Assembly (NCBI RefSeq): GCF_012927275.1 | Contig: NZ_JABBGG010000002.1 | Span: 186,001-250,000, forward strand | Reading direction: 5' to 3' | Length of the DNA: 64,000 nucleotides | Source: Massilia polaris | GTDB taxonomy: Bacteria > Pseudomonadota > Gammaproteobacteria > Burkholderiales > Burkholderiaceae_D | Shown: positions 1 through 64,000 of the stretch, piece after piece | Position numbering within the stretch: position 1 is the first letter of the stretch | Layout: the number at the start of each line of letters is the position of its first letter | Notes under the pieces: generated by a model | The model's database searches: none | Told to the model about the DNA's origin: nothing | Seen by the model: only the letters and a program-made list of their open reading frames with translations | Program-made: the position numbers and the translations under genes

Positions 1-244
1 GGCTGGGCTGCAGGCGGTCGATCTGCTCCGCCGTCAGGCCGAACGATGTATTGACTTCGTCGACCAGTTTGGCGAACAGCGACAGGTCGGACACCACGTC
101 GATTCCCGGGATCGGCACGGCCGACACGCCGGCCGCGATGACGGCTTTGCGCCGCACCAGGCGCCGGCAGCGTTCACGTACGTCATTGATTTCCTTGGTA
201 TTCACGGGGATTGTTCCCCACTGCGCCGCCGCAACGCTTGTCAT
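1..244 (-). CDS. Conserved hypothetical protein, 3' end outside window
   Basis: An open minus-strand frame starts at an ATG at 244 and runs off the window start, giving 81 visible residues. The protein begins MTSVAAAQWGTIPVN, then has a basic stretch (RERCRRLVRRK) and a hydrophobic segment containing the VPIPGIDVVSDL motif, followed by LFAKLVDEVN. The VPIPG-D motif after a basic helix recalls small membrane-associated proteins of the DUF697 type, but this is from memory of the motif. There is no catalytic signature and I assign no function. It is divergent from the response regulator at 489, with a 244-base AT-rich spacer that must carry both promoters. Confidence 0.6.
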   Translation of the reverse strand, partial: MTSVAAAQWGTIPVNTKEINDVRERCRRLVRRKAVIAAGVSAVPIPGIDVVSDLSLFAKLVDEVNTSFGLTAEQIDRLQPS

Positions 245-488
245 GCTCGTTCTCCCTGAATGTTTCTCTGAAGATTTATAATTACTGATATCGCGGTTTT
301 ATACAGTGTACCTTGTTATAAATTTAGTACGGAGCACGGCTGGCCGCCCGGCTGCTTGCAGGCGTTTGGGTAAAGAAGTGTCTCTTATGTGTCTTATTTG
401 TAAAAGCCTGTTATATTTCGAGTAACTATTCTTTAAATATTTGTAGGATGTATCCTACAATGGCGATTTACGTCAGACCTCTTCCATC

Positions 489-1178
489 ATGAGAATCGCA
501 GTCCTCGACAACGATCGCAGCCAGGCGGACCTGATATGCCAGGTACTGACTGCCGCCGGCCATTCCTGCCAGTCCTGGGACAGCGGGAAGGAGCTGCTTG
601 CGCACCTGCGCAAGGACAGTACCGACATGCTGATCCTCGACTGGCAGGTCGGCGACATGGACGGCGCCGACGTCGTGCGCAAGGCGCGTGAAAAGATGCC
701 CGGCAATATGCCGGTCATGTTCCTGACCAGCAGCTCGGGCGAAGACGACATCGTGGCCGGCATCGGCGCGGGCGCCACCGACTACATGATCAAGCCGCTG
801 CGCCGCGGCGAGCTGGTGGCGCGGGTGCAGGCGATGCTGCGGCGCGCCTACCCGTCCCAGAATGGTGCGGAAATGCTGCAGTTCGGTCCCTACGTGTTCG
901 AAACGCGCCCGGGCCGCCTGCTGATGGACGGTGCCGTCATCGACGTCACGCACAAGGAGTTTTACCTGGCCTTGCTGTTCTTCCGTAACATCGGCCGCCC
1001 GCTGTCGCGCGCCTACATCCATGAAGCGGTGTGGATCCGCGAAACGCAAGTGCCGTCGCGCACCATGGACACCCACGTTTCGCGCGTCCGCAACAAGCTC
1101 CAGCTCAAGCCAGAAAACGGCTTCCGGCTGGTACCTGTCTACAGCTACGGTTACCGGCTGGAAAAACTCGGCGCGTAA
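489..1178 (+). CDS. OmpR/PhoB-type response regulator
   Basis: A 229-residue two-domain response regulator that binds DNA after phosphorylation by a sensor kinase. The receiver domain (about residues 1-120) has the acidic pair near D7/D9, the likely phospho-acceptor D51 in LILDWQVGDMDG, the conserved Thr/Ser region FLTSSS and the Lys of IKP at about 102. The C-terminal half (about 130-229) is a winged-helix domain, ending SRVRNKLQLKP..YSYGYRLE, the usual OmpR ending. No histidine kinase gene is adjacent, so it is an orphan in this window and its partner is unknown. Upstream 245-488 is AT-rich and contains no gene. Family assignment is secure; target genes are not. Confidence 0.93.
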   Translation: MRIAVLDNDRSQADLICQVLTAAGHSCQSWDSGKELLAHLRKDSTDMLILDWQVGDMDGADVVRKAREKMPGNMPVMFLTSSSGEDDIVAGIGAGATDYMIKPLRRGELVARVQAMLRRAYPSQNGAEMLQFGPYVFETRPGRLLMDGAVIDVTHKEFYLALLFFRNIGRPLSRAYIHEAVWIRETQVPSRTMDTHVSRVRNKLQLKPENGFRLVPVYSYGYRLEKLGA

Positions 1179-1247
1179 GTCACGCCGATCCGGCTTTTCA
1201 TAGTGCCAATACCGGGCTGTTCCGATGTGGGACCTTGTCCGGCACGG

Positions 1248-1253
1248 TATAAT
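1248..1253 (+). promoter_or_regulatory. Possible -10 box for hemA
   Basis: A perfect TATAAT lies 30 bases before the hemA start codon, in the intergenic gap after the response regulator gene. No good -35 hexamer is visible at 16-18 bases upstream, so it may be a weak or activator-dependent promoter. Confidence 0.45.
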
Positions 1254-1282
1254 GGCTGCACCGCACCGCATAATGTACATAC

Positions 1283-2557
1283 ATGCAACTCCTCGCCGTT
1301 GGCCTGAACCACACCACCGCACCGGTCTCGATTCGCGAGCAACTGGCGCTTGCGCCTGACCAGCTCGGCCAGGCGGTGCAGGCTGCGCGCGGCTGGTTTG
1401 CCAAACTCGATTCGCACGGCAGCGACGAAGCGGCCATCCTCTCGACCTGCAACCGCACCGAAATGTACGCGGCCAGCCAGGTCGCCGACCCGCTCGACGC
1501 CAGCGCCCATTTCCTCGCCAGCTACCACCGCCTCGCTTTCTCCGAGCTGCGCCCGCACCTGTACATGCTGCCGCAGGGCGAAGCGGTGCGCCATGCGTTC
1601 CGCGTCGCCTCCGGCCTCGATTCGATGGTGCTGGGCGAGCCGCAGATCCTCGGCCAGATGAAGGACGCGGTGCGCCACGCCGACGAAGCGGGCGGCCTTG
1701 GCACCTATCTGCACCAGCTGTTCCAGCGCAGCTTCTCGGTCGCCAAGGAAGTGCGCAGCACCACTGAAATCGGCGCCCACAGCGTCTCGATGGCCGCCGC
1801 CGCGGTGCGCCTGTCGCAGCGCATCTTCGACAAGGTCGCCGACCAGAACGTGCTGTTCATCGGCGCCGGCGAAATGATCGAACTGTGCGCGACCCACTTC
1901 GCCGCGCAGAACCCGAAAAGCATCACCATCGCCAACCGCACCATGCAGCGCGGCGAAGCGCTGGCGCACCGCTTCAATGGCCGCGCCATCGCGCTTTCGG
2001 CCCTGCCGGAGCAGCTGCCGCAGTTCGACATCGTCATCTCGTGCACCGCGTCGACGTTGCCGCTGATCGGCCTCGGACTGGTCGAGCGCGCGCTCAAGGC
2101 GCGCCGCCACAAGCCGATGTTCCTGGTCGACCTGGCGGTGCCGCGCGATATCGAAGCCGAAGTCGGGCGCCTCGACGACGCCTTCCTGTACACCGTCGAC
2201 GACCTCGGCCAGGTGGTACAGACCGGCCTCGAGAGCCGCCAGGCCGCCGTCTCGCAGGCCGAAGCCATCATCGAAACGCGCGTGCAGTCGTTCATGCACT
2301 GGATCGACGACCGCGCCGTGGTACCGGTCATCCAGGACATCCAGGAAAACAGCGAAGCGATGCGCCTGTTCGAACTCGAACGCGCGCGCAAGATGCTGGC
2401 GCGCGGCGACGACGTCGAAGCAGTGCTCGAAGCGCTGTCGAAGGGCCTCACCGCCAAGTTCCTGCACGGCCCGCAGCAGGCGCTGCACCGTGCCCAGGGC
2501 GACGAGCGCGCCCGCCTCGCCTCGCTGCTGCCGCAGCTGTTCCGCGGCCGCCGTTAG
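1283..2557 (+). CDS. hemA: Glutamyl-tRNA reductase
   Basis: A 424-residue protein, the usual length for HemA. It reduces glutamyl-tRNA(Glu) to glutamate-1-semialdehyde with NADPH, the first step of the C5 route to haem. The N-terminal catalytic domain has the nucleophilic cysteine in STCNRTE (C56) and the [10 protein letters not shown] signature. The NADPH-binding domain has GAGEM ([11 protein letters not shown]), and the C-terminal dimerisation domain is helical ([24 protein letters not shown]). It is followed by prfA and then prmC on the same strand, the classical hemA-prfA-prmC order of proteobacteria with dsbB inserted between prfA and prmC. The start ATG follows a TATAAT box. Confidence 0.98.
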
Positions 2558-2645
2558 CGCCTTCCAGTATTTGCGCCGCTCCCGAAAGCGGCGCCTCGCA
2601 TGGCCGCGCACCGCGCGCATCCCCCACACTCTTTAGAACAGCCTT

Positions 2646-3722
2646 ATGAAACCATCGATGCTGGCCAAGCTGGACCAACTGGCCAACCGCCTTGTGGAAC
2701 TGGACGAACTCCTGATGCGCCAGGAAGCCACGTCGAACATGGACAGCTACCGCAAGATGACGCGCGAGCACGCCGAGATCGGCCCGCTGGTGGCGCTGTA
2801 CAAGGACTTCCAGCGCGCCCAGGCCGACATCGCCGAGGCGCAGGAGATGCTGCAGGACCCGGACATGAAGGACTTCGCGCAGGAAGAGATCGAAGCGGGC
2901 AAGGACCGCGTGGCGGGGCTGGAGCTGGACCTGCAGAAGATGCTGCTGCCGAAGGACGTCAACGACGAGCGCAACATCTTCCTCGAGATCCGCGCCGGCA
3001 CCGGCGGCGACGAATCGGCGCTGTTCGCCGGCGACCTGCTGCGCATGTACACCCGCTTCGCCGAACGTAACCGCTGGCAGGTCGAGATGGTGTCGGAGTC
3101 GCCGTCGGACCTGGGCGGCTACCGCGAAGTCATCGTGCGCCTGGTCGGCAACGGCGCCTACTCGAAGCTCAAGTTCGAGTCGGGCGGCCACCGCGTGCAG
3201 CGCGTGCCGGCCACCGAAACCCAGGGCCGCATCCACACCTCCGCATGCACGGTCGCCGTGATGCCGGAGGCCGATGAAGTCGAGGACGTCAACATCAACC
3301 CGGCCGACCTGCGCATCGACACCTACCGCGCCTCGGGCGCCGGCGGGCAGCACATCAACAAGACCGATTCGGCGGTGCGCATCACCCACCTGCCGTCCGG
3401 GATCGTGGTCGAATGCCAGGACGACCGCAGCCAGCACAAGAACAAGGCGTCGGCGCTGAAGGTGCTGGCCGCGCGCATCAAGGACGTGCAGCTGCGCGAG
3501 CAGCAGTCGAAGGAAGCGGCCACCCGCAAGAGCCTGATCGGCTCGGGCGACCGCAGCGAGCGTATCCGCACCTACAACTTCCCGCAGGGCCGCATGACCG
3601 ACCACCGCATCAACCTGACCTTGTACAAGCTCGATTTCATCATGGACGGCGAGCTGACCGAGCTGACCAACGCGCTGGCCGCCGAGCACCAGGCCGAACT
3701 GCTGGCGGCGCTGGGCGATTAA
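2646..3722 (+). CDS. prfA: Peptide chain release factor 1
   Basis: A 358-residue class I release factor that reads UAA and UAG and triggers hydrolysis of peptidyl-tRNA. The GGQ motif is in [15 protein letters not shown], where the Gln is methylated by PrmC. The stop-codon recognition tripeptide PxT appears as PAT in [10 protein letters not shown], which separates RF1 from RF2 (SPF). The flanking [18 protein letters not shown] and [16 protein letters not shown] blocks are typical. prmC, encoding the modifying methyltransferase, lies two genes downstream on the same strand, so the modifier and its substrate are probably co-expressed. The gene follows hemA by 88 bases. Confidence 0.98.
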
Positions 3723-3785
3723 GCCAGCAATAAGTTTGCTCAGCAATAATAAGAAAAATTTAACAACCATTCACTGGAAGAGACG

Positions 3786-4256
3786 ATGCCCAACAACCGC
3801 ACCCTGCTCCTGGCCGTGGCCGCAACCTGCTTCGCGCTGGTCGGCGCCGCCCTCTACCTGCAGCACGGGAAGGACATGCTTCCCTGCCCGCTGTGCGTGA
3901 TCCAGCGTTACGCTTTCCTGGGCGCGGGCATGTTCAGCCTGGTGGCGGCGTTTTCGAACAAGCCGAAGATCTGGACCGCGGTCGCCGCGGCCAGTGCGCT
4001 GACCGGCGTCGGCTATGTGGCGAAGCACCTGTACGTGCTGGCCAACCCCGGCTTCTCGTGCGGCATCGACCCGATGGAGACCTTCCTCAACAAGATCCCG
4101 ACCGCTGAATTCATGCCGTGGCTGTTCCGCGCCGAGGGCCTGTGCGAAGACGCGCGCGACACCCTGTTCGGCCTGTCGATCCCGCAGTGGTCGGGCGTCT
4201 GGTTCGCGCTCGTGACGATCGCCCTGCTGTTCGCGCTGGTGCGCCGCAGCCGCTGA
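3786..4256 (+). CDS. dsbB: Disulfide bond formation protein B
   Basis: A 156-residue inner-membrane protein with four hydrophobic segments, matching DsbB. It reoxidises periplasmic DsbA and passes electrons to quinones. The first redox pair is in LPCPLCVIQRY (CxxC after the first membrane segment). The second periplasmic loop carries cysteines in FSCGIDPMETF and GLCEDARD. The gene sits between prfA and prmC and overlaps prmC by one base (TGATG), so the two are translationally coupled. Placement inside the hemA-prfA-prmC string is somewhat unusual, but both spacing and strand fit one operon. Confidence 0.94.
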   Translation: MPNNRTLLLAVAATCFALVGAALYLQHGKDMLPCPLCVIQRYAFLGAGMFSLVAAFSNKPKIWTAVAAASALTGVGYVAKHLYVLANPGFSCGIDPMETFLNKIPTAEFMPWLFRAEGLCEDARDTLFGLSIPQWSGVWFALVTIALLFALVRRSR

Positions 4257-5077
4257 TGGACATCGAGGCCGGCACCACGGTCGCGGCGCTGCAGGCGGGA
4301 CTGCCGCTTGAAGCGCTGGAGAACCGCATCCTGCTGTGCCATGCGCTCGGCCTCTCGCGGGTCGGCCTGATCACCCAGTCCGAACGCACCATCACCGATG
4401 CTGAAGCGGCCGCGCTGGAAGCGCTGGTCGAACGGCGCCTGCAGGGCGAGCCGATCGCCTACATCGTCGGGCGGCGCGAGTTCTTCGGGCTCGACTTCCG
4501 CGTCACCGATGCGGTGCTGATTCCCCGCCCCGATACCGAACTGCTGGTCGAACTGGCGCTGGAGCGCCTGCCGCCGCAAGGCCGCGTGCTCGACATGGGC
4601 GCCGGCAGCGGCGCCATCGCGGTGGCGGTCGCCCACACGCGCCGCGACGCCCAGGTCAGCGCGCTCGACGTCAGCCCCGCCGCGCTCGACGTCGCGCGCC
4701 AGAACGCCGCAAGCAACGGCGCCCGCGTGCGCTTCGTGCAAAGCGACTGGTTCGCCGCGATCGAAGGCGAACGCTTCGACATGGTGGTGTCCAATCCGCC
4801 GTATATCGCCGAGGGCGACATCCACCTGTCGCAGGGCGACCTGCGCTTCGAACCGGCCGGCGCGCTGACCGACCATGCGGACGGTCTGTCGGCCCTGCGC
4901 ATCATCATCGCGGGCGCCCCGGCCCACATCGAGCCGGGCGGATGGCTGCTGATGGAACACGGCTACGACCAGGCCGCGCAGGTTCGGGATTTGCTGGCCG
5001 AACAGGGCTATGTGGACGTGGCAAGCTGGCGCGACCTTGCCGGCATCGAGCGCGTCACCGGCGGACGCGCACCTTAG
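4256..5077 (+). CDS. prmC: Release factor glutamine methyltransferase
   Basis: A 273-residue SAM-dependent methyltransferase that methylates the GGQ glutamine of release factors RF1 and RF2. It has an N-terminal helical domain (about 1-80), then a Rossmann domain with the SAM motif VLDMGAGSGAIAVA. The catalytic NPPY box is in MVVSNPPYIAEGD. The reading frame is open further upstream, but the ATG at 4256 gives the family's normal start (MDIEAGTTV) and overlaps the dsbB stop by one base. Its substrate RF1 is encoded two genes upstream. Confidence 0.96.
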   Translation: MDIEAGTTVAALQAGLPLEALENRILLCHALGLSRVGLITQSERTITDAEAAALEALVERRLQGEPIAYIVGRREFFGLDFRVTDAVLIPRPDTELLVELALERLPPQGRVLDMGAGSGAIAVAVAHTRRDAQVSALDVSPAALDVARQNAASNGARVRFVQSDWFAAIEGERFDMVVSNPPYIAEGDIHLSQGDLRFEPAGALTDHADGLSALRIIIAGAPAHIEPGGWLLMEHGYDQAAQVRDLLAEQGYVDVASWRDLAGIERVTGGRAP

Positions 5078-5136
5078 GCGCGCTACCCGCGATGAACGCC
5101 TTTGCTAGAATGGCTACCCACCCAAGGGAGCCGTGC

Positions 5137-6924
5137 ATGCGCAAACTGTTGGCCATCTGTGTTGTCTCCATGCTGCCGCTGGTGGCCGCGGCTGCAGACA
5201 CGGCGGAGCAACCGGCGCGCTCGCTCTATTCGGCAGACTGGCAATGGCGCCTGCGGGCCCGCCCCGAATACGCCACGGCCATTGGCGACCACCGCTTCAA
5301 CAATGCGCTGTCCGACAGCTCGCTGGCCGCCAGCCGCGCCGCCTTGCTGCACCACCGCGCGATGCTGCAGCAGGCGCGCGCCATCGTCACCGAACGCCTG
5401 CCGGCACAGGACCGGCTCTCGCTCGAACTGTTCATCCACGAGCACGACGAGATCCTGAAACAGCTGGCCTTCTACCCATACCAGTTGCAGCCGATCTCGA
5501 ACCAGGACGGACTGCATATCCGCTTCGCGCAGATGGTCGCGCAGATGCCGTTCACGTCCGAATCTGACTACCGCAACTACCTCGCGCGGCTGGACGCCGT
5601 CCCGGCCCATGTCGATGGCCTGATCGAGCAGATGCGCGAAGGGATGGTCACCGGCTGGGTCGCGCCGAAGACCACCATTGCCGGCGTGCCCGCCATGCTG
5701 CGGGCGATGCGCGAGTCGATCGAGAGCGGCGCGCTGGCCGCGCCTTTCGCCGCCATACCCGCGACGATCACGCCAGCGCTTCGTGAGGAACTCGCGGCCG
5801 CCGGGCCGGCTGCGCTGCGCATCAAGGTTGCGCCGGCGTTGCAGGTGCTGGAAGCGTTCATCCGCAACGAATACCTGCCGGCCGCGCGCGACGCCATCGC
5901 CGCATCCGCCCTGCCCGGCGGCGCCGAATACTACGCGCTGCTGGTGGCGCAGCAAACCGGCGGCGCCTCGACGCCAGCCGAAGTGCACGCGCTGGGCTTG
6001 CGCGAAGTCGAGCGCATCCGCGCGAACATGCGCGGCGTGATCGCACGCACCGGCTTTACCGGAACGTTTGCCCAGTTCTCGGCCTTCGCCAACAGCGACA
6101 AGCGGCTGTTCTACACGAAGCCGGAAAAACTGCTGGTGCGCTACCGCAGCGTCATGGGCCGCGCCAACGCGCAGCTTGCGCGCCTGTTCCTGACGCTGCC
6201 CGCCGAAGAACTGGTGGTCAAGCCGGCGGCGCGGGAAAACGGCGACGCGCTCGGCGGCGCCTATTACGAAGAAGGCAGCGCGATACGCGCGGCCGGGCTG
6301 GTCGTCAACACCGCGCGGCTCGATGCGCGCCCGATCTGGGAGATCGAGTCGCTGGCCCTGCACGAAGGCGTGCCGGGCCACCACCTGCAGGTCGCGCGCG
6401 CGCACCAGCTGGCCGGATTGCCCGCGTTCCGGCGCCATGCATGGTATCCGGCCTTCGGCGAGGGCTGGGCGCTGTACGCCGAATCGCTCGGCTACGAGAT
6501 GGGCTTCTACAAGGATGCGTTTTCCGCTTTCGGCCAGCTCAACTCGGAACTGCTGCGCGCGGCGCGGATGGTGGCGGACACCGGCATCCACGCGATGGGC
6601 TGGTCGCGCCAGCAGGCGGCCGACTACCTGAACGCGAACACCGCCAACGCGCCGGCCGACAACGAAATCGAGGTCGACCGCTACATCGCGCAGCCCGCGA
6701 AGGCGCTGGCCTACAAGGCCGGGCAGCTGCGCATCCAGGCGCTGCGGGCGCGCGCGCAGATGGTGCTGGGCGAGCGCTTCGACGTGCGCCAGTTCCACGA
6801 AGCGCTGCTCGGCAACGGCCCGCTGCCGCTGCCGATTATGGAAAGGCTGGTCGGGCGCTGGATCGAAGAATCGCTGGAAGCGGCGTCCCATCCGGCGCCG
6901 CCGCGCGCCGCCAATGGCAGCTGA
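5137..6924 (+). CDS. DUF885 family exported protein, metallopeptidase-like
   Basis: A 595-residue protein with a cleavable signal peptide (MRKLLAICVVSMLPLVAAAA) that predicts export to the periplasm. The body matches the DUF885 family, with the hallmark HEGVPGHHLQ block (a variant HExxH-like metal site) and downstream FGEGWALYAESLG containing the third acidic ligand. Family members are regarded as putative zinc peptidases; the substrate is unknown here. The frame is open upstream into prmC, but the ATG at 5137 directly begins the signal peptide and follows AAGGGAG, a good ribosome site. It lies 59 bases after prmC and may be read through from that operon. Confidence 0.88.
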   Translation: MRKLLAICVVSMLPLVAAAADTAEQPARSLYSADWQWRLRARPEYATAIGDHRFNNALSDSSLAASRAALLHHRAMLQQARAIVTERLPAQDRLSLELFIHEHDEILKQLAFYPYQLQPISNQDGLHIRFAQMVAQMPFTSESDYRNYLARLDAVPAHVDGLIEQMREGMVTGWVAPKTTIAGVPAMLRAMRESIESGALAAPFAAIPATITPALREELAAAGPAALRIKVAPALQVLEAFIRNEYLPAARDAIAASALPGGAEYYALLVAQQTGGASTPAEVHALGLREVERIRANMRGVIARTGFTGTFAQFSAFANSDKRLFYTKPEKLLVRYRSVMGRANAQLARLFLTLPAEELVVKPAARENGDALGGAYYEEGSAIRAAGLVVNTARLDARPIWEIESLALHEGVPGHHLQVARAHQLAGLPAFRRHAWYPAFGEGWALYAESLGYEMGFYKDAFSAFGQLNSELLRAARMVADTGIHAMGWSRQQAADYLNANTANAPADNEIEVDRYIAQPAKALAYKAGQLRIQALRARAQMVLGERFDVRQFHEALLGNGPLPLPIMERLVGRWIEESLEAASHPAPPRAANGS

Positions 6925-7025
6925 AATGGGGTGGCCCGGCAAAATCGCAGGGCGCCAGACGCGCTCTCCGATTTTCGGTTAATCTCTGCACAACTTACAA
7001 CACGCAGTAGAAGAAAGGATCCCAA

Positions 7026-8618
7026 GTGTCCAACCAATTAAGCCGCCGCCTGGCGCTTCTCGACGACGACGAACGCCGTTCCGTGCTGGGCGAGGGGCTG
7101 CGCGGCATCGAGCGCGAAACGCTGCGCGTCGACCCGCGCGGCAACCTCGCCGCGACGATGCATCCGGTCGCGCTGGGATCCGCGCTGACCAATCCGCAGA
7201 TCACCACCGACTACGCCGAAGCCCTGCTGGAATTCATCACCCCGGCCGAAAACGACATCGGCACCACGCTCAACCAGCTCGACGCTATCCACCGCTTCGC
7301 CTACCAGCACATGGGCGACGAGATGCTGTGGAGCGAGTCGATGCCCTGCGAGCTGCCGGCCGAAGAAGATATCGAGATCGCGTACTACGGCACCTCGAAC
7401 ATCGGCACGCTCAAGAACGTGTACCGCCGCGGCCTCGCGCTGCGCTACGGGAAGGCGATGCAGTGCATCGCCGGGATCCACTACAACTACTCGCTGGCTG
7501 AAAAATTCTGGCAGCTTCTGTCGGCCAACGAAGGCATTCCGGAGGAACGCCGCCGGCCGTTGCGCGACTTCCAGTCCGAAGGCTACATCGCCACGATCCG
7601 CAACTTCCGCCGCTACAGCTGGCTGCTGATGTACCTGTTCGGCGCCTCGCCTGCGCTGTCGAAAAGCTTCCTGCGCGGACGCCGGCACGACCTCGAGACG
7701 CTGTCCGGGGACACCCTGTACCTGCCGTACGCGACCAGCCTGCGCATGAGCGACCTGGGTTACCAGAACGCCGCGCAATCGGGCCTGACCCCGCACGAGA
7801 ATTCGCTGGAGAGCTATGTCACGACGCTGATGGATGCGGTCAACCGCCCATACGCGCCGTACCAGGAGCTCGGCACCAAGAAGGACGGCGAATGGATCCA
7901 GCTGTCGACCAACGTGCTGCAGATCGAGAATGAATACTATTCGACGATCCGACCGAAGCGCGTGATCCGCACCGGGGAACGCCCTGTGCAGGCCTTGTGC
8001 CGTCGCGGCGTGCAGTACATCGAAGTGCGCTGCCTCGACGTCGATCCGTTCGAGCCGGTCGGCATCAGTGTCGAAACCGGCCGCTTCCTCGACACCTTCC
8101 TGCTGTTCTGCGCGCTCGACGACAGCCCGCTCATCGACGCCATCGAAAGCCAGGTCCACGCGCGTAACTTCGCCGACACCGTCAAGGAAGGCCGCAAGCC
8201 GGGATTGATGCTGACCCGCGGCGGCGAGGAAGTCACGCTGCAGGACTGGGCGCGCGAACTGATGGACCGCATCCGCCCGGTCGCTGCGCTGCTCGACGAA
8301 CAGCACAACGAAGCCGGCGTGCACGCGGCATCGCTGGCGGTGCAGGAAGCGAAAGTCGCCAACCCGGCGCTGACGCCGTCGGCGCGCGTGCTGGAACAAG
8401 TGCGCGCGCTCGGCTCCAGCGCGGCCTTCGGACTGCGCCAGAGCGAACTGCATGCCGCGTACTTCCGCGAGTCCCCGCTGATGCCGGCCGAGGAGGCGAT
8501 GTTCGCCGAGATGGCGGCCGTGTCTTTGGCCGAACAGGCACGCATCGAACAGGCCGACACCGGCAACTTCGACGACTTCGTCGCCGCCTACAACAGCAGT
8601 ACCCTGTGCGGCGAATGA
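7026..8618 (+). CDS. gshA: Glutamate-cysteine ligase
   Basis: A 530-residue protein of the proteobacterial GshA type, catalysing ATP-dependent formation of gamma-glutamylcysteine, the first step of glutathione synthesis. Recognisable blocks are [13 protein letters not shown] near the N-terminus, [25 protein letters not shown], and [14 protein letters not shown] in the second half. The start is GTG at 7026, preceded by AAAGGA. A glutathione peroxidase gene is also in the window at 54425-55018. The elaA-like gene follows 70 bases later on the same strand. Confidence 0.96.
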
Positions 8619-8688
8619 GCAGGAGTGCTTCGTGGTCGCCTTCTACAACGAACACCACAGGCAGCAAAGTTTTACAAGGATGTCCAGC

Positions 8689-9141
8689 ATGACCGAATGG
8701 CAGTGGAGCAGCTTTGCTGACCTCCCCAACGCAGACCTTTATGCAATGCTGGCCCAGCGCCAGAACGTGTTCGTGCTCGAACAGCAATGCCTGTATCCGG
8801 ACCTGGACGGCTACGACCAGGATGCCTGGCACCTGCTGGGCTGGAGGATCATCGACGGCAAGCGCCAGCTGGGCGCGAGCCTGCGCGTGATTGCGCCGGG
8901 CGTGAAGTACACTGAAATGTCGCTCGGCCGGGTGCTGTCGACCCAGGCCGCGCGCGGCACCGGCATCGGCCGCGAGCTGCTCGCCGAAGGGATCGCCCGC
9001 GCCGAACAGCTGTACCCGGGCCACCGCATCCGTATCGGCGCGCAGCAGTACCTTGAAGCGTTCTACGCCGGCTTCGGCTTCAAGACCGTGTCCGAACCCT
9101 ACGACGAAGACGGCATCATGCACGTCGAGATGCTGCGCTGA
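8689..9141 (+). CDS. elaA: ElaA-type GNAT N-acetyltransferase
   Basis: A 150-residue GNAT-fold protein matching ElaA. The N-terminus MTEWQWSSF and the block QNVFVLEQQCLYPDLDGYDQ are characteristic, and the acetyl-CoA loop is seen in AARGTGIGRELLAEGI. The substrate is not known with certainty for the family. An upstream ATG at 8680 is possible, but AAGGA is correctly spaced (8 bases) for 8689, and the family starts M-x-EW. The 3' end overlaps by 26 bases the 3' end of the oppositely oriented PEP-CTERM gene at 9116, so no terminator fits between them. Confidence 0.88.
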   Translation: MTEWQWSSFADLPNADLYAMLAQRQNVFVLEQQCLYPDLDGYDQDAWHLLGWRIIDGKRQLGASLRVIAPGVKYTEMSLGRVLSTQAARGTGIGRELLAEGIARAEQLYPGHRIRIGAQQYLEAFYAGFGFKTVSEPYDEDGIMHVEMLR

Positions 9142-10198
9142 CCCGTCCTGCCGCCAGCGCGCCGAGTCCTGCCAGCATCAGCAGCACAGCGGCAGGCTCC
9201 GGCACCTGCGGCACCAGGTCCAGCAGCACCGCCTGGCAGTTCTCGCCCATGCAGCCGAAGGCCGCGATCTGCCCCAGGTCGTTGATGCCGCGCGCCTCGT
9301 GCAGCACCCAGCCCGAAGCCGGGTCGATCAGCGCGTTCAGGTCGGTCAGCGCGCCGGCGCTGTAGATGAAGGCGTGCATGTCGAGATCGCCCTCCAGGCC
9401 GGAACTGCCGACCACCTGCCCCAGCCCATTGATGCCGTAGCCGAAACTGCGCCCGCCGCCCAGGGTGCCGAGGTCGATCATCATTCCGCCGGTGTACAGG
9501 AACGCGTGCTCCACACTGCCCACGGTATAGGAGTGGCCGGCAATTTGTCCGGCATCGTTGATGGCGGCCGCGCTGCTGAGGCTTCCGCCGAGGGTGCCGA
9601 GGTCGCGCATCGAACCGTTTTCATAGATGAAGGCATGGACGGCTGACACCCGTTCCGGATCGAACGCCGACTCGCCGACCACCTGCCCGGCATGGTTGAT
9701 CGCGGCGGCATAGGCGAAATTCCCGCCCAGCGTGCCCAGGTCGGTCATCGTGCCGCCAGAATAGATAAAGCCGCGGAATTCGCCGGCGGCGTTGTTCGAC
9801 TGGCCGGCAACCTGCCCCAGGGCGTTGACCGCGTGCGCCGTGCTGTTGGCGCCGCCAAGCGTTCCGAGCCGAATCAAGCCAGTGCCGTCGTGCACGAATG
9901 CCCGGTTCTGCTCGCTTGAGGTGGTAAAGCCCGCCGCCAGTCCGTTGCGGCTGACCGCGCGTGCGCTGCTGGCGGTGCCGGCCGAGCCCAGGTCGGTCAG
10001 AACGCCGGCCGCCCAGATGAATGCATGGCCCTCGGCGCCCACGCCGACATCGCCGCCGACCTGGCCGGCGTTGTTAATCGCGTAGGCGAAGGTGTTGGCC
10101 GGCAGGGCCGTAATGGAATACAAGGGCGCGGCGTGCGCCGCGGACGCCCCCAGCACAAGTGCTGCGAGCATGCCTGCGAAGTTGGCTTTGAAAAACAT
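9116..10198 (-). CDS. PEP-CTERM protein with HAF-type repeats
   Basis: A 360-residue exported protein. It has a signal peptide (MFFKANFAGMLAALVLGASAAHA), then about six to seven tandem repeats of roughly 45-50 residues built on DLGTLGG..A..IN..GQ..G and containing HAF(I/L)Y (GHAFIW, AHAFIY, EHAFLY, MHAFIY). The C-terminus is a PEP-CTERM sorting tag: VPEPA, a hydrophobic helix, then an Arg-rich tail (AASRRA). Such proteins are processed by an exosortase and released or anchored at the cell surface. The start at 10198 has AAGGA seven bases upstream, preferred to an in-frame start at 10231. The 3' end overlaps elaA. Confidence 0.9.
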   Translation of the reverse strand: MFFKANFAGMLAALVLGASAAHAAPLYSITALPANTFAYAINNAGQVGGDVGVGAEGHAFIWAAGVLTDLGSAGTASSARAVSRNGLAAGFTTSSEQNRAFVHDGTGLIRLGTLGGANSTAHAVNALGQVAGQSNNAAGEFRGFIYSGGTMTDLGTLGGNFAYAAAINHAGQVVGESAFDPERVSAVHAFIYENGSMRDLGTLGGSLSSAAAINDAGQIAGHSYTVGSVEHAFLYTGGMMIDLGTLGGGRSFGYGINGLGQVVGSSGLEGDLDMHAFIYSAGALTDLNALIDPASGWVLHEARGINDLGQIAAFGCMGENCQAVLLDLVPQVPEPAAVLLMLAGLGALAAGRVSAASRRA

Positions 10199-10313
10199 GG
10201 CGGGATTCCTTTCGGGTGGAATCCCAAGCATGCTGGCGAGTTGCCCGCGCCAGTCTGCGCCAGATCATTCGCGCGCTATCGACGCGGCGAATTACCAGGC
10301 GCAAGCGGCGACA

Positions 10314-12191
10314 TCAAATTTCGATCTGGGTTCCCAGTTCGATCACCCGATTGCTCGGGATCTGGTAGTAGTCGGCGGCGCCGCGCGCATTGCGCGACAT
10401 CGCCACGAACATGTGCTCGCGCCATGGCGACATGCCCCCGCCAGGCGCCGAAATCACGGTCTGGCGCGCGATGAAGAACGAGGTCTCCATCATCTCGAAT
10501 TCGAGGCCGTGGACGGCCGCCATTTTCAGGATGTGCGGGATGTCCGGTTCATCCTTGAAGCCGTAGAACACGTTCAGCTGGTAGCACTTGTGTCCCAGGT
10601 CGACGACCTTGACCTGGTCCGGCTCCGATACCCATGGCTGTTCGAGGATATGCACGGTCAGGAACACCACGCGCTCATGCAGCACCTTGTTGTGCGACAG
10701 GTTGTGCAGCAGGGCGTGCGGGACGCCGTCGCTTTCGCCGCGCAGGAAGATCGCGGTGCCGTACACGCGCGCCGGCGGCGCCACGAACAGCGAGTCGAGG
10801 AAGTCGGGCAGCGGGATCGCATGCTTCTGCAGGTTCTGGAACACCAGCTCGCGGCCGTGCTTCCAGGTCATCATCACGGTGAACAGGATCGCGCCGAGCA
10901 GCAGCGGGAACCAGCCGCCGTGGAACAGTTTCAGCGTGGTCGACGACAGCAGCATCACGTCGATCACGAAGAAGAAGCCGGTCGCGCCGAAGCACAGCAC
11001 CAGCGGCAGGTGCCAGCGGTAGCGCGTGACGAAGAAGGTCAGGATGGTCGTGCACAGCATGGTGGCGGTAACGGCGATGCCGTAGGCGCCCGCCAGTTCG
11101 TCGGACGATCCGAACGACACCACGGCAAGCAGCACCACGACCAGCTGCAGCCAGTTCACGGCGGGGATGTAGATCTGGCCGATCTCGCTGGCCGACGTAT
11201 GCAGCACGCGCATGCGCGGCAGAAGGCCCAGCGCGATGGCCTGCTTGGTCATCGAGAAGGTGCCCGAAATGGTCGCCTGCGACGCGATCACGGCGGCCAT
11301 CGCCGACAACGCCACCAGCGGATAGACGGCCCAGCCGTCGACCTGGTTGAAGAACGGATTGCTGACCGCGTCAGGATGGCTGATCAGCAGCGCGCCCTGG
11401 CCAAGATAGTTGAGCGCCAGTGCGGGGAAGGCAACCGCGAACCAGGCCAGGCGGATCGGCTTCTTGCCGAAGTGGCCCATGTCGGCATACAGCGCCTCGG
11501 CGCCGGTCATCGCCAGCACCACGGCGCCAAGCGCGACGAACGCGGTGAACTTATTATCCAACATGAAGCGGCCGGCGTGCATCGGATTGAGCGCGGCCAG
11601 GATCTCGGGAGCCTCGAAAATGTGGTACACGCCCATCACCGCAAGGGTCAGGAACCAGACCAGCATGATCGGGCCGAACCAGCGGCCGATGCCGGCGGTG
11701 CCGCGCGACTGCACCGAGTACAGCGCGACCAGCACCACGATCGAAATCGGCACGACATACGCTTCCATTCCCGGGGCGGCCACTTCGAGCCCTTCGATCG
11801 CGCCGAGCACCGAGATGGCGGGCGTGATCACGCTGTCGCCGTAGAACATGGTGGCGCCTAACACGCCAAGCATCATCAGCGGCACGTACCAGGCGGACCC
11901 CTTGGTGACCGAATTGAGCGCCAGCGCCATCAGCGCCATGACACCGCCCTCGCCGCGGTTATCGGCGCGCAGCATCAAGGTGACGTACTTGAGGGAAACG
12001 ATTATGGTGAGCGCCCAGAAGATCAGGGACAGGACGCCGAGCAGGTTGGGCGTGTTGAGCGCGAGGCCGTGGGTGGTGTCGAAAACAGCTTTCAGGGTGT
12101 ACAGCGGGCTGGTGCCGATGTCGCCGTAGACGATGCCGACCGCAGCCAGCGTCAGCGCCGCAACGCTGCTTTTCTTATGTTCCGAGGTCAA
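10314..12191 (-). CDS. kup: Low-affinity potassium transport protein Kup
   Basis: A 625-residue Kup/HAK/KUP potassium:proton symporter. The N-terminus AALTLAAVGIVYGDIGTSPLYTLKAVF is the family signature, followed by about 12 membrane segments, including FYGDSVITPAISVLGAIEGLEV. A cytoplasmic C-terminal region of about 180 residues ends ELGTQIEI. The gene stands alone on the minus strand; rarD is divergent across a 197-base spacer. An ATG directly after TTTGACCTCGGAACATAAG is used; the ribosome site is weak. The 589-codon plus-strand frame across this gene is a shadow. Confidence 0.97.
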   Translation of the reverse strand: MTSEHKKSSVAALTLAAVGIVYGDIGTSPLYTLKAVFDTTHGLALNTPNLLGVLSLIFWALTIIVSLKYVTLMLRADNRGEGGVMALMALALNSVTKGSAWYVPLMMLGVLGATMFYGDSVITPAISVLGAIEGLEVAAPGMEAYVVPISIVVLVALYSVQSRGTAGIGRWFGPIMLVWFLTLAVMGVYHIFEAPEILAALNPMHAGRFMLDNKFTAFVALGAVVLAMTGAEALYADMGHFGKKPIRLAWFAVAFPALALNYLGQGALLISHPDAVSNPFFNQVDGWAVYPLVALSAMAAVIASQATISGTFSMTKQAIALGLLPRMRVLHTSASEIGQIYIPAVNWLQLVVVLLAVVSFGSSDELAGAYGIAVTATMLCTTILTFFVTRYRWHLPLVLCFGATGFFFVIDVMLLSSTTLKLFHGGWFPLLLGAILFTVMMTWKHGRELVFQNLQKHAIPLPDFLDSLFVAPPARVYGTAIFLRGESDGVPHALLHNLSHNKVLHERVVFLTVHILEQPWVSEPDQVKVVDLGHKCYQLNVFYGFKDEPDIPHILKMAAVHGLEFEMMETSFFIARQTVISAPGGGMSPWREHMFVAMSRNARGAADYYQIPSNRVIELGTQIEI

Positions 12192-12388
12192 AGTTGCACC
12201 ATATTGTTGTTTTTGATGCGTTGCACAATATGCCAGTGGAAGGCAATTTGCAAGCGGAATAAAGTTTGGGTCGTTGGCACTTTACCACTCAAGCACGGCG
12301 GTCGCCTTTACAGCAGGTAAGCCGCCGTCAGCGGCGATTATCCAGGTCAGCGATAATGTTGTCTTAGCGAATTTTTTGATTGTTCCTC

Positions 12389-13258
12389 ATGCGTACCGGC
12401 ATCCTGTCCGCCGCCCTGGCATTCCTGTGCTGGGGCCTGTTCCCGCTCTACTTCCACGCGCTTAACGAAGTTCCGCCGACCCAGATCATGGTGCACCGCG
12501 TGGTGTGGTCGCTGCTGTTCCTGATGATCGTGCTGACCGTGCGCCGCCAGTGGGCCTGGGTGCGTCCGCTGCTCGGCCAGCCGCGCGTGATCGGCAGCTT
12601 CGCGATCAGCGCCCTGCTCTTGTCCGGGAACTGGCTGCTGTATATCTGGGCGGTCAACAACGGACACGTGATTGAATCGAGCCTGGGCTACTTCATCAAC
12701 CCGCTGGTCAACGTCATGCTCGGCTACCTGGTGCTGAAGGAGCGCCTGCGCCGCGGCCAGTGGGCGGCGATCGCGCTGGCCGCGGCCGGCGTGGCGTGGC
12801 TTGCGTGGGACGCCGGCCGCATGCCGTGGATCGCGCTGGTGCTGGCCGCGTCCTTCGGCCTGTATGGCCTGATGCGCAAAACCGCGGCACTGGGCGCGCT
12901 CGAAGGCCTGTCGTTCGAAACCATGCTGCTGTTCCCGTTCGCGCTCGCTTATGTGGTGTGGCTGACGATGAATGGCGGTAACGCCTTCATCAACACCGCG
13001 TCCGACACCACCCGCTGGCTGCTGGTGGCGGCCGGACCGATCACCGCGATCCCGCTGCTGCTGTTCGCGGCCGGTGCGCGCAAGATCCCGTTGTCGGTAC
13101 TCGGGCTGCTGCAGTACATCGGCCCGACCATCCAGTTCGCGCTTGGCATCTTCCTGTTCCACGAGGCCTTCACCTCGGGCAAGCTGGTCGGCTTCCTGAT
13201 GATCTGGAGCGCGCTGGCGCTGTACGCGGCCGAAGGGCTGTGGAAGCGCTCTAATTAA
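12389..13258 (+). CDS. rarD: RarD-type EamA permease
   Basis: A 289-residue inner-membrane protein with about ten hydrophobic segments, matching RarD of the drug/metabolite transporter superfamily. Typical motifs are MRTGILSAALAFLCWGLFPLYF at the start, the HRVVWSLLF block, WLLYIWAVNNGHVIESSLGYFINPL, and RKIPLSVLGLLQYIGPT. The transported molecule is not established. The ATG at 12389 is chosen over a TTG three codons upstream. The stop overlaps the stop of the convergent histidine kinase gene by four bases (TTAA shared), so the two transcripts must run into each other. Confidence 0.92.
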   Translation: MRTGILSAALAFLCWGLFPLYFHALNEVPPTQIMVHRVVWSLLFLMIVLTVRRQWAWVRPLLGQPRVIGSFAISALLLSGNWLLYIWAVNNGHVIESSLGYFINPLVNVMLGYLVLKERLRRGQWAAIALAAAGVAWLAWDAGRMPWIALVLAASFGLYGLMRKTAALGALEGLSFETMLLFPFALAYVVWLTMNGGNAFINTASDTTRWLLVAAGPITAIPLLLFAAGARKIPLSVLGLLQYIGPTIQFALGIFLFHEAFTSGKLVGFLMIWSALALYAAEGLWKRSN

Positions 13259-14496
13259 GTAAAGCGCAGAACGGCGCGGGTGCCCGCACCCGCTTCGCTG
13301 TCGATCTCGAGGCCGATCCCGCTGCGCGCCGCCAGCCGGTGTGCGATCGACAGGCCTAGTCCGAAGCCTGTACTGCCCTCCCCCTTCGCGCCTGCCCTGT
13401 GCAGGCGCGGTTGTATTCCCGGGCCGCTGTCGGCCACCATCAGGCAGGGCTGTTCGAAGCTGATGCGAACCTGTCCAGCCATCGTATGGGCGAATGCGTT
13501 GCTGACCAGGTTCGACAGCAGGATCGACAGCGCGACGCGGCGGCACACCGCGCAATCCTTCGCATCGACATCCACCACCACTTTTACCGCTTTACCATCC
13601 AGCAGGTGCGCATGCTGGACCACCACGCTTTCCACCAGCGGCAGCATCAGCACCGGTTCCGCCGACGGCGTTTGACCAAGGTCTTCGCGCGCCAGCGCCA
13701 AGAGGGTGTCGACCGATTGCGCCATGGCCTCGGAAGCGACCACGATGCGCTGCACCTGCGCCGCTTGTTGCGGCGCCAGCGGCTGGCTGGCAAGCAGGCC
13801 TGCGGCGCCGCTGACAACGGCCAGCGGGGTACGCAGTTCGTGGCTGGCGTCGCGCGTGAAATGCTGTTCGCGCTCGATGAATTCGGCGATCCTGTCCATC
13901 GCCTGTTCCAGCCCCTTCGCCAGCGCGCCGATTTCATTGTCGGGAAAGTCGCCCGCGAAGCTGCGCGGCAGCTGTCCGGGTGCGGCATGTGCGACCAGGT
14001 GTGCGAGCCGGTCCAGCGGCGCGGTTGCGCGGCGCGCCAGCCAGTAACCGAAGCCCGCGGTCAGCGCCGCCATCGCCAGCGCCAGCGCGCCAAGCACGCC
14101 CGCGATGAATGGCAGGCGCGCACGCACGACCAGCTCCCGGCTCACCTCCGCGACGAGGTAATACGGCACCGCGCCTGGCGGAACAACGTGGTAATGGCGG
14201 CCTGCGTCGCCGAAGAACTCGCGTCCGGCACCGGCATTGAACTGACGCGCGAGGTCGGGCGGAAAAGTGCTGCTGTCGCGATGGATGCTGACGAAATCGC
14301 GCAGCGGTTTGATGGGACTGGCGCCAGCCTGTCGCTGGTGGTCCACTTCCTGGCGCAACATGTTGTGGAAGAAGCTGTCTTCGACCGTGTACACAAAAAT
14401 CAGGCTGAAAGCGGAGAAGCACAGTGCCGTCGCCAGCGCGAACACGGTAAAGGCGGCGACGATCCTGCGCCGCAGGCTGTGGTTCGGCGCGCTCAT
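13255..14496 (-). CDS. Two-component sensor histidine kinase
   Basis: A 413-residue membrane histidine kinase. It has a first membrane segment (about residues 12-34, IVAAFTVFALATALCFSAFS), a periplasmic sensor region of about 110 residues, a second segment (GVLGALALAMAALTAGFGYWLA), and a HAMP-like linker. The H-box is DASHELRTPLAVVSG and a HATPase domain follows, with N, G1 and G2 boxes (LLSNLVSNAFAH, VADSGPGI, GFGLGLSIAHRLA). The ATG at 14496 overlaps the upstream response-regulator stop (ATGA), so kinase and regulator are coupled. The frame is open further upstream but that part is out-of-family. Confidence 0.95.
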   Translation of the reverse strand: MSAPNHSLRRRIVAAFTVFALATALCFSAFSLIFVYTVEDSFFHNMLRQEVDHQRQAGASPIKPLRDFVSIHRDSSTFPPDLARQFNAGAGREFFGDAGRHYHVVPPGAVPYYLVAEVSRELVVRARLPFIAGVLGALALAMAALTAGFGYWLARRATAPLDRLAHLVAHAAPGQLPRSFAGDFPDNEIGALAKGLEQAMDRIAEFIEREQHFTRDASHELRTPLAVVSGAAGLLASQPLAPQQAAQVQRIVVASEAMAQSVDTLLALAREDLGQTPSAEPVLMLPLVESVVVQHAHLLDGKAVKVVVDVDAKDCAVCRRVALSILLSNLVSNAFAHTMAGQVRISFEQPCLMVADSGPGIQPRLHRAGAKGEGSTGFGLGLSIAHRLAARSGIGLEIDSEAGAGTRAVLRFT

Positions 14497-15167
14497 GCGG
14501 CGGCGTCGATGCGGAAGCCGACGCCGTGCACCGTCAGCAGCATCGCACGGGCGAACGGCTTGTCCAGCGCCTGGCGCAGCAGGTACATGTGGCTGCGCAG
14601 GGCGTCCGAGTCGGGCGGATCGTCGCCCCATAAAGCGTGCGTCAGTTCCGAGCGCGTCACCGTGCGCGGATGCGCTTCGGCCAGCGCCAGCAGGATCTGG
14701 TAGCCGGCCGGGTGCAGCCGAAGCGGCTGTCCGTCGCGCGCCGCAGCCTGCGCCTGGCGATCGATGCTCAGGCTTCCAATCGCCAGGGTGTGATGCTGGT
14801 GCAGCGTGTGGCGCCGCGCCAGCGCATGGCAGCGCGCCAGCAGTTCTTCCAGCGCGAATGGCTTGACGAGGTAATCGTCGGCGCCGCTGTCGAAACCGGC
14901 CAGCTTGTCGTGCAATGCGTCGCGCGCGGTCAGCATCAGCACCGGGATGCGCCGCGCGGACTGGTCACGCAAGCGCCGGCAGACTTCGAGGCCATCGATG
15001 CCGGGCAGGGTCAGGTCGAGCAGTACGAGGTCGTAATGGTTGTCGAGCGCGAGCCCCAGCCCGTGCGCGCCGTCGGCCGCGAAGTCGGCGCTGTGGCCAT
15101 GCTGCTCCAGGCCTTCAGCCAGGTTGCGCGCCAGCGGCGCGTGGTCTTCGACGACGAGTATGTGCAC
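14493..15167 (-). CDS. OmpR/PhoB-type response regulator, partner of adjacent kinase
   Basis: A 224-residue response regulator. The receiver domain has acidic residues E7/D8, phospho-acceptor D51 in LVLLDLTLPGIDGLEVC, LTARD and DYLVKPFALEEL. The C-terminal winged helix spans about 125-224 (YQILLALAEAHPRTVTRSELTHALWGDD ... VHGVGFRIDA). The stop overlaps the kinase ATG (ATGA). Upstream, its start is only 13 bases after the stop of the DJ-1/PfpI gene on the same strand, so the three genes look like one operon. The stimulus cannot be read from the sequence. Confidence 0.95.
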   Translation of the reverse strand: MHILVVEDHAPLARNLAEGLEQHGHSADFAADGAHGLGLALDNHYDLVLLDLTLPGIDGLEVCRRLRDQSARRIPVLMLTARDALHDKLAGFDSGADDYLVKPFALEELLARCHALARRHTLHQHHTLAIGSLSIDRQAQAAARDGQPLRLHPAGYQILLALAEAHPRTVTRSELTHALWGDDPPDSDALRSHMYLLRQALDKPFARAMLLTVHGVGFRIDAAA

Positions 15168-15180
15168 GGACTGCGGTCCT

Positions 15181-16233
15181 TTATCGGTTTGCCAGGCGCT
15201 GTAGCTGGAATGCGTCGGCGAGGCGCCACTCCATCGCAGCCACGAGCGCGTGCATCAGTACCAGCATCTTATCAAACTGCGGCACGCTCGCCTGCTCGGC
15301 GCGGGCTGCCGCCAGGCCGCCACGCTGGTAAGCGGCCAGCATGCGCACGCTGTTTTCGTCGGGGCCTGGCTCACGGGCAACCGGCGCATGGCCCAGCGCC
15401 TTGATCATCGCCTCGACGGTCGACCAGGTCGACCATGAATTCTGCCCTGTCACGAGGCGGCCGTCGACGACAGTGTTGTCAAGATAGTTTGGCGCCGAGA
15501 CGAAGCGTGCGCCGCGGTCGAGCGCCCGGTCCTGCAGCAGGAACGGGAAGCGCGCACGCGCATTCGCATCGAGGAACAGCTCTTCATCGTTGGTGAAGCC
15601 GGTCATCCGTTTGCCGGCGACAAATGGCTTGCCGTCCGCCATGGCCACGTCCAGCAGTGCAGCGGGTCCATGGCACACCGCGCCAACCACGCCGCGCTGC
15701 GCGACGTCCAGCACAATGCGTGCAACATCGCGGTTGCCCGGAAGGTCGAACATCGCTCCCTTGCCGCCGACGACATACACGGCGTCGTAGCGCGCCGTGT
15801 CGACCCGCGCCAGCGGCAGCGACTGGCTTGCCTTTGCCTGCGCCTCGGCGTCGTTCAGGAACGCGTAATCGAGGTCCTGCAGGTCGTCCGTGTCGATGCT
15901 GGCCGGCGGCCTGCCGCCCAGTGGCGACGCAATGTCCACTTCGTAGCCGTTCACCTTGAACGCGTAATAGGCGCGCGACAGTTCGGTCAGCTCGTAGCCA
16001 GCTTTTTTGCTCAACGGCCCGCCGCGTTCGGCGCTGCTGACAATGGCCAGGATGCGGCCACGCTTCTCATTCACGGCTTGCTTCAGGTAAGGCAGGCCTG
16101 CCGTGGTCGCATGCTGGTTGGCCTTCGGGATGCTGTCGAGGTCGAGGCTCAGGTAATAGCCCCAGCCGAGGGCGGCGAGCATCGCCAGGATACCGGCCAG
16201 CCAGGCGGTTGCGCGGAGGAAAGTACGGGTCAT
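15181..16233 (-). CDS. Membrane-anchored DJ-1/PfpI (class I glutamine amidotransferase-like) protein
   Basis: A 350-residue protein. An N-terminal hydrophobic segment (about residues 8-30) is followed by a DJ-1/PfpI domain (about 58-270) and a helical C-terminal extension of about 70 residues. The nucleophile elbow is GVVGAVCHGPAAL, giving the active-site pair C187-H188, and the flavodoxin-like glycine turn is YVVGGKGAMFDLP. Relatives include Hsp31-like chaperones/glyoxalases, but which activity applies here is unknown. The ATG at 16233 is preceded by AAGGAG at six bases, better than more upstream starts. It is the first gene of an apparent operon with the two-component pair. Confidence 0.87.
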   Translation of the reverse strand: MTRTFLRATAWLAGILAMLAALGWGYYLSLDLDSIPKANQHATTAGLPYLKQAVNEKRGRILAIVSSAERGGPLSKKAGYELTELSRAYYAFKVNGYEVDIASPLGGRPPASIDTDDLQDLDYAFLNDAEAQAKASQSLPLARVDTARYDAVYVVGGKGAMFDLPGNRDVARIVLDVAQRGVVGAVCHGPAALLDVAMADGKPFVAGKRMTGFTNDEELFLDANARARFPFLLQDRALDRGARFVSAPNYLDNTVVDGRLVTGQNSWSTWSTVEAMIKALGHAPVAREPGPDENSVRMLAAYQRGGLAAARAEQASVPQFDKMLVLMHALVAAMEWRLADAFQLQRLANR

Positions 16234-16358
16234 GTCATGCTCCTTGGTTAATGGATGACCCCAAGCGTGCGCCGCGCCCCGTGAAATGGATGTGAAACGG
16301 CCATAAGCATTGCCGATTACTGTATCCTGTTGACCTTCCGCTTTAACCGAGATACTCA

Positions 16359-18026
<1,668 letters not shown>

Positions 18027-18046
18027 ACGGAAACGGCGCCAGCCAC

Positions 18047-18077
18047 AAGCTCCCTTCTGAAGGGAGCTTTTTTTTTG
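18047..18077 (+). terminator. Intrinsic terminator of ettA
   Basis: Perfect 10-base arms AAGCTCCCTT and AAGGGAGCTT around a 3-base loop, followed by a run of T, 21 bases after the ettA stop. Confidence 0.92.
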
Positions 18078-18150
18078 TGCCGCAGAAAAGCCATTCCGCC
18101 CGTTTGAGCAAATCGACATGGCGGCGCGTAGCCATCGTCCAAACTACGAT

Positions 18151-18478
18151 GTTGACATCCTCCCCTTCGTAAACGGAAGGGGATTCCCACTGCTGGCGTC
18201 TGATGCCCCAGACGGAAGCCGGACTGAAAGTAGCCCAGCTTCTTATTCAATCCGCAGGATATCTCTCGACCTCGCCTAAGGCGACTGCGGATCGGAAAAA
18301 AACGGTGCAGGTGACTCATGCCCCAGCGCGTAATCGCATACTGAAGCACTTATGGAGTTTGACCATGCCCCAACAACCAAGTTCAAAACATTTTTTTACC
18401 TGGACGGCTGCGGGCGCTACGCGCCCGGCTCCTTTCACTCCCTGCCCTGAAGGACAGGGTTTCTCGGAGCAATTCTGA
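18151..18478. mobile_element. IS200/IS605-type remnant or non-autonomous element (terminal palindromes, no transposase inside)
   Basis: The gap between the ettA terminator and the RAYT gene holds three palindromes. One is at 18161-18183 (TCCCCTTC/GAAGGGGA, preceded by TTGACATCC and followed by TTCC), one at 18411-18427 (CGGGCGC, TAC, GCGCCCG), and one at 18440-18459 (CCCTG.CCT/AGG.CAGGG, followed by TTTCTCGGAGCAATTCTGAT). From memory, the outer two resemble sub-terminal hairpins of IS200/IS605-type elements, in opposite orientations. The interior has no tnpA or tnpB; an open frame at 18203-18478 shows no recognisable domain. A decayed or MITE-like derivative is the likeliest reading, and part may be an omega-RNA-like relic. 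Confirmation needs an ISfinder search. Confidence 0.45.
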
Positions 18479-18951
18479 TGAACGACTACCAAGGCAACCG
18501 CGTCCCTGGTCCGACCTACTTCTTTACGGTAAGGCTGGACGACCCGCACAGCGCGCTGCTGACGGATCACATCTCGGCCTTCGGCGAAGCCATCCGGCTG
18601 GTTCGCACCCGCAAGCCCTTCCATGTGGATGCATGGGTGGTGCTGCCCGACCATGCGCACGCGATCTGGACCCTGCCGCCGGGCGACCACGACTGCGCCA
18701 CGCGCTGGCGCGCGGTGAAGATCGCTTTTTCCAAGTCGCTGCGCAAGTCAGGGCTGGGCAACGGCGATGCGGGCGCCATCTGGACGCGCCGCTACCAGCA
18801 CCTCCCGGTGCCCGACGAGGCCGAATACCGCAGGCTGGTCGACTGCGTCCACCGCAACCCATTGCGGCACGGCATGTGCCAGCGGCCAGAAGACTGGCCG
18901 TGGTCGTCGCTGCACCGCTTTGTCGCGGCCGGCTACGCGATTCCCACCTGA
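18478..18951 (+). CDS. REP-associated tyrosine transposase (RAYT) family protein with Tyr-to-Cys change at the expected catalytic position
   Basis: A 157-residue Y1-type HUH protein. The metal-binding HUH motif is LPDHAHAIWTLP (H59, H61). RAYT hallmarks are VPGPTYFFTVRL near the N-terminus, ATRWRAVKIAFSKSL, IWTRRYQHLPV, and the C-terminal RNPLRHGMC..EDWPWSSLHRFV. In RAYTs the nucleophile lies in the helix VDY(I/V)H-NP; here codon 18844-18846 is TGC, so the block reads VDCVHRNP (C123). If that alignment holds, single-strand nicking chemistry is probably lost. The ATG overlaps the last bases of the IS-like palindromic region (TTCTGATG). The gene is otherwise intact and full length. Confidence 0.85.
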   Translation: MNDYQGNRVPGPTYFFTVRLDDPHSALLTDHISAFGEAIRLVRTRKPFHVDAWVVLPDHAHAIWTLPPGDHDCATRWRAVKIAFSKSLRKSGLGNGDAGAIWTRRYQHLPVPDEAEYRRLVDCVHRNPLRHGMCQRPEDWPWSSLHRFVAAGYAIPT

Positions 18952-18972
18952 AAAAACGCCGCCACAATAGAA

Positions 18973-19007
18973 CAGGGCGGGAAAGCCGATCGGCCCTTCC
19001 CGCCCTG
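18973..19007 (-). terminator. Hairpin at the end of the outer-membrane protein gene
   Basis: Arms CAGGGCGGGAA and TTCCCGCCCTG flank a loop that itself contains GCCGATCGGC. On the minus strand the hairpin is followed by TTCTATT. It lies between two convergent genes and most likely ends the minus-strand transcript. Confidence 0.6.
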
Positions 19008-19029
19008 CGTTGAAACTTACGACTTCAGT

Positions 19030-19593
19030 TTAGAAGTTGTAACGTGCTGCCAGGGTCACCGCGTCCGGCTTAGGGCCGAAATCGCGCTTCTTGCCATAGC
19101 GTTCGTATTCCAGGGTCAGCGCGACTTGCTGGCTCAGGTTGTACTGGGCGCCCAGGCCGGCGTACAGCGCGTTGTCGGACTCGCTGCGCGTCATGCCAGG
19201 GGTGGCGCTGCTCAGCTTAGCCTTGGTGTGGGCGACGCCCAGCTTGCCGAAGAAGGAAAACTGCTCGTTCATCGGCGCGGTTGCCTTGGCGGCGACGTAG
19301 GTCGCACGGCCATCGGTCTCACCGCGGCCGGCGACGCCGTTCCGGGTGAAGCCGACATCGGTTTTCTTGAAGTCGGTGTGGCCCAGCTCAACGCCGAAGT
19401 TCTGGTCGATTTCGACGCCGCCGAAGATCTTGCCGCCGGCCTTGTAGCCTTCGGCGCTGCGGTTGGTCGTACCCGACACTTCAAACGTGTTATCAGCGGC
19501 AACCACACCGGCGCCAAGGTACGGTTTGTTCTGTGCCTGGGCTGCGCCCATTGCGGTGGCACCTGCGATCAATGCGAAGATAAGCTTTTTCAT
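19030..19593 (-). CDS. Outer-membrane beta-barrel protein, OmpA-like/opacity type
   Basis: A 187-residue exported protein. It has a signal peptide (MKKLIFALIAGATAMGAAQA), then a glycine-rich, alternating pattern typical of an eight-stranded beta-barrel (PYLGAGVVAADNTFEV, GGVEIDQNFGVELGHTDF, YAGLGAQYNLSQQVALTLEYERYG). It ends in LAARYNF, with the terminal aromatic Phe that targets proteins to the BAM complex. There is no peptidoglycan-binding domain, so it is the barrel alone. Its function (adhesion, small porin or structural) is not determinable. It stands as a single gene with its own terminator. Confidence 0.85.
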   Translation of the reverse strand: MKKLIFALIAGATAMGAAQAQNKPYLGAGVVAADNTFEVSGTTNRSAEGYKAGGKIFGGVEIDQNFGVELGHTDFKKTDVGFTRNGVAGRGETDGRATYVAAKATAPMNEQFSFFGKLGVAHTKAKLSSATPGMTRSESDNALYAGLGAQYNLSQQVALTLEYERYGKKRDFGPKPDAVTLAARYNF

Positions 19594-19786
19594 ACGGACT
19601 CCTGTGTTGTTGAAACGTTCTGGTCCGCAATTCGATTGAATTGCGAGGTAGCCAAGATAGCATCAACGGCAAGGCTGAGTCCGTGGGTATCCCGTAAGAT
19701 TTGTAATGAGATGTAACCCGAATTGAAAATAGCTGACCTGGTGTTCAGCTATTTTCATGGGCATTTTTGCGAATTTTAGCCGACTT

Positions 19787-20383
19787 TTAGGTGATATAGC
19801 GGAAAGTTAGGTTCACGCGCGGTCCGATCTGGCGTGCGGATTTGTTAATTCCGTGCAACCAAAAATGTTGTGTCTTTCCCCTCATCAGTAGCAGCGAACC
19901 GCTGCTCAGGTCGAGTTTCAGGGTCTGTTTCGAGTGCCTGTGACGCAGGATGAAGGTGCGGGTGGCGCCAAAACTGACCGAAGCGATAGCGGGTTCCGGG
20001 CCAAGTTCGGCTTCGTCGTCGCTATGCATGCCCATGCTGTCGCGCTCGTTGCGGTAGTAGTTGAGCAGTACGCTGTTGAACCGGTGTCCGGTCGCGGTTT
20101 CGACGGCCTGCCTGATCTCCGACAGCAGGGGCGTGAACGGCTGCGGCGCGAGGTCGAGCCCGGAATAGCTGTAGCGCGCGTCGCCATGCCATGCGGTCAG
20201 GCGCGGCTGCAGGTGCTGCTTGCCCCATAGGGTAATCGACTCGGCGCGCCAGGCGGTTTGCGCCACCAGCTGCGCCAGTACCTCGTCGTTGCCCAGGCCG
20301 AGCGGCAACTGCTCGAGCCACAGCAATTCACCGTCCGGAATCGGTATCTGGATCAGGGAATTGCTTGAGGTGAACAGGTCCAT
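19787..20383 (-). CDS. alkB: AlkB-like 2-oxoglutarate/Fe(II) dioxygenase
   Basis: A 198-residue AlkB-family protein that would oxidatively remove alkyl groups from DNA or RNA bases. The start chosen is MDLFTSSN at 20383. Fe(II) ligands are H and D in SMGMHSDDEAELG and the distal His in KTQHFWLHGI; 2-oxoglutarate contacts are in GPRVNLTFR near the C-terminus. The substrate-side block LNYYRNERDSMGMHSDDE is typical of the AlkB/ALKBH2-3-like group. It is a monocistronic minus-strand gene; no ada-type regulator or repair partner is nearby. Confidence 0.9.
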   Translation of the reverse strand: MDLFTSSNSLIQIPIPDGELLWLEQLPLGLGNDEVLAQLVAQTAWRAESITLWGKQHLQPRLTAWHGDARYSYSGLDLAPQPFTPLLSEIRQAVETATGHRFNSVLLNYYRNERDSMGMHSDDEAELGPEPAIASVSFGATRTFILRHRHSKQTLKLDLSSGSLLLMRGKTQHFWLHGINKSARQIGPRVNLTFRYIT

Positions 20384-20456
20384 TGTTGTGCTGGCCGGCC
20401 AGGATGCCGGCATCGCATCGACAGGATACCAGCATGGAGCAGGACAACATCGGGGT

Positions 20457-20819
20457 TCAGGCGTAGGCTTCGGCCAGGCTCATCACGCGGGGTGCGACTT
20501 TGACGCCGACGCTGTCGAACAGGGTCTCGATGGCGGCCAGGTTGGCAGCGCACTCGTCCGTTTTCCAGCCGTTGAACAGGTCGGTGCCGTTCTTCTGGAA
20601 ATGCAGGTCGAGCACCTTGCCCTTGTCCTTGTGGGTGTAGCTCTGCTTGTAGGTATTCTGGAAACCGATGCCTTCCAGCGCAGCCAGCACGCCGGCCGGG
20701 GGATTGTCCGGGTCGGTCGCCAAGAAGATGCCGAAGGTCTTGCCGGGTGGCTTGGCCGCGATATCCACTTCGTAGATGCCTGGGGCCTTCGTCACAGATG
20801 TAGTTTTCAGGAATAGCAT
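20457..20819 (-). CDS. Hypothetical protein, 120 residues
   Basis: A 120-residue soluble protein I do not recognise. The ATG at 20819 (MLFLKTTSVTKAPGIYEV) has GGAG six bases upstream, much better than longer in-frame starts up to 20966. The sequence has mixed alpha/beta character (GKTFGIFLATD, GKVLDLHFQKNG), two tryptophan/cysteine spots (NGWKTDECAANL), no signal peptide and no membrane segment. Codon use matches its neighbours, so it is likely a real core or lineage-specific gene. Neighbours (alkB downstream, DUF2520 upstream) do not suggest a role. Confidence 0.7.
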   Translation of the reverse strand: MLFLKTTSVTKAPGIYEVDIAAKPPGKTFGIFLATDPDNPPAGVLAALEGIGFQNTYKQSYTHKDKGKVLDLHFQKNGTDLFNGWKTDECAANLAAIETLFDSVGVKVAPRVMSLAEAYA

Positions 20820-21006
20820 TCTTTTCTCCGCTTGACCGTCGCCAAAGCTGACTTTTAGACAATACTCGGGTATGAGTTGCCGTAACGGAACAAGCTTATT
20901 GCGATTTCTGGCGTTTGTCGATGCATCCTTGCATCTTTTTTTAACCGCGACATCAACAGCGCCCAACGTCGGACAAAACCAACAGATTAGCCGTGCAAAA
21001 TGGCAA

Positions 21007-21828
21007 CTAAGTCCGTCTCGCCGCCAACTGGACCGTCGCTGCGGCCAGCGCTTCGTAGAGCTTGCCCGCCTCCGGGTCCCATGCCGAAACCGCCGCCTGC
21101 TGGCGCGCTACCGTTGCCATATCGCCACGCGCGACCGGACCGCTCAGCGCGGTTTCCGGTCCGAGCCTGAATACGTTGGCCAGCGTTTCGGTCGCCAGCG
21201 GCCGTGCCAGTTCGCGCGCAGCCGCTGCGGGGATGCCGGCAGCCTGGTATGCGCGCAGTGCCGTGTCGACGACGGTGACAAGATAGTTCGACGCGAATAC
21301 CGCCGCTGCGTGGTACAGGGTTTTCGCGGCGGCGTCGATGTGCGCCACCCTTCCCCCGATGGCCAGCAGCGCCGGCTCCAGCATCGCGATCGCACCGGGC
21401 GCGCCTTCGACGCCGCACCACGTGCCGCCGAATGACCCGGCCACAGCTTGCGGGTCGGCGAAGCTGCGGATCGGATGGACGCTCGCGGTGAGCGCGCCGG
21501 CCCGGGCTGCCGAGTCCAGCTCCACTGACGATTTCGCGCCGCTGCAATGGAACACCAGTGCGCCGTCCAGCGCCACCGTGGCCGCAAGCTGTTCGCACAC
21601 GGCCGCGATCTGGTCGTCGGGCACCGCCAGCATCCACGTGTCGGCGCGGGCAAGCTGCGCCACGCTTTCCAGCGCCTGCCCTGCGCCGATGAAGGCAACC
21701 GCATCGGCTGCGCTGCCGGCGGAGCGGGTCAGGACGCCGCCAATATCGAACTCGCCGCTGGCTGCAAACAGCCGTCCCAGCACGCGCCCGACATGGCCGG
21801 CGCCGATGATGTTCAGCGTAGGCGCCAT
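21007..21828 (-). CDS. Rossmann-fold DUF2520 domain protein
   Basis: A 273-residue protein with an N-terminal NAD(P)-binding Rossmann fold (LNIIGAGHVGRVLGRLF, then LAVPDDQIAAVCEQL and VFHCSGAKSSVEL). The C-terminal all-helical DUF2520 domain (about 145-273) includes AAAKTLYHAAAVFASNYLVTVVD. The overall shape resembles F420- and 6-phosphogluconate-type dehydrogenases, but the substrate is unknown. The ATG overlaps the stop of the DUF924 gene by one base (TGATG), so the two are coupled. Confidence 0.87.
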   Translation of the reverse strand: MAPTLNIIGAGHVGRVLGRLFAASGEFDIGGVLTRSAGSAADAVAFIGAGQALESVAQLARADTWMLAVPDDQIAAVCEQLAATVALDGALVFHCSGAKSSVELDSAARAGALTASVHPIRSFADPQAVAGSFGGTWCGVEGAPGAIAMLEPALLAIGGRVAHIDAAAKTLYHAAAVFASNYLVTVVDTALRAYQAAGIPAAAARELARPLATETLANVFRLGPETALSGPVARGDMATVARQQAAVSAWDPEAGKLYEALAAATVQLAARRT

Positions 21829-22406
21829 CAGAATCCGGAGCCGGGCTGGCTCAGGTACTCCAGCTCCCCGGTTGTCGACGCACGGCCAAGGATCGGGTTA
21901 CGGTGCGGGAAGCGGCCGAAGCGCGCGATCACGCCGCGGTGGCGGTGCGCGTAATCGAGGGCCATCTCGAAGCCAGGATTTTCCCTGGACAGGTCGCTGA
22001 ACAGCCGTACCGCAGTCTCCTGCATCGCCGCGTCCTCGGCGTGCTCGAAGGGCATGTAGGCGAACGAGCGCTGTACCGGCGTCAGCGCCAGGTGCGCGCC
22101 GCTGTCGGCCAGCTTGCGCGCGGCGGCCAGCGCCAGCGCGTCGCCGGCAAATGCGTCGGGCGTGCCGCGTGCGCTGTTGCGCGTGAACTGGTCCAGCACC
22201 ACGATACGCGCCAGCGTTCCTTGCGGCCCGTGCTCGTCCCACTCGCGCAGGCCGCCGCCGACCGCCAATGCGATCAGCGTGCCGAAGCGGTCGGTGATGG
22301 CAGCGTCGAATGCGGCGTCCTTTTGGAACCATTCGGCGCGCGGCTTGCCGTGGCCTTCGTGGGAAGCGGGCAGGAACCAGAAATCAAGAACGTCTTGCGG
22401 AGTCAC
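21828..22406 (-). CDS. DUF924 family protein
   Basis: A 192-residue soluble helical protein of the DUF924 family, starting MTPQDVLDFWFLP and containing RAEWFQKDAAFDAAI, ARIVLDQFTRN-like blocks (LARIVVLDQFTRNSARGTP), and RSFAYMPFEHAED. The biochemical role of the family is not established. It is first in a two-gene unit with the DUF2520 dehydrogenase-like protein, with overlapping stop and start codons, and follows mgtC by 15 bases on the same strand, so the three may be co-transcribed. Confidence 0.88.
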   Translation of the reverse strand: MTPQDVLDFWFLPASHEGHGKPRAEWFQKDAAFDAAITDRFGTLIALAVGGGLREWDEHGPQGTLARIVVLDQFTRNSARGTPDAFAGDALALAAARKLADSGAHLALTPVQRSFAYMPFEHAEDAAMQETAVRLFSDLSRENPGFEMALDYAHRHRGVIARFGRFPHRNPILGRASTTGELEYLSQPGSGF

Positions 22407-22421
22407 GTTTTTCCTTTTTAA

Positions 22422-23168
22422 TCAGTTACGCGCGTGCGCCAGCTTGAAGCTGGCAATGCCATCGTAGTTGGACAATTCATGGGCCAGGTCGGACAACGGC
22501 GCGCCGCTGTGCTTCGACAGCGCGAGCGCGACGAAGCGCCACTCGTGCACGCCGTGGTCGTTGCTGATCGTGAGCGAGCCGCCGGCGATTTCGTAGCCGC
22601 GTTCCAGGGCCAGCCGGCGCAGTTCGGTCTCGCGCGGCGTGTAGCCAGCGTCGAAGCGCAGCGATATGGCGATCGCATGGCGCGACGGCAGGATGCCTTC
22701 GAGCCGCGACAGGTAGATCATGATACCGGCCGACAGCAGCGCCAGGCCGATCCCAGCCAGGTAGAAGCCGACGCCGACCATCACGCCGATCGCCGATGCG
22801 GTCCAGATCGACGCGGCCGTCGTCAGTCCGCTGATGTTGAAGCCTTCGCGCATGATCACGCCCGCGCCGAGGAAGCCAATGCCGGTGACGATGCCCTGGA
22901 TGACGCGGGTCGGATCGATCCCGAGCGTCATCGCGGTGCCCTGCCCCCCGTACCACGAGTCGGGGTAGCCGGCGACCATCATCAGCGCGGCCGACGCCAT
23001 GCATACCAGGCCGTAGGTGCGCATCCCGGCAGCGCGGCCGTGGTAGCTGCGCTCATAGCCCACCAACAGGCCAAGCAGCAGCGCGCCCACCATATTGGCC
23101 AGTATCAGCAGGTTGGTTCCGATTTCCGGTTGTGACCAGTAAGAGGCCAGCAGTTCATTAGGAGCCAT
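22422..23168 (-). CDS. MgtC/SapB family membrane protein
   Basis: A 248-residue protein with five to six N-terminal membrane segments (GTNLLILANMVGALLLGLLVG, GLVCMASAALMMVAGY, GIGFLGAGVIMREG, TAASIWTASAIGVMVGVGFY) and a cytoplasmic C-terminal domain of about 80 residues of ACT-like type. The conserved MgtC blocks GxERSYHGRAAGMRTYGLV and GIGFLGAGVI are clear. In other bacteria MgtC proteins help growth at low magnesium and may inhibit the F-type ATP synthase, whose genes lie at the end of this window, though nothing links them here. No magnesium riboswitch could be recognised upstream. Confidence 0.9.
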   Translation of the reverse strand: MAPNELLASYWSQPEIGTNLLILANMVGALLLGLLVGYERSYHGRAAGMRTYGLVCMASAALMMVAGYPDSWYGGQGTAMTLGIDPTRVIQGIVTGIGFLGAGVIMREGFNISGLTTAASIWTASAIGVMVGVGFYLAGIGLALLSAGIMIYLSRLEGILPSRHAIAISLRFDAGYTPRETELRRLALERGYEIAGGSLTISNDHGVHEWRFVALALSKHSGAPLSDLAHELSNYDGIASFKLAHARN

Positions 23169-23193
23169 GCGCTGTCTTTCGGCGGTTGCCCGC

Positions 23194-23457
23194 TCAGGTG
23201 GTCGGTTTCTTTACCAGTTGTTTTTCGAACGCGACATCATACTTGCTGACGCGCCTGACCTCCTGCGGTCCCAGCTTCTTCACGAACGCGACAAATTCGT
23301 CGAGTTCGAGCGGCTCGCACAGCGGCGGCTCGCCTGGCTTTTCGCTCAGCTGGAACAGGCCGTCGCCAGTGCGGGCCATCGAGTACCCCTGGTTCCCGGT
23401 GCGCTCCTTGAGGCGGTCCACGGCGGTGCTCGCGCGGGTTGAACGTCCACTTGCCAT
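23194..23457 (-). CDS. Small hypothetical protein downstream of pepP
   Basis: An 87-residue basic protein starting MASGRSTRASTAVDRLKERTG at 23457. Its ATG overlaps the pepP stop by one base (TGATG), so it is translationally coupled to pepP. It contains GDGLFQLSEKPGEPPLCEPLELDEFVAFVKKLGPQEV and a Lys-rich end. I do not recognise a family. The coupling and the codon use argue that it is real. A longer in-frame reading through pepP is a shadow. Confidence 0.68.
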   Translation of the reverse strand: MASGRSTRASTAVDRLKERTGNQGYSMARTGDGLFQLSEKPGEPPLCEPLELDEFVAFVKKLGPQEVRRVSKYDVAFEKQLVKKPTT

Positions 23458-25274
23458 CAGATTTCCTCCGTCCGGGTATGAAGCCATGCCGCCGCCGCGC
23501 CCGCGACATGGGGTGCCAGGCGTGCGCGCACGGTCGCATGATAATCGTTGATCCACGCGCGCTCGTCGGCGCGCAGGATCGACAGGTCCATGCAGCGCGT
23601 ATCGATCGGGCACAGCGTGAGCGTTTCGAAGCGCAGGAACTCGCCGAATTGCGTCGTTGCGGCCGGCACGTTCAGCACCAGGTTTTCGATGCGGATGCCC
23701 CACTTGCCCGGCCGGTAGATGCCAGGTTCGATCGACGTGATCATACCCGGCTCCATCGCGGTGTGCGGGTCCGGCGCGGTGCTTGGGGAGATCGACTGCG
23801 GCCCTTCGTGCACGTTCAGGAAGTAGCCGACGCCATGTCCAGTGCCGTGGCCGAAATCGATACCGGCGGCCCAGATCGGGGCGCGCGCAATCGCATCGAG
23901 CAGCGGCGAACGGGTACCGCGCGGGTACTGCGCCATCGACAGTGCGATCAGCCCTTTGAGCACCAGCGTGAAGTCGCGCCGGTGCGCGTCGCTGATCTCG
24001 CCGACCGCGACCACGCGCGTGATGTCGGTGGTGCCGCCCAGGTATTGGCCGCCAGAATCGATCAACAGCAGGCCGTGGCCCTGGATGACGGCGTGCGACT
24101 GCGCTGTGGCGCGGTAATGCATGATCGCGCCGTTGGCATTGAAGCCGGCGATGGTGCCGAAGCTCGGGCTGACAAACCCCGGACGGCGCGCGCGGGCAGC
24201 CGTGATGTGGCGGTCTATGGCCACTTCCGTCAGAAGTTCGCGCTGCGGGTCCTGCAGCGTGGCTTCGAGCCAGGCGAAGAACTCGCACAGCGCGGCTCCG
24301 TCTTGCTCCATCGTCGCGCGCACGTGCGCGGCTTCGTCGCCGGTCTTGCGCGACTTGGCGAAGGTGGTCGGGTTGACCGCTTCGATCGCGCGCGCGCCGG
24401 GCCCCACCGCCGCGCGCATTCCCGCCGTGATGCGGCGCGGATCGACCAGTAGCGTGGTCTCGGTGCCCAGCGTGGCCAGTGCACCGGCCGCGTCGTCGTA
24501 GCGAGCCAGGTGGACGCCGTCGGCCTGCAGGCTGGCGCGCAGCGCGGGCGGAACCTTGTCGTCGCCGACGAACAGGGTGGCGCGTTCCGGCGCGATCAGC
24601 GCGTGCGCAAGGAACACCGGGTTGAAGCTGACGTCGGCCCCGCGCAGGTTGAACAGGTAAGCGATATCGTCCAGCGTCGAAATGAAATGCGCATTGGCTC
24701 CAAGGCCCGCCATCGCTTCCCGTGTTGCGGCCAGCTTGGCAGCGCGGCTTGTGGACGCGAAAGGTGCGGCATGTTCGAACACCGGGTCAGTGGGCAGGCC
24801 GGGGCGCTCGCTCCAGACCTCGTCGAGCAGGTCGATATCGGTGCGCAGCAGGATGCCGCGCGCCGACAGCGCATCCGACAGCAGGCGCGCAGTCGACAGC
24901 CCAAGCACGCGCGCGTCCACCGCCACTGTCTGGCCGGGCGCCATGTTCGCAGCCAGCCACTCGATGTGCAGCAGGCTGGCGCCCGATGGAATTTTCATCA
25001 GCTCGACGCCGCTGCCAGCCAGTTCGGTTTCGGCCTGCGTCCAGTAACGCCCGTCGGTCCACACGCCGGCGAACGATGACGTGGCGATGAACGTGCCAAC
25101 TGAACCGGTGAAACCGGACAGCCACTCGCGGCCCTTCCAGTGGCCCGGCAGGTATTCGGACAGGTGCGGGTCGGCCGACGGCACGACACAGGCGTCAATA
25201 CGGTGGCGCTGCATAGCCGCGCGCAGGCGTTCCAGGCGCACCGCGCGCGGTGGCGCTGGTTCAGAAAAAGTCAT
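23457..25274 (-). CDS. pepP: Xaa-Pro aminopeptidase (M24B), long form
   Basis: A 605-residue metallopeptidase that removes N-terminal residues before proline. It has the three-domain layout of the long aminopeptidase P (XPNPEP1-like): two creatinase-like N-terminal domains (about 1-320), then a pita-bread catalytic domain. Dinuclear metal ligands are visible as D in LLIDSGGQY, D in GGTTDITR, H in GHGTGHGVGYFLNVHEGP, E in ITSIEPGIY and E in the EFLRFETLTL block. The usual length is around 600 for this class, so it is complete. It is coupled to a small unknown gene at the 3' end. Confidence 0.95.
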   Translation of the reverse strand: MTFSEPAPPRAVRLERLRAAMQRHRIDACVVPSADPHLSEYLPGHWKGREWLSGFTGSVGTFIATSSFAGVWTDGRYWTQAETELAGSGVELMKIPSGASLLHIEWLAANMAPGQTVAVDARVLGLSTARLLSDALSARGILLRTDIDLLDEVWSERPGLPTDPVFEHAAPFASTSRAAKLAATREAMAGLGANAHFISTLDDIAYLFNLRGADVSFNPVFLAHALIAPERATLFVGDDKVPPALRASLQADGVHLARYDDAAGALATLGTETTLLVDPRRITAGMRAAVGPGARAIEAVNPTTFAKSRKTGDEAAHVRATMEQDGAALCEFFAWLEATLQDPQRELLTEVAIDRHITAARARRPGFVSPSFGTIAGFNANGAIMHYRATAQSHAVIQGHGLLLIDSGGQYLGGTTDITRVVAVGEISDAHRRDFTLVLKGLIALSMAQYPRGTRSPLLDAIARAPIWAAGIDFGHGTGHGVGYFLNVHEGPQSISPSTAPDPHTAMEPGMITSIEPGIYRPGKWGIRIENLVLNVPAATTQFGEFLRFETLTLCPIDTRCMDLSILRADERAWINDYHATVRARLAPHVAGAAAAWLHTRTEEI

Positions 25275-25363
25275 GAGAATTTTGTTGGACAGTCATCGGA
25301 CTATGATACCCGCTGTCCGGGCGACAAGTGCAAGCGCCGAGTTGTGTCGGAATTTTTTACACC

Positions 25364-25381
25364 TTGTCTGCCAGAAGACAA
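25364..25381. promoter_or_regulatory. Palindrome upstream of the sigma-54-type promoter, possible enhancer site
   Basis: TTGTCT and AGACAA arms are separated by six bases. The centre is about 78 bases before the start predicted for the sigma-54-type promoter, a usual distance for an enhancer-binding activator. The binding protein is unknown. Confidence 0.4.
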
Positions 25382-25424
25382 AAAGCTTGAGATAAGTCAT
25401 TGATATTTATCAAGTTTAGATTCT

Positions 25425-25440
25425 TGGCATCAATATTGCT
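25425..25440 (+). promoter_or_regulatory. Sigma-54 (RpoN)-type promoter of the PEP-CTERM gene
   Basis: TTGGCATCAATATTGCTTG contains the GG at 25426-25427 and GC at 25438-25439 with the exact -24/-12 spacing and the flanking TGGCA / TTGCT consensus. The predicted start is near 25451, 29 bases before the ATG at 25480. PEP-CTERM genes in several proteobacteria are known to be RpoN-dependent. Confidence 0.7.
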
Positions 25441-25479
25441 TGATACTCATACATTCAAACTTTTTGAAAAAAATAGAAA

Positions 25480-26130
25480 ATGAAAAGCCAAAACTTCAAA
25501 CCAATGTTCCTGTCGATGATCGCACTGGGCGGCGCTTTCGCGGCCGGCGCGGCGAATGCCACGGTCATCAAGCTTGACGTCAACGGCGACGGCATCAAAG
25601 ACTTGCGTTTTACCAACCATATCAAGCTCAAGCTTTTCACCAGCAAGTTTAGCTATGAAGTCGAAGGCCTGAATGGCGCGACCGTCAGTGCGGGCGGCCC
25701 GCTGGCATTTGGCAACCTGATCGGCGCGTCGACTGATTTCGACGCCAACAACATGCTGGCTGCGTACTCGCACCAGAACTGGTATGCCGGCGTCGGCTGC
25801 GGCCCGAAGGCCAGCACCAACGGTTCATGCCATTCCGGCAGCTGGAACAACGGATTCAGCGACGTCAGCGGCTACCTCGGCTTTGCACTGGCAAGCGGCG
25901 ACGACACCTTCTACGGCTGGGCTAATATCGCGATGAACCATGCTGGCGCCGCGACCATCATTGGTACTGCGGTCGAAACCTGCGCCAACACGGCCATCGG
26001 CGCCGGTTCCGCCGCTGCCGGATGCAACGGCGTTCCACCCGCCGAAGTGCCGGAGCCGGCATCGCTGGCGCTGCTGGCTGCTGGCTTTGCAGGCATTGGC
26101 GCCATGCGCCGCCGCGCCGCCAAGCGCTAA
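25480..26130 (+). CDS. PEP-CTERM sorting domain protein
   Basis: A 216-residue exported protein. The signal peptide region is MKSQNFKPMFLSMIALGGAFAAGAANA. It is followed by a DVNGDGIKDL loop (EF-hand/dockerin-like calcium-binding pattern) and a beta-rich body with paired cysteines (GVGCGPKASTNGSCHSG, ETCANTA..GCNG). The C-terminal tag is VPEPASLALLAAGFAGIGAMRRRAAKR: VPEP, hydrophobic helix, basic end. It would be processed by an exosortase, whose gene is not in the window. The sigma-54-type promoter upstream suggests control shared with other PEP-CTERM or exopolysaccharide genes. The specific role is unknown. Confidence 0.9.
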   Translation: MKSQNFKPMFLSMIALGGAFAAGAANATVIKLDVNGDGIKDLRFTNHIKLKLFTSKFSYEVEGLNGATVSAGGPLAFGNLIGASTDFDANNMLAAYSHQNWYAGVGCGPKASTNGSCHSGSWNNGFSDVSGYLGFALASGDDTFYGWANIAMNHAGAATIIGTAVETCANTAIGAGSAAAGCNGVPPAEVPEPASLALLAAGFAGIGAMRRRAAKR

Positions 26131-26150
26131 TCCCACGCTGAAGGAAGCAG

Positions 26151-27035
26151 ATGAGGTCAATCGAAGTGCGCGATGTGACGCGCACCCACAGCGCATTGAT
26201 CCCATCTCTCTTCCCCGGCGCACGCGACGTCAAGGCCACGCCGGCCATGTACGCCGCGTACGAGGGCCCTGCGTTGATTGGCTTTGCGCTCCTGTGCTCG
26301 CCCACCGGCGCCGAACACCCCGCCTATCGTTTTGACCTGGCCGTCGCGCCGCAAATGCGCCGCCGCGGCGCCGCCAGCGCCATGCTCGAACACGTGATCG
26401 GGACGGCCCGCACCCTGCGCGCGCCGTCGCTTCGTCCGCTTGCGCCGGTCGACAGCGAGATCGGCCACAAGCTGATGGCGCGCTTCGGTTTTGCGCCGCG
26501 GCGCCGCACGCTCGTCTTCGAATTCGCCTTCGACAAGGCATTCGACCATGTCGATATCCAGCACCACCACCTCGAAGTGTCGGGCCGCCTGCCTGCTGGC
26601 CTGGCGGACGAGCCCTATCGCGACAATGCCGCGCGTGACCTGTCGACACTCTGCGTCCGCGAATTTGGCATTCTCACGCGCGGCCACCTTGAGGCATGCG
26701 GCGAATATCCGGCGCCCAACGCCGATATCAGCCATGCCCGCGCCTTCCGTGTGAATGGCGTGCTGGCCGGCGCACTAGGCATCGTCGTACGCGATGGCAT
26801 CGCCGCCATCGACCCGCTGCTGATCGCCCCCGGCAGCCGCAATACATGGGCTTTCACCCACATTATTCATTCCACCCTGCGCCGGCTCGTCGCGCAGGGC
26901 TGCACGCGTGGCGTGGCACATATTCACGAGGACAACACAAGCGTACTGGCCTTGGCTCGGCGCTTCCGCGTACGCCAGGTCGGCGCCGCAAGCCTGTACG
27001 AGTTGCCGCTGCCGTACGCGAGTGAATCCGAATGA
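26151..27035 (+). CDS. GNAT-fold acetyltransferase-like protein, two domains
   Basis: A 294-residue protein. The N-terminal half has a GNAT pattern (YRFDLAVAPQMRRRGAASAMLEHVI, with the RRRGAA acetyl-CoA loop). The second half (about 150-290) looks like another GNAT-like fold (FRVNGVLAGALGIVVRDGIAAIDPLLIAPGSRNTWAFTHII ... EDNTSVLALARRFRVR). The substrate is not recognisable. The stop overlaps the next gene's ATG (ATGA), so it is coupled to the alkaline-phosphatase-fold protein, and the pair probably acts together. It follows the PEP-CTERM gene by 20 bases. Confidence 0.72.
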   Translation: MRSIEVRDVTRTHSALIPSLFPGARDVKATPAMYAAYEGPALIGFALLCSPTGAEHPAYRFDLAVAPQMRRRGAASAMLEHVIGTARTLRAPSLRPLAPVDSEIGHKLMARFGFAPRRRTLVFEFAFDKAFDHVDIQHHHLEVSGRLPAGLADEPYRDNAARDLSTLCVREFGILTRGHLEACGEYPAPNADISHARAFRVNGVLAGALGIVVRDGIAAIDPLLIAPGSRNTWAFTHIIHSTLRRLVAQGCTRGVAHIHEDNTSVLALARRFRVRQVGAASLYELPLPYASESE

Positions 27036-28078
27036 AGGCCATGCTGCTCCATCTGCCCGGCCTGCCCTGGGAGTGCCTGAGCCGCGACGATGCGGCTTCC
27101 TGGCTGCCCACACTCCATGCCCTGATCGAAAGCGGCAGCGCGGGTCCTCTCGCGCCGGTCGGCCGGCATCCGCTAATGGATGGGGTGGTCCTGACCGGAC
27201 GCGGCCCCGCCGACAGCGGCTTGCTGGCGGCCATGGCGCCGCGCCCGGACCGATTCGGCGCCGACCTCGCCGGCGCGCTGCACCTCAAGGTGCCGGGTTT
27301 CGCTCGCTACCTGGACGATGCCGGCAAGCGCTGCGCGCTGGTCAACCTGCGCGGTACCCACTTCGATGAATTGGCCCGGGGCATAATCGCCAGCGATGGA
27401 TTCTTCGAGGTCCGCGCGCACAGCTATGCACAATGGGGAATACCGCCGGGCGCGCTGGCGCCGCTAAGCATGGCAGGCCTGCTGGCCGACCTGCGTGTCC
27501 ATCCCGAAGACCTGGCGCCGTCCCAGCTCGGCCCCCTGGTAGCGGGCGAGAGCGGATCTGTGCGGCCGGAGCAATTGCGTATGCTCGCCAGGGCGCTCGC
27601 GGAGACCAGCGGCGCGCACACAGTGGCCACCTACCTGGCCGAACATGGCGCGCTGGACATGTGTGCGGTTCGTTACCCGGTACTGGCCGGATTGGGAGGC
27701 ATGTTCGGCGACCCCGCGCAGCGCGAAACCGGCAAGGGTACCGCGTGGGCGCTGATCGCGCTGCTGGACGCTTTCGTCGCGCGCATGCTGGCACTCGGCG
27801 GCAATGATGCGGTGATAATGATTACCGGCGGTAACGAAACGCGTCCGTTCTGGATTGCCAGCGGTCCGGGCGTCGCTGTCGACGAACTATGGCCCGAAGG
27901 TACCAGCCTGTATGACGTCGCGCCTTCCATGCTATCGATGTTCGGGCTGGCCGACCCGTCCATGCCGGGTCAGTCCCGTATCATCGGTGGCAACGGCGAC
28001 CCCGTGGCGGTGGCCCCGGTTGCGCTGCCTGGACAAGTCCTGTCGCTGCCCGACAGCTTTGCCGGGCCCGCCGCCTAA
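27032..28078 (+). CDS. Degenerate alkaline phosphatase-superfamily-like protein
   Basis: A 348-residue protein with weak resemblance to type I phosphodiesterase/sulfatase folds. The evidence is an N-terminal strand (KAMLLHLPGLPWECL) where the family has a metal-binding Asp, the PLMDGVVLTGRGPADSGLL segment in the position of the nucleophile loop, and a C-terminal TSLYDVAPSMLSMFGLADPSMPGQS block very like the TSIYDIAPT..LLGL..P.GM of that fold. The usual DH and Asp metal ligands are not visible (VIMITGGNETRPFWI where SDHG would be), so it may be non-catalytic or use altered chemistry. It is coupled by ATGA to the GNAT gene. Its 3' end overlaps the convergent Crp/Fnr gene by four bases. Confidence 0.6.
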   Translation: MKAMLLHLPGLPWECLSRDDAASWLPTLHALIESGSAGPLAPVGRHPLMDGVVLTGRGPADSGLLAAMAPRPDRFGADLAGALHLKVPGFARYLDDAGKRCALVNLRGTHFDELARGIIASDGFFEVRAHSYAQWGIPPGALAPLSMAGLLADLRVHPEDLAPSQLGPLVAGESGSVRPEQLRMLARALAETSGAHTVATYLAEHGALDMCAVRYPVLAGLGGMFGDPAQRETGKGTAWALIALLDAFVARMLALGGNDAVIMITGGNETRPFWIASGPGVAVDELWPEGTSLYDVAPSMLSMFGLADPSMPGQSRIIGGNGDPVAVAPVALPGQVLSLPDSFAGPAA

Positions 28079-28761
28079 GTCTCGAACTGGCGCAAGCCGT
28101 CGACATCGAGCACGCGGATGCCGCCGTAATCGATGCGCACCAGCCCTTCCTTCTCCAGCAGTTGCAACGCCTGGTTGGCGCGCTGGCGCGAAGCGCCCGA
28201 CAGGTAGCCGATCTCTTCCTGCGAAATCTGAACGACCTTTTCGACGCCAGGATAAAGGTGGGAGTTGAACATCGACGCCAGGCAGCGCGCCACGCGGGTG
28301 TCGACGTTGAGCAGGCGGTCGGTCTCGACCAGTCCGATGAACTGGCCTAAGCGCTCGTTGAGCTGCATCAAAAGAAAACGCGTGAACGGCAGACTGGTTT
28401 CCAGCAGCCATTCAAACGTCGCGCGCGGCATCTGCGCCACCCGCGTATCGCGCAACGCGATCACGTCGTACTTGCGGCGGTCATCCTTGAGCAGCGAACC
28501 CTCGCCGAACCAGCCGCCCGCCGGCACGCCGGTAAAGGTCACGCTCTTTCCGGCCGGAGAGAAGTTGTTCATCTTCACCAGACCGTCGATGATGCCGGTC
28601 CAGCTTTCCATCGGCTCGCCCTTGCGGCAAACGAATCCACCCTTCGGTACGAATTGCTCGAAAGTCTCGGCCTCGACGCGCACCATCTGCGCCGCCGTCA
28701 GGCAGCGCGCCCAGATAGTCGCCCGGAGATGTTGTGTCAGTGTTTGTGCTTGATTGTCCAT
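28075..28761 (-). CDS. Crp/Fnr-family transcription regulator
   Basis: A 228-residue regulator (240 if started at 28797). The N-terminal cyclic-nucleotide-binding-like beta-roll (about 25-140) contains KGGFVCRKGEPMESWTGIIDGLVKMN and GGWFGEGSLLKD. A long dimerisation helix and a winged HTH with QISQEEIGYLSGASRQRANQALQLLEKEGL follow. It lacks the N-terminal Cys cluster of FNR, so it is not an oxygen-sensing Fe-S type by sequence. It diverges from the acyl-CoA synthetase/ABC transporter operon. The alternative ATG at 28797 lies inside the palindrome at 28791-28808, which favours a downstream start such as 28761; no start has a strong ribosome site. Confidence 0.88.
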   Translation of the reverse strand: MDNQAQTLTQHLRATIWARCLTAAQMVRVEAETFEQFVPKGGFVCRKGEPMESWTGIIDGLVKMNNFSPAGKSVTFTGVPAGGWFGEGSLLKDDRRKYDVIALRDTRVAQMPRATFEWLLETSLPFTRFLLMQLNERLGQFIGLVETDRLLNVDTRVARCLASMFNSHLYPGVEKVVQISQEEIGYLSGASRQRANQALQLLEKEGLVRIDYGGIRVLDVDGLRQFET

Positions 28762-28790
28762 TGTGCGTCGCAGCATCGAAAGTCGCGCAA

Positions 28791-28808
28791 TTGTCATCCA
28801 AATGACAA
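28791..28808. promoter_or_regulatory. Crp/Fnr-type operator (class II position)
   Basis: TTGTCATCCAAATGACAA has perfect seven-base arms with a four-base centre, equivalent to TGTCA-N6-TGACA, the geometry of Crp/Fnr sites. Its centre (28799.5) is -41.5 from the start predicted by the TAATAT at 28829-28834. It lies between the Crp/Fnr gene and the operon it probably controls. Confidence 0.72.
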
Positions 28809-28828
28809 CGCAAGATTGAAACGCGAGC

Positions 28829-28834
28829 TAATAT
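28829..28834 (+). promoter_or_regulatory. -10 box of the acyl-CoA synthetase/ABC operon
   Basis: TAATAT with no matching -35 hexamer at normal spacing, as expected for a class II activator-dependent promoter. The predicted start is near 28841, giving a leader of about 71 bases before the GTG at 28912. Confidence 0.55.
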
Positions 28835-28911
28835 CATCACACAAAAACGCATCCTGCCCTGCAAATCCTTTTGCGCGGCCGGAATGCCGTTACAAGCGAA
28901 GGAGACACGCG

Positions 28912-30867
28912 GTGGATACACCCGACGGATCGCAACTGCAGACTTTTCCGCGGCGGCTGCTGGCGCACCGCCAGACCCGCCCAACGCGGCCAGCTTATCG
29001 CGAAAAATACCTGGGCATCTGGCAGACCTGGAACTGGTCCGAAGTCAACGCCGAAGTACGCGCCATGGCTTGCGGACTGGCGTCGATCGGCTTCAAGCGC
29101 GGCATGAACCTGGCCATCATCGGCGACAACCGTCCGCGCCTGTACTGGGCGATGCTGGCCGCGCAAAGCCTGGGCGGCGTTCCTGTGCCGCTGTACCAGG
29201 ACGCGCCGGCTGCCGACATGGCCTATGTGCTGAACGACGCGGAAGTCGCTTTCGCCGTGGTCGAAGACCAGGAACAGGTCGACAAGCTGCTCGAACTGAA
29301 GGCGCTGTGCCCGCGCGTCGCGCACATCGCGTTCGAGGACGAGCGCGGCATGCGCCACTACACCCAATCAGGCCTGGTGTCGCTGGCGCAGCTGGCCACG
29401 CTCGGACGCGCCTACGACCAGGCCAACCCCGGCTTCTTCGAAGCGCAGGTGGAAGCGGGACTCGGCAGCGATCCGGCCATCATCCTGTATACATCCGGCA
29501 CCACCGGCAAGCCGAAAGGCGTGGTGCAGTCGCATACCTCGCTGATCGCGGCCGGCACCGGCGGCGTCGGCTTCGACAAGCTGACCGACCGCGAAGACAT
29601 CCTGTCCTACCTGCCGATGGCCTGGGTGGGCGACTGCCTGTTCTCGCTGGCGCAGGCGATGGTCGCGGGCTTCACCGTCAACTGCCCCGAATCGGGCGAC
29701 ACCGTGCTGACCGACCTGCGCGAAATCGGCCCGACCTATTACTTCGCACCGCCGCGCGTGTTCGAGAACATGCTGACCACGGTGATGATCCGCATGGAAG
29801 ACGCGGGCGCCATCAAGCGCCGCATGTTCCACTACTTTATGGACGTGGCCAGGCGCTGCGGCGCCGATATCCTCGACGGCAAGCCGGTTGCAGCGGGCGA
29901 CAGGCTCAAATACGCCATCGGCAAGCTGCTGGTGTACGGCCCGCTCAGGAACGTGCTGGGCATGTCGCGCATCCGCGTCGCTTACACCGCGGGCGCGGCG
30001 ATCGGGCCGGACCTGTTCCGTTTCTACCGTTCGATCGGCGTCAACCTCAAGCAGCTGTACGGCTCGACCGAAACCTGCGCCTACGTCTGCCTGCAGCCTG
30101 ACGGGAACATCAAGTTCGACAGCGTCGGCGTCGCAGCGCCCGGCGTCGAAGTGAAACTGGCCGACAACGGTGAAGTGCTGGTGCGATCGAAGGCAACGAT
30201 GGACGGCTACTTCAAGCGCCCCGACGCTACCGCTGAGGTGATCGATGCGAACGGCTACTTCCACACCGGCGACGCCGGCATCTTCGACGCCGACGGCCAC
30301 CTGAAGATCATCGACCGCGCGGCGGACGTGGGCAAGATGAACGGCGGCGCCATCTTCGCGCCGAACTACATCGAGAACAAGCTCAAGTTTTTCCCGTATA
30401 TCAAAGAGGCGGTCGCCTTCGGCAATGCGCGCGACCGGGTCTGCGCCTTCATCAACATCGACATGGAAGCAGTCGGCAACTGGGCCGAACGCCGCAACAT
30501 CTCGTATTCGGGCTACACCGACCTGGCGGCGCACCCGCAGGCGTATGAGCTGATCCGCGACTGCATCGAGAAGGTCAACGCCGACCTGGCCAGCGAGGCG
30601 ATGATGGGGGACACCCAGATCCACCGCTTCCTGATCCTGCACAAGGAGCTCGACCCGGACGACGACGAGCTGACCCGCACCCGCAAGGTGCGCCGCAAGT
30701 TCATCGCCGAGAAGTACGCGGTGCTGATCGACGCGCTGTACAGCGACAAGGCCAGCCAGTACATCAGCACGCAGGTCAAGTTCGAGGACGGCCGCACCGG
30801 CGTCGTCAGCGCCGACCTGCGCATCGTCGACGCCAAAACCTTCCCATCGATGGAGCGCGCAGCGTGA
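28912..30867 (+). CDS. AMP-forming long-chain acyl-CoA synthetase-like protein
   Basis: A 651-residue ANL-superfamily ligase that activates a carboxylic acid to its CoA thioester through an acyl-adenylate. The P-loop is LYTSGTTGKPKGVVQ. Further motifs are YGSTETCAYV and the hinge region FHTGDAGIFDADGHLKIIDRAAD followed by KMNGGAIFAPNYIENKLKF. The C-terminal extension resembles FadD15/eukaryotic-type long-chain synthetases. The true substrate is open. The start is GTG at 28912 with GGAG at seven bases; a longer reading to 28654 would cross the operator and the Crp gene. It is first in the transporter operon, with GTGA overlap to the next gene. Confidence 0.9.
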   Translation: MDTPDGSQLQTFPRRLLAHRQTRPTRPAYREKYLGIWQTWNWSEVNAEVRAMACGLASIGFKRGMNLAIIGDNRPRLYWAMLAAQSLGGVPVPLYQDAPAADMAYVLNDAEVAFAVVEDQEQVDKLLELKALCPRVAHIAFEDERGMRHYTQSGLVSLAQLATLGRAYDQANPGFFEAQVEAGLGSDPAIILYTSGTTGKPKGVVQSHTSLIAAGTGGVGFDKLTDREDILSYLPMAWVGDCLFSLAQAMVAGFTVNCPESGDTVLTDLREIGPTYYFAPPRVFENMLTTVMIRMEDAGAIKRRMFHYFMDVARRCGADILDGKPVAAGDRLKYAIGKLLVYGPLRNVLGMSRIRVAYTAGAAIGPDLFRFYRSIGVNLKQLYGSTETCAYVCLQPDGNIKFDSVGVAAPGVEVKLADNGEVLVRSKATMDGYFKRPDATAEVIDANGYFHTGDAGIFDADGHLKIIDRAADVGKMNGGAIFAPNYIENKLKFFPYIKEAVAFGNARDRVCAFINIDMEAVGNWAERRNISYSGYTDLAAHPQAYELIRDCIEKVNADLASEAMMGDTQIHRFLILHKELDPDDDELTRTRKVRRKFIAEKYAVLIDALYSDKASQYISTQVKFEDGRTGVVSADLRIVDAKTFPSMERAA

Positions 30868-31697
30868 CGGAGACCGATACCATGGATATGACTGATCTGG
30901 AAGCCCGGGTCGGAGCTGGCCGCGCGATCGGCCCCGTCATCCTCGACCTGAAGAACATCTCGCTGTCGTTCGGCGGCGTCAAGGCGCTGACCGATATTTC
31001 CTTCGACGTGAAGCAACACGAGATCCGCGCGATCATCGGGCCGAACGGCGCCGGCAAGAGCTCGATGCTTAATGTGATCAACGGCGTGTACCGCCCGCAG
31101 CAAGGCGAGATCGTCCTGCGCGGCGCAACCCGCAAGAACATGGACTGCTACGCGGCCGCCAAGGCAGGCGTGGCGCGCACGTTCCAGAACATCGCGCTGT
31201 TCAAGGGCATGACGGTCCTCGACAACATCATGACCGGCCGCAACCTGAAGATGAAGTCGAACTTCCTGATGCAGGCGCTGTACATCGGGCCGGCGCGGCG
31301 CGAGGAAATCGCCCACCGCGAGAAAGTCGAGGAGATCATCGACTTCCTGGAGATCCAGGCGATCCGCAAGACGCCGGTCGGGCGGCTGCCGTATGGCCTG
31401 CAGAAGCGCGTCGAGCTGGGACGGGCGCTGGCGGCCGAACCGGAGATCCTGCTTCTCGACGAGCCGATGGCGGGCATGAACGTCGAGGAAAAGCAGGACA
31501 TGTGCCGTTTTATCCTCGACGTGAACGACCAGTTCGGGACCACCATCGTGCTGATCGAGCACGACATGGGCGTGGTGATGGATATTTCGGACCGCGTGGT
31601 GGTGCTCGATTACGGCAAGAAGATCGGCGACGGCACGCCCGACGAGGTGCGCAACAACCAGAACGTCATCAATGCGTATCTTGGCGTCGCTCATTAA
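30864..31697 (+). CDS. Liv-type ABC transporter ATP-binding protein (LivG-like)
   Basis: A 277-residue ATPase of the hydrophobic/branched-chain amino acid uptake class. Walker A is GPNGAGKSSM, the Q-loop region is ARTFQNIALF, the signature region LPYGLQKRVELGRALA, Walker B EILLLDEPMAGMN and the switch His LIEHDMGVV. The start is GTG at 30864 with GGAG upstream, overlapping the acyl-CoA synthetase stop. The family imports amino acids, amides or organic/aromatic acids; pairing with CoA ligases here points to a carboxylate. Confidence 0.93.
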   Translation: MTETDTMDMTDLEARVGAGRAIGPVILDLKNISLSFGGVKALTDISFDVKQHEIRAIIGPNGAGKSSMLNVINGVYRPQQGEIVLRGATRKNMDCYAAAKAGVARTFQNIALFKGMTVLDNIMTGRNLKMKSNFLMQALYIGPARREEIAHREKVEEIIDFLEIQAIRKTPVGRLPYGLQKRVELGRALAAEPEILLLDEPMAGMNVEEKQDMCRFILDVNDQFGTTIVLIEHDMGVVMDISDRVVVLDYGKKIGDGTPDEVRNNQNVINAYLGVAH

Positions 31698-31725
31698 CGT
31701 GGTTCCCGCGACAGCGGGAATGACG
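31698..31725. repeat. Dispersed palindromic repeat, copy 1
   Basis: TTCCCGC-GACA-GCGGGAA with flanking CGTGG/TGACG, between the LivG and LivH genes of one operon. It shares its TTCCCGCGNNNGCGGGAA core with the palindrome at 45631-45658. It may fold in the mRNA and modulate decay between cistrons. Confidence 0.65.
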
Positions 31726-31756
31726 GTCTCTCAGTTGCGGGAACTAAGGAATGAAC

Positions 31757-32653
31757 ATGAGCTTTTTTATTGAGGTGCTTCTCGGCGGCCTGCTCTCCGG
31801 CGTGATGTATGCGCTGGTGGCCATTGGCTTCGTCCTGATCTACAAGGCGTCCGGCGTATTCAACTTCGCCCAGGGTGCAATGGTGTTCTTCGCCGCGCTT
31901 ACGTGCGTGGGCATCATCGACAAGTTCGGCGTGTCGCTGTGGGTCGCGGTCCCGGCCACCATTGCGGTGATGATCCTGCTTGGCATCGCCATCGAACGCA
32001 TCGTGCTGCGTCCGCTGGTCAACCAGCCCGAAATCACCCTGTTCATGGCCACCATCGGCCTCGCCTTCTTCATCGAGGGGCTGGCCCAGCTGGTCTGGGG
32101 CTCGCAGGTGCGCAAGCTCGACCTGCCGATCGACGACATACCGAACACCTACCTGATGGATAACTACAACATCCTGGTGTCCAACTTCGACATGACCGCC
32201 GCCGCCATCTGCGGCGTACTGGTGACCGTCCTCGCGCTGCTGTTCTCCAAGACCAAAGTAGGCCGCGCCCTGCGCGCAGTGGCTGACGACCACCAGGCCG
32301 CACTGGCTGTCGGCATCCCCCTGCAGCGGATCTGGGCCGTCCTGTGGGGCGTGGCCGGCCTGGTCGCACTGGTGGCCGGCATGCTCTGGGGCGCCCGCAA
32401 CGGCGTGCAGTTCGCGCTGACATTCATCGCCCTGAAAGCGCTGCCGGTGCTGATCCTGGGCGGCTTCACCTCGGTGCCGGGCGCGATTGTCGGCGGCCTG
32501 ATTATCGGCGCTTCCGAAAAACTGGCCGAGGTCTACCTCGGGCCGTATGTCGGCGGCGGCATCGAAGGCTGGTTCCCGTACGTGCTTGCGTTGTTGTTCC
32601 TGCTGGTTCGCCCTGAAGGGCTGTTCGGCGAAAAAATCATCCGGAGGATTTGA
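31757..32653 (+). CDS. Liv-type ABC transporter permease (LivH-like)
   Basis: A 298-residue inner-membrane permease with about eight membrane segments: FIEVLLGGLLSGVMYALVAIGFVLIYKASGVFNFAQG at the start is the family signature. The coupling segment is near RALRAVADDHQAALAVGIPLQRIWAV. The ATG at 31757 is preferred because AAGGA is six bases upstream; an ATG at 31751 lies too close to it. It follows LivG after a palindromic repeat and is one base from LivM. Confidence 0.92.
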   Translation: MSFFIEVLLGGLLSGVMYALVAIGFVLIYKASGVFNFAQGAMVFFAALTCVGIIDKFGVSLWVAVPATIAVMILLGIAIERIVLRPLVNQPEITLFMATIGLAFFIEGLAQLVWGSQVRKLDLPIDDIPNTYLMDNYNILVSNFDMTAAAICGVLVTVLALLFSKTKVGRALRAVADDHQAALAVGIPLQRIWAVLWGVAGLVALVAGMLWGARNGVQFALTFIALKALPVLILGGFTSVPGAIVGGLIIGASEKLAEVYLGPYVGGGIEGWFPYVLALLFLLVRPEGLFGEKIIRRI

Positions 32654-32654
32654 G

Positions 32655-33713
32655 ATGTTCTACCGTGAAGCCGGACAGTTTAAAACCACCTACCAGTCGG
32701 ATGGCCAGGTATTCCCGATCCGCCAGGACCGCGTCGCCATGCTTGCGCTGATGGGCATCGCGCTGGCGCTGGTCCCGATGATCGCCTCGCCTTACATGCT
32801 GTCGGCGATCCTGATCCCGTTCCTGATCTTTTCCCTTGCCGCCATTGGACTGAACATCCTGACCGGCTACTGCGGCCAGCTGTCGCTCGGCACCGCGGCC
32901 TTCATGGCCGTTGGCGCGTTCGCGTCGTGGAACTTCGTCGCGCGTATCCCCGGCATTCCGATGCTGCTTGCGTTCGTGCTGGGCGGTTTGTGCGCGGCCA
33001 TGGTCGGCATCGCATTCGGCCTGCCGTCGCTGCGCATCCGCGGCTTCTACCTTGCGGCGTCGACGCTGGCCACGCAGTTCTTCGTGGTCTGGTGCCTGAC
33101 CAAGATTCCTTACCTGACCGGCAACAGCTCCTCCGGCGTGATCACGGCGCAGCAGATCACCATCTTCGGCTATGCGTTCGACACCCCTGCGAGCAAGTAC
33201 ATGCTGGTGCTGGCGATCGTCGCGCTGATGGCGCTGCTGGCCAAGAACATGGTGCGCTCGAACGTCGGGCGCTCCTGGATGGCGGTGCGCGACATGGACG
33301 TGGCGGCGGAAGTCATCGGATTCCGTCCGATGCGCACCAAGCTGCTGGCGTTCGCGGTCAGCTCCTTCTACTGCGGCGTGGCCGGCGCGCTGTACGCCTA
33401 CGCCTACCTGGGAACCGTGGAACCGGAGGCCTACAACCTCGACCTGTCGTTCCGCATCCTGTTCATGATCATCATCGGCGGCGTTGGCTCGATCCTCGGG
33501 TCCTTCCTTGGCGCGGCTTTCATTGTGCTGCTGCCGGTCTTCCTCAACATCGTGGCGCACGGGATGTCCCTGCCCACGTCGGTGGCATCGAACCTGGAGT
33601 TGATGGTGTTTGGCGCGTTGATCATATTTTTCCTGATCGTGGAGCCGCATGGCCTCGCGCGCTTGTGGCAAGTAGGTAAAGAAAAATTGCGCCTGTGGCC
33701 CTTCCCGCATTAA
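32655..33713 (+). CDS. Liv-type ABC transporter permease (LivM-like)
   Basis: A 352-residue permease with around ten membrane segments. Typical blocks are AAIGLNILTGYCGQLSLGTAAFMAVGAFASW and the cytoplasmic coupling loop RSWMAVRDMDVAAEVIGFRPMRTKLLAFAVSSFYCGVAGAL. It pairs with the LivH-like subunit. The start at 32655 has GGAGG upstream and follows the LivH stop by one base. Fewer than 70 bases separate it from the substrate-binding protein gene. Confidence 0.92.
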   Translation: MFYREAGQFKTTYQSDGQVFPIRQDRVAMLALMGIALALVPMIASPYMLSAILIPFLIFSLAAIGLNILTGYCGQLSLGTAAFMAVGAFASWNFVARIPGIPMLLAFVLGGLCAAMVGIAFGLPSLRIRGFYLAASTLATQFFVVWCLTKIPYLTGNSSSGVITAQQITIFGYAFDTPASKYMLVLAIVALMALLAKNMVRSNVGRSWMAVRDMDVAAEVIGFRPMRTKLLAFAVSSFYCGVAGALYAYAYLGTVEPEAYNLDLSFRILFMIIIGGVGSILGSFLGAAFIVLLPVFLNIVAHGMSLPTSVASNLELMVFGALIIFFLIVEPHGLARLWQVGKEKLRLWPFPH

Positions 33714-33774
33714 CCGGGCCGCACGGACGCAATAACAAACGTTGCTATTTACGGACCTTAGGAGACGACAAAAA

Positions 33775-35076
33775 ATGAAACTGACCACCAAGCTCTTGCT
33801 GTGCGCGGCCCTCGCAGGCGCCTTCAACCAAGTTAGCGCAGCCGACCAGTTCGTCGCGCTGCCATCCTATCGCGTCGGCCCATATGCGGCCGGCGGCTCC
33901 GGCTTCTATGGCGGCGCGATCGACTACTTCAACCTTGTCAACGCCAGCGGCGGCATCAACGGCGTCAAGATCAAGTGGCAGGAGTGCGAGACCGAATACA
34001 ACCCGTCGCGCGGCGTCGAATGCTACGAGCGCCTGAAAACCCAGGAAGGCGGCGCCACGCTGGTCGAGCCGCTGTCGACCGGTATCGCGTACGGCATCCT
34101 TGACCGCGTCGCGCAGGACAAGATCCCGATGACGACCCTCGGCTACGGCCGTTCCGACGCCGCCAACGGCAAGGTCTTCCCGTATGTCTTCCCGCTGATT
34201 ACCAGCTACTGGAACCAGGCTGCCGCGATGATCAAGTACCTGGCCGACAAGAACGGCGGCTACGCCAAGCTGAAGGGCAAGAAGATTGTCCACCTGTACC
34301 ACGACTCGGCGTTCGGCAAGGAGCCGCTGCCGGTGCTGGAGGCACAGGCCAGGCAGTACGGCTTCGAGCTGATCAAGATCGCGGTCGCGCCGCCGGGCAG
34401 CGAGCAGCAGTCACAGTGGCTGCAGATCCGCCAGGCCAAGCCTGACCACGTGATCCTGTGGGGCTGGGGCGTGATGAACTCGGTCGCGATCAAGACCGCG
34501 CAGCGCAACGGCTTCCCGCGCGAGAAAATCCTCGGGGTATGGTGGGCGGGCTCGGAAGAAGACACCATTCCATCGGGCGACGCAGCCAAGGGCTACACCT
34601 CGATGACCTTCAACACGCCGGGCAACTACCCGGTCATCGACCAGATCCGCACCAAGGTCTACGCGGCAGGTAACGGCAACCTGGCCGACCAGAAGCGCAT
34701 CGGCTCCGTGTACCACATGCGCGGCATGACGATGGGCATATTGTGGGTCGAAGGTATCCGCAAGGCGCAGGAGAAGTACGGCAAGGGCAAGGTCATGACG
34801 GGCGAGCAGGTTCGCTGGGGCCTGGAAAACCTGAACGTCGACGAAGCACGCCAGAAGGCGCTCGGCGCGTTCGGCATGTTCCCGACCGTGAAGACCAGCT
34901 GCGACGACCACGAAGGTTCGGGCGCGGTCAAGGTCCAGCAGTGGGACGGCAGCAAGTGGAAAGCCATCACGCCGAACTGGGTCGTGGGCGACAAGGCGCT
35001 GACCCGCAAGCTGGTTGAAGAATCCTCGGCCGCCTACGCCAAGGAGAAAAACCTCACGCCGGCCTGCATGCAGTAA
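33775..35076 (+). CDS. Liv-type ABC transporter substrate-binding protein
   Basis: A 433-residue periplasmic binding protein. A signal peptide (MKLTTKLLLCAALAGAFNQVSA) is followed by the type I binding fold: PSYRVGPYAAGGSGFYGGAIDYFNLVNASGGINGVKI, then YHDSAFGKEPLPVLEAQARQYG and a second lobe. It is longer than leucine-binding LivJ (about 370) and belongs to the larger organic-acid-type group, so branched-chain amino acids should not be assumed. RBS GGAG is present before the ATG. It is followed by a strong hairpin, then the second ATPase. Confidence 0.92.
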   Translation: MKLTTKLLLCAALAGAFNQVSAADQFVALPSYRVGPYAAGGSGFYGGAIDYFNLVNASGGINGVKIKWQECETEYNPSRGVECYERLKTQEGGATLVEPLSTGIAYGILDRVAQDKIPMTTLGYGRSDAANGKVFPYVFPLITSYWNQAAAMIKYLADKNGGYAKLKGKKIVHLYHDSAFGKEPLPVLEAQARQYGFELIKIAVAPPGSEQQSQWLQIRQAKPDHVILWGWGVMNSVAIKTAQRNGFPREKILGVWWAGSEEDTIPSGDAAKGYTSMTFNTPGNYPVIDQIRTKVYAAGNGNLADQKRIGSVYHMRGMTMGILWVEGIRKAQEKYGKGKVMTGEQVRWGLENLNVDEARQKALGAFGMFPTVKTSCDDHEGSGAVKVQQWDGSKWKAITPNWVVGDKALTRKLVEESSAAYAKEKNLTPACMQ

Positions 35077-35090
35077 GAAGCACGACCGCA

Positions 35091-35118
35091 CCCCGGCTGT
35101 TTCGACAGCCGGGGCGTT
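35091..35118 (+). terminator. Intercistronic terminator/attenuator after the binding-protein gene
   Basis: Perfect arms CCCCGGCTGT and ACAGCCGGGG around a UUCG tetraloop, followed by CGTTTT. It sits inside the operon between the binding protein and LivF genes, so it probably reduces downstream expression or protects the binding-protein mRNA end. Confidence 0.8.
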
Positions 35119-35139
35119 TTACGAACAAGTGGAAAGCCC

Positions 35140-35961
35140 ATGACGAACGACGCAGCCAGCCAGCCCTACCTGTCGGTGAATAACATCGAAGTCATTTACG
35201 ACCACGTCATCCTGGTCCTGAAAGGCGTGTCGCTGCAGGTACCGAAGGGGAAAATCGTGGCGCTGCTGGGCGCCAACGGCGCCGGCAAATCGACCACGCT
35301 GAAGACCATTTCGACACTGCTGCGCGGCGAGCGCGGCGACGTCACCAAGGGCGAGGTCCGGTTCCAGGGCGAACGTGTGGACCAGCTCACGCCGAACGAA
35401 CTGGTGAAGCGCGGCCTGTCGCAGGTAATGGAAGGCCGCCACTGTTTCGGCCACCTGACCATCGAAGAAAACCTGATGACCGGCGCTTACACGCGCTCGG
35501 TATCGCGTGCGGAGCTGAAGGATTCGCTCGACGCGGTGTACCAGTATTTCCCGCGCCTGAAGGAACGCCGCAGCAGCCAGGCCGGCTACACCTCGGGCGG
35601 CGAACAGCAGATGTGCGCCATCGGCCGCGCGCTGATGGCCAAGCCGTCGATGATCCTGCTCGACGAACCGTCGATGGGCATCGCGCCGCAGATCGTCGAA
35701 GAGATTTTCGACATCGTGAAAGACCTGAACCGCAAGGAGGGCGTCTCCTTCCTGCTGGCTGAACAGAACACCACGGTCGCGCTGCGCTACGCCGACTTCG
35801 GCTACATCCTCGAAAACGGGCGTGTGGTCATGGAAGGCGAAGCGAGCGAACTGGCCAACAACGAGGACGTCAAGGAGTTCTACCTTGGCGTCTCCGGCGC
35901 GGGACGCAAGAGCTTCCGCGACATGAAATTCTACCGCCGCCGCAAGCGCTGGCTGGCATAA
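35140..35961 (+). CDS. Liv-type ABC transporter ATP-binding protein (LivF-like)
   Basis: A 273-residue ATPase. Walker A is LGANGAGKSTTLK, the signature region SGGEQQMCAIGRALM, Walker B MILLDEPSMGIAP and the switch region LLAEQNTTVALR. A basic C-terminal tail (GRKSFRDMKFYRRRKRW) is typical of the LivF variants encoded beside acyl-CoA ligases. It is the second ATPase of the transporter, completing a set of two ATPases, two permeases and one binding protein. Confidence 0.93.
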   Translation: MTNDAASQPYLSVNNIEVIYDHVILVLKGVSLQVPKGKIVALLGANGAGKSTTLKTISTLLRGERGDVTKGEVRFQGERVDQLTPNELVKRGLSQVMEGRHCFGHLTIEENLMTGAYTRSVSRAELKDSLDAVYQYFPRLKERRSSQAGYTSGGEQQMCAIGRALMAKPSMILLDEPSMGIAPQIVEEIFDIVKDLNRKEGVSFLLAEQNTTVALRYADFGYILENGRVVMEGEASELANNEDVKEFYLGVSGAGRKSFRDMKFYRRRKRWLA

Positions 35962-35972
35962 CGAAAGATAGC

Positions 35973-36329
35973 ATGATGGATTTTGAGCGTGCCAAGGCAC
36001 TGTGCCGCACCTTCCCCGGCGCCACCGAAGATATCAAATGGGGCGCCGACCTGGTGTTCTCGGTTGGCGAGAAAATGTTCGCCGTGACCGGTGACGAAAG
36101 CCCGGCCAAGGGCATGAGCTTCAAGGTGGAAGACGAACGTTTCCTCGAGCTGACCGACCGCCCCGGCATTATCCCGGCGCCTTACCTGGCGCGGGCGAAG
36201 TGGATTTACGTGGAACACGCGGGCGCCCTTGGCGACGCCGAAGCCGAGGCGCTGCTGCGCCGCTCGTACGAACTGGTATTCGCGAAGCTGACCAAAAAGC
36301 TGCAGCGCGAAATCAGCGGATCGGAATGA
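35973..36329 (+). CDS. MmcQ/YjbR family protein, copy 1
   Basis: A 118-residue small alpha/beta protein of the MmcQ/YjbR family (DNA-binding-like CyaY fold). Key block: CRTFPGATEDIKWGADLVFSVGEKMFAV, then SFKVEDERFLELTDRPGIIPAPYLARAKWIYVE and a helical end LLRRSYELVFAKLTKKLQREI. Function is not known. It is 11 bases after livF on the same strand. The next gene is a clear paralogue. Confidence 0.88.
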   Translation: MMDFERAKALCRTFPGATEDIKWGADLVFSVGEKMFAVTGDESPAKGMSFKVEDERFLELTDRPGIIPAPYLARAKWIYVEHAGALGDAEAEALLRRSYELVFAKLTKKLQREISGSE

Positions 36330-36344
36330 CATTAAAGAACAAGC

Positions 36345-36698
36345 ATGGACTTTGAATCAGCAAAAACGGTGTGCCTGACCTTCCCCGGCGCCACCCAGGA
36401 CCTCAAGTGGGGTGAAGTCACGGTGTTTTCGGTAGGCGGCAAGATGTTCGCCGCTACCAACGCAGACCTGCCCGCGCGGCGCATCAGTTTCAAGGTGGAC
36501 GACGACCGCTTCCTCGAACTGACCGACCGTCCGGGAATCATCCCCGCGCCTTACATGGCGCGGCTCAAGTGGGTGTACACCGACGACACCAGGGCGCTGA
36601 GCGACGGCGAAGCGGCGCAGCTGCTGCGCCGTTCCTACGAACTGGCATTCGCGAAGCTGACCAAGAAGCTTCAGCGCGAAATAGGAGAAGCGGCATGA
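36345..36698 (+). CDS. MmcQ/YjbR family protein, copy 2
   Basis: A 117-residue paralogue of the preceding gene with the same start (MDFE-AK), the same FPGAT-D-KWG core, an identical FLELTDRPGIIPAPY block and an almost identical C-terminal helix. This indicates a tandem duplication with divergence of the first third. The stop overlaps the PaaK-like start (ATGA). Neither copy has a known reaction. Confidence 0.88.
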   Translation: MDFESAKTVCLTFPGATQDLKWGEVTVFSVGGKMFAATNADLPARRISFKVDDDRFLELTDRPGIIPAPYMARLKWVYTDDTRALSDGEAAQLLRRSYELAFAKLTKKLQREIGEAA

Positions 36699-37954
36699 CC
36701 ATCGATACCCTGGACGCGCTGGAAACCCGCGACCCCTTTGATCGTGAACGCGACCTGATGGCGCGGCTGCCGCAGCTCGTCGCGCTGGCCAAGCGCGCGC
36801 CCGGCTGGCAGCGCATCCTGGACGGCGTCGATCCAGCCTCGATCGACAGCCGCGCGGCGCTGGCGATGCTGCCGATCACGCGCAAGTCGGACCTGAAAAC
36901 GCTGCAGAAAGACCCGATGCCGTTCGGCGGCCTGAACACGACGCCGCTGTCCGACATGTCGCGCGTGTTCATCTCGCCGGGCCCGATCTTCGATCCGGAA
37001 GGACGCGGCCAGGACTGGTGGCGCTTCGCGCGGCCGCTGTATGCGGGCGGCGTGCGCAATGGCGGCCTGCTGCAGAACTGCTTCTCGTACCACTTCACGC
37101 CGGCGGCCTTCATGGTTGAAGGCGGCGCGTTCCGCATTGGCAGCGCGGTGATCCCGGCCGGCGCCGGACAGACCGAGATGCAGGTGCAGGCGATGGCCGA
37201 CCTCAAGCCGGACACCTACGTCGGCACGCCCTCGTTCCTGCGCATCATCATCGAAAAGGCGCGTGAGATGGGCGCCGACATCAGCAGCGTGCGCAACGCG
37301 GTGATGGGCGCCGAAGCGCTGCCGCAATCGCTGCGCGCGTGGTTCCAGGAGAACGGCGTACCGAACGTGATCCAGACCTATGCATCGGCCGATATCGGCA
37401 GCATCGCCTACGAAACCGTCAGCGATGGCGTGGTCAATCCGGGCATGGTGCTCGACGAAGACCTGATCGTCGAAATCGTCCGGCCGGGCAGCGGCGAGCC
37501 TGTCGCGCCGGGCGACACGGGCGAAGTCGTGGTCACCTCGTTCAATCCCGACTATCCGCTGATCCGCTTTGCGACGGGCGACATGTCGGCGCTGCTGGTC
37601 GGCGCGCCGCCGTCGAAATGCGGGCGCACCAACGACCGCATCAAAGGCTGGATGGGACGCGCCGACCAGACCACCAAAATACGCGCGATGTTCGTGCACC
37701 CATCGCAGGTCGACAATATTGTGCGCCGTCATCCCGAGGTATTGAAAGCGCGCCTGGTGGTGTCGGGCCGCATGGCCAACGATGCGATGACGCTGCACTG
37801 TGAAGTGTCAGGCGAGGCATCGGCCGATCTGCAAGCGGCCATCATCGGCTCGATCCGCGAGGTGACCAAGCTGCGTGGCGAGGTCGTGTTCGCGGCGCCG
37901 GGTTCGCTCCCCGCGGACGGCAAGGTTATCGAGGACGCGCGCGACTACAGTTAG
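36695..37954 (+). CDS. Phenylacetate-CoA ligase (PaaK)-like AMP-forming ligase
   Basis: A 419-residue ANL-type ligase of the PaaK group. Features are an N-terminal region with RDLMARLPQLVALAKRAPGWQRIL and LPITRKSDLK, the MGAEALPQSLRAWFQENG block, YASADIGSIAYE (where PaaK has YG-TE), and PLIRFATGDMSALL with the C-terminal GRADQTTKIRAMFVHP lid region. The reaction is activation of an aryl or alkyl acid to its CoA thioester. The substrate cannot be read. Its ATG overlaps the previous stop, so it belongs to the same unit as the Liv transporter and the FadD-like ligase. Confidence 0.85.
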   Translation: MTIDTLDALETRDPFDRERDLMARLPQLVALAKRAPGWQRILDGVDPASIDSRAALAMLPITRKSDLKTLQKDPMPFGGLNTTPLSDMSRVFISPGPIFDPEGRGQDWWRFARPLYAGGVRNGGLLQNCFSYHFTPAAFMVEGGAFRIGSAVIPAGAGQTEMQVQAMADLKPDTYVGTPSFLRIIIEKAREMGADISSVRNAVMGAEALPQSLRAWFQENGVPNVIQTYASADIGSIAYETVSDGVVNPGMVLDEDLIVEIVRPGSGEPVAPGDTGEVVVTSFNPDYPLIRFATGDMSALLVGAPPSKCGRTNDRIKGWMGRADQTTKIRAMFVHPSQVDNIVRRHPEVLKARLVVSGRMANDAMTLHCEVSGEASADLQAAIIGSIREVTKLRGEVVFAAPGSLPADGKVIEDARDYS

Positions 37955-38038
37955 CTTGTGGCAGAAAACCAACTGCCGTCCGGCCTGTCGATGGGATATG
38001 AAGGATAATTGCTGGGTCTCCTTTTTACCGTGACCACC

Positions 38039-38623
38039 ATGCAAGACTTCCACTACAAGCGCGCGCGCGACCTGATCAAGAATGCCGAAGAAATCTTCGA
38101 CGCGGACATCGTCAAGGCGGCTGTTACGCGCGTCGCCGGCACCCTCAACGAGCGCTTTGGCAATCCCGACGACGAGGCCTTCCCGCTCGTGCTGGGCGTG
38201 ATGGGCGGCGCTGTCGTCTTCACCGGCCAGCTGCTGACCCAGCTCGACTTCCCGCTCGAGTTCGATTACATCCATGTGACCCGCTACGGCGACGACGACA
38301 CGGGCGGCCAGGTGGTGTGGAAGGTGATTCCGCGCTCGAACGTCGAGGGCCGCACGATTATCGTGGTCGACGACATCCTCGACGAGGGCGAGACGCTGGC
38401 GCATGTGAAGCAGCGCTTGCTGGACATGGGCGCTTCGGAGGTGATCCTGGCGGTGTTCGCGGACAAGGACCTCAAGCGCGCCAAGCCGGTGCACGCCGAT
38501 ATCGTCGGGCTGACGATTCCGAACAAGTTTGTGGTTGGATTTGGGATGGATGTGTATGGCTACTGGCGGAACCTGCCGGGATTGTGGGCGATTCGCGAGG
38601 AAGACCTGAAGCCGCGCGATTAA
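38039..38623 (+). CDS. hpt: Hypoxanthine-guanine phosphoribosyltransferase
   Basis: A 194-residue purine salvage enzyme that converts hypoxanthine or guanine with PRPP to IMP or GMP. The PRPP loop is IIVVDDILDEGETLAHV, and the flexible loop and base region contain FDYIHVTRYGDD and FVVGFGMD-YGYWRNLPGLWAI. The ATG at 38039 is preferred to a TTG at 38009. It stands next to the nucleoside ABC transporter genes (opposite strand), which fits a salvage neighbourhood. It is followed by a strong terminator. Confidence 0.95.
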   Translation: MQDFHYKRARDLIKNAEEIFDADIVKAAVTRVAGTLNERFGNPDDEAFPLVLGVMGGAVVFTGQLLTQLDFPLEFDYIHVTRYGDDDTGGQVVWKVIPRSNVEGRTIIVVDDILDEGETLAHVKQRLLDMGASEVILAVFADKDLKRAKPVHADIVGLTIPNKFVVGFGMDVYGYWRNLPGLWAIREEDLKPRD

Positions 38624-38642
38624 GCACGGATTGCGTAAACCT

Positions 38643-38670
38643 AAAAGGGACGGCATCGCCGTCCCTTTTC
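38643..38670. terminator. Bidirectional terminator between hpt and nitronate monooxygenase
   Basis: AAAAGGGACGGC and GCCGTCCCTTTT arms around ATC, with A and T runs at both ends, between convergent genes. It can end transcription on both strands. Confidence 0.9.
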
Positions 38671-38675
38671 ATTTT

Positions 38676-39632
38676 CTACGACAAGCAAAGCCGCCCACGC
38701 GCCGCGTCATATTCGCGCTTCAACCGCTCCACCATCTCGGCCACGGTCGGCACGTCATCCATCAAGCCGACGCCCTGGCCCGCGCCCCAGATATCGCGCC
38801 ACGCCTTCGCGCTGCCCGATCCAAAGCTCATCTTGCTCTTGTCCGACTCCGGCAGCGCCTCCGGATCGAGTCCCGCGTTGACGATCGATTTCTTCAGGTA
38901 GTTCCCATGCACGCCGGTAAACAGGTTGGTGTACACGATATCCGACGCCGCCGATTCCACAATCGCATTGCGGTAGTCCTCGCTGACGTTCGACTCCTTC
39001 GTCGCCAGCCAGCGCGAGCCGATGTACGCCAGGTCAGCGCCCATCGCCTGCGCCGCGAGAATCGCGCCGCCGGTAGCGATCGAGCCTGACAGCGCCAGCG
39101 GACCATCGAAGAACTTGCGCACCTCGCCGACCAGCGCAAACGGCGACAGCGCGCCAGCATGCCCGCCCGCGCCAGCCGCCACCAGGATCAGGCCATCGAC
39201 GCCGGCCTCGAGCGCCTTCTGCGCGTGGCGGATCGAAATCACGTCATGCATGACGATGCCGCCGTAGCTGTGAACCGCGTCCATCATTTCCTTCGGCGGC
39301 GCGCGCAGCGACGAAATGATGATCGGCACCTTATGGCGCACGCAGACCTCGACGTCATGTTCGAGCCGGTCGTTGGACTGGTGGACGATCTGGTTGACCG
39401 CGATCGGCCCTACCCGCTTGCCGGGATTCGCTTGCTGGAACTCGGCCAGTTCCTTTTGCAGGTCGGTCAGCCAGGTGTCCAGAAGCTCCGCGGGACGGGC
39501 ATTGAGCGCCGGGAAGGCGCCGACGATGCCGGCCTTGCATTGCGCCGCGACCAGTTGCGGTCCGCTGGCGATGAACATCGGCGAGGCGATGACGGGGAGG
39601 CTGAGGTTTTGTAACGCGGCGGGTAATGCCAT
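38676..39632 (-). CDS. Nitronate monooxygenase / 2-nitropropane dioxygenase-like
   Basis: A 318-residue FMN-binding TIM-barrel enzyme of the NMO family, which oxidises alkyl nitronates with O2. Blocks: LSLPVIASPMFIASGPQLV at the start, GLILVAAGAGGHAGALSPFALVGEV with the FMN phosphate loop, and SGSIATGGAILAAQAMGADLAYIGSRWLATKESNVSEDYR. The C-terminal KAWRDIWGAGQGVGLMDDVP is also typical. It lies downstream of the BMP transporter genes but separated by a terminator, so it is probably independently expressed. Confidence 0.92.
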   Translation of the reverse strand: MALPAALQNLSLPVIASPMFIASGPQLVAAQCKAGIVGAFPALNARPAELLDTWLTDLQKELAEFQQANPGKRVGPIAVNQIVHQSNDRLEHDVEVCVRHKVPIIISSLRAPPKEMMDAVHSYGGIVMHDVISIRHAQKALEAGVDGLILVAAGAGGHAGALSPFALVGEVRKFFDGPLALSGSIATGGAILAAQAMGADLAYIGSRWLATKESNVSEDYRNAIVESAASDIVYTNLFTGVHGNYLKKSIVNAGLDPEALPESDKSKMSFGSGSAKAWRDIWGAGQGVGLMDDVPTVAEMVERLKREYDAARGRLCLS

Positions 39633-39714
39633 GGCGGGAACTCGCAGACGGAAGTTGATCGGGACAGCGAACTTATTATAGTTCGAAAAAAGAACGATCG
39701 TGCTAGTCTAGAAA

Positions 39715-39749
39715 AGAAAAAAGCGGCGATGGAACAATCCACAGCCGCT
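39715..39749 (-). terminator. Terminator of the BMP transporter operon
   Basis: On the minus strand, AGCGGC pairs with GCCGCT around a loop of 16 bases and is followed by TTTTTTC, 28 bases after the BMP gene stop. Confidence 0.75.
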
Positions 39750-39776
39750 TCCAAGGTCGTGAGAGCAAGTGCTAAC

Positions 39777-40859
39777 TTACTTGCCGACCTTGCCCTGCAC
39801 GCCTTCGACGAAGTAATCCATCTTGTTCAGGCCAGCATCATCCAGCGTACCCGTGGCGAGGCGAACCTTGCCGGCGTTGTCCTTGATCGGGCCGGTGAAC
39901 GGGTTCAGGGTGCCGGCGACCATCGCCTTTTCGCGCTCCTGCACCAGCTTCCTCACGTCAGCCGGTACGGCTGCCGAGATGCCTTCCAGCTTGACCATGC
40001 CGTCCTTGATGCCGCCCCAGGTGCTGCTGGTCTTCCAGGTGCCGTCGAGCACCATTTTGGCTTGTTTGGTGTAGTAGTCGCCCCAGTGGTGGGTGACCGC
40101 TGCCAGCTGCGACTTCGGACCGAACTTGCTCATGTCCGAGTGGTAGGCGATCGCGTACTTGCCCTTTTCCTGGGCAGCCTGCACCACGGCGGTCGAGTCG
40201 GTGTGGTGGGTGACCACGTCGGCGCCCTGTCCCAGCAGCGTCAGCGTTGCGTCGCGTTCCTTGCCCGGGTCGAACCAGCTGTTGACCCAGACGATCTTGA
40301 CCTGTGCCTTCGGGTTCACGCTGCGCATGCCGATCGTGAATGCGTTGATGCCCTGCAGGACTTCAGGAATCGGGAAGGCGGCGACATAGCCGGCCACGTT
40401 CGACTTGCTCATCTTGCCTGCCAGGACGCCGGCGAGGTAGCGGCCTTCGTAGAAGCGCGCATTGGTGTTGGCGACGTTCGGCGCGGTCTTGTAGCCGGTG
40501 ACGTGGACGAACTTCACGTTCGGGAACTGCTTCGCCACCTTGAGGGTCGGGTTCATGTAGCCGAACGAGGTGGTGAACACCAGCTTGCTGCCCTGCTGCA
40601 CCAGGTCGCGGATCACGCGTTCGGCGTCCGCACCTTCAGGCACGTTTTCGACGAATTTGGTGGTGACCTTGCCGGCCAGGTTCTTTTCCATCTGCTTGCG
40701 CGCGATGTCGTGCTGGGTGGTCCAGCCAAGGTCGCCGATCGGGCTCACGTACACGAAGCCGACGTTGAGCGGCGCTTGCGCTGGGGCAGCTTGGGAGAGC
40801 GCGGCGGCTGGCAGCAGGATTGCGGCGCAGAGGGCGCGACGCAGCGTGAATTTCGACAT
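39777..40859 (-). CDS. BMP-family (PnrA-like) nucleoside-binding lipoprotein/periplasmic protein
   Basis: A 360-residue substrate-binding protein of the basic membrane protein family, which binds purine nucleosides. The N-terminal signal is MSKFTLRRALCAAILLPAAALSQA without an obvious lipobox Cys. Typical blocks are VGFVYVSPIGDLGWTTQHDIARKQME, VFTTSFGYMNPTLKVAKQFPNVKFVHVTGYK, and GKMSKSNVAGYVAAFPIPEVLQGINAFTIGMR. It is last in the operon ATPase-permease-permease-BMP on the minus strand. The start at 40859 is chosen over a longer frame to 40895 because it begins the signal peptide. Confidence 0.93.
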   Translation of the reverse strand: MSKFTLRRALCAAILLPAAALSQAAPAQAPLNVGFVYVSPIGDLGWTTQHDIARKQMEKNLAGKVTTKFVENVPEGADAERVIRDLVQQGSKLVFTTSFGYMNPTLKVAKQFPNVKFVHVTGYKTAPNVANTNARFYEGRYLAGVLAGKMSKSNVAGYVAAFPIPEVLQGINAFTIGMRSVNPKAQVKIVWVNSWFDPGKERDATLTLLGQGADVVTHHTDSTAVVQAAQEKGKYAIAYHSDMSKFGPKSQLAAVTHHWGDYYTKQAKMVLDGTWKTSSTWGGIKDGMVKLEGISAAVPADVRKLVQEREKAMVAGTLNPFTGPIKDNAGKVRLATGTLDDAGLNKMDYFVEGVQGKVGK

Positions 40860-40949
40860 GATTTTCCTATCGTGACCCCCGTCAACTATCAGCATCGGCC
40901 CGGCCGCCGGGGAATTACGGCCGAACGATGGATGCTACCTGGCGCGTTA

Positions 40950-41867
40950 TCAGGCGCCCGGCTTGAAATGTTTGCCGAGCGAAGCCGGCATATTCAGTTT
41001 GATGTAGTTCGCGTTGCTGGAAATAAGCACCAGCACGAGAATCGCTGCGAGGTAGGGCAGCATCGACAGTAACTGGGATGGTACCGAAATTCCAACGGCC
41101 TGCGCATGGAAGGCCAGCATGGTGACGCCGCCAAACAGGTAGGCGCCGCCCAGCACGCGCGCCGGACGCCAGGTGGCGAAAGTGGTCAGGGCCAGCGCGA
41201 TCCAGCCGCGGCCAGCGACCATGCCTTCGACCCACAGCGGCGTGTACACCAGCGACAAAAAGGCGCCTGCCATGCCGCAGCATGCGCCGCCGAACAGGAT
41301 CGCGTACAGGCGGATGCGGCGCACGTCGTAGCCGATTGCATGTGCCGACTGGGGCGACTCGCCCACCGCGCGCAGCACCAGGCCGGCGCGGGTGCGATAC
41401 AGGAACCATGCAATCGCCGCGCACAGGAGAACCGCGGCGTAGACCATCGGATGGTGGCGGAACAGCGCCGCGCCGAGGAATGGGATGTCTTCGAGGAAGG
41501 GAACCGCGAACTTCGGGCTGTCCAGCGTGCTGCCGACATAGCTGATGCCCATGTAGGTCGACGCGCCGCCGCCGAACAGCGCCAGCGCCAGCCCGGTCGC
41601 ATACTGGTTGGTGCCGAGCCAGACCACCAGCCACGCGAAGAACCCCGACAGCACCATGCTGGCCGCGGCGCCGGCCGCAAAGCCAAGGCCCACGCTGCCG
41701 GTGTTGACCGCGACCGCGAAACCGACGATGGCCGACACCAGCATCATGCCTTCGGCGCCGAGGTTGACGACGCCGGCTTTTTCGTTGACCAGCAGGCCCA
41801 GTGCGGCCAGCATCAGCGGCGTGCCGGCGTTGATCGCCGCGGCCAATAGCGCTGCGTAGGCTTCCAT
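40950..41867 (-). CDS. Nucleoside ABC transporter permease, second subunit
   Basis: A 305-residue inner-membrane permease of the BPD_transp_2 (LivH/NupQ-like) class. MEAYAALLAAAINAGTPLMLAALGLLVNEKAGVVNLGAEGMMLV is the family start, with about eight membrane segments. The coupling loop is VLRAVGESPQSAHAIGYDVRRIRLYAILFGGACCG. The ATG overlaps the stop of the preceding permease by one base (TAATG). Works with the subunits at 41867-42937, 42924-44447 and the BMP protein. The 90 bases to the BMP gene contain no gene. Confidence 0.92.
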   Translation of the reverse strand: MEAYAALLAAAINAGTPLMLAALGLLVNEKAGVVNLGAEGMMLVSAIVGFAVAVNTGSVGLGFAAGAAASMVLSGFFAWLVVWLGTNQYATGLALALFGGGASTYMGISYVGSTLDSPKFAVPFLEDIPFLGAALFRHHPMVYAAVLLCAAIAWFLYRTRAGLVLRAVGESPQSAHAIGYDVRRIRLYAILFGGACCGMAGAFLSLVYTPLWVEGMVAGRGWIALALTTFATWRPARVLGGAYLFGGVTMLAFHAQAVGISVPSQLLSMLPYLAAILVLVLISSNANYIKLNMPASLGKHFKPGA

Positions 41868-42923
41868 TATTTGCTCCCCGCGCCGAGGCGCAGCTTGTAG
41901 TGGATCAGCACATCGCATGCGAGCAGTGCGAACAGCAGGATGCCCTGGAACACGCCGGTAATTGCCGACGGCATGCCGAGGCGCGACTGCGCCAGTTCGC
42001 CGCCGATGTAGAACATCGCCATGATCACGCTGGCGAATACGACGCCAATCGGATGCAGGCGGCCGACGAAGGCGACGATGATCGCGGCGAAGCCGTAACC
42101 CGGCGACACAGACGGTGTCAGCTGGCCGAGCGGGCCGGCGACTTCGGCCACGCCTGCCAGGCCGGCAAGCGCGCCACAGATCAGCATAGAGGTCCACAAG
42201 GCGCCGCGCGACGAGAAGCCGGCGTAGCGCGCGGCCATCGGCGCCATGCCGCCGACCTGCAGGCGGAAGCCCGAGATACTGCGCGACAGGTACAGCCACC
42301 CGCCAGCGGCGGCGACGACGGCCAGCACGAGGCCGAGGTGCAGGCGCGTTTCAGCCAGCACGATCGGCAGCAGCAAGCCGTCCGACAGCATTTTCGATTG
42401 CGGGAAGTTGAAGCCTTCCGGGTCCATCAGCGGGCCGTGGACAAGGTAGCTAAGCAGCAGCTGTGCGATATACACCAGCATCAGCGACACCAGGATCTCG
42501 TTGGCGTTGAAGCGGTCGCGCAGGAAGGCGGTGATCGCGGCCCACGCCATGCCGCCGGCCATGCCGGCCATGAGCATCAGCGTGATCGCGCTTGCTCCCG
42601 TCAGGCCCGCCTCGTCGAGCCGCAAACCGGCGGCGCCGCCGGTGATCGCTCCGAGCACCAGTTGGCCTTCGGCGCCGATGTTGTAAACGTTGGCGCGGAA
42701 GCAGATCGCCAGGCCGACCGCGATCATCAACAGCGGCGCGACCTTCACGCCCAGTTCCGACAAGCCCTGCAGATCGCGCACCGGTTCGATGAAGAACACC
42801 GCCAGCCCCGCGAGAGGGTCTTTGCCGAGTGCGATGAACATGATCGCGCCGCACAGCACCGTCAGCAGGACGGCCAGCACCGGCGACAGGATGCCCATCA
42901 GGGTCGATGGCGTGGGACGCTGC

Positions 42924-42937
<14 letters not shown>
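41867..42937 (-). CDS. Nucleoside ABC transporter permease, first subunit
   Basis: A 356-residue permease of the NupP-like type: VLAVLLTVLCGAIMFIALGKDPLAGLAVFFIEPVRD, then ICFRANVYNIGAEGQLVLGAITGGAAGL, the motif that pairs with the partner permease. Its start overlaps the 3' end of the ATPase gene by 14 bases, and its stop overlaps the next permease ATG. Tight coupling of this sort fits equal subunit numbers. Confidence 0.92.
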
Positions 42938-44447
<1,510 letters not shown>

Positions 44448-44630
44448 GGTTCGCCCTGCTCATGTAACGAGCACTTATCGTAGCCGTATCTGCAACATTT
44501 ATCGGTCATAGGTATTGCGGCGATATATGAATTAGGCGCAGAAACAACACCTGACCCACACAACACGCCCAAAAACAAGAAATTTGGGCGCCCATGTCGC
44601 CCGAAGAGGCGATGATTATACGCAACAAAA

Positions 44631-44636
44631 TATAAT
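44631..44636 (+). promoter_or_regulatory. Possible -10 box of the Tsx-like gene
   Basis: A perfect TATAAT in the 302-base gap between the ATPase gene and the Tsx-like gene. The start would be near 44643, giving a leader of about 107 bases. The rest of the gap (44448-44630) holds no gene and must include the minus-strand promoter; no operator was recognised there. Confidence 0.5.
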
Positions 44637-44657
44637 GGGTATTAAAATTTTCGACCG

Positions 44658-44708
44658 CACGGTTTGCAGGGGCCCTCTCATCCTGGGTCAAGAGAGAGCG
44701 CAACCGTG
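44658..44708 (+). ncRNA. Structured 5' leader stem-loop before the Tsx-like gene
   Basis: CACGGTT at 44658-44664 pairs with AACCGTG at 44702-44708, and an inner CTCTC at 44675-44679 pairs with GAGAG at 44692-44696. The loop contains GGGGCC and CCTGGG. It ends about 33 bases before the ribosome site of the channel gene. It does not match a riboswitch class I know. Confidence 0.45.
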
Positions 44709-44749
44709 GGGTAGCTTTCTTTTCATAGCAACTTACTTTTGGAGTGAAA

Positions 44750-45616
44750 ATGCATCAAATGAAGACACGCCTTGTGCCGCTTTGCCTGGCCGCCGCTTTT
44801 GCAATGAGCGCGAGCGCGCAAGCAGCCGACTGGAGCGATACTTCGATCAGCTGGAGGGCTGGCAGCAAGTTCGCCGAGCCGTTCAACCCACAAGACGTCA
44901 AGAAGCACATCTTCGGCCTGACCCATGTAAGCGGCTACAAATACGGCAGCAACTTTTTCAACGTCGACATGCTGCAATCGGACGAAACCGACCCGGGTTC
45001 GCTGAACCAGGACGAAGGCGCGCAGGAAGCCTACGTTGTGTATCGCCACACCGTCGACTTCGGCAAGGTACGCGGTTCGGACATCAAGTTCGGCAAGGTA
45101 CGCGGCGTTGGCGCAACCTTCGGGTTCGACTGGAACACCAAGAACGACGTCGGCTACAACTCGCGCAAGCGCATGCTGGTTGCGGGTCCAACCCTGATGT
45201 GGGACGTGCCGGGCTTCCTGAACACCAGCATCCTGGCTATGCATGAAAGCAATGCACCGAGCGGCGCGTTCGCTCCGATTTCGAACGTCAACGGCCGTTA
45301 CACCTTCGACGTGCACCCGATGTTCAACGCAGTATGGGGCATTCCACTGGGCGAGCGCGTCTCGTTCGAGGGTTACCTGAACTGGATCGCATCGAAGGGC
45401 AAGGACGAAGTCGGCAATGACACCGGCGTTGAGACCAACCTCGACATGCAGATCATGTACGACATCGGCACCGTGATGGGCTACGCGAAGAACAAGTTCC
45501 GCATCGGTCTCGAGTACCAGTACTGGAACAACAAGTTCGGCAATACCTCGGCGACCACCGGCGGCAACGGCTTCCGCGCCAAGACCCCGATGGTGCGGGC
45601 TGAGTACCACTTCTAG
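44750..45616 (+). CDS. Tsx-like nucleoside-specific outer-membrane channel
   Basis: A 288-residue exported beta-barrel. It has a signal peptide (MKTRLVPLCLAAAFAMSASAQA region), then ADWSDTSISWRAGSKFAEPFNPQDVKKHIFGLTHVSGYKYGSNFFNVDML, which matches the channel-Tsx family. The end is RAEYHF with the terminal Phe for outer-membrane assembly. It would admit nucleosides for the ABC transporter encoded divergently, and hpt lies 6 kb away. The ATG at 44750 has GGAG at five bases; an ATG at 44759 is a weaker choice. Confidence 0.85.
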   Translation: MHQMKTRLVPLCLAAAFAMSASAQAADWSDTSISWRAGSKFAEPFNPQDVKKHIFGLTHVSGYKYGSNFFNVDMLQSDETDPGSLNQDEGAQEAYVVYRHTVDFGKVRGSDIKFGKVRGVGATFGFDWNTKNDVGYNSRKRMLVAGPTLMWDVPGFLNTSILAMHESNAPSGAFAPISNVNGRYTFDVHPMFNAVWGIPLGERVSFEGYLNWIASKGKDEVGNDTGVETNLDMQIMYDIGTVMGYAKNKFRIGLEYQYWNNKFGNTSATTGGNGFRAKTPMVRAEYHF

Positions 45617-45630
45617 TCGCAGGCAGTATC

Positions 45631-45658
45631 CGTCGTTCCCGCGAATGCGGGAACGACG
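45631..45658. repeat. Dispersed palindromic repeat, copy 2
   Basis: CGTCGTTCCCGC-GAAT-GCGGGAACGACG, a perfect 12-base inverted repeat lying between the convergent Tsx-like and MBL genes. It shares its core with 31698-31725. It may also end both transcripts, although there is no T run. Confidence 0.7.
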
Positions 45659-45670
45659 TGCCGCCGGGGC

Positions 45671-46597
45671 TTAAAACTCCCGATTCACCAGCATCCCATC
45701 CTGGCGCTTCGCGGCCCCTGCCCTTACCAGCGAGTGCACGGTCCACTCGGCCATCTGGTCAGCCGGCCAGCCGAAATAGCGCTTCGCCGTCGACACCAGC
45801 AGCGGCACCGTCTCAAACATCGTCCATACTTCATCGAGCGGAATGCTCTGTCGCGACAACAGCAGGAACTTGAGCAGCACCTTCACCGCGTTCTCCCCAT
45901 TGCGCTTCGGGTCCGCTTCCAGGAAATCGACCCGCTTGAGCGCGCGCTGGACCGCTCCCTTCGCATCGGTGAACGCCGGTCCATGCCCCGGAATCACCAG
46001 CCGCACCTCCAGCGTATCAATCAGCGCCAGCGTCGCCCTTGCTTCGATGAATCCAGACTCGCCATCGAGTTCCGGGAAGATCACGCCAAACCCGTTGTAC
46101 CAGAGCGCGTCCGCCGAAATCAGGATGCGTTCCTGCTCGCAGTACAGGATCACCGAGTGCGGATCATGCCCCGGCGCGCCCAGCACCTTCCACGGCATGT
46201 CTCCCAGCACCAGCTCGTCCCCAGGCGTGAGCACGTCGTCATGCGTAAAACGCTGGCACTGCTGCCCGGTCGCCTTGAAACTGAGCGCGTCCTCATCCCA
46301 GGCCGTGACCTTGGCCGCTTCCGCAACGGGAATCGCGATGCGGCTGCCATGGTGCGCCTTGAGCGCCGCGTTGCCGCCGCAGTGGTCCGAGTGCAGGTGG
46401 GTGTTGATGATGCGGTCGAGGCGCCGCTCGCCGAGTTCGTGCTGGACCAGCGCCAGCGTCTGCGGCACGTGGCTCAGGTAGCCGGTGTCGACCAGCGCCG
46501 TGTCGTCGCGTCCGATGAACAGGACATTGTTCGATGAGAGCCAGCCGCGCTCGAGAATGCGCATCGACGCGGGGATGGTAAAAGCGTTGTCGTTCAT
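45671..46597 (-). CDS. MBL-fold metallo-hydrolase
   Basis: A 308-residue metallo-beta-lactamase-fold protein. The metal motif THLHSDHCGG (HxHxDH) is in the first third; the second His is in GAPGHDPHSVIL; Asp in ISADALW; and the final His in VIPGHGPAF. The C-terminal helical domain (about 225-308) resembles that of other hydrolases of this fold, such as glyoxalase II-like or thioesterase-like relatives. The substrate is unknown. Its ATG overlaps the preceding stop (ATGA). Confidence 0.9.
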   Translation of the reverse strand: MNDNAFTIPASMRILERGWLSSNNVLFIGRDDTALVDTGYLSHVPQTLALVQHELGERRLDRIINTHLHSDHCGGNAALKAHHGSRIAIPVAEAAKVTAWDEDALSFKATGQQCQRFTHDDVLTPGDELVLGDMPWKVLGAPGHDPHSVILYCEQERILISADALWYNGFGVIFPELDGESGFIEARATLALIDTLEVRLVIPGHGPAFTDAKGAVQRALKRVDFLEADPKRNGENAVKVLLKFLLLSRQSIPLDEVWTMFETVPLLVSTAKRYFGWPADQMAEWTVHSLVRAGAAKRQDGMLVNREF

Positions 46598-47037
46598 CGC
46601 TTCATCTGGAATGCCAGCGCGATCTTCGCGAACTCGATCAGCACCTCGCGCGATCCGCCGTTGAAGGTGGTGAACGAGTTGCCGGTCCGGATGACCATGC
46701 GCGGCGGGAACAGCCAGGACAGGTAGGGGATGCCGATCATCTTGGCGCCGCGTACGTCGCGCCATTCGACTTTTTTGTCGTACATCCAGGTCTGGCGAAT
46801 GCCTTCGGCGTCGATCGTCGTGCGCGCGCGCAGGAACCAGTAATAGCTGATTGCCAGCATGAAGCCGGAGAACGCCAGCAGCATTTTGACTCCCATACCG
46901 AACTGCAGCAGGGGGAAGCGCACGACAATGCTGGCGGAATACCCCACCAGCACGACGGTGAGCACCGTGGCGAACACTTTGAAGCCGGTTCCGTAGGCGG
47001 GACCGGTAATCGTTTTTTCGGGTTTGTAGAAGTTCAT
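46594..47037 (-). CDS. Hypothetical membrane protein
   Basis: A 147-residue protein with two membrane segments (FKVFATVLTVVLVGYSASIVV and MLLAFSGFMLAISYYWFL), then a soluble C-terminal region of about 75 residues with a PH-like strand pattern (TTIDAEGIRQTWMYDKKVEWRDVRGAKMIGIP). I do not assign a family. The stop overlaps the MBL start, and the start is three bases after the DUF1289 stop, so the three genes form one unit. Confidence 0.78.
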   Translation of the reverse strand: MNFYKPEKTITGPAYGTGFKVFATVLTVVLVGYSASIVVRFPLLQFGMGVKMLLAFSGFMLAISYYWFLRARTTIDAEGIRQTWMYDKKVEWRDVRGAKMIGIPYLSWLFPPRMVIRTGNSFTTFNGGSREVLIEFAKIALAFQMKR

Positions 47038-47040
47038 GGC

Positions 47041-47262
47041 CTAGTCGAATTGAATGCCTTGTTCGCGCCGGTGGATTTCGATCCACACCGCGCGCTTGTA
47101 ATCGTCGCTCGCATTGCTCCAGTTAATGATCTCGTCGATCGTGCGCATGCAGCCACGGCACAGGCCGTCGGGGCCCATCTCGCACAGATTGATGCATGGC
47201 GATGGGACGGGTGATTGCACTTCGCCGCTCACAGCCCAGCCGTCCATGTGTTCGGCACGCAT
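47041..47262 (-). CDS. DUF1289 family small protein
   Basis: A 73-residue cysteine-containing protein. The core PSPCINLCEMGPDGLCRGCMRTIDEIINW is the DUF1289 signature, with four cysteines (C-x3-C-x7-C-x2-C). These look like a metal or redox site, though the family has no fixed function. The ATG at 47262 is chosen; a TTG at 47271 and an ATG at 47247 are possible, and none has a good ribosome site. It is first in the DUF1289-membrane-MBL unit. Confidence 0.85.
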   Translation of the reverse strand: MRAEHMDGWAVSGEVQSPVPSPCINLCEMGPDGLCRGCMRTIDEIINWSNASDDYKRAVWIEIHRREQGIQFD

Positions 47263-47305
47263 TTGCTGCAATGCGTCATTTTGGCACGGTTACGGGTGAC
47301 CTGCC

Positions 47306-47331
47306 TGCATGTGGGAGTAATCCCACATGCA
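47306..47331. promoter_or_regulatory. Perfect inverted repeat upstream of DUF1289 and the esterase
   Basis: TGCATGTGGGA and TCCCACATGCA arms separated by four bases (GTAA), with no T run. It is in a 361-base gap (47263-47623) with no gene. It could be an operator for a dimeric regulator of the minus-strand unit. The rest of the gap shows no other clear element except the promoter before 47624. Confidence 0.45.
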
Positions 47332-47572
47332 TGGCCGCCGCACCCCGGTCGCCACTCTAAAACCCCGTTCTTCCGGGAGAAATCAATCATCTTTCCACGT
47401 ATCCTTTTGAAACAAACGTCGCCATGACCATCAAAAAGCGGTATGGTGACATCAGTGCGGCACCGCAGCATTTTGGCGCGGTATCGCTTCCTGCGAACGC
47501 AACGCCGCGTTTCCCTTTCCATCGTTTGCCCAGATAGCCAAACCGCCATTATCGCACCGCAGCGAATTGCAG

Positions 47573-47600
47573 TTGACGCTGAGATCGCATTGGGTAGACT
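47573..47600 (+). promoter_or_regulatory. Putative sigma-70-type promoter of the esterase gene
   Basis: TTGACG at 47573-47578 and TAGACT at 47595-47600, 16 bases apart. The start is expected near 47607, 17 bases before the ATG, and AGGA lies nine bases before the ATG. Confidence 0.45.
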
Positions 47601-47623
47601 AAGAACGCAACCGAGGACCACTT

Positions 47624-48694
47624 ATGAATTTCAATCCGAAGCTGCTGGCGCAAATGCGCGCGGCGACCAGGAACCTGATGGGCGATACGCCATCAGCCGC
47701 TACGAAAAAAATCCAGGACGCCCTGCGCCGCTTGCAAGGTGTTCCAGCATCGGCGCGCAAGATGCCGCAAACGCCTGCGGGCGTGCAGAGCCTGCTCGAC
47801 CAGCTGATTCCCGGGGTCATGAACGGACTCGAGCCGTCACGTCCCGCCACGACGCCGCTTCCCGGCCAGTTCCTCGACGCCAGCTACACCAATGCGGCGG
47901 GAACACGCACCTATAAGCTGTACATTCCGAGCAGCTACAAGGGCCAGCCGGTGCCACTGGTGGTGATGCTGCACGGCTGCACCCAGCATCCGGACGACTT
48001 CGCCGCCGGTACGCGCATGAATGAACTGGCCGAGGAAATGAACTGCCTGGTCGTATATCCGGCCCAGTCGCAGCAAGCCAATTCGTCGCGCTGCTGGAAC
48101 TGGTTCAATGCGCTCGACCAGCAACGCGACCAGGGTGAGCCTTCGATAATTGCCGGCATTACGCGCAAGGTGATGGCCAGCCATGCCGTGATCGACAGCC
48201 AGGTGTACGTCGCAGGCTTGTCGGCCGGCGGCGCAATGGCGACCATCATGGGCACGCTCTATCCGGAACTGTACGCCGCTGTCGGTGTCCACTCCGGGCT
48301 GCCGTTCGCTTCGGCGAATGACCTGCCGTCGGCGCTGGCGGCGATGCGTGGCGATTTCCGCCGTCCGGACATCGAAACCCGTGGCGTGCCGATCATCGTC
48401 TTCCACGGCGACAAGGACCACACCGTGCACCCGGCCAATGGCGACGAGCTGATCAAGCGCGGCGCACGCCACCTGCAAGGCAAGCCGGTGACCGAGCCTG
48501 GCAGCGTGCCGAACGGCCATAGGTACACGCGGATCGTCCATCACACCGACGAAGGCAAGCCGCACGCGGAGCAGTGGCTGATCCACGGTGCGGGCCATGC
48601 GTGGTCGGGCGGGCATTCAAGCGGCAGTTATACGGACAGCAAGGGTCCGGACGCAAGCCGTGAAATGATGCGTTTCTTCCAGACGCGCCGCTAA
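47624..48694 (+). CDS. PHB depolymerase-family esterase
   Basis: A 356-residue alpha/beta hydrolase of the extracellular-PHB-depolymerase/LpqC type. The nucleophile is S200 in VYVAGLSAGGAM. The oxyanion region is VVMLHGCTQHPDDFAAGTRMNELAEE. The Asp is in VFHGDKDHTVHP and the His in GAGHAWSGG. There is no signal peptide; the N-terminal 70 residues are basic and helical (MNFNPKLLAQMRAATRNLMG), so it may act in the cytoplasm or be exported by another route. The 3' stop overlaps the stop of the small gene on the minus strand. Confidence 0.9.
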   Translation: MNFNPKLLAQMRAATRNLMGDTPSAATKKIQDALRRLQGVPASARKMPQTPAGVQSLLDQLIPGVMNGLEPSRPATTPLPGQFLDASYTNAAGTRTYKLYIPSSYKGQPVPLVVMLHGCTQHPDDFAAGTRMNELAEEMNCLVVYPAQSQQANSSRCWNWFNALDQQRDQGEPSIIAGITRKVMASHAVIDSQVYVAGLSAGGAMATIMGTLYPELYAAVGVHSGLPFASANDLPSALAAMRGDFRRPDIETRGVPIIVFHGDKDHTVHPANGDELIKRGARHLQGKPVTEPGSVPNGHRYTRIVHHTDEGKPHAEQWLIHGAGHAWSGGHSSGSYTDSKGPDASREMMRFFQTRR

Positions 48695-48867
48695 CGCGAG
48701 GCGCCGGCGCGTTCGAAGTAAGGTTCGAATGCGCCGGTGGTGCAGGCTGCGGCGATGCAAGCAAGCTGGTTGATATCCAAATCCATCCGACACTTCCGAA
48801 CCAAGAGAGGTGCGGCAACCTGCTCAAGCGCCCAGGCAACGACGTCGCCATCGTAGAGCTTGCTCAT
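48691..48867 (-). CDS. Small protein resembling the N-terminus of DUF29 proteins, perhaps truncated
   Basis: A 58-residue frame starting ATG at 48867: MSKLYDGDVVAWALEQVAAPL, then RKCRMDLDINQLACIAAACTTG and FERAGASR. The LYD-D-AW-EQ-A opening and the LD-LA segment recall DUF29, which is normally about 140 residues, so this may be a decayed copy or an unrelated short gene. The stop overlaps the esterase stop. Codon use is typical of the window. Confidence 0.4.
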   Translation of the reverse strand: MSKLYDGDVVAWALEQVAAPLLVRKCRMDLDINQLACIAAACTTGAFEPYFERAGASR

Positions 48868-48941
48868 GCGCGGCCCCTGGTCATGAACGTGGAATGTGAC
48901 GGAAGTTAGATGCGGACGATGCGAGATGGTTCAGCGCGTCG

Positions 48942-49127
48942 TCAGGACGGCTGTGGCGGCGGCGGCGCCGTCGCGATGTGCTGCCGCAGGCAGGCTGGAC
49001 ACCAGCACGCCGCCGCTTCGCCCGGTACCGGCACGACGGACGGCAATTCGGTGCACCAGCAGGGCGCGTCGAGGCCGTCGGCCATCGAACAGCCGAACTC
49101 GGTACCGCAGCGTGTGCATGTGCTCAT
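48942..49127 (-). CDS. Cysteine-rich CWC family protein
   Basis: A 61-residue protein with the CWC pattern: CTRCGTEFGCSMADGLDAPCWCTELPSVV, then ACWCPACLRQHIA. Eight to nine cysteines in C-x2-C, CWC and C-x2-C suggest zinc binding. The family's function is not established. The start is ATG at 49127. It is divergent from argB across about 165 bases, with a promoter for argB in between. Confidence 0.8.
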   Translation of the reverse strand: MSTCTRCGTEFGCSMADGLDAPCWCTELPSVVPVPGEAAACWCPACLRQHIATAPPPPQPS

Positions 49128-49205
49128 GTTGAATCCTCGCTATCGTGTTTTGCCTCATATGGCGCCCTGGGACGGCCATACTGCCGCACCATAGCCGACC
49201 GGGAC

Positions 49206-49233
49206 TTAAAATACAACAAGATGGCCCTATAAT
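49206..49233 (+). promoter_or_regulatory. Putative argB promoter
   Basis: TTAAAA at 49206-49211 and TATAAT at 49228-49233, spaced by 16 bases. The predicted start is near 49240, about 53 bases before the argB ATG. Confidence 0.55.
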
Positions 49234-49292
49234 GCCCACAAGACCTGCCCGGTTTGCCTGTAAAATCTCGCCAATTCTTTTTCGGACCCGCC

Positions 49293-50219
49293 ATGACCGC
49301 TCCCGTGACTAATGTGAAAATCGACCAGCAGAACGACCTGACCGCGGTGTCCCCGCAGATCAAGGCGCAGATCCTGGCTGAGGCTTTGCCGTACATCCGT
49401 AACTTCCACGGCAAAACCATCGTCATCAAATACGGCGGCAACGCAATGACCGACGAGCGCCTGAAGCACGGCTTCGCACGCGACGTCATCCTGCTCAAGC
49501 TGGTCGGCATGAACCCGGTCGTGGTCCACGGCGGCGGACCGCAGATCGACAACGCACTGAAAAAGATCGGCAAGCAGGGCACCTTCGTCCAGGGCATGCG
49601 CATTACCGACGAAGAAACGATGGAAGTGGTCGAATGGGTGCTGGGCGGCGAAGTCCAGCAGGACATCGTCATGCTGATCAATCACTACGGCGGCCAGGCA
49701 GTCGGCCTGACCGGCAAGGACGGCGGCCTGATCCGCGCACGCAAGATGTCCATGCCTGACCGCGAAAAGCCGGGCGAGTTCCTTGACATCGGCTTCGTCG
49801 GCGAGATCGAGGCGATCAACCCGGCCGTGGTCAAGGCCCTGCAGGACGACGCGTTCATCCCGATCATTTCGCCAATCGGCTTCGGCCAGGACGGCCAGGC
49901 CTACAACATCAACGCCGACGTGGTGGCGGGCAAAATCGCGGAAATCCTGAAAGCCGAAAAGCTGATCATGATGACCAACATCGCCGGCGTGCAGGACAAG
50001 AAAGGCAACCTCGTCACCGACCTGTCGGCGCGCGAAATCGACGAGATGTTCGCGGACGGTACGATTTCCGGCGGCATGCTGCCGAAAATCTCGTCGGCAC
50101 TCGACGCCGCCAAGTCGGGCGTGAACACGGTTCACATCATCGACGGCCGCATCGAGCACTCTTTGTTGCTGGAAGTCTTGACCGAGCAAGCTTTCGGAAC
50201 TATGATTCGGTCGCACTAA
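49293..50219 (+). CDS. argB: Acetylglutamate kinase
   Basis: A 308-residue amino-acid kinase, second step of arginine synthesis (N-acetylglutamate to N-acetylglutamyl phosphate). Blocks: [10 protein letters not shown] at the ATP loop, [30 protein letters not shown], and [27 protein letters not shown]. The N-terminal extension (about 25 residues) is as in arginine-sensitive forms. ATG at 49293. The order argB, tRNA-Thr, HAD nucleotidase and slmA is a common betaproteobacterial neighbourhood. Confidence 0.97.
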
Positions 50220-50226
50220 AGATTTG

Positions 50227-50244
50227 TGGCGGCGTTCGCCGCCA
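50227..50244. terminator. Hairpin between argB and tRNA-Thr
   Basis: TGGCGGCG and CGCCGCCA arms with a two-base TT centre. No T run follows, so termination is uncertain; it may be a processing site before the tRNA. Confidence 0.4.
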
Positions 50245-50252
50245 TATCAGTC

Positions 50253-50327
<75 letters not shown>

Positions 50328-50333
50328 CTCCCC

Positions 50334-51224
50334 TCAGTACACCCGCTCCACCGCCATGCCGCGCGCGCGCAGCAGCGCCGGTACGCTTGTCTTTCCGACC
50401 AGGTGCAGCACTCCCACCGCCGCGACGCTGTTGTTTTTCTGCGCCAGCAGCTGCGTCAGTTTGTCCGCCAACGTCACGTTGCGCTGTTCCAGCACCACCT
50501 CGCGCATGAAGCGGCCACTCGCCGTCTGATCCTCCTCGATGCGCCTGGCGATGGCGTCCAGCCCGGCCTGGTCCGCGCTGCCCCATGCATCGACGGCCTG
50601 CCGCGCCTCGGCTGCCTGCTTGCCTTGTTCGGCCAGCGTGACCGCCTCCTCCAGAAAGCCCAGCTGCTCGGCCTCCGGCACCGCGCTGAACAAGGCAAGC
50701 TGCGCGTCTATCGTTTCGAGCTCGGTCACTGGCACCCCGCGCTCGCGCGCCAGTTTCGCGAGGTGGAGGTCGACAGCCAGCTGGGGGCGATAGCCTTGCG
50801 AGCCGAATTCGCCGAGCGTCAGCAAGGTGGCGGCCAGCCATGGCTTCATGTTCGTTACCACAGCGGGATCGATCCCGACGCGGGCAAGTTCCTTTTGCAG
50901 GCGCTCCCTGAGTTCAGGTTTCATCCGCTGATAGAGGCTTCCTCCCGGTGCAAGCATGCCATGCTGTTTCAATGCCCTGGCCATCGCCACCGGATCGCGC
51001 CCGGCGTCGATCTCCAGCGCCAGCGTGGATGCCCCCGCCACCGCCGCTGCGATGCGCGGCTCGAGCGGATAAAAAGCGGGAACGCCGACGTGGATGGTGC
51101 CGAACAGGTACATGGTGTGGCCGTTGCCGCTCACCTTGAACAACGCGCCGCGGTCCGCGCCCCATGCGGAAGGCAAGGCAAAGCAAAACAGGCTAAGCAA
51201 AATCACTATAATCTGGCGTCGCAT
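50334..51224 (-). CDS. TraB/GumN family protein
   Basis: A 296-residue protein with a signal peptide (MRRQIIVILLSLFCFALPSAWG). The TraB/GumN fold is shown by LFKVSGNGHTMYLFGTIHVGVPAFYPL with the first G-x2-H motif, and by the second near VAAVGVLHLVGKTSVPALL. Relatives include metal-dependent peptidase-like and pheromone-shutdown proteins; activity is not known here. It is tightly divergent (32 bases) from the HAD nucleotidase gene, and its stop is just past the tRNA 3' end. Confidence 0.88.
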   Translation of the reverse strand: MRRQIIVILLSLFCFALPSAWGADRGALFKVSGNGHTMYLFGTIHVGVPAFYPLEPRIAAAVAGASTLALEIDAGRDPVAMARALKQHGMLAPGGSLYQRMKPELRERLQKELARVGIDPAVVTNMKPWLAATLLTLGEFGSQGYRPQLAVDLHLAKLARERGVPVTELETIDAQLALFSAVPEAEQLGFLEEAVTLAEQGKQAAEARQAVDAWGSADQAGLDAIARRIEEDQTASGRFMREVVLEQRNVTLADKLTQLLAQKNNSVAAVGVLHLVGKTSVPALLRARGMAVERVY

Positions 51225-51256
51225 TCGTTTTCCCCGTGGTCTTTGAAAAGGTGCCT

Positions 51257-51985
51257 GTGTCGCATACTAACCCGTCCTCCCCGCTCTGGCTGTTCGACCT
51301 GGACAACACCCTGCATGACGCGTCGCATTCGATCTTCCCGGCGATCAGCGCCAACATGAACGTGTTTATCGCGCGCGTGCTGGGCGACGGCGTCACGCCG
51401 GCGACGCCGGAAGCTGTCGACGCGGCGCGGCTGCTGTACTGGAAGCGCTACGGCGCCACGCTGCTCGGCATGATCAGGCACCACCAGGTGCGCGCGGCGG
51501 ACTTTTTGGAAGAGACCCACGCGCTCGGCGACCTGCAGCAAATGATACGCACCGAACGCGGGCTCAAACGCCTGCTGCGCGCCCTGCCCGGCCGCAAAAT
51601 CCTGTTCACCAATGCGCCGACCCGCTACTCCACCGACGTGGTGCGCCACCTTGGACTGCGGCGCCACTTCAGCCACCATGTGGCGATCGAGGACATGCAC
51701 GTGCACGGGCAGCTGCGGCCCAAGCCGTCCAAGCTGATGATGCGCCGCCTGCTGCGCAAGTACGGCGTGTCGGCGCGCCGCGCCATCCTGGTCGAGGACA
51801 CGCTGGCCAACCTGCGCAGCGCCAAGCAGCTGGGCGTGCGCACCGTGTGGATCACGCAGTATCTGCGCATGAGCGACCCGATTGGCGCCGCGGCCCTGCC
51901 GAAAATGCTAAAACGCCCCGCTTACGTCGATGTCAAAGTAAAATCGCTACGTCAGCTGGCCGCCCGCTTGCATCGGCTGCGCTGA
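51257..51985 (+). CDS. HAD-superfamily pyrimidine 5'-nucleotidase
   Basis: A 242-residue HAD hydrolase. Motif I is LWLFDLDNTLHDA (nucleophile first D, acid/base second D), motif II KILFTNAP, motif III in HGQLRPKPSKLMMRRLL, and motif IV AILVEDTLANLRSAKQLG. It corresponds to the pyrimidine 5'-nucleotidase/SDT1-like branch, which releases phosphate from UMP/CMP-type nucleotides. The GTG at 51257 has AAGG at a good distance and is preferred to a GTG at 51236. slmA follows 28 bases later. Confidence 0.87.
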   Translation: MSHTNPSSPLWLFDLDNTLHDASHSIFPAISANMNVFIARVLGDGVTPATPEAVDAARLLYWKRYGATLLGMIRHHQVRAADFLEETHALGDLQQMIRTERGLKRLLRALPGRKILFTNAPTRYSTDVVRHLGLRRHFSHHVAIEDMHVHGQLRPKPSKLMMRRLLRKYGVSARRAILVEDTLANLRSAKQLGVRTVWITQYLRMSDPIGAAALPKMLKRPAYVDVKVKSLRQLAARLHRLR

Positions 51986-52013
51986 GCCAATCAACCCTAC
52001 CCGCAGAGACGAC

Positions 52014-52592
52014 ATGGCAAGCACCAAGCCGGGACAGCGCAAGCTGCAAATCCTCCAGGCCCTCGCAGCGATGCTGGAGCAGCCGAAAGGCGAAAAGATT
52101 ACCACCGCCGCCCTTGCGGCGCGGCTGGACGTGTCCGAGGCGGCGCTGTATCGCCATTTCGCCAGCAAGGCGCAAATGTTCGAAGGCCTGATCGAATTCA
52201 TCGAGTCGAGCGTGTTCGGCCTGATCAACCAGATCTCGGAGCGCGAGGCCAACGGCGTCGAGCAGGCGCACGCCATCATGCAGATGCTGCTGGCCTTCGC
52301 CGCCAACAACCCCGGCATGACGCGCGTGCTGATCGGCGACGCGCTGGTCAACGAAGACGAGCGCCTGCAGCTGCGCATGAACCAGTTCTACGACAAGGTG
52401 GAACTGGCGTGCAAACAGTCGTTGCGCGTCGCTGTCACGCAGGGACACGGTAACGAAGCCGACGTCGCCGCGCGCGCCAGCCTGCTGGTCAGCTACGTGG
52501 TCGGGCGCTGGCACCGCTACGCCAAAAGCGGCTTCCGCCAGAACCCTACCGAAGGCACCTCGCTCCAGCTGGCCCTGATGCTCGCTGCATGA
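52014..52592 (+). CDS. slmA: Nucleoid occlusion factor SlmA
   Basis: A 192-residue TetR-fold DNA-binding protein that stops FtsZ ring assembly over the nucleoid. The HTH is ITTAALAARLDVSEAALYRHFASKAQMFEGLIEFIESSVF, typical of SlmA. It continues with INQISEREANGVEQAHAIMQMLLAFAANNPGMTRVLIGDALVNEDERLQLRMNQFYDKVE. It follows the HAD gene closely and is near argB, as in related genomes. No SlmA-binding site was searched for in detail. Confidence 0.93.
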   Translation: MASTKPGQRKLQILQALAAMLEQPKGEKITTAALAARLDVSEAALYRHFASKAQMFEGLIEFIESSVFGLINQISEREANGVEQAHAIMQMLLAFAANNPGMTRVLIGDALVNEDERLQLRMNQFYDKVELACKQSLRVAVTQGHGNEADVAARASLLVSYVVGRWHRYAKSGFRQNPTEGTSLQLALMLAA

Positions 52593-52608
52593 TTGTTCAC
52601 GCTGCACG

Positions 52609-54423
52609 ATGAATCACGCTGATTGTTTCGCCCTGCTTGACGATGCCAGTCCCGATGCGGGGCAGGCGCGTTCGCGCCTCTACAGCGACTGCAAGGCAGT
52701 CCTGCGCTGCGACGACATCGCCACGTGGCCGCAACTGCTGGCGGACATGCAAAGCGCTTTGGGGCGCGGGCAGTACGCGGTAACGCTGCTGGCGTATGAG
52801 CTGGGTGGACAGCTGCAGCACATCCCGGGAAAAACCGGCGACACGCCGCTGGCGCAAGTGCTGCTGTTCGGCCGATGCGAGCACCTGACGCCGGCCCAGG
52901 TTGGCGAATGGCTGGCCGCGCAAGCCGATGCGGGCCCCGCCGGCATATCGGGCGTGCGCGCCAACGTCGACGAAGCCGAATTCACGCGCGCGCTCAACCG
53001 CATCCACGATTACATCGCCGCTGGCGACACCTACCAGGTCAACTACACGTACCGGCTGCGCTTCGATGCGTTCGGGTCGCTGCACGGCCTGTACGCACGC
53101 CTGCGCGCACGCCAGCCGGTGCCATACGGCGCGCTGGTCGCGCTGCCCGGCGGCGAAGCGGTGCTGTCGCTGTCGCCGGAACTGTTCGTGCGCCATTCCA
53201 GCGGCGAGCTGGTGACGCGGCCGATGAAGGGCACCGCGCCTGCGTCGGGCGATGACGCCGAGGACGCGCGGCGCGCCTCAGCGCTGGCGCAGGACACCAA
53301 GAACCGCGCCGAAAACCTGATGATCGTCGACCTGCTGCGCAACGACCTTGGGCGCATCGCTGTAACGGGCAGCGTCGAGGTGCCTGCGCTGTTCGACGTG
53401 CAGCGCTATACCAGCGTGCTGCAGATGACATCGACGGTGCGCGCGAAGCTGGGTGCCGGCGTGTCGCTGGCCGACGTGTACCAGGCGCTGTACCCATGCG
53501 GGTCGATCACCGGCGCGCCGAAGCGGCGGACGATGGAAATCATCGACGAACTGGAACCGGCGCCGCGCGGTATCTACACCGGCGCGATCGGCTGGTTCGA
53601 TCCGCCCGCGGCGGGGCAGGATTTCGGCGATTTCTGCATGTCGGTACCGATCCGCACACTTGCGCTCAAGCCCGCGCACGACGGCGTGCGCGCCGGCGAG
53701 ATGGGCGTCGGCGCGGGCATCGTGTTCGACAGCGATCCGGTCGATGAATTCGCGGAATGCCGCCTCAAGGCGCGCTTCCTCACCGGGCTGACGAACGACT
53801 TCGAGCTGTTCGAAACGATGCGCGCCACCCGCGACGGGATCGCTCACCGCGATTTGCATCTGGCGCGGATCGCGAAGTCGGCGGATTATTTTGGATTTGC
53901 CTTCGACCGGGATGCGGCATCGGCGGCATTGGACAAGGCCTGCGATGATCTTGCGGACGCTGTGTTTCGCATGCGCTTCGCTCTCAGGCAGGACGGCGCG
54001 ATGTCGATACAGGCGGCGGCGCTCCTGGCGCTCGACGAGCCGGTGAAGCTACTGCTGGCGCCTGATGCGACGCGCTCCGACGACCTTTTCCTGCGCCACA
54101 AGACGAGCGTGCGCGGCCGTTATGACGCCGCCTGGCGCGACGCCGAGGCGCACGGTGCGTTCGATACGCTGTTCTTCAACGAACGCGGCGAGCTGACCGA
54201 GGGCGGTCGTTCGAATGTTTTCGTGAAGCTGGACGGGCGCTGGTACACGCCGCCGCTGTCGTCGGGCGCCCTGCCCGGCGTCATGCGCTCGGTAATGCTG
54301 GCGGATCCGGCATGGGCTGCAAGCGAGCGCGTGATCACGCGCGCGATGCTCGGTAGCGCGCAAGAGGTCGTGGTGTGCAATGCACTGCGAGGCCCGCTGC
54401 GCGCGGATCCGTCCCAGGCGTGA
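52609..54423 (+). CDS. pabB: Fused aminodeoxychorismate synthase component I / aminodeoxychorismate lyase
   Basis: A 604-residue PabB-PabC fusion for p-aminobenzoate (folate) synthesis. The PabB part (about 1-395) has the chorismate-binding motifs: TYQVNYTYRLRF, LSPELFVRHSSGELVTRPMKGTAP, NLMIVDLLRNDLGRIA, GSITGAPKRRTMEIIDELE and GVGAGIVFDSDP. The PabC part (about 400-604) is a PLP lyase with the Schiff-base Lys in FLRHKTSVRGRYDAA and NERGELTEGGRSNVF. PabA is not in the window. The stop is one base from the convergent gpx stop. Confidence 0.94.
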   Translation: MNHADCFALLDDASPDAGQARSRLYSDCKAVLRCDDIATWPQLLADMQSALGRGQYAVTLLAYELGGQLQHIPGKTGDTPLAQVLLFGRCEHLTPAQVGEWLAAQADAGPAGISGVRANVDEAEFTRALNRIHDYIAAGDTYQVNYTYRLRFDAFGSLHGLYARLRARQPVPYGALVALPGGEAVLSLSPELFVRHSSGELVTRPMKGTAPASGDDAEDARRASALAQDTKNRAENLMIVDLLRNDLGRIAVTGSVEVPALFDVQRYTSVLQMTSTVRAKLGAGVSLADVYQALYPCGSITGAPKRRTMEIIDELEPAPRGIYTGAIGWFDPPAAGQDFGDFCMSVPIRTLALKPAHDGVRAGEMGVGAGIVFDSDPVDEFAECRLKARFLTGLTNDFELFETMRATRDGIAHRDLHLARIAKSADYFGFAFDRDAASAALDKACDDLADAVFRMRFALRQDGAMSIQAAALLALDEPVKLLLAPDATRSDDLFLRHKTSVRGRYDAAWRDAEAHGAFDTLFFNERGELTEGGRSNVFVKLDGRWYTPPLSSGALPGVMRSVMLADPAWAASERVITRAMLGSAQEVVVCNALRGPLRADPSQA

Positions 54424-54424
54424 A

Positions 54425-55018
54425 TCAAGACCCCAGCGCCTGCTCGATCTTGCTGACCAGCTGCTTGTCCTCAGGCGTCACCTTGCTCGGATAATGCTCG
54501 ATCACCTTGCCGTTACGGTCGATCAGGTACTTCGTGAAATTCCATTTCGGCTCCTTGCCAGTCGCCTTGATCAGCTCCGCGTGCAGCGGATTCGCATCCG
54601 CGCCCTTGACTGAGCTCTTGGCGAACATCGGGAACTTGACGCCGTAAGTGTTGAAGCAGAAGTCGGCGATCTCCTTCGAGTTGCCCGGCTCCTGCTTGCC
54701 GAAGTCGTTGGACGGGAAGCCCAGCACGACCAGGCCCTTCGGACCGTATTTGGCGTACAGCTTTTCCAGACCCTCGTACTGGCTGGTGAAGCCGCAGTAG
54801 CTGGCGGTGTTCACGACCAGCACGACCTTGCCTGCGTACTGGCAGAGGTCTTGCGGCGCTTCGTCCTGCAGGCGCTTGAAGGTGTGGCGCAGCGTGGCGG
54901 GGCAGCTGGTGCGGGCGGTCGCGGAAGGCGCGGCGCCGGCGGTTTGCGCCATTGCGGGTGCGCTGGCCAGCGCGGCTGCGGACAACACGGCCATGGCGAA
55001 TACGGTAGGGTTGAACAT
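54425..55018 (-). CDS. Glutathione peroxidase with N-terminal export signal
   Basis: A 197-residue thiol peroxidase of the glutathione-peroxidase family. The peroxidatic cysteine is C75 in VVNTASYCGFTSQYEGLEKLY, replacing selenocysteine. GFPSNDFGKQEPGN and KWNFTKYLIDRNG are the other signature blocks. The N-terminus (MFNPTVFAMAVLSAAALASAPAMA) is a signal peptide, so it would work in the periplasm. Two extra cysteines (C39, C59) before the domain are unusual. It converges on the pabBC gene with one base between the stop codons. Confidence 0.93.
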   Translation of the reverse strand: MFNPTVFAMAVLSAAALASAPAMAQTAGAAPSATARTSCPATLRHTFKRLQDEAPQDLCQYAGKVVLVVNTASYCGFTSQYEGLEKLYAKYGPKGLVVLGFPSNDFGKQEPGNSKEIADFCFNTYGVKFPMFAKSSVKGADANPLHAELIKATGKEPKWNFTKYLIDRNGKVIEHYPSKVTPEDKQLVSKIEQALGS

Positions 55019-55076
55019 TTGGCGTCGGCCTGCGGTCTGAGTGGGTGGAATTTCGTATTATGCCACTTGACCACGG

Positions 55077-55913
55077 TCATTCGATCTTCAGCTTGGATAG
55101 TTTTCGGTCTGGTTCCGGGAACTGCAGCTTCAGGCCCTGGACGATCTCCAGCAGCAGCGTCGCGACCATCAGGTTGCGGTGAGTCTTGGAGTCGGCCGGG
55201 ATGATGTACCAGGGCGCGTCGTCGGTGTCGGTGGCGCCGATCGCCTGTTCGTAGGCGCGCTGGTAGTCGCCACGGTGCTTGCGCTTGGCGACGTCCATCG
55301 GGTCGAACTTCCACTGCTTGTCCGGATCGTCAATACGCGATTGCAACCGCTCACGCTGTTCGTCGCTTGAGATGTGCAGGAATATCTTGACGACCAGCGT
55401 GCCCGTTTCGACCAGCATGCGCTCGAAGTCGCGGATATGTCCGTAGCGCCGCTCGACTTCCTTGCCGTCGATGGCGCCTTCGACGACCGGCACCAGCACA
55501 TCCTCATACTGGCTGCGGTTGAAGATCGCGATCTCGCCAAGCACCGGCACCTGCCGGTGTACCCGCCACAGGAAGTCGTGCGCGCGCTCGTCGTCGTTGG
55601 GGGCGCGGAAGGCGACGGCGCGCAGGCCGATCGGATTGATGTGGCTGAACAGCGCCTTGATCGTGCCGTCCTTACCCGAGGTGTCGAGGCCCTGAAGGAT
55701 TATCAGCACCTTGTGCTTGCGCTGCGCGTAAAGCATCTCCTGGCACACGGCGACCTGTTCGATCAGCTGCCTGGTCAACTCACGCTCGCGCTGCTTGACC
55801 TGGTCCTTGTCGAGGCCATGGTTGGCATCGTCGCTGCGCAAGGGCCTGGCGCCGGCATCTTCGTCGCGCAGCGTGAAGTCCTTCGGAACCCGGAACTGTT
55901 CGCGTGCCTTCAT
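55077..55913 (-). CDS. PPK2-family polyphosphate kinase
   Basis: A 278-residue PPK2 enzyme, which moves phosphate between polyphosphate and nucleotides. Walker A is LIILQGLDTSGKDGTIKAL, lid and substrate blocks are VAFRAPNDDERAHDFLWRVHRQVPVLGEIAIFNRSQYEDVLV, and Walker B-like VVKIFLHIS. It starts at ATG 55913 with an ATGA overlap to the CoA-binding gene upstream. Direction (NDP or NMP preference) cannot be told from the sequence. Confidence 0.93.
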   Translation of the reverse strand: MKAREQFRVPKDFTLRDEDAGARPLRSDDANHGLDKDQVKQRERELTRQLIEQVAVCQEMLYAQRKHKVLIILQGLDTSGKDGTIKALFSHINPIGLRAVAFRAPNDDERAHDFLWRVHRQVPVLGEIAIFNRSQYEDVLVPVVEGAIDGKEVERRYGHIRDFERMLVETGTLVVKIFLHISSDEQRERLQSRIDDPDKQWKFDPMDVAKRKHRGDYQRAYEQAIGATDTDDAPWYIIPADSKTHRNLMVATLLLEIVQGLKLQFPEPDRKLSKLKIE

Positions 55914-56329
55914 GTCAGTGAGGCGTGCACGATTTTTATGCAGCGGTCCATGATGACGTCCAGCCCGGCGCAACTGGCCATGTCGGCCGCCAACTGGTTC
56001 TCGACGCCCAGTTGCATCCACAATACGCGGGCGCGGATCGCAATCGCCTCGCGCGCCACCGGTGGGATGTCGTCCGACTTGCGGAAGCAGTCGACCACGT
56101 CGATCTGCTGCCCGCCGGCGCCCAGCGCGCCTGCCGCTTCCCGCAGTGACGGGTAGACCTTCTCGCCCAGGATCTCGGTTCCGGCGTACGTCGGATTGAC
56201 CGGCACCACGCGGTAGCCATGCGACTGGAGGTACCGGGCGACGATGAAGCTGTCGCGCTCGGGCTTGTTCGACATGCCAACGACTGCAATGGTTTTACTG
56301 TCGTGAAGAATTTCCTTTACCGACCTCAT
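55910..56329 (-). CDS. CoA-binding domain protein
   Basis: A 139-residue Rossmann-like protein of the YccU/CoA-binding family: KTIAVVGMSNKPERDSFIVARYLQSHGYRVVPVNPTYAGTEILGEKVYPSLREA, then VDVVDCFRKSD-like DVVDCFRKSDDIPPVAREAI and ARVLWMQLGVENQLAADMASCAGLDVIMDRCIKI. It may bind CoA or an acyl-CoA; activity is unknown. ATG at 56329, coupled to ppk2 by ATGA. The frame is open to 56377, but that start is less typical of the family. Confidence 0.88.
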   Translation of the reverse strand: MRSVKEILHDSKTIAVVGMSNKPERDSFIVARYLQSHGYRVVPVNPTYAGTEILGEKVYPSLREAAGALGAGGQQIDVVDCFRKSDDIPPVAREAIAIRARVLWMQLGVENQLAADMASCAGLDVIMDRCIKIVHASLT

Positions 56330-56463
56330 GCTGCGCGTCCCCGGATTGTTGTTTCCTAAAGCGTAACAGATAGACATCAGGCTGCGGCGCGTTCTTGAAA
56401 ATCAGATTGCCGGGGAGATCGCACTTGTGGAAAGATGGCGCCCTGAACCTTTTGGAGTTTCCC

Positions 56464-57075
56464 ATGACCGTACGCACCACCCTCGCGATCACGCTGGCCG
56501 CCTTGAGCCTTGCCGGCTGCACGACATTCGGCGATGCGCCGCTGGCCAAGGTCGAACAGAACATCGTCACGGTGCAGGCCTGGGGCGGCACGCCGGCCGA
56601 TCCGGCCAGGGTGCGCGCGCATACGATCGACCACATCACCCTGCATCACCAGGGCGAGCCGTTCAAGGCCGGCACCGATCCGCGCGCCTACCTGCGCAAG
56701 CTGCAGACCTGGTCGCGCAACACGAAGAACTGGGCCGACATTCCGTATCACTACATCATCGACCTCGACGGGAACATCTACGGCGGACGCGACATCGCGT
56801 TTGCGGGAGACACCAACACCGAATACGACCCGAAGGGGCACGCGCTGATCGAAGTGGTCGGCAATTTTGAGGAAGTGCAGCCGAACAGCAAGCAGCTCGA
56901 CGCGGTGGTCGACCTGATGGCGCTGCTGGCGGCGAAGCACAAGGTGCCCGTGGACCGCATCCACGGGCACAAGGATTACGCCCACACCGCTTGCCCGGGC
57001 GCTAACCTTTACCGCTACCTGGAGAACGGCTACTTCCACCAGCGCGTGACCGAGCGCCTGGCGCGCGCACAATAA
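56464..57075 (+). CDS. N-acetylmuramoyl-L-alanine amidase lipoprotein (amidase-2/PGRP)
   Basis: A 203-residue peptidoglycan hydrolase that cuts the bond between MurNAc and L-Ala. The signal has a lipobox LSLAGC with C19 the likely lipidated residue. The PGRP fold has zinc ligands in DHITLHHQGEPF, RIHGHKDYAHTACPG and ADIPYHYIIDLDGNIYGGRDI. Length and motifs fit AmpD-like amidases. The frame is open from 56395, but the ATG at 56464 begins the lipoprotein signal directly. Confidence 0.9.
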   Translation: MTVRTTLAITLAALSLAGCTTFGDAPLAKVEQNIVTVQAWGGTPADPARVRAHTIDHITLHHQGEPFKAGTDPRAYLRKLQTWSRNTKNWADIPYHYIIDLDGNIYGGRDIAFAGDTNTEYDPKGHALIEVVGNFEEVQPNSKQLDAVVDLMALLAAKHKVPVDRIHGHKDYAHTACPGANLYRYLENGYFHQRVTERLARAQ

Positions 57076-57093
57076 GCCGTCCTCCGGGGCGTC

Positions 57094-57294
57094 TTACATG
57101 CGCTTGCCCGGCATCTTGCTTTCGCCGTCGCGTTTCACTTCCAGCAGGAAGCCAGGGGCCAGCTCGTAACGGCCAAGGTAGGAGTCGAATGTCGCAGGGG
57201 CGATCTTGACCGCCATGCGCTCCAGCGGCTTTTCCGCCGTGCGGGCATGGGTGACCGGGTCGCCGCCGTCGTGTTGCAACTCCGCCTTCGGCAT
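57094..57294 (-). pseudogene. Relic of a serine hydrolase (beta-lactamase/DUF3471-type) C-terminal region
   Basis: A 66-residue fragment: MPKAELQHDGGDPVTHARTAEKPLERM, then VKIAPATFDSYLGRYELAPGFLLEVKRDGESK. The segment xIAPATFDSYLGRYELAPGF is a common feature of the C-terminal domain of beta-lactamase-fold hydrolases, which should be preceded by a 300-residue catalytic domain and followed by more strands. Both are absent, so it is a truncated remnant. The open frame extends upstream to 57600 but that part has no recognisable domain. The stretch 57295-57664 is AT-richer and holds nothing I can identify. Confidence 0.6.
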
Positions 57295-57664
57295 GTTTAC
57301 GATGGAAGGGCAATTTGGGGGGCGAAAGGCAAGTTCATTTCGCCAACGGGAAAACCAACCCGGACCGGCCGGGAGATTGAGGAAGAGCAAGCTCAGCTCG
57401 TCTATACGGAACGCATGCCGTGGTAGGTACTCAAACCGATCAGTACGCAAGTGTATGGGATTGGCGAGCAGTGTAGACAGCGTACCGCCGTCACCAGCTG
57501 GAGCGAACGAGGTCAGGCTCGAAGCGCTGGTGTAGGCAAGTACCCGGGCGTGCGGTCGGCCTGGGTCGATGACTCGTCTATGAGCAGGAGGAAATTGCAT
57601 GGTCGCAGCGTCATCCTTGTACCCCTACCTTCCCTTACAACTTGTTGCAAATAAGGAGCAGAAA

Positions 57665-57808
57665 ATGGACGATTCACTGATCAGCGTCATTGACGCCACT
57701 GTTCGCGCGATCCTGGTTATCGACGATCATCGCATGGGTGGACTGATCGTTTGCATAATAGTCCTTGGAATAGCGAGTCTTATGAGCCGACGGTCGAAAT
57801 CGTCCTGA
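57665..57808 (+). CDS. Small membrane protein, 47 residues
   Basis: A short gene with an excellent ribosome site (AAGGAG at six bases from the ATG at 57665). The product, MDDSLISVIDATVRAILVID then GGLIVCIIVLGIASLMSRRSKSS, has one membrane helix and a basic tail facing the cytoplasm. I do not recognise a family. It lies in a pocket of AT-richer DNA, 60 bases before the hsdS-like gene, so it could belong to that unit, but this is inference. Confidence 0.6.
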   Translation: MDDSLISVIDATVRAILVIDDHRMGGLIVCIIVLGIASLMSRRSKSS

Positions 57809-57868
57809 GCAGCAGCCACCGCGCCTTCGCCGGGTCTCCTAGCGGAGGCAGATGCAAAAGCCATCAAC

Positions 57869-58450
57869 GTGAAACTCGATCACATTGCATCCGTTCGAAC
57901 CCTGATGACCTTCCGCGACCGGGTCCCGTCCGACGGCGCGGACGGCAACGCCTGCGTGCTTGCCATCCGCGACATCGTGTCGCGCTGGCCGGCCGATTAT
58001 GCGTCGCTGCCAACGGTCGACGCCGACGACGGCCAGCTGGCCGACCGCCTGCTAGAAGGCGACATCCTGCTGCCGGGACGCGGTTCTTCCTATCCCGCCC
58101 GGCTGTTCCGCGGGGCGCCGCTGCCGGTCTTCACGGCCGGGCAAATATTCGTGATCCGCGCGCGCAAGGATGTGCGCGCCAACTACCTGTGCTGGTACCT
58201 GAACCGGCCCGACGTGCAGGCCGGCATCACCCAGCTGCTGGCCGGGTCCGCGATCCAGGCCCTCAACAAGTCCAGCCTGCTGCGGATCGAGGTGGCCGTG
58301 CCGCCACTGAAAGACCAGCAGGCAATCGCCGACCTCCAGTCGCTCGCCGATCAACGTTCGCGCCTGCGGCTGGAGCTTGAACAACTCGACCATGCCGAGA
58401 TCGAGCATGCGTGCGAGGCGCTGCTCGAACAACGAGGCTCGCATGGCTAA
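57869..58450 (+). CDS. Type I restriction specificity subunit-like protein (single domain)
   Basis: A 193-residue HsdS-like protein, about half the usual length (about 400). It has a single target-recognition domain of the methylase-S fold: LLEGDILLPGRGSSYPARLF, RANYLCWYLNRPDVQAGITQLLAGSAIQALNKSSLLRIEVAVPPLKDQQAIADL and a coiled-coil helix to the end. This TRD plus one conserved helix suggests it works as a dimer. The start is GTG at 57869, overlapping the stop of a six-codon leader frame (57852-57872). It overlaps the methylase gene by eight bases. Confidence 0.82.
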   Translation: MKLDHIASVRTLMTFRDRVPSDGADGNACVLAIRDIVSRWPADYASLPTVDADDGQLADRLLEGDILLPGRGSSYPARLFRGAPLPVFTAGQIFVIRARKDVRANYLCWYLNRPDVQAGITQLLAGSAIQALNKSSLLRIEVAVPPLKDQQAIADLQSLADQRSRLRLELEQLDHAEIEHACEALLEQRGSHG

Positions 58451-59903
58451 AACTTCCAAGAAAGAGGCGCGAGCGGGGGTCACCGAAATCCTTGCCCTGC
58501 TCCGCCATGCGTTCCCGCCTGCCCCGTCTGTTCACTTCCTGATCGCCCTTGTCACCCTGCGCTGGCTGGCCGACGCCCGCCGCGATTCCCTCCCGCTCCC
58601 CTGCCACCTCGAGCTGCCTGGCTGCCTCGAATACCACGTGCCGCTGACCTTGCACGAAGACCAGCTCGGCCACTGGTTCGAAGCGATGTTCAAGCAGCTC
58701 GAAGACGCCAACCCTACCGAACTGAACGGCTTGTTCAGCGGCCTCGACTTCACGTCGCCACGCTTCAAGTCCGACGACGACGGCCGCAGCCTGCTGATGC
58801 GCGCGGTGGAAATCCTGTGGTTTAAGGACCGCTACCAGTGCAGCTTCGACCTGATGAAGGAAGCGCTGGCGATTGCGCGCAGCTGCCTCGTGACGGGCTT
58901 TTCGGCGCCCGAGTTCAATACACCGGCCTCGTTGTGCGAGCTGGCCGCCAGGCTGGCGCAGCCACAGGCAGGCGAGTCCGTGTACGACCCGGCCTGCGGC
59001 ACCGGGCAGATGCTGATCCATTGCGAGGGAACGCTGAAATGCAGCCCGAAGCAAGTCAGGCTGTTCGGCGCCGAGCCCCACGCCACCGCGTGGACGCTGG
59101 CGAAAGTCAGCGCGCTCTACCATGGTTTTTCGTCGGAACATATCGGCATGTCCGATTCCCTCCAGCCCGAAAACGTGCTCGAGTCGGACGATGGCCAGCG
59201 CAAGTTCGATGTGGTGATCGCCCATCCGCCCTGGGGCGCGAAGGAATGGCGCGCCGAGAATCCGCCGCCGGAACGGCACGAACGCTTCCGCCGCGGCATG
59301 CCGCCGAAAAATAACGGCGACTACGCCTACCTGCTGCACATGGTCGCGTCAATGAAGGACGATTCCGGACGCATGGTGGCGATCGTTTCCAGCGGCGTCC
59401 TGTCGCGCGGGGCCCAGGAAGGCCGTATCCGCATGCGGCTGGTCAAGGACGACCTGGTCGACGCGGTGATCGCGCTGCCCGAGAAAATGTTCCACGGCAC
59501 GCCAGTCGGGGGAGCTATGCTGGTCATGCGGCGCAAGCGCAGCACGCGCAATGTCCTGTTCATCGATGCGCGCGGGTTCGCAACCGGCGCGGGCGGCAAG
59601 AATACATTTTCAGCGCAGGCCATCGACTGGATCGCCCATGCCTGCGCGGCCCGCAAGAGCGAACCCGGCGTCTCGGCACTGGCCGCCATCGATGAGATTG
59701 TCGAGCACGGGTATTCGCTCAGCGTGTCGCTGTATATCCGCGCGGAGCAGGAGAACAGCAGTGCCGATATCCATGCGATACGCTGCCGCCGCAAGAAGCT
59801 GCATGACGAACTGGGCGGCATCAACCAGCAGATCGACGACTTGCTCGACGCCGTGATGTCCGGTGACGAGAAACGCGCACGGCTGACCGAGCCGCTGCGC
59901 TGA
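58443..59903 (+). CDS. N6-adenine DNA methylase-like (HsdM-type) protein with an atypical motif IV
   Basis: A 486-residue HsdM-like protein: N-terminal helical domain (ITEIL-like VTEILALLRHAFPPAPSVHFLIALVTLRWLAD), then SAM domain with motif I VYDPACGTGQMLIH (D182-G188) and a motif IV reading IAHPPWG, where H261 replaces the Asn of NPPF/Y. The C-terminal coiled coil (RRKKLHDELGGINQQIDDLLDAV) should contact HsdS. The Asn is directly involved in adenine amino group binding, so activity is doubtful or altered. No hsdR is adjacent. ATG at 58443, overlapping hsdS. Confidence 0.85.
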   Translation: MAKTSKKEARAGVTEILALLRHAFPPAPSVHFLIALVTLRWLADARRDSLPLPCHLELPGCLEYHVPLTLHEDQLGHWFEAMFKQLEDANPTELNGLFSGLDFTSPRFKSDDDGRSLLMRAVEILWFKDRYQCSFDLMKEALAIARSCLVTGFSAPEFNTPASLCELAARLAQPQAGESVYDPACGTGQMLIHCEGTLKCSPKQVRLFGAEPHATAWTLAKVSALYHGFSSEHIGMSDSLQPENVLESDDGQRKFDVVIAHPPWGAKEWRAENPPPERHERFRRGMPPKNNGDYAYLLHMVASMKDDSGRMVAIVSSGVLSRGAQEGRIRMRLVKDDLVDAVIALPEKMFHGTPVGGAMLVMRRKRSTRNVLFIDARGFATGAGGKNTFSAQAIDWIAHACAARKSEPGVSALAAIDEIVEHGYSLSVSLYIRAEQENSSADIHAIRCRRKKLHDELGGINQQIDDLLDAVMSGDEKRARLTEPLR

Positions 59904-59939
59904 AAATACCTGCCGCACGAAAAACGCTCAACGATAAAA

Positions 59940-59961
59940 AAAGGCAGCCGCGGCTGCCTTT
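59940..59961. terminator. Bidirectional terminator between the methylase and ATP synthase operons
   Basis: AAAGGCAGCC and GGCTGCCTTT arms with a two-base centre, preceded on the plus strand by a run of A (a T run for the minus strand) and followed by TTTCG. It ends the ATP synthase operon, 21 bases after the atpC stop, and can also end the plus-strand genes. Confidence 0.88.
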
Positions 59962-59982
59962 CGAATTTCCTGCTGTTACTGC

Positions 59983-60405
59983 TTAGCGCTTTTGGCGCAG
60001 CCTGGCGATTGCAGCCAGCTGGGCGATCGCCGTCGCCAGTTCGGATTGCGCCTTGGCGTAGTCGATTTCGGATTCGCGGTTGACCATCAGTTCTTCCGCT
60101 TGTCTTTTCGCTTCCAGTGCTTTCGCTTCGTCCAGGTCGCCGCCGCGGATCGCGGTGTCGGCCAGGACCGTCACTGCGTTCGGCTGCACTTCCAAAATGC
60201 CGCCGGCGACGAAGACGAACTCTTCTTCCGCCTGGCCAGGCACCTTGATCCGTACAGCACCCGGCCGAATGCGCGTGATCAGCGGGGTGTGCTTCGGGTA
60301 GATACCCAGCTCACCTGCTTCACCCGGCAACGCGACGAACTCGGCTTCGCCCGAAAAGATGCTCTTTTCGGCCGATACCACGTCAACGTGAATTGTGTTT
60401 GCCAT
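59983..60405 (-). CDS. atpC: F-type ATP synthase epsilon subunit
   Basis: A 140-residue subunit of the F1 central stalk. The beta-sandwich is [50 protein letters not shown], and the C-terminal helices include [17 protein letters not shown]. It inhibits and couples F1. It is the last gene of the operon (order A-G-D-C on the minus strand), 57 bases after atpD. Confidence 0.97.
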
Positions 60406-60462
60406 GTGTGTCCTATCGGGTTAAGACGCCGCGCTGTCTCCAGCGCGGCGCTTGTGCCAGTC

Positions 60463-61896
<1,434 letters not shown>

Positions 61897-62772
61897 TTAG
61901 ACCGCTGCCGCACCGGCGACGATCTCGGAGAGTTCTTTGGTAATCGCAGCCTGGCGGGTCTTGTTGTAGATCAGCTTCAGTTCGCCAATGACGTTGCCGG
62001 CGTTGTCGCTTGCCGACTTCATCGCCACCATGCGCGCCGATTGCTCGGACGCCAGGTTTTCTGCGACCGCCTGGTAAACCAGCGCTTCCACGTAACGCAC
62101 CAGCAGTTCATCGATCACGGTCTGCGCTTCCGGCTCGTAGATATAGTCCCAGGAGAGACTATCCTTGTCAGCCTGCAGCTGCGCGGACGACAGCGGGAGC
62201 AGTTGCTCGACCATCGCCTCTTGCTTCATCGTGTTGACGAACTTGGTATAGCAAACGTACACCGCGTCGAGCTCACCTGCCTCGTAGCGGTCGAGCATGA
62301 CTTTTACAGGCCCGATCAGCTTGTCGAGGTGCGCGGTGTCGCCGATCTGGATCGCGTGCGATACCACCTTGACACCCACCCGGTTCATGAACCCCAAACC
62401 CTTGTTGCCAATCGCAACAACTTCAATCTTGTTGCCAGCCGTTTCCAGCTCGCGCATCTTTTGCGTCACCAGGCGCAGCACGTTGGTGTTCATGCCGCCG
62501 CACAGACCCTTGTCGGTCGTGACGACGATGAAGCCAACTGCCTTCGCGCGCACGCCCCTGGCTTGCGCCATGAACGGGTGCGTGTACTCTGGATTAGCAG
62601 TAGCAAGGTTGGAGGTGATGTTACGAATCTTGTCACTGTAGGGACGGGCTGCACGCATCCGGTCCTGCGCCTTGCGCATTTTGGATGCGGCGACCATTTC
62701 CATCGCCTTGGTGATCTTCTTCGTATTCTCTACGCTCTTGATCTTGCCACGTATCTCTTTGCCTACTGCCAT
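61897..62772 (-). CDS. atpG: F-type ATP synthase gamma subunit
   Basis: A 291-residue central-stalk subunit. It starts [39 protein letters not shown] and ends in [22 protein letters not shown], the two long helices of the rotating coiled coil. The middle [16 protein letters not shown] is typical. It rotates with epsilon and the c ring. 56 bases separate it from atpA. Confidence 0.98.
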
Positions 62773-62828
62773 GAGTCCTTACTCCTTATGCATTTGGCGC
62801 CGCGGTCACTTGCGGCGCCGAACCGCCA

Positions 62829-64000
62829 TTAAAATGCGCCGGATTTCTTGAAGTCGGCAATTGCGGCAGCCATGGCAGCTTCGCCATCTTTGTCCAGTTG
62901 CTTGGTCTCTTCAATTTTGCTCAGGAGCGCAGCTTGCTTGGTCTTCATGTAGCCATGCAGGCCTGCTTCGAATGGCAGCACTTTCTTGACGTCGACGTCG
63001 TCGAGGTAGCCCTTGTTCACTGCGAACAGCGACACGGCCATCAGCGAAATCGGCAGCGGCGAGTACTGAGCCTGCTTCAGCAGTTCCATCACGCGGGCGC
63101 CGCGGTCCAGCTGCTTGCGGGTCGACTCGTCCAGGTCGGAAGCGAACTGCGCGAACGCAGCCAGTTCACGGTACTGCGCCAGGTCGGTACGGATACCGCC
63201 GGACAGGTTTTTGATGACCTTGGTCTGGGCGGCGCCACCGACGCGCGATACCGAGATACCTGCGTTAATCGCAGGACGGATACCGGCGTTGAACAGCGAG
63301 GTTTCCAGGAAGATCTGGCCGTCGGTAATCGAAATCACGTTGGTAGGAACGAACGCCGAAACGTCGCCTGCCTGGGTTTCAATGATCGGCAGTGCGGTCA
63401 GCGAGCCGGTCTTGCCGGTGACTGCGCCGTTGGTGAACTTCGACACGTAGTCGGCGTTCACGCGTGCTGCGCGCTCGAGCAGGCGGCTGTGCAGGTAGAA
63501 CACGTCGCCTGGATAAGCTTCGCGGCCCGGCGGGCGGCGCAGCAGCAGCGAAATTTGACGATAAGCGACAGCTTGCTTCGACAGGTCATCGTAGACGATC
63601 AGTGCGTCTTCGCCGCGGTCGCGGAAGTATTCGCCCATCGCGCAGCCCGAGTAGGCCGAGATGTATTGCATCGCTGCCGATTCCGACGCCGACGCTGCGA
63701 CAACAATGGTGTACTCCATCGCGCCGTGCTGTTCCAGGGAACGCACGATGTTCTTGATGGTCGATGCTTTCTGGCCGATCGCAACGTACACGCAGGTCAT
63801 GTTCTGACCCTTCTGGTTGATGATCGCGTCAACTGCCACAGCCGACTTGCCGGTCTGGCGGTCGCCAATGATCAGCTCGCGCTGGCCACGGCCGATCGGT
63901 ACCATCGCGTCGATCGACTTGAGGCCGGTCTGCATTGGCTGCGACACGGATTCACGGGCGATCACGCCCGGAGCGATCTTTTCGATCGGTGCGGTCAGGG
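62829..64000 (-). CDS. atpA: F-type ATP synthase alpha subunit, 5' end outside window
   Basis: The C-terminal 390 residues of alpha, which is about 510 long in full; the frame runs through the window end. Visible are [59 protein letters not shown] with the noncatalytic P-loop, and the [14 protein letters not shown] arginine finger region (the Ser-Arg of [11 protein letters not shown]). It is the first visible gene; the b, delta, a and c subunits should lie beyond the end. Confidence 0.98.

Follow-up and report, generated by a model that had tools for sequence, protein, structure and literature searches.

Half-HsdS and HsdM Genes of Massilia polaris: A DNA-Marking Enzyme That May Have Turned Genetic Switch

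The described systems closest to the locus reported here are the type 1 1/2 methyltransferases (M.AhdI, M.PshAI, M.BsaBI), in which a gamma-class methylase (M) and a half-sized specificity subunit (half-S) are encoded by separate genes and the targets are bipartite palindromes; M.AhdI has the composition 2M+2S, and the Asn of the motif NPPY hydrogen-bonds the target amino group (PMC3874165). Dimers of half-HsdS proteins bind palindromes with short spacers, such as ACC-N5-GGT, and have been likened to transcription factors (PMC6158711). RptR, a small dimeric repressor encoded by the first gene of a type I restriction-modification island, binds palindromes in its own promoter (PMC12255303). Operons of the Acinetobacter pittii plasmid pAP2044-1 and of an Enterobacter MGH 14 plasmid have a short S gene directly before M, and similar sites about 71 bp apart flank a sigma-70-like promoter. 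The MS promoter of AhdI is reportedly damped by methylation of its own site.

We analysed a 64-kb stretch of DNA from Massilia polaris ("the window"), in which a small gene, a half-S gene and an M gene lie on the plus strand beside a convergent atpC. The same module occurs in four other genomes (G001, G010, G005 and G070). Like the type 1 1/2 systems it has separate M and half-S genes, but it has no recognised endonuclease or C protein, motif IV of its methylase reads HPPW instead of NPP(F/Y/W), and it has two paired upstream sites and a conserved small membrane protein gene at the head of the operon. The two plasmid operons differ in their added full-length S and hsdR and in an M with NPPF. 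RptR, judged by its description, sites and features, is a 9-kDa helical DNA-binding protein with TAGCTA sites, whereas the small gene in the window encodes a hydrophobic stretch and looks like a membrane protein gene, the DNA-binding proteins recognised are S and M, and the dyads are of the form GTA-N6/7-TAC. Measured against type I restriction-modification, the gamma-class HsdM fold and SAM motifs are present, a two-TRD HsdS is replaced by a protein of 193 aa with a single TRD-like part, and no HsdR subunit was found by PF18766 across the genome. MADS (MAD2/MAD5) was rejected on NCBIfam scores of 30.1 and 15.7 bits against cut-offs of 720 and 400.

The Three Genes and Their Methylase Motifs

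57665-57808, plus strand: gene for a small membrane protein of 47 aa with the signature DDHxxGGLIV (from the open frame, a profile and relatives)
57869-58450, plus strand: half-HsdS of 193 aa, one TRD and one dimerisation helix (GTG start at 57869; Pfam, model)
58443-59903, plus strand: HsdM-like protein of 486 aa with a full HsdM fold (ATG start at 58443; Pfam, model)
58917-58919, plus strand: codon of Asn159 in motif X (EFNTP), a position that is mostly Tyr/Phe in relatives
58986-59006, plus strand: motif I DPACGTG, the SAM site, residues 182-188 (DPxCGxG in 5/5 module genomes)
59223-59234, plus strand: motif IV HPPW, residues 261-264 (His261 codon CAT, 59223-59225)

An earlier, sequence-only reading had described a single-domain HsdS-like gene that precedes and overlaps an HsdM-like gene by eight bases, a methylase that keeps motif I but has His261 in motif IV, and a strong ribosome site ahead of a 47-residue membrane protein. 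All of this stands: the overlap is 58443-58450, Pfam places S in Methylase_S (E=4e-6) and M in N6_Mtase (E=1.2e-64), both motifs read as described, and the ribosome site is AAGGAG. The AlphaFold model of S (pLDDT 88.8) combines a single TRD-like part with a single long C-terminal helix, and that of M (pLDDT 86.4) shows a complete HsdM-like fold, both models being built on 23-row alignments. The solved structures nearest to the M model are PacII M subunits; those nearest to the half-S model are PacII S and Esub1 (PDB 8vsr, 8vsq), the latter being the best match (TM 0.74, 23% identity). The Esub1 entry title gives co-crystallisation with Prx, which we take to be phage paratox; no linkable Esub1 paper was among the matches listed.

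The strongest hydrophobic stretch of the 47-aa protein is GLIVCIIVLGIASLM (KD 2.83 over 15). Family libraries name no family for it and give sub-threshold matches only: 13 bits to NF038396 (cut-off 40) and two PHROGs matches with E of 0.06 and 0.14, with no Pfam match up to E=1. A small protein of the same kind accompanies an S-M pair among other neighbours in a further genome, G299; it scores 17 bits against T4SS_pilin (cut-off 26.6) and has no plasmid relatives up to E=1, and the S protein beside it has no phage relatives up to 1e-5.

That no hsdR is present had also been claimed, and a search of the whole host genome (30 contigs, completeness given as 100) with SWI2_SNF2 (PF18766) agrees: it returned zero matches and hence no SWI2/SNF2-type hsdR, hidden or otherwise, a result that holds for this profile in the window's genome, the control with the same profile being positive in 10 of 14 genomes. 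The window's M gene is the sole match to N6_Mtase (PF02384) in the genome, which rules out a second M partner, and the sole further match to Methylase_S is a 271-aa open frame on another contig.

We placed 42 of 55 M sequences in a tree and a motif table; the 13 left out are nine second copies of included loci and four distant sequences with NPPF. The five M proteins of the module form one clade (support 100/99; the tree program flags long branches). His occupies motif IV in every one of them, as HPPW in four and as HFPW in G005, which has lost the first Pro, and all five have Asn in place of Tyr/Phe in motif X, a replacement seen in 0 of the 37 other rows. Motif IV has Asn in 35 of those 37, the exceptions being G032 (HLPF) and a pair on a Vibrio gigantis plasmid (CPPF). 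Motif I, the acidic residue of motif II and the Asp of motif III are retained throughout the clade. The His is thus no private mutation or assembly error, an explanation for which the sequence-only reading had left room: an alignment with HsdM homologues finds the same residue in four relatives, at 81, 71, 47 and 33% identity. The locus as first noticed is confirmed at the sequence level to be real and beyond chance, since four other genomes share its three genes and the His, and it extends further than first described.

N6-adenine methylation has most likely been lost in the window's lineage, although the substituted His might still receive a hydrogen bond from the amino group of the target base. 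The module might instead be an active orphan type 1 1/2 methyltransferase, in which HPPW still methylates adenine or another base, the upstream dyads are its targets and feedback runs through methylation, as reportedly in AhdI. Motifs I-III are kept, the GTA/TAC dyads described below hold adenines, and G299 combines an NPPW motif IV with a small protein of this kind and the same promoter layout. Given the motif IV and motif X contrast with the other rows, the loss of the first Pro in G005 and the CPPF of the Vibrio pair, we consider continued methylation possible but doubtful.

In G032 (L047, 4390-8469, on a 9.6-kb contig), a short S is followed by an M with HLPF in motif IV and TAP in motif X and by a 654-aa HsdR that matches PF04313 (HSDR_N) and PF18766 (SWI2_SNF2). 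This has the appearance of a further type I locus in which the methylase site is altered.

Conservation, Selection and Genomic Place

In the five genomes, which belong to two genera, the small gene, S and M keep one order between atpC and a gene that we take, from its sequence, to encode an amidase. Identities to the window in G001, G010, G005 and G070, respectively, are 77, 64, 36 and 33% for the small protein, 85, 84, 65 and 42% for S, 81, 71, 47 and 33% for M, and 98, 98, 98 and 95% for AtpD. In each comparison involving G005 or G070, S retains more identity than M (for the window, 65 versus 47% and 42 versus 33%), as expected if the DNA target of S is fixed. The small upstream gene had been proposed as a possible third component, and its distribution bears this out: a profile of the protein matches 5 of 274 genomes, exactly those with the S-M pair. 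The rows of that profile came from the window, G001, G010, G070 and G299; the G005 match is not a profile row, and G299, a row that is absent from the matches, presumably lies outside the 274-genome sample.

M relatives above 40% identity occur in 3 of 16 other genomes of the genus, and a relative at 33-34% was found in another genus of the family (392 genomes searched). The S profile matches 2 of 62 genomes in the genus of G070 (G070 at 322 bits, G334 weakly at 37 bits); at E<=1e-20 its matches number 3 among 399 genomes of the order and 6 among 369 of the class, where the five beyond the window score 75-85 bits. No S or M match was seen at the atpC loci of 12 other genomes of the genus or at 18 others from G070's genus, the latter taken from 60 genomes with an atpC match, G070 included; among these loci, L138 is just 919 bases long and L143 3.8 kb. 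The gap behind atpC in module-free relatives is short or occupied by other genes. One such relative, G310, carries an Abi_2 family gene at this spot (L154, 7973-8896; E=2.2e-53). As the spot varies between species and holds Abi_2 in G310, it may be an insertion spot for defence genes. A recent island was rejected, the GC of the genes resembling their surroundings and the place being common to two genera; the module's history could be one of early gain with many losses or of repeated arrival at the same spot.

Selection on the module is purifying. Among the window, G001 and G010, dN/dS is 0.20-0.36 for the small gene; it is 0.13-0.28 for S and 0.18-0.50 for M. The M values against G005 are 0.43-0.50, so M may partly be decaying. 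One could go further and see the whole locus as a decaying type I remnant that has lost hsdR and a full hsdS, the His being a mark of lost function. Relatives of M do sit in operons of the order short S, M, full S, hsdR; M is conserved less than S; and the adjoining hydrolase gene is itself a remnant in the window. Yet several species have intact genes under purifying selection, the upstream dyads have been preserved, and the same His and Asn recur in 5/5, all of which makes wholesale decay very unlikely. The hydrolase remnant (57094-57600, minus strand) belongs to a serine-hydrolase gene, of which 56 aa match a 577-aa open frame of G001 at 77%; most of the gene seems to have been deleted in the window strain. 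From its sequence we presume it to be beta-lactamase-like.

Paired Dyads and Promoters Upstream

57471-57486, no strand: candidate operator 1, a GTGTA-N7-TACC dyad (same site in G001; one half changed in G010)
57530-57544, no strand: candidate operator 2, a GTGTA-N6-TACC dyad whose start lies 59 bp from that of operator 1

Alignment of the window, G001 and G010 reveals conserved upstream blocks. Relative to the small gene, GTA-N6/7-TAC dyads lie at -192/-133 in the window, -190/-131 in G001, -189/-130 in G010 and -123/-61 in G070, a spacing of 59 in the first three and 62 in G070. G299 also has two dyads 62 apart, one N6 and one N8, and G005 has one full dyad with the second present as its left half only, at +59. 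A GTA-N6/7-TAC pair at a spacing of 55-65 is present in 4 of 29 loci (window, G001, G010, G070). In 400 shuffles of each locus, such a pair never arose for 28 loci and arose at a fraction of 0.0025 for the remaining one. The loci counted include those that supplied the pattern, and the window, G001 and G010, being homologous upstream, are not independent. The pair occurs once in the 64-kb window and not at all in 268,911 bases of 30 atpC loci lacking the module. A single GTGTAGRCANNGTACC site is within chance, 26 of 100 shuffles holding at least one within 2 mismatches, and a half-site-blind search for pairs of 4-bp-arm dyads 45-80 apart finds 2 of 29 loci versus ~0.9 from shuffles, which is not significant.

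G070 and G299 each have a promoter, TTGACA-N17-TATTGT/TATTAT, in the stretch that separates the two dyads. No recognisable -35/-10 was seen upstream in the window, G001, G010 or G005, none reaching the promoter score. For a blind test of such bracketing, the best sigma-70-like promoter of each locus was taken by score; 11 of 29 loci have one, and the other 18, the window included, fall outside the test for want of a scoring promoter. In six of the 11 (G070, G299, G031, V. gigantis, Acinetobacter, Enterobacter), the flanks are alike beyond all 187 control promoter-like sites; L066 gave 0.021, and four loci were unremarkable, G185 among them (candidate bracket 0.14). With the blind test, the case for a bracket becomes stronger in six loci and weaker in G185. 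The bracketing sites are 59-62 bp apart, except in the Acinetobacter and Enterobacter operons, where the distance is ~71. In an earlier test of eight loci, similarity between a locus's own sites was 9.9 versus 5.8 between loci (0 of 2000 shuffles, 9 of 40320 permutations); those loci had been picked after inspection, and the largest cross-locus score, 11, exceeds several own scores. By eye, no bracket was seen in 18 of 25 loci.

The pair in G031 is followed directly by what we take, from its sequence, to be a seemingly complete type I operon, and an apparent hsdR-like gene, assigned in the same way, lies near the G185 pair on the opposite strand. Single palindromes, GGCGAG/GACGAG, were considered as operators in these two loci and dropped once other sites appeared. 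The V. gigantis pair (plasmid NZ_CP092386.1, L078, 5675-7946) consists of a half-S and the M with CPPF, preceded by a 60-aa hydrophobic ORF, and has a complete type I system on one side and AbiE genes on the other; two TTTACAT dyads flank its TTGACA-N17-TACTAT promoter, and dyad 2 contains TAGCTA. Mutually similar-looking small proteins, presumably SinR/Cas2-like by their sequence, take the first-gene place before other short-S operons (L073, flipped, 7326-7610; L077, 5644-5934); that of L073 has no Pfam match. A single dyad of the GCATCA-N7-TGATGC type, possibly an operator or a hairpin, lies ~40-100 nt before short hsdS genes in L019, L020, L021, L022, L023, L068, L080 and L084.

Because G299 has NPPW and yet the same layout, the layout is independent of the His, which suggests that the His arose after the layout. 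The site tracks S loosely: the S proteins of G031 and G185 (43 and 38% identical to the window's) are closer to the window's S than that of G299 (36%). This looseness would also suit a reading in which an unrelated regulator, either a host protein or an RptR-like repressor, binds the dyads while S-M does something else. Binding of the dyads by S-M is predicted from sequence, and the TAGCTA in the second V. gigantis dyad is the RptR site (PMC12255303). Nevertheless, the module keeps this layout in a second genus, among different neighbours in G299 and on a Vibrio plasmid; none of the 30 module-free atpC loci has the GTA pair; and no gene for a separate DNA-binding protein was recognised within the module of the window. 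An unrelated regulator is, in our judgement, quite unlikely.

A Candidate Self-Binding Regulator

The reading we prefer, and hold to be about as probable as all others together (roughly 50%), is that a type 1 1/2 (2M+2S) methyltransferase has become a regulator of its own operon, to whose upstream DNA it binds, and probably no longer methylates. The half-HsdS would probably dimerise and join two M subunits in a 2M+2S complex of the M.AhdI kind that reads a bipartite palindrome. As paired palindromes lie near 60 bp apart upstream, the complex most likely binds there, at two sites of approximately GTGTA-N6/7-TACC, perhaps bridging both, and bound complex would repress its own three-gene operon. 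In the window's lineage, Tyr159 would have changed to Asn and Asn261 to His with the SAM site kept, leaving a putative SAM-binding, DNA-binding regulator. The small protein may be the regulated product that matters, and our guess is that it acts as an effector or a membrane tether. The sequence-only reading had offered a regulatory module among several options, and that part gains support, at the level of sequence, from the paired operator-like dyads, which it had not noticed. These dyads are what is new here.

A more specific version of a regulator is conceivable, in which S-M is a decoy restriction enzyme that guards against anti-restriction: phage DNA mimics (Ocr, ArdA) or SAM-destroying enzymes would strip the operators, and the small membrane protein would then be expressed and harm the infected cell. 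Such a decoy would be the restriction counterpart of CRISPR-guarded toxins (CreTA). We regard it as unlikely. Among the matches listed (mostly from non-subscription journals, with no preprints), no paper describes, in its title or the start of its abstract, an HsdS/HsdM pair as a regulator binding its own promoter or an HsdM with HPPW; the nearest published idea among those matches is the comparison of half-HsdS dimers with transcription factors in PMC6158711.

In this soil bacterium, then, a set of restriction parts without the cutting enzyme may represent a DNA-marking enzyme turned genetic switch. If the self-binding reading is true, half-HsdS/HsdM complexes can evolve from DNA-marking enzymes to transcription regulators, which would make it easier to understand why certain S-M pairs are retained although they lack a nuclease of their own and have altered active sites. 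It would also suggest that the short HsdS genes before some type I operons are controllers, and it would connect anti-restriction proteins to a possible membrane effector in a concrete way that can be tested.
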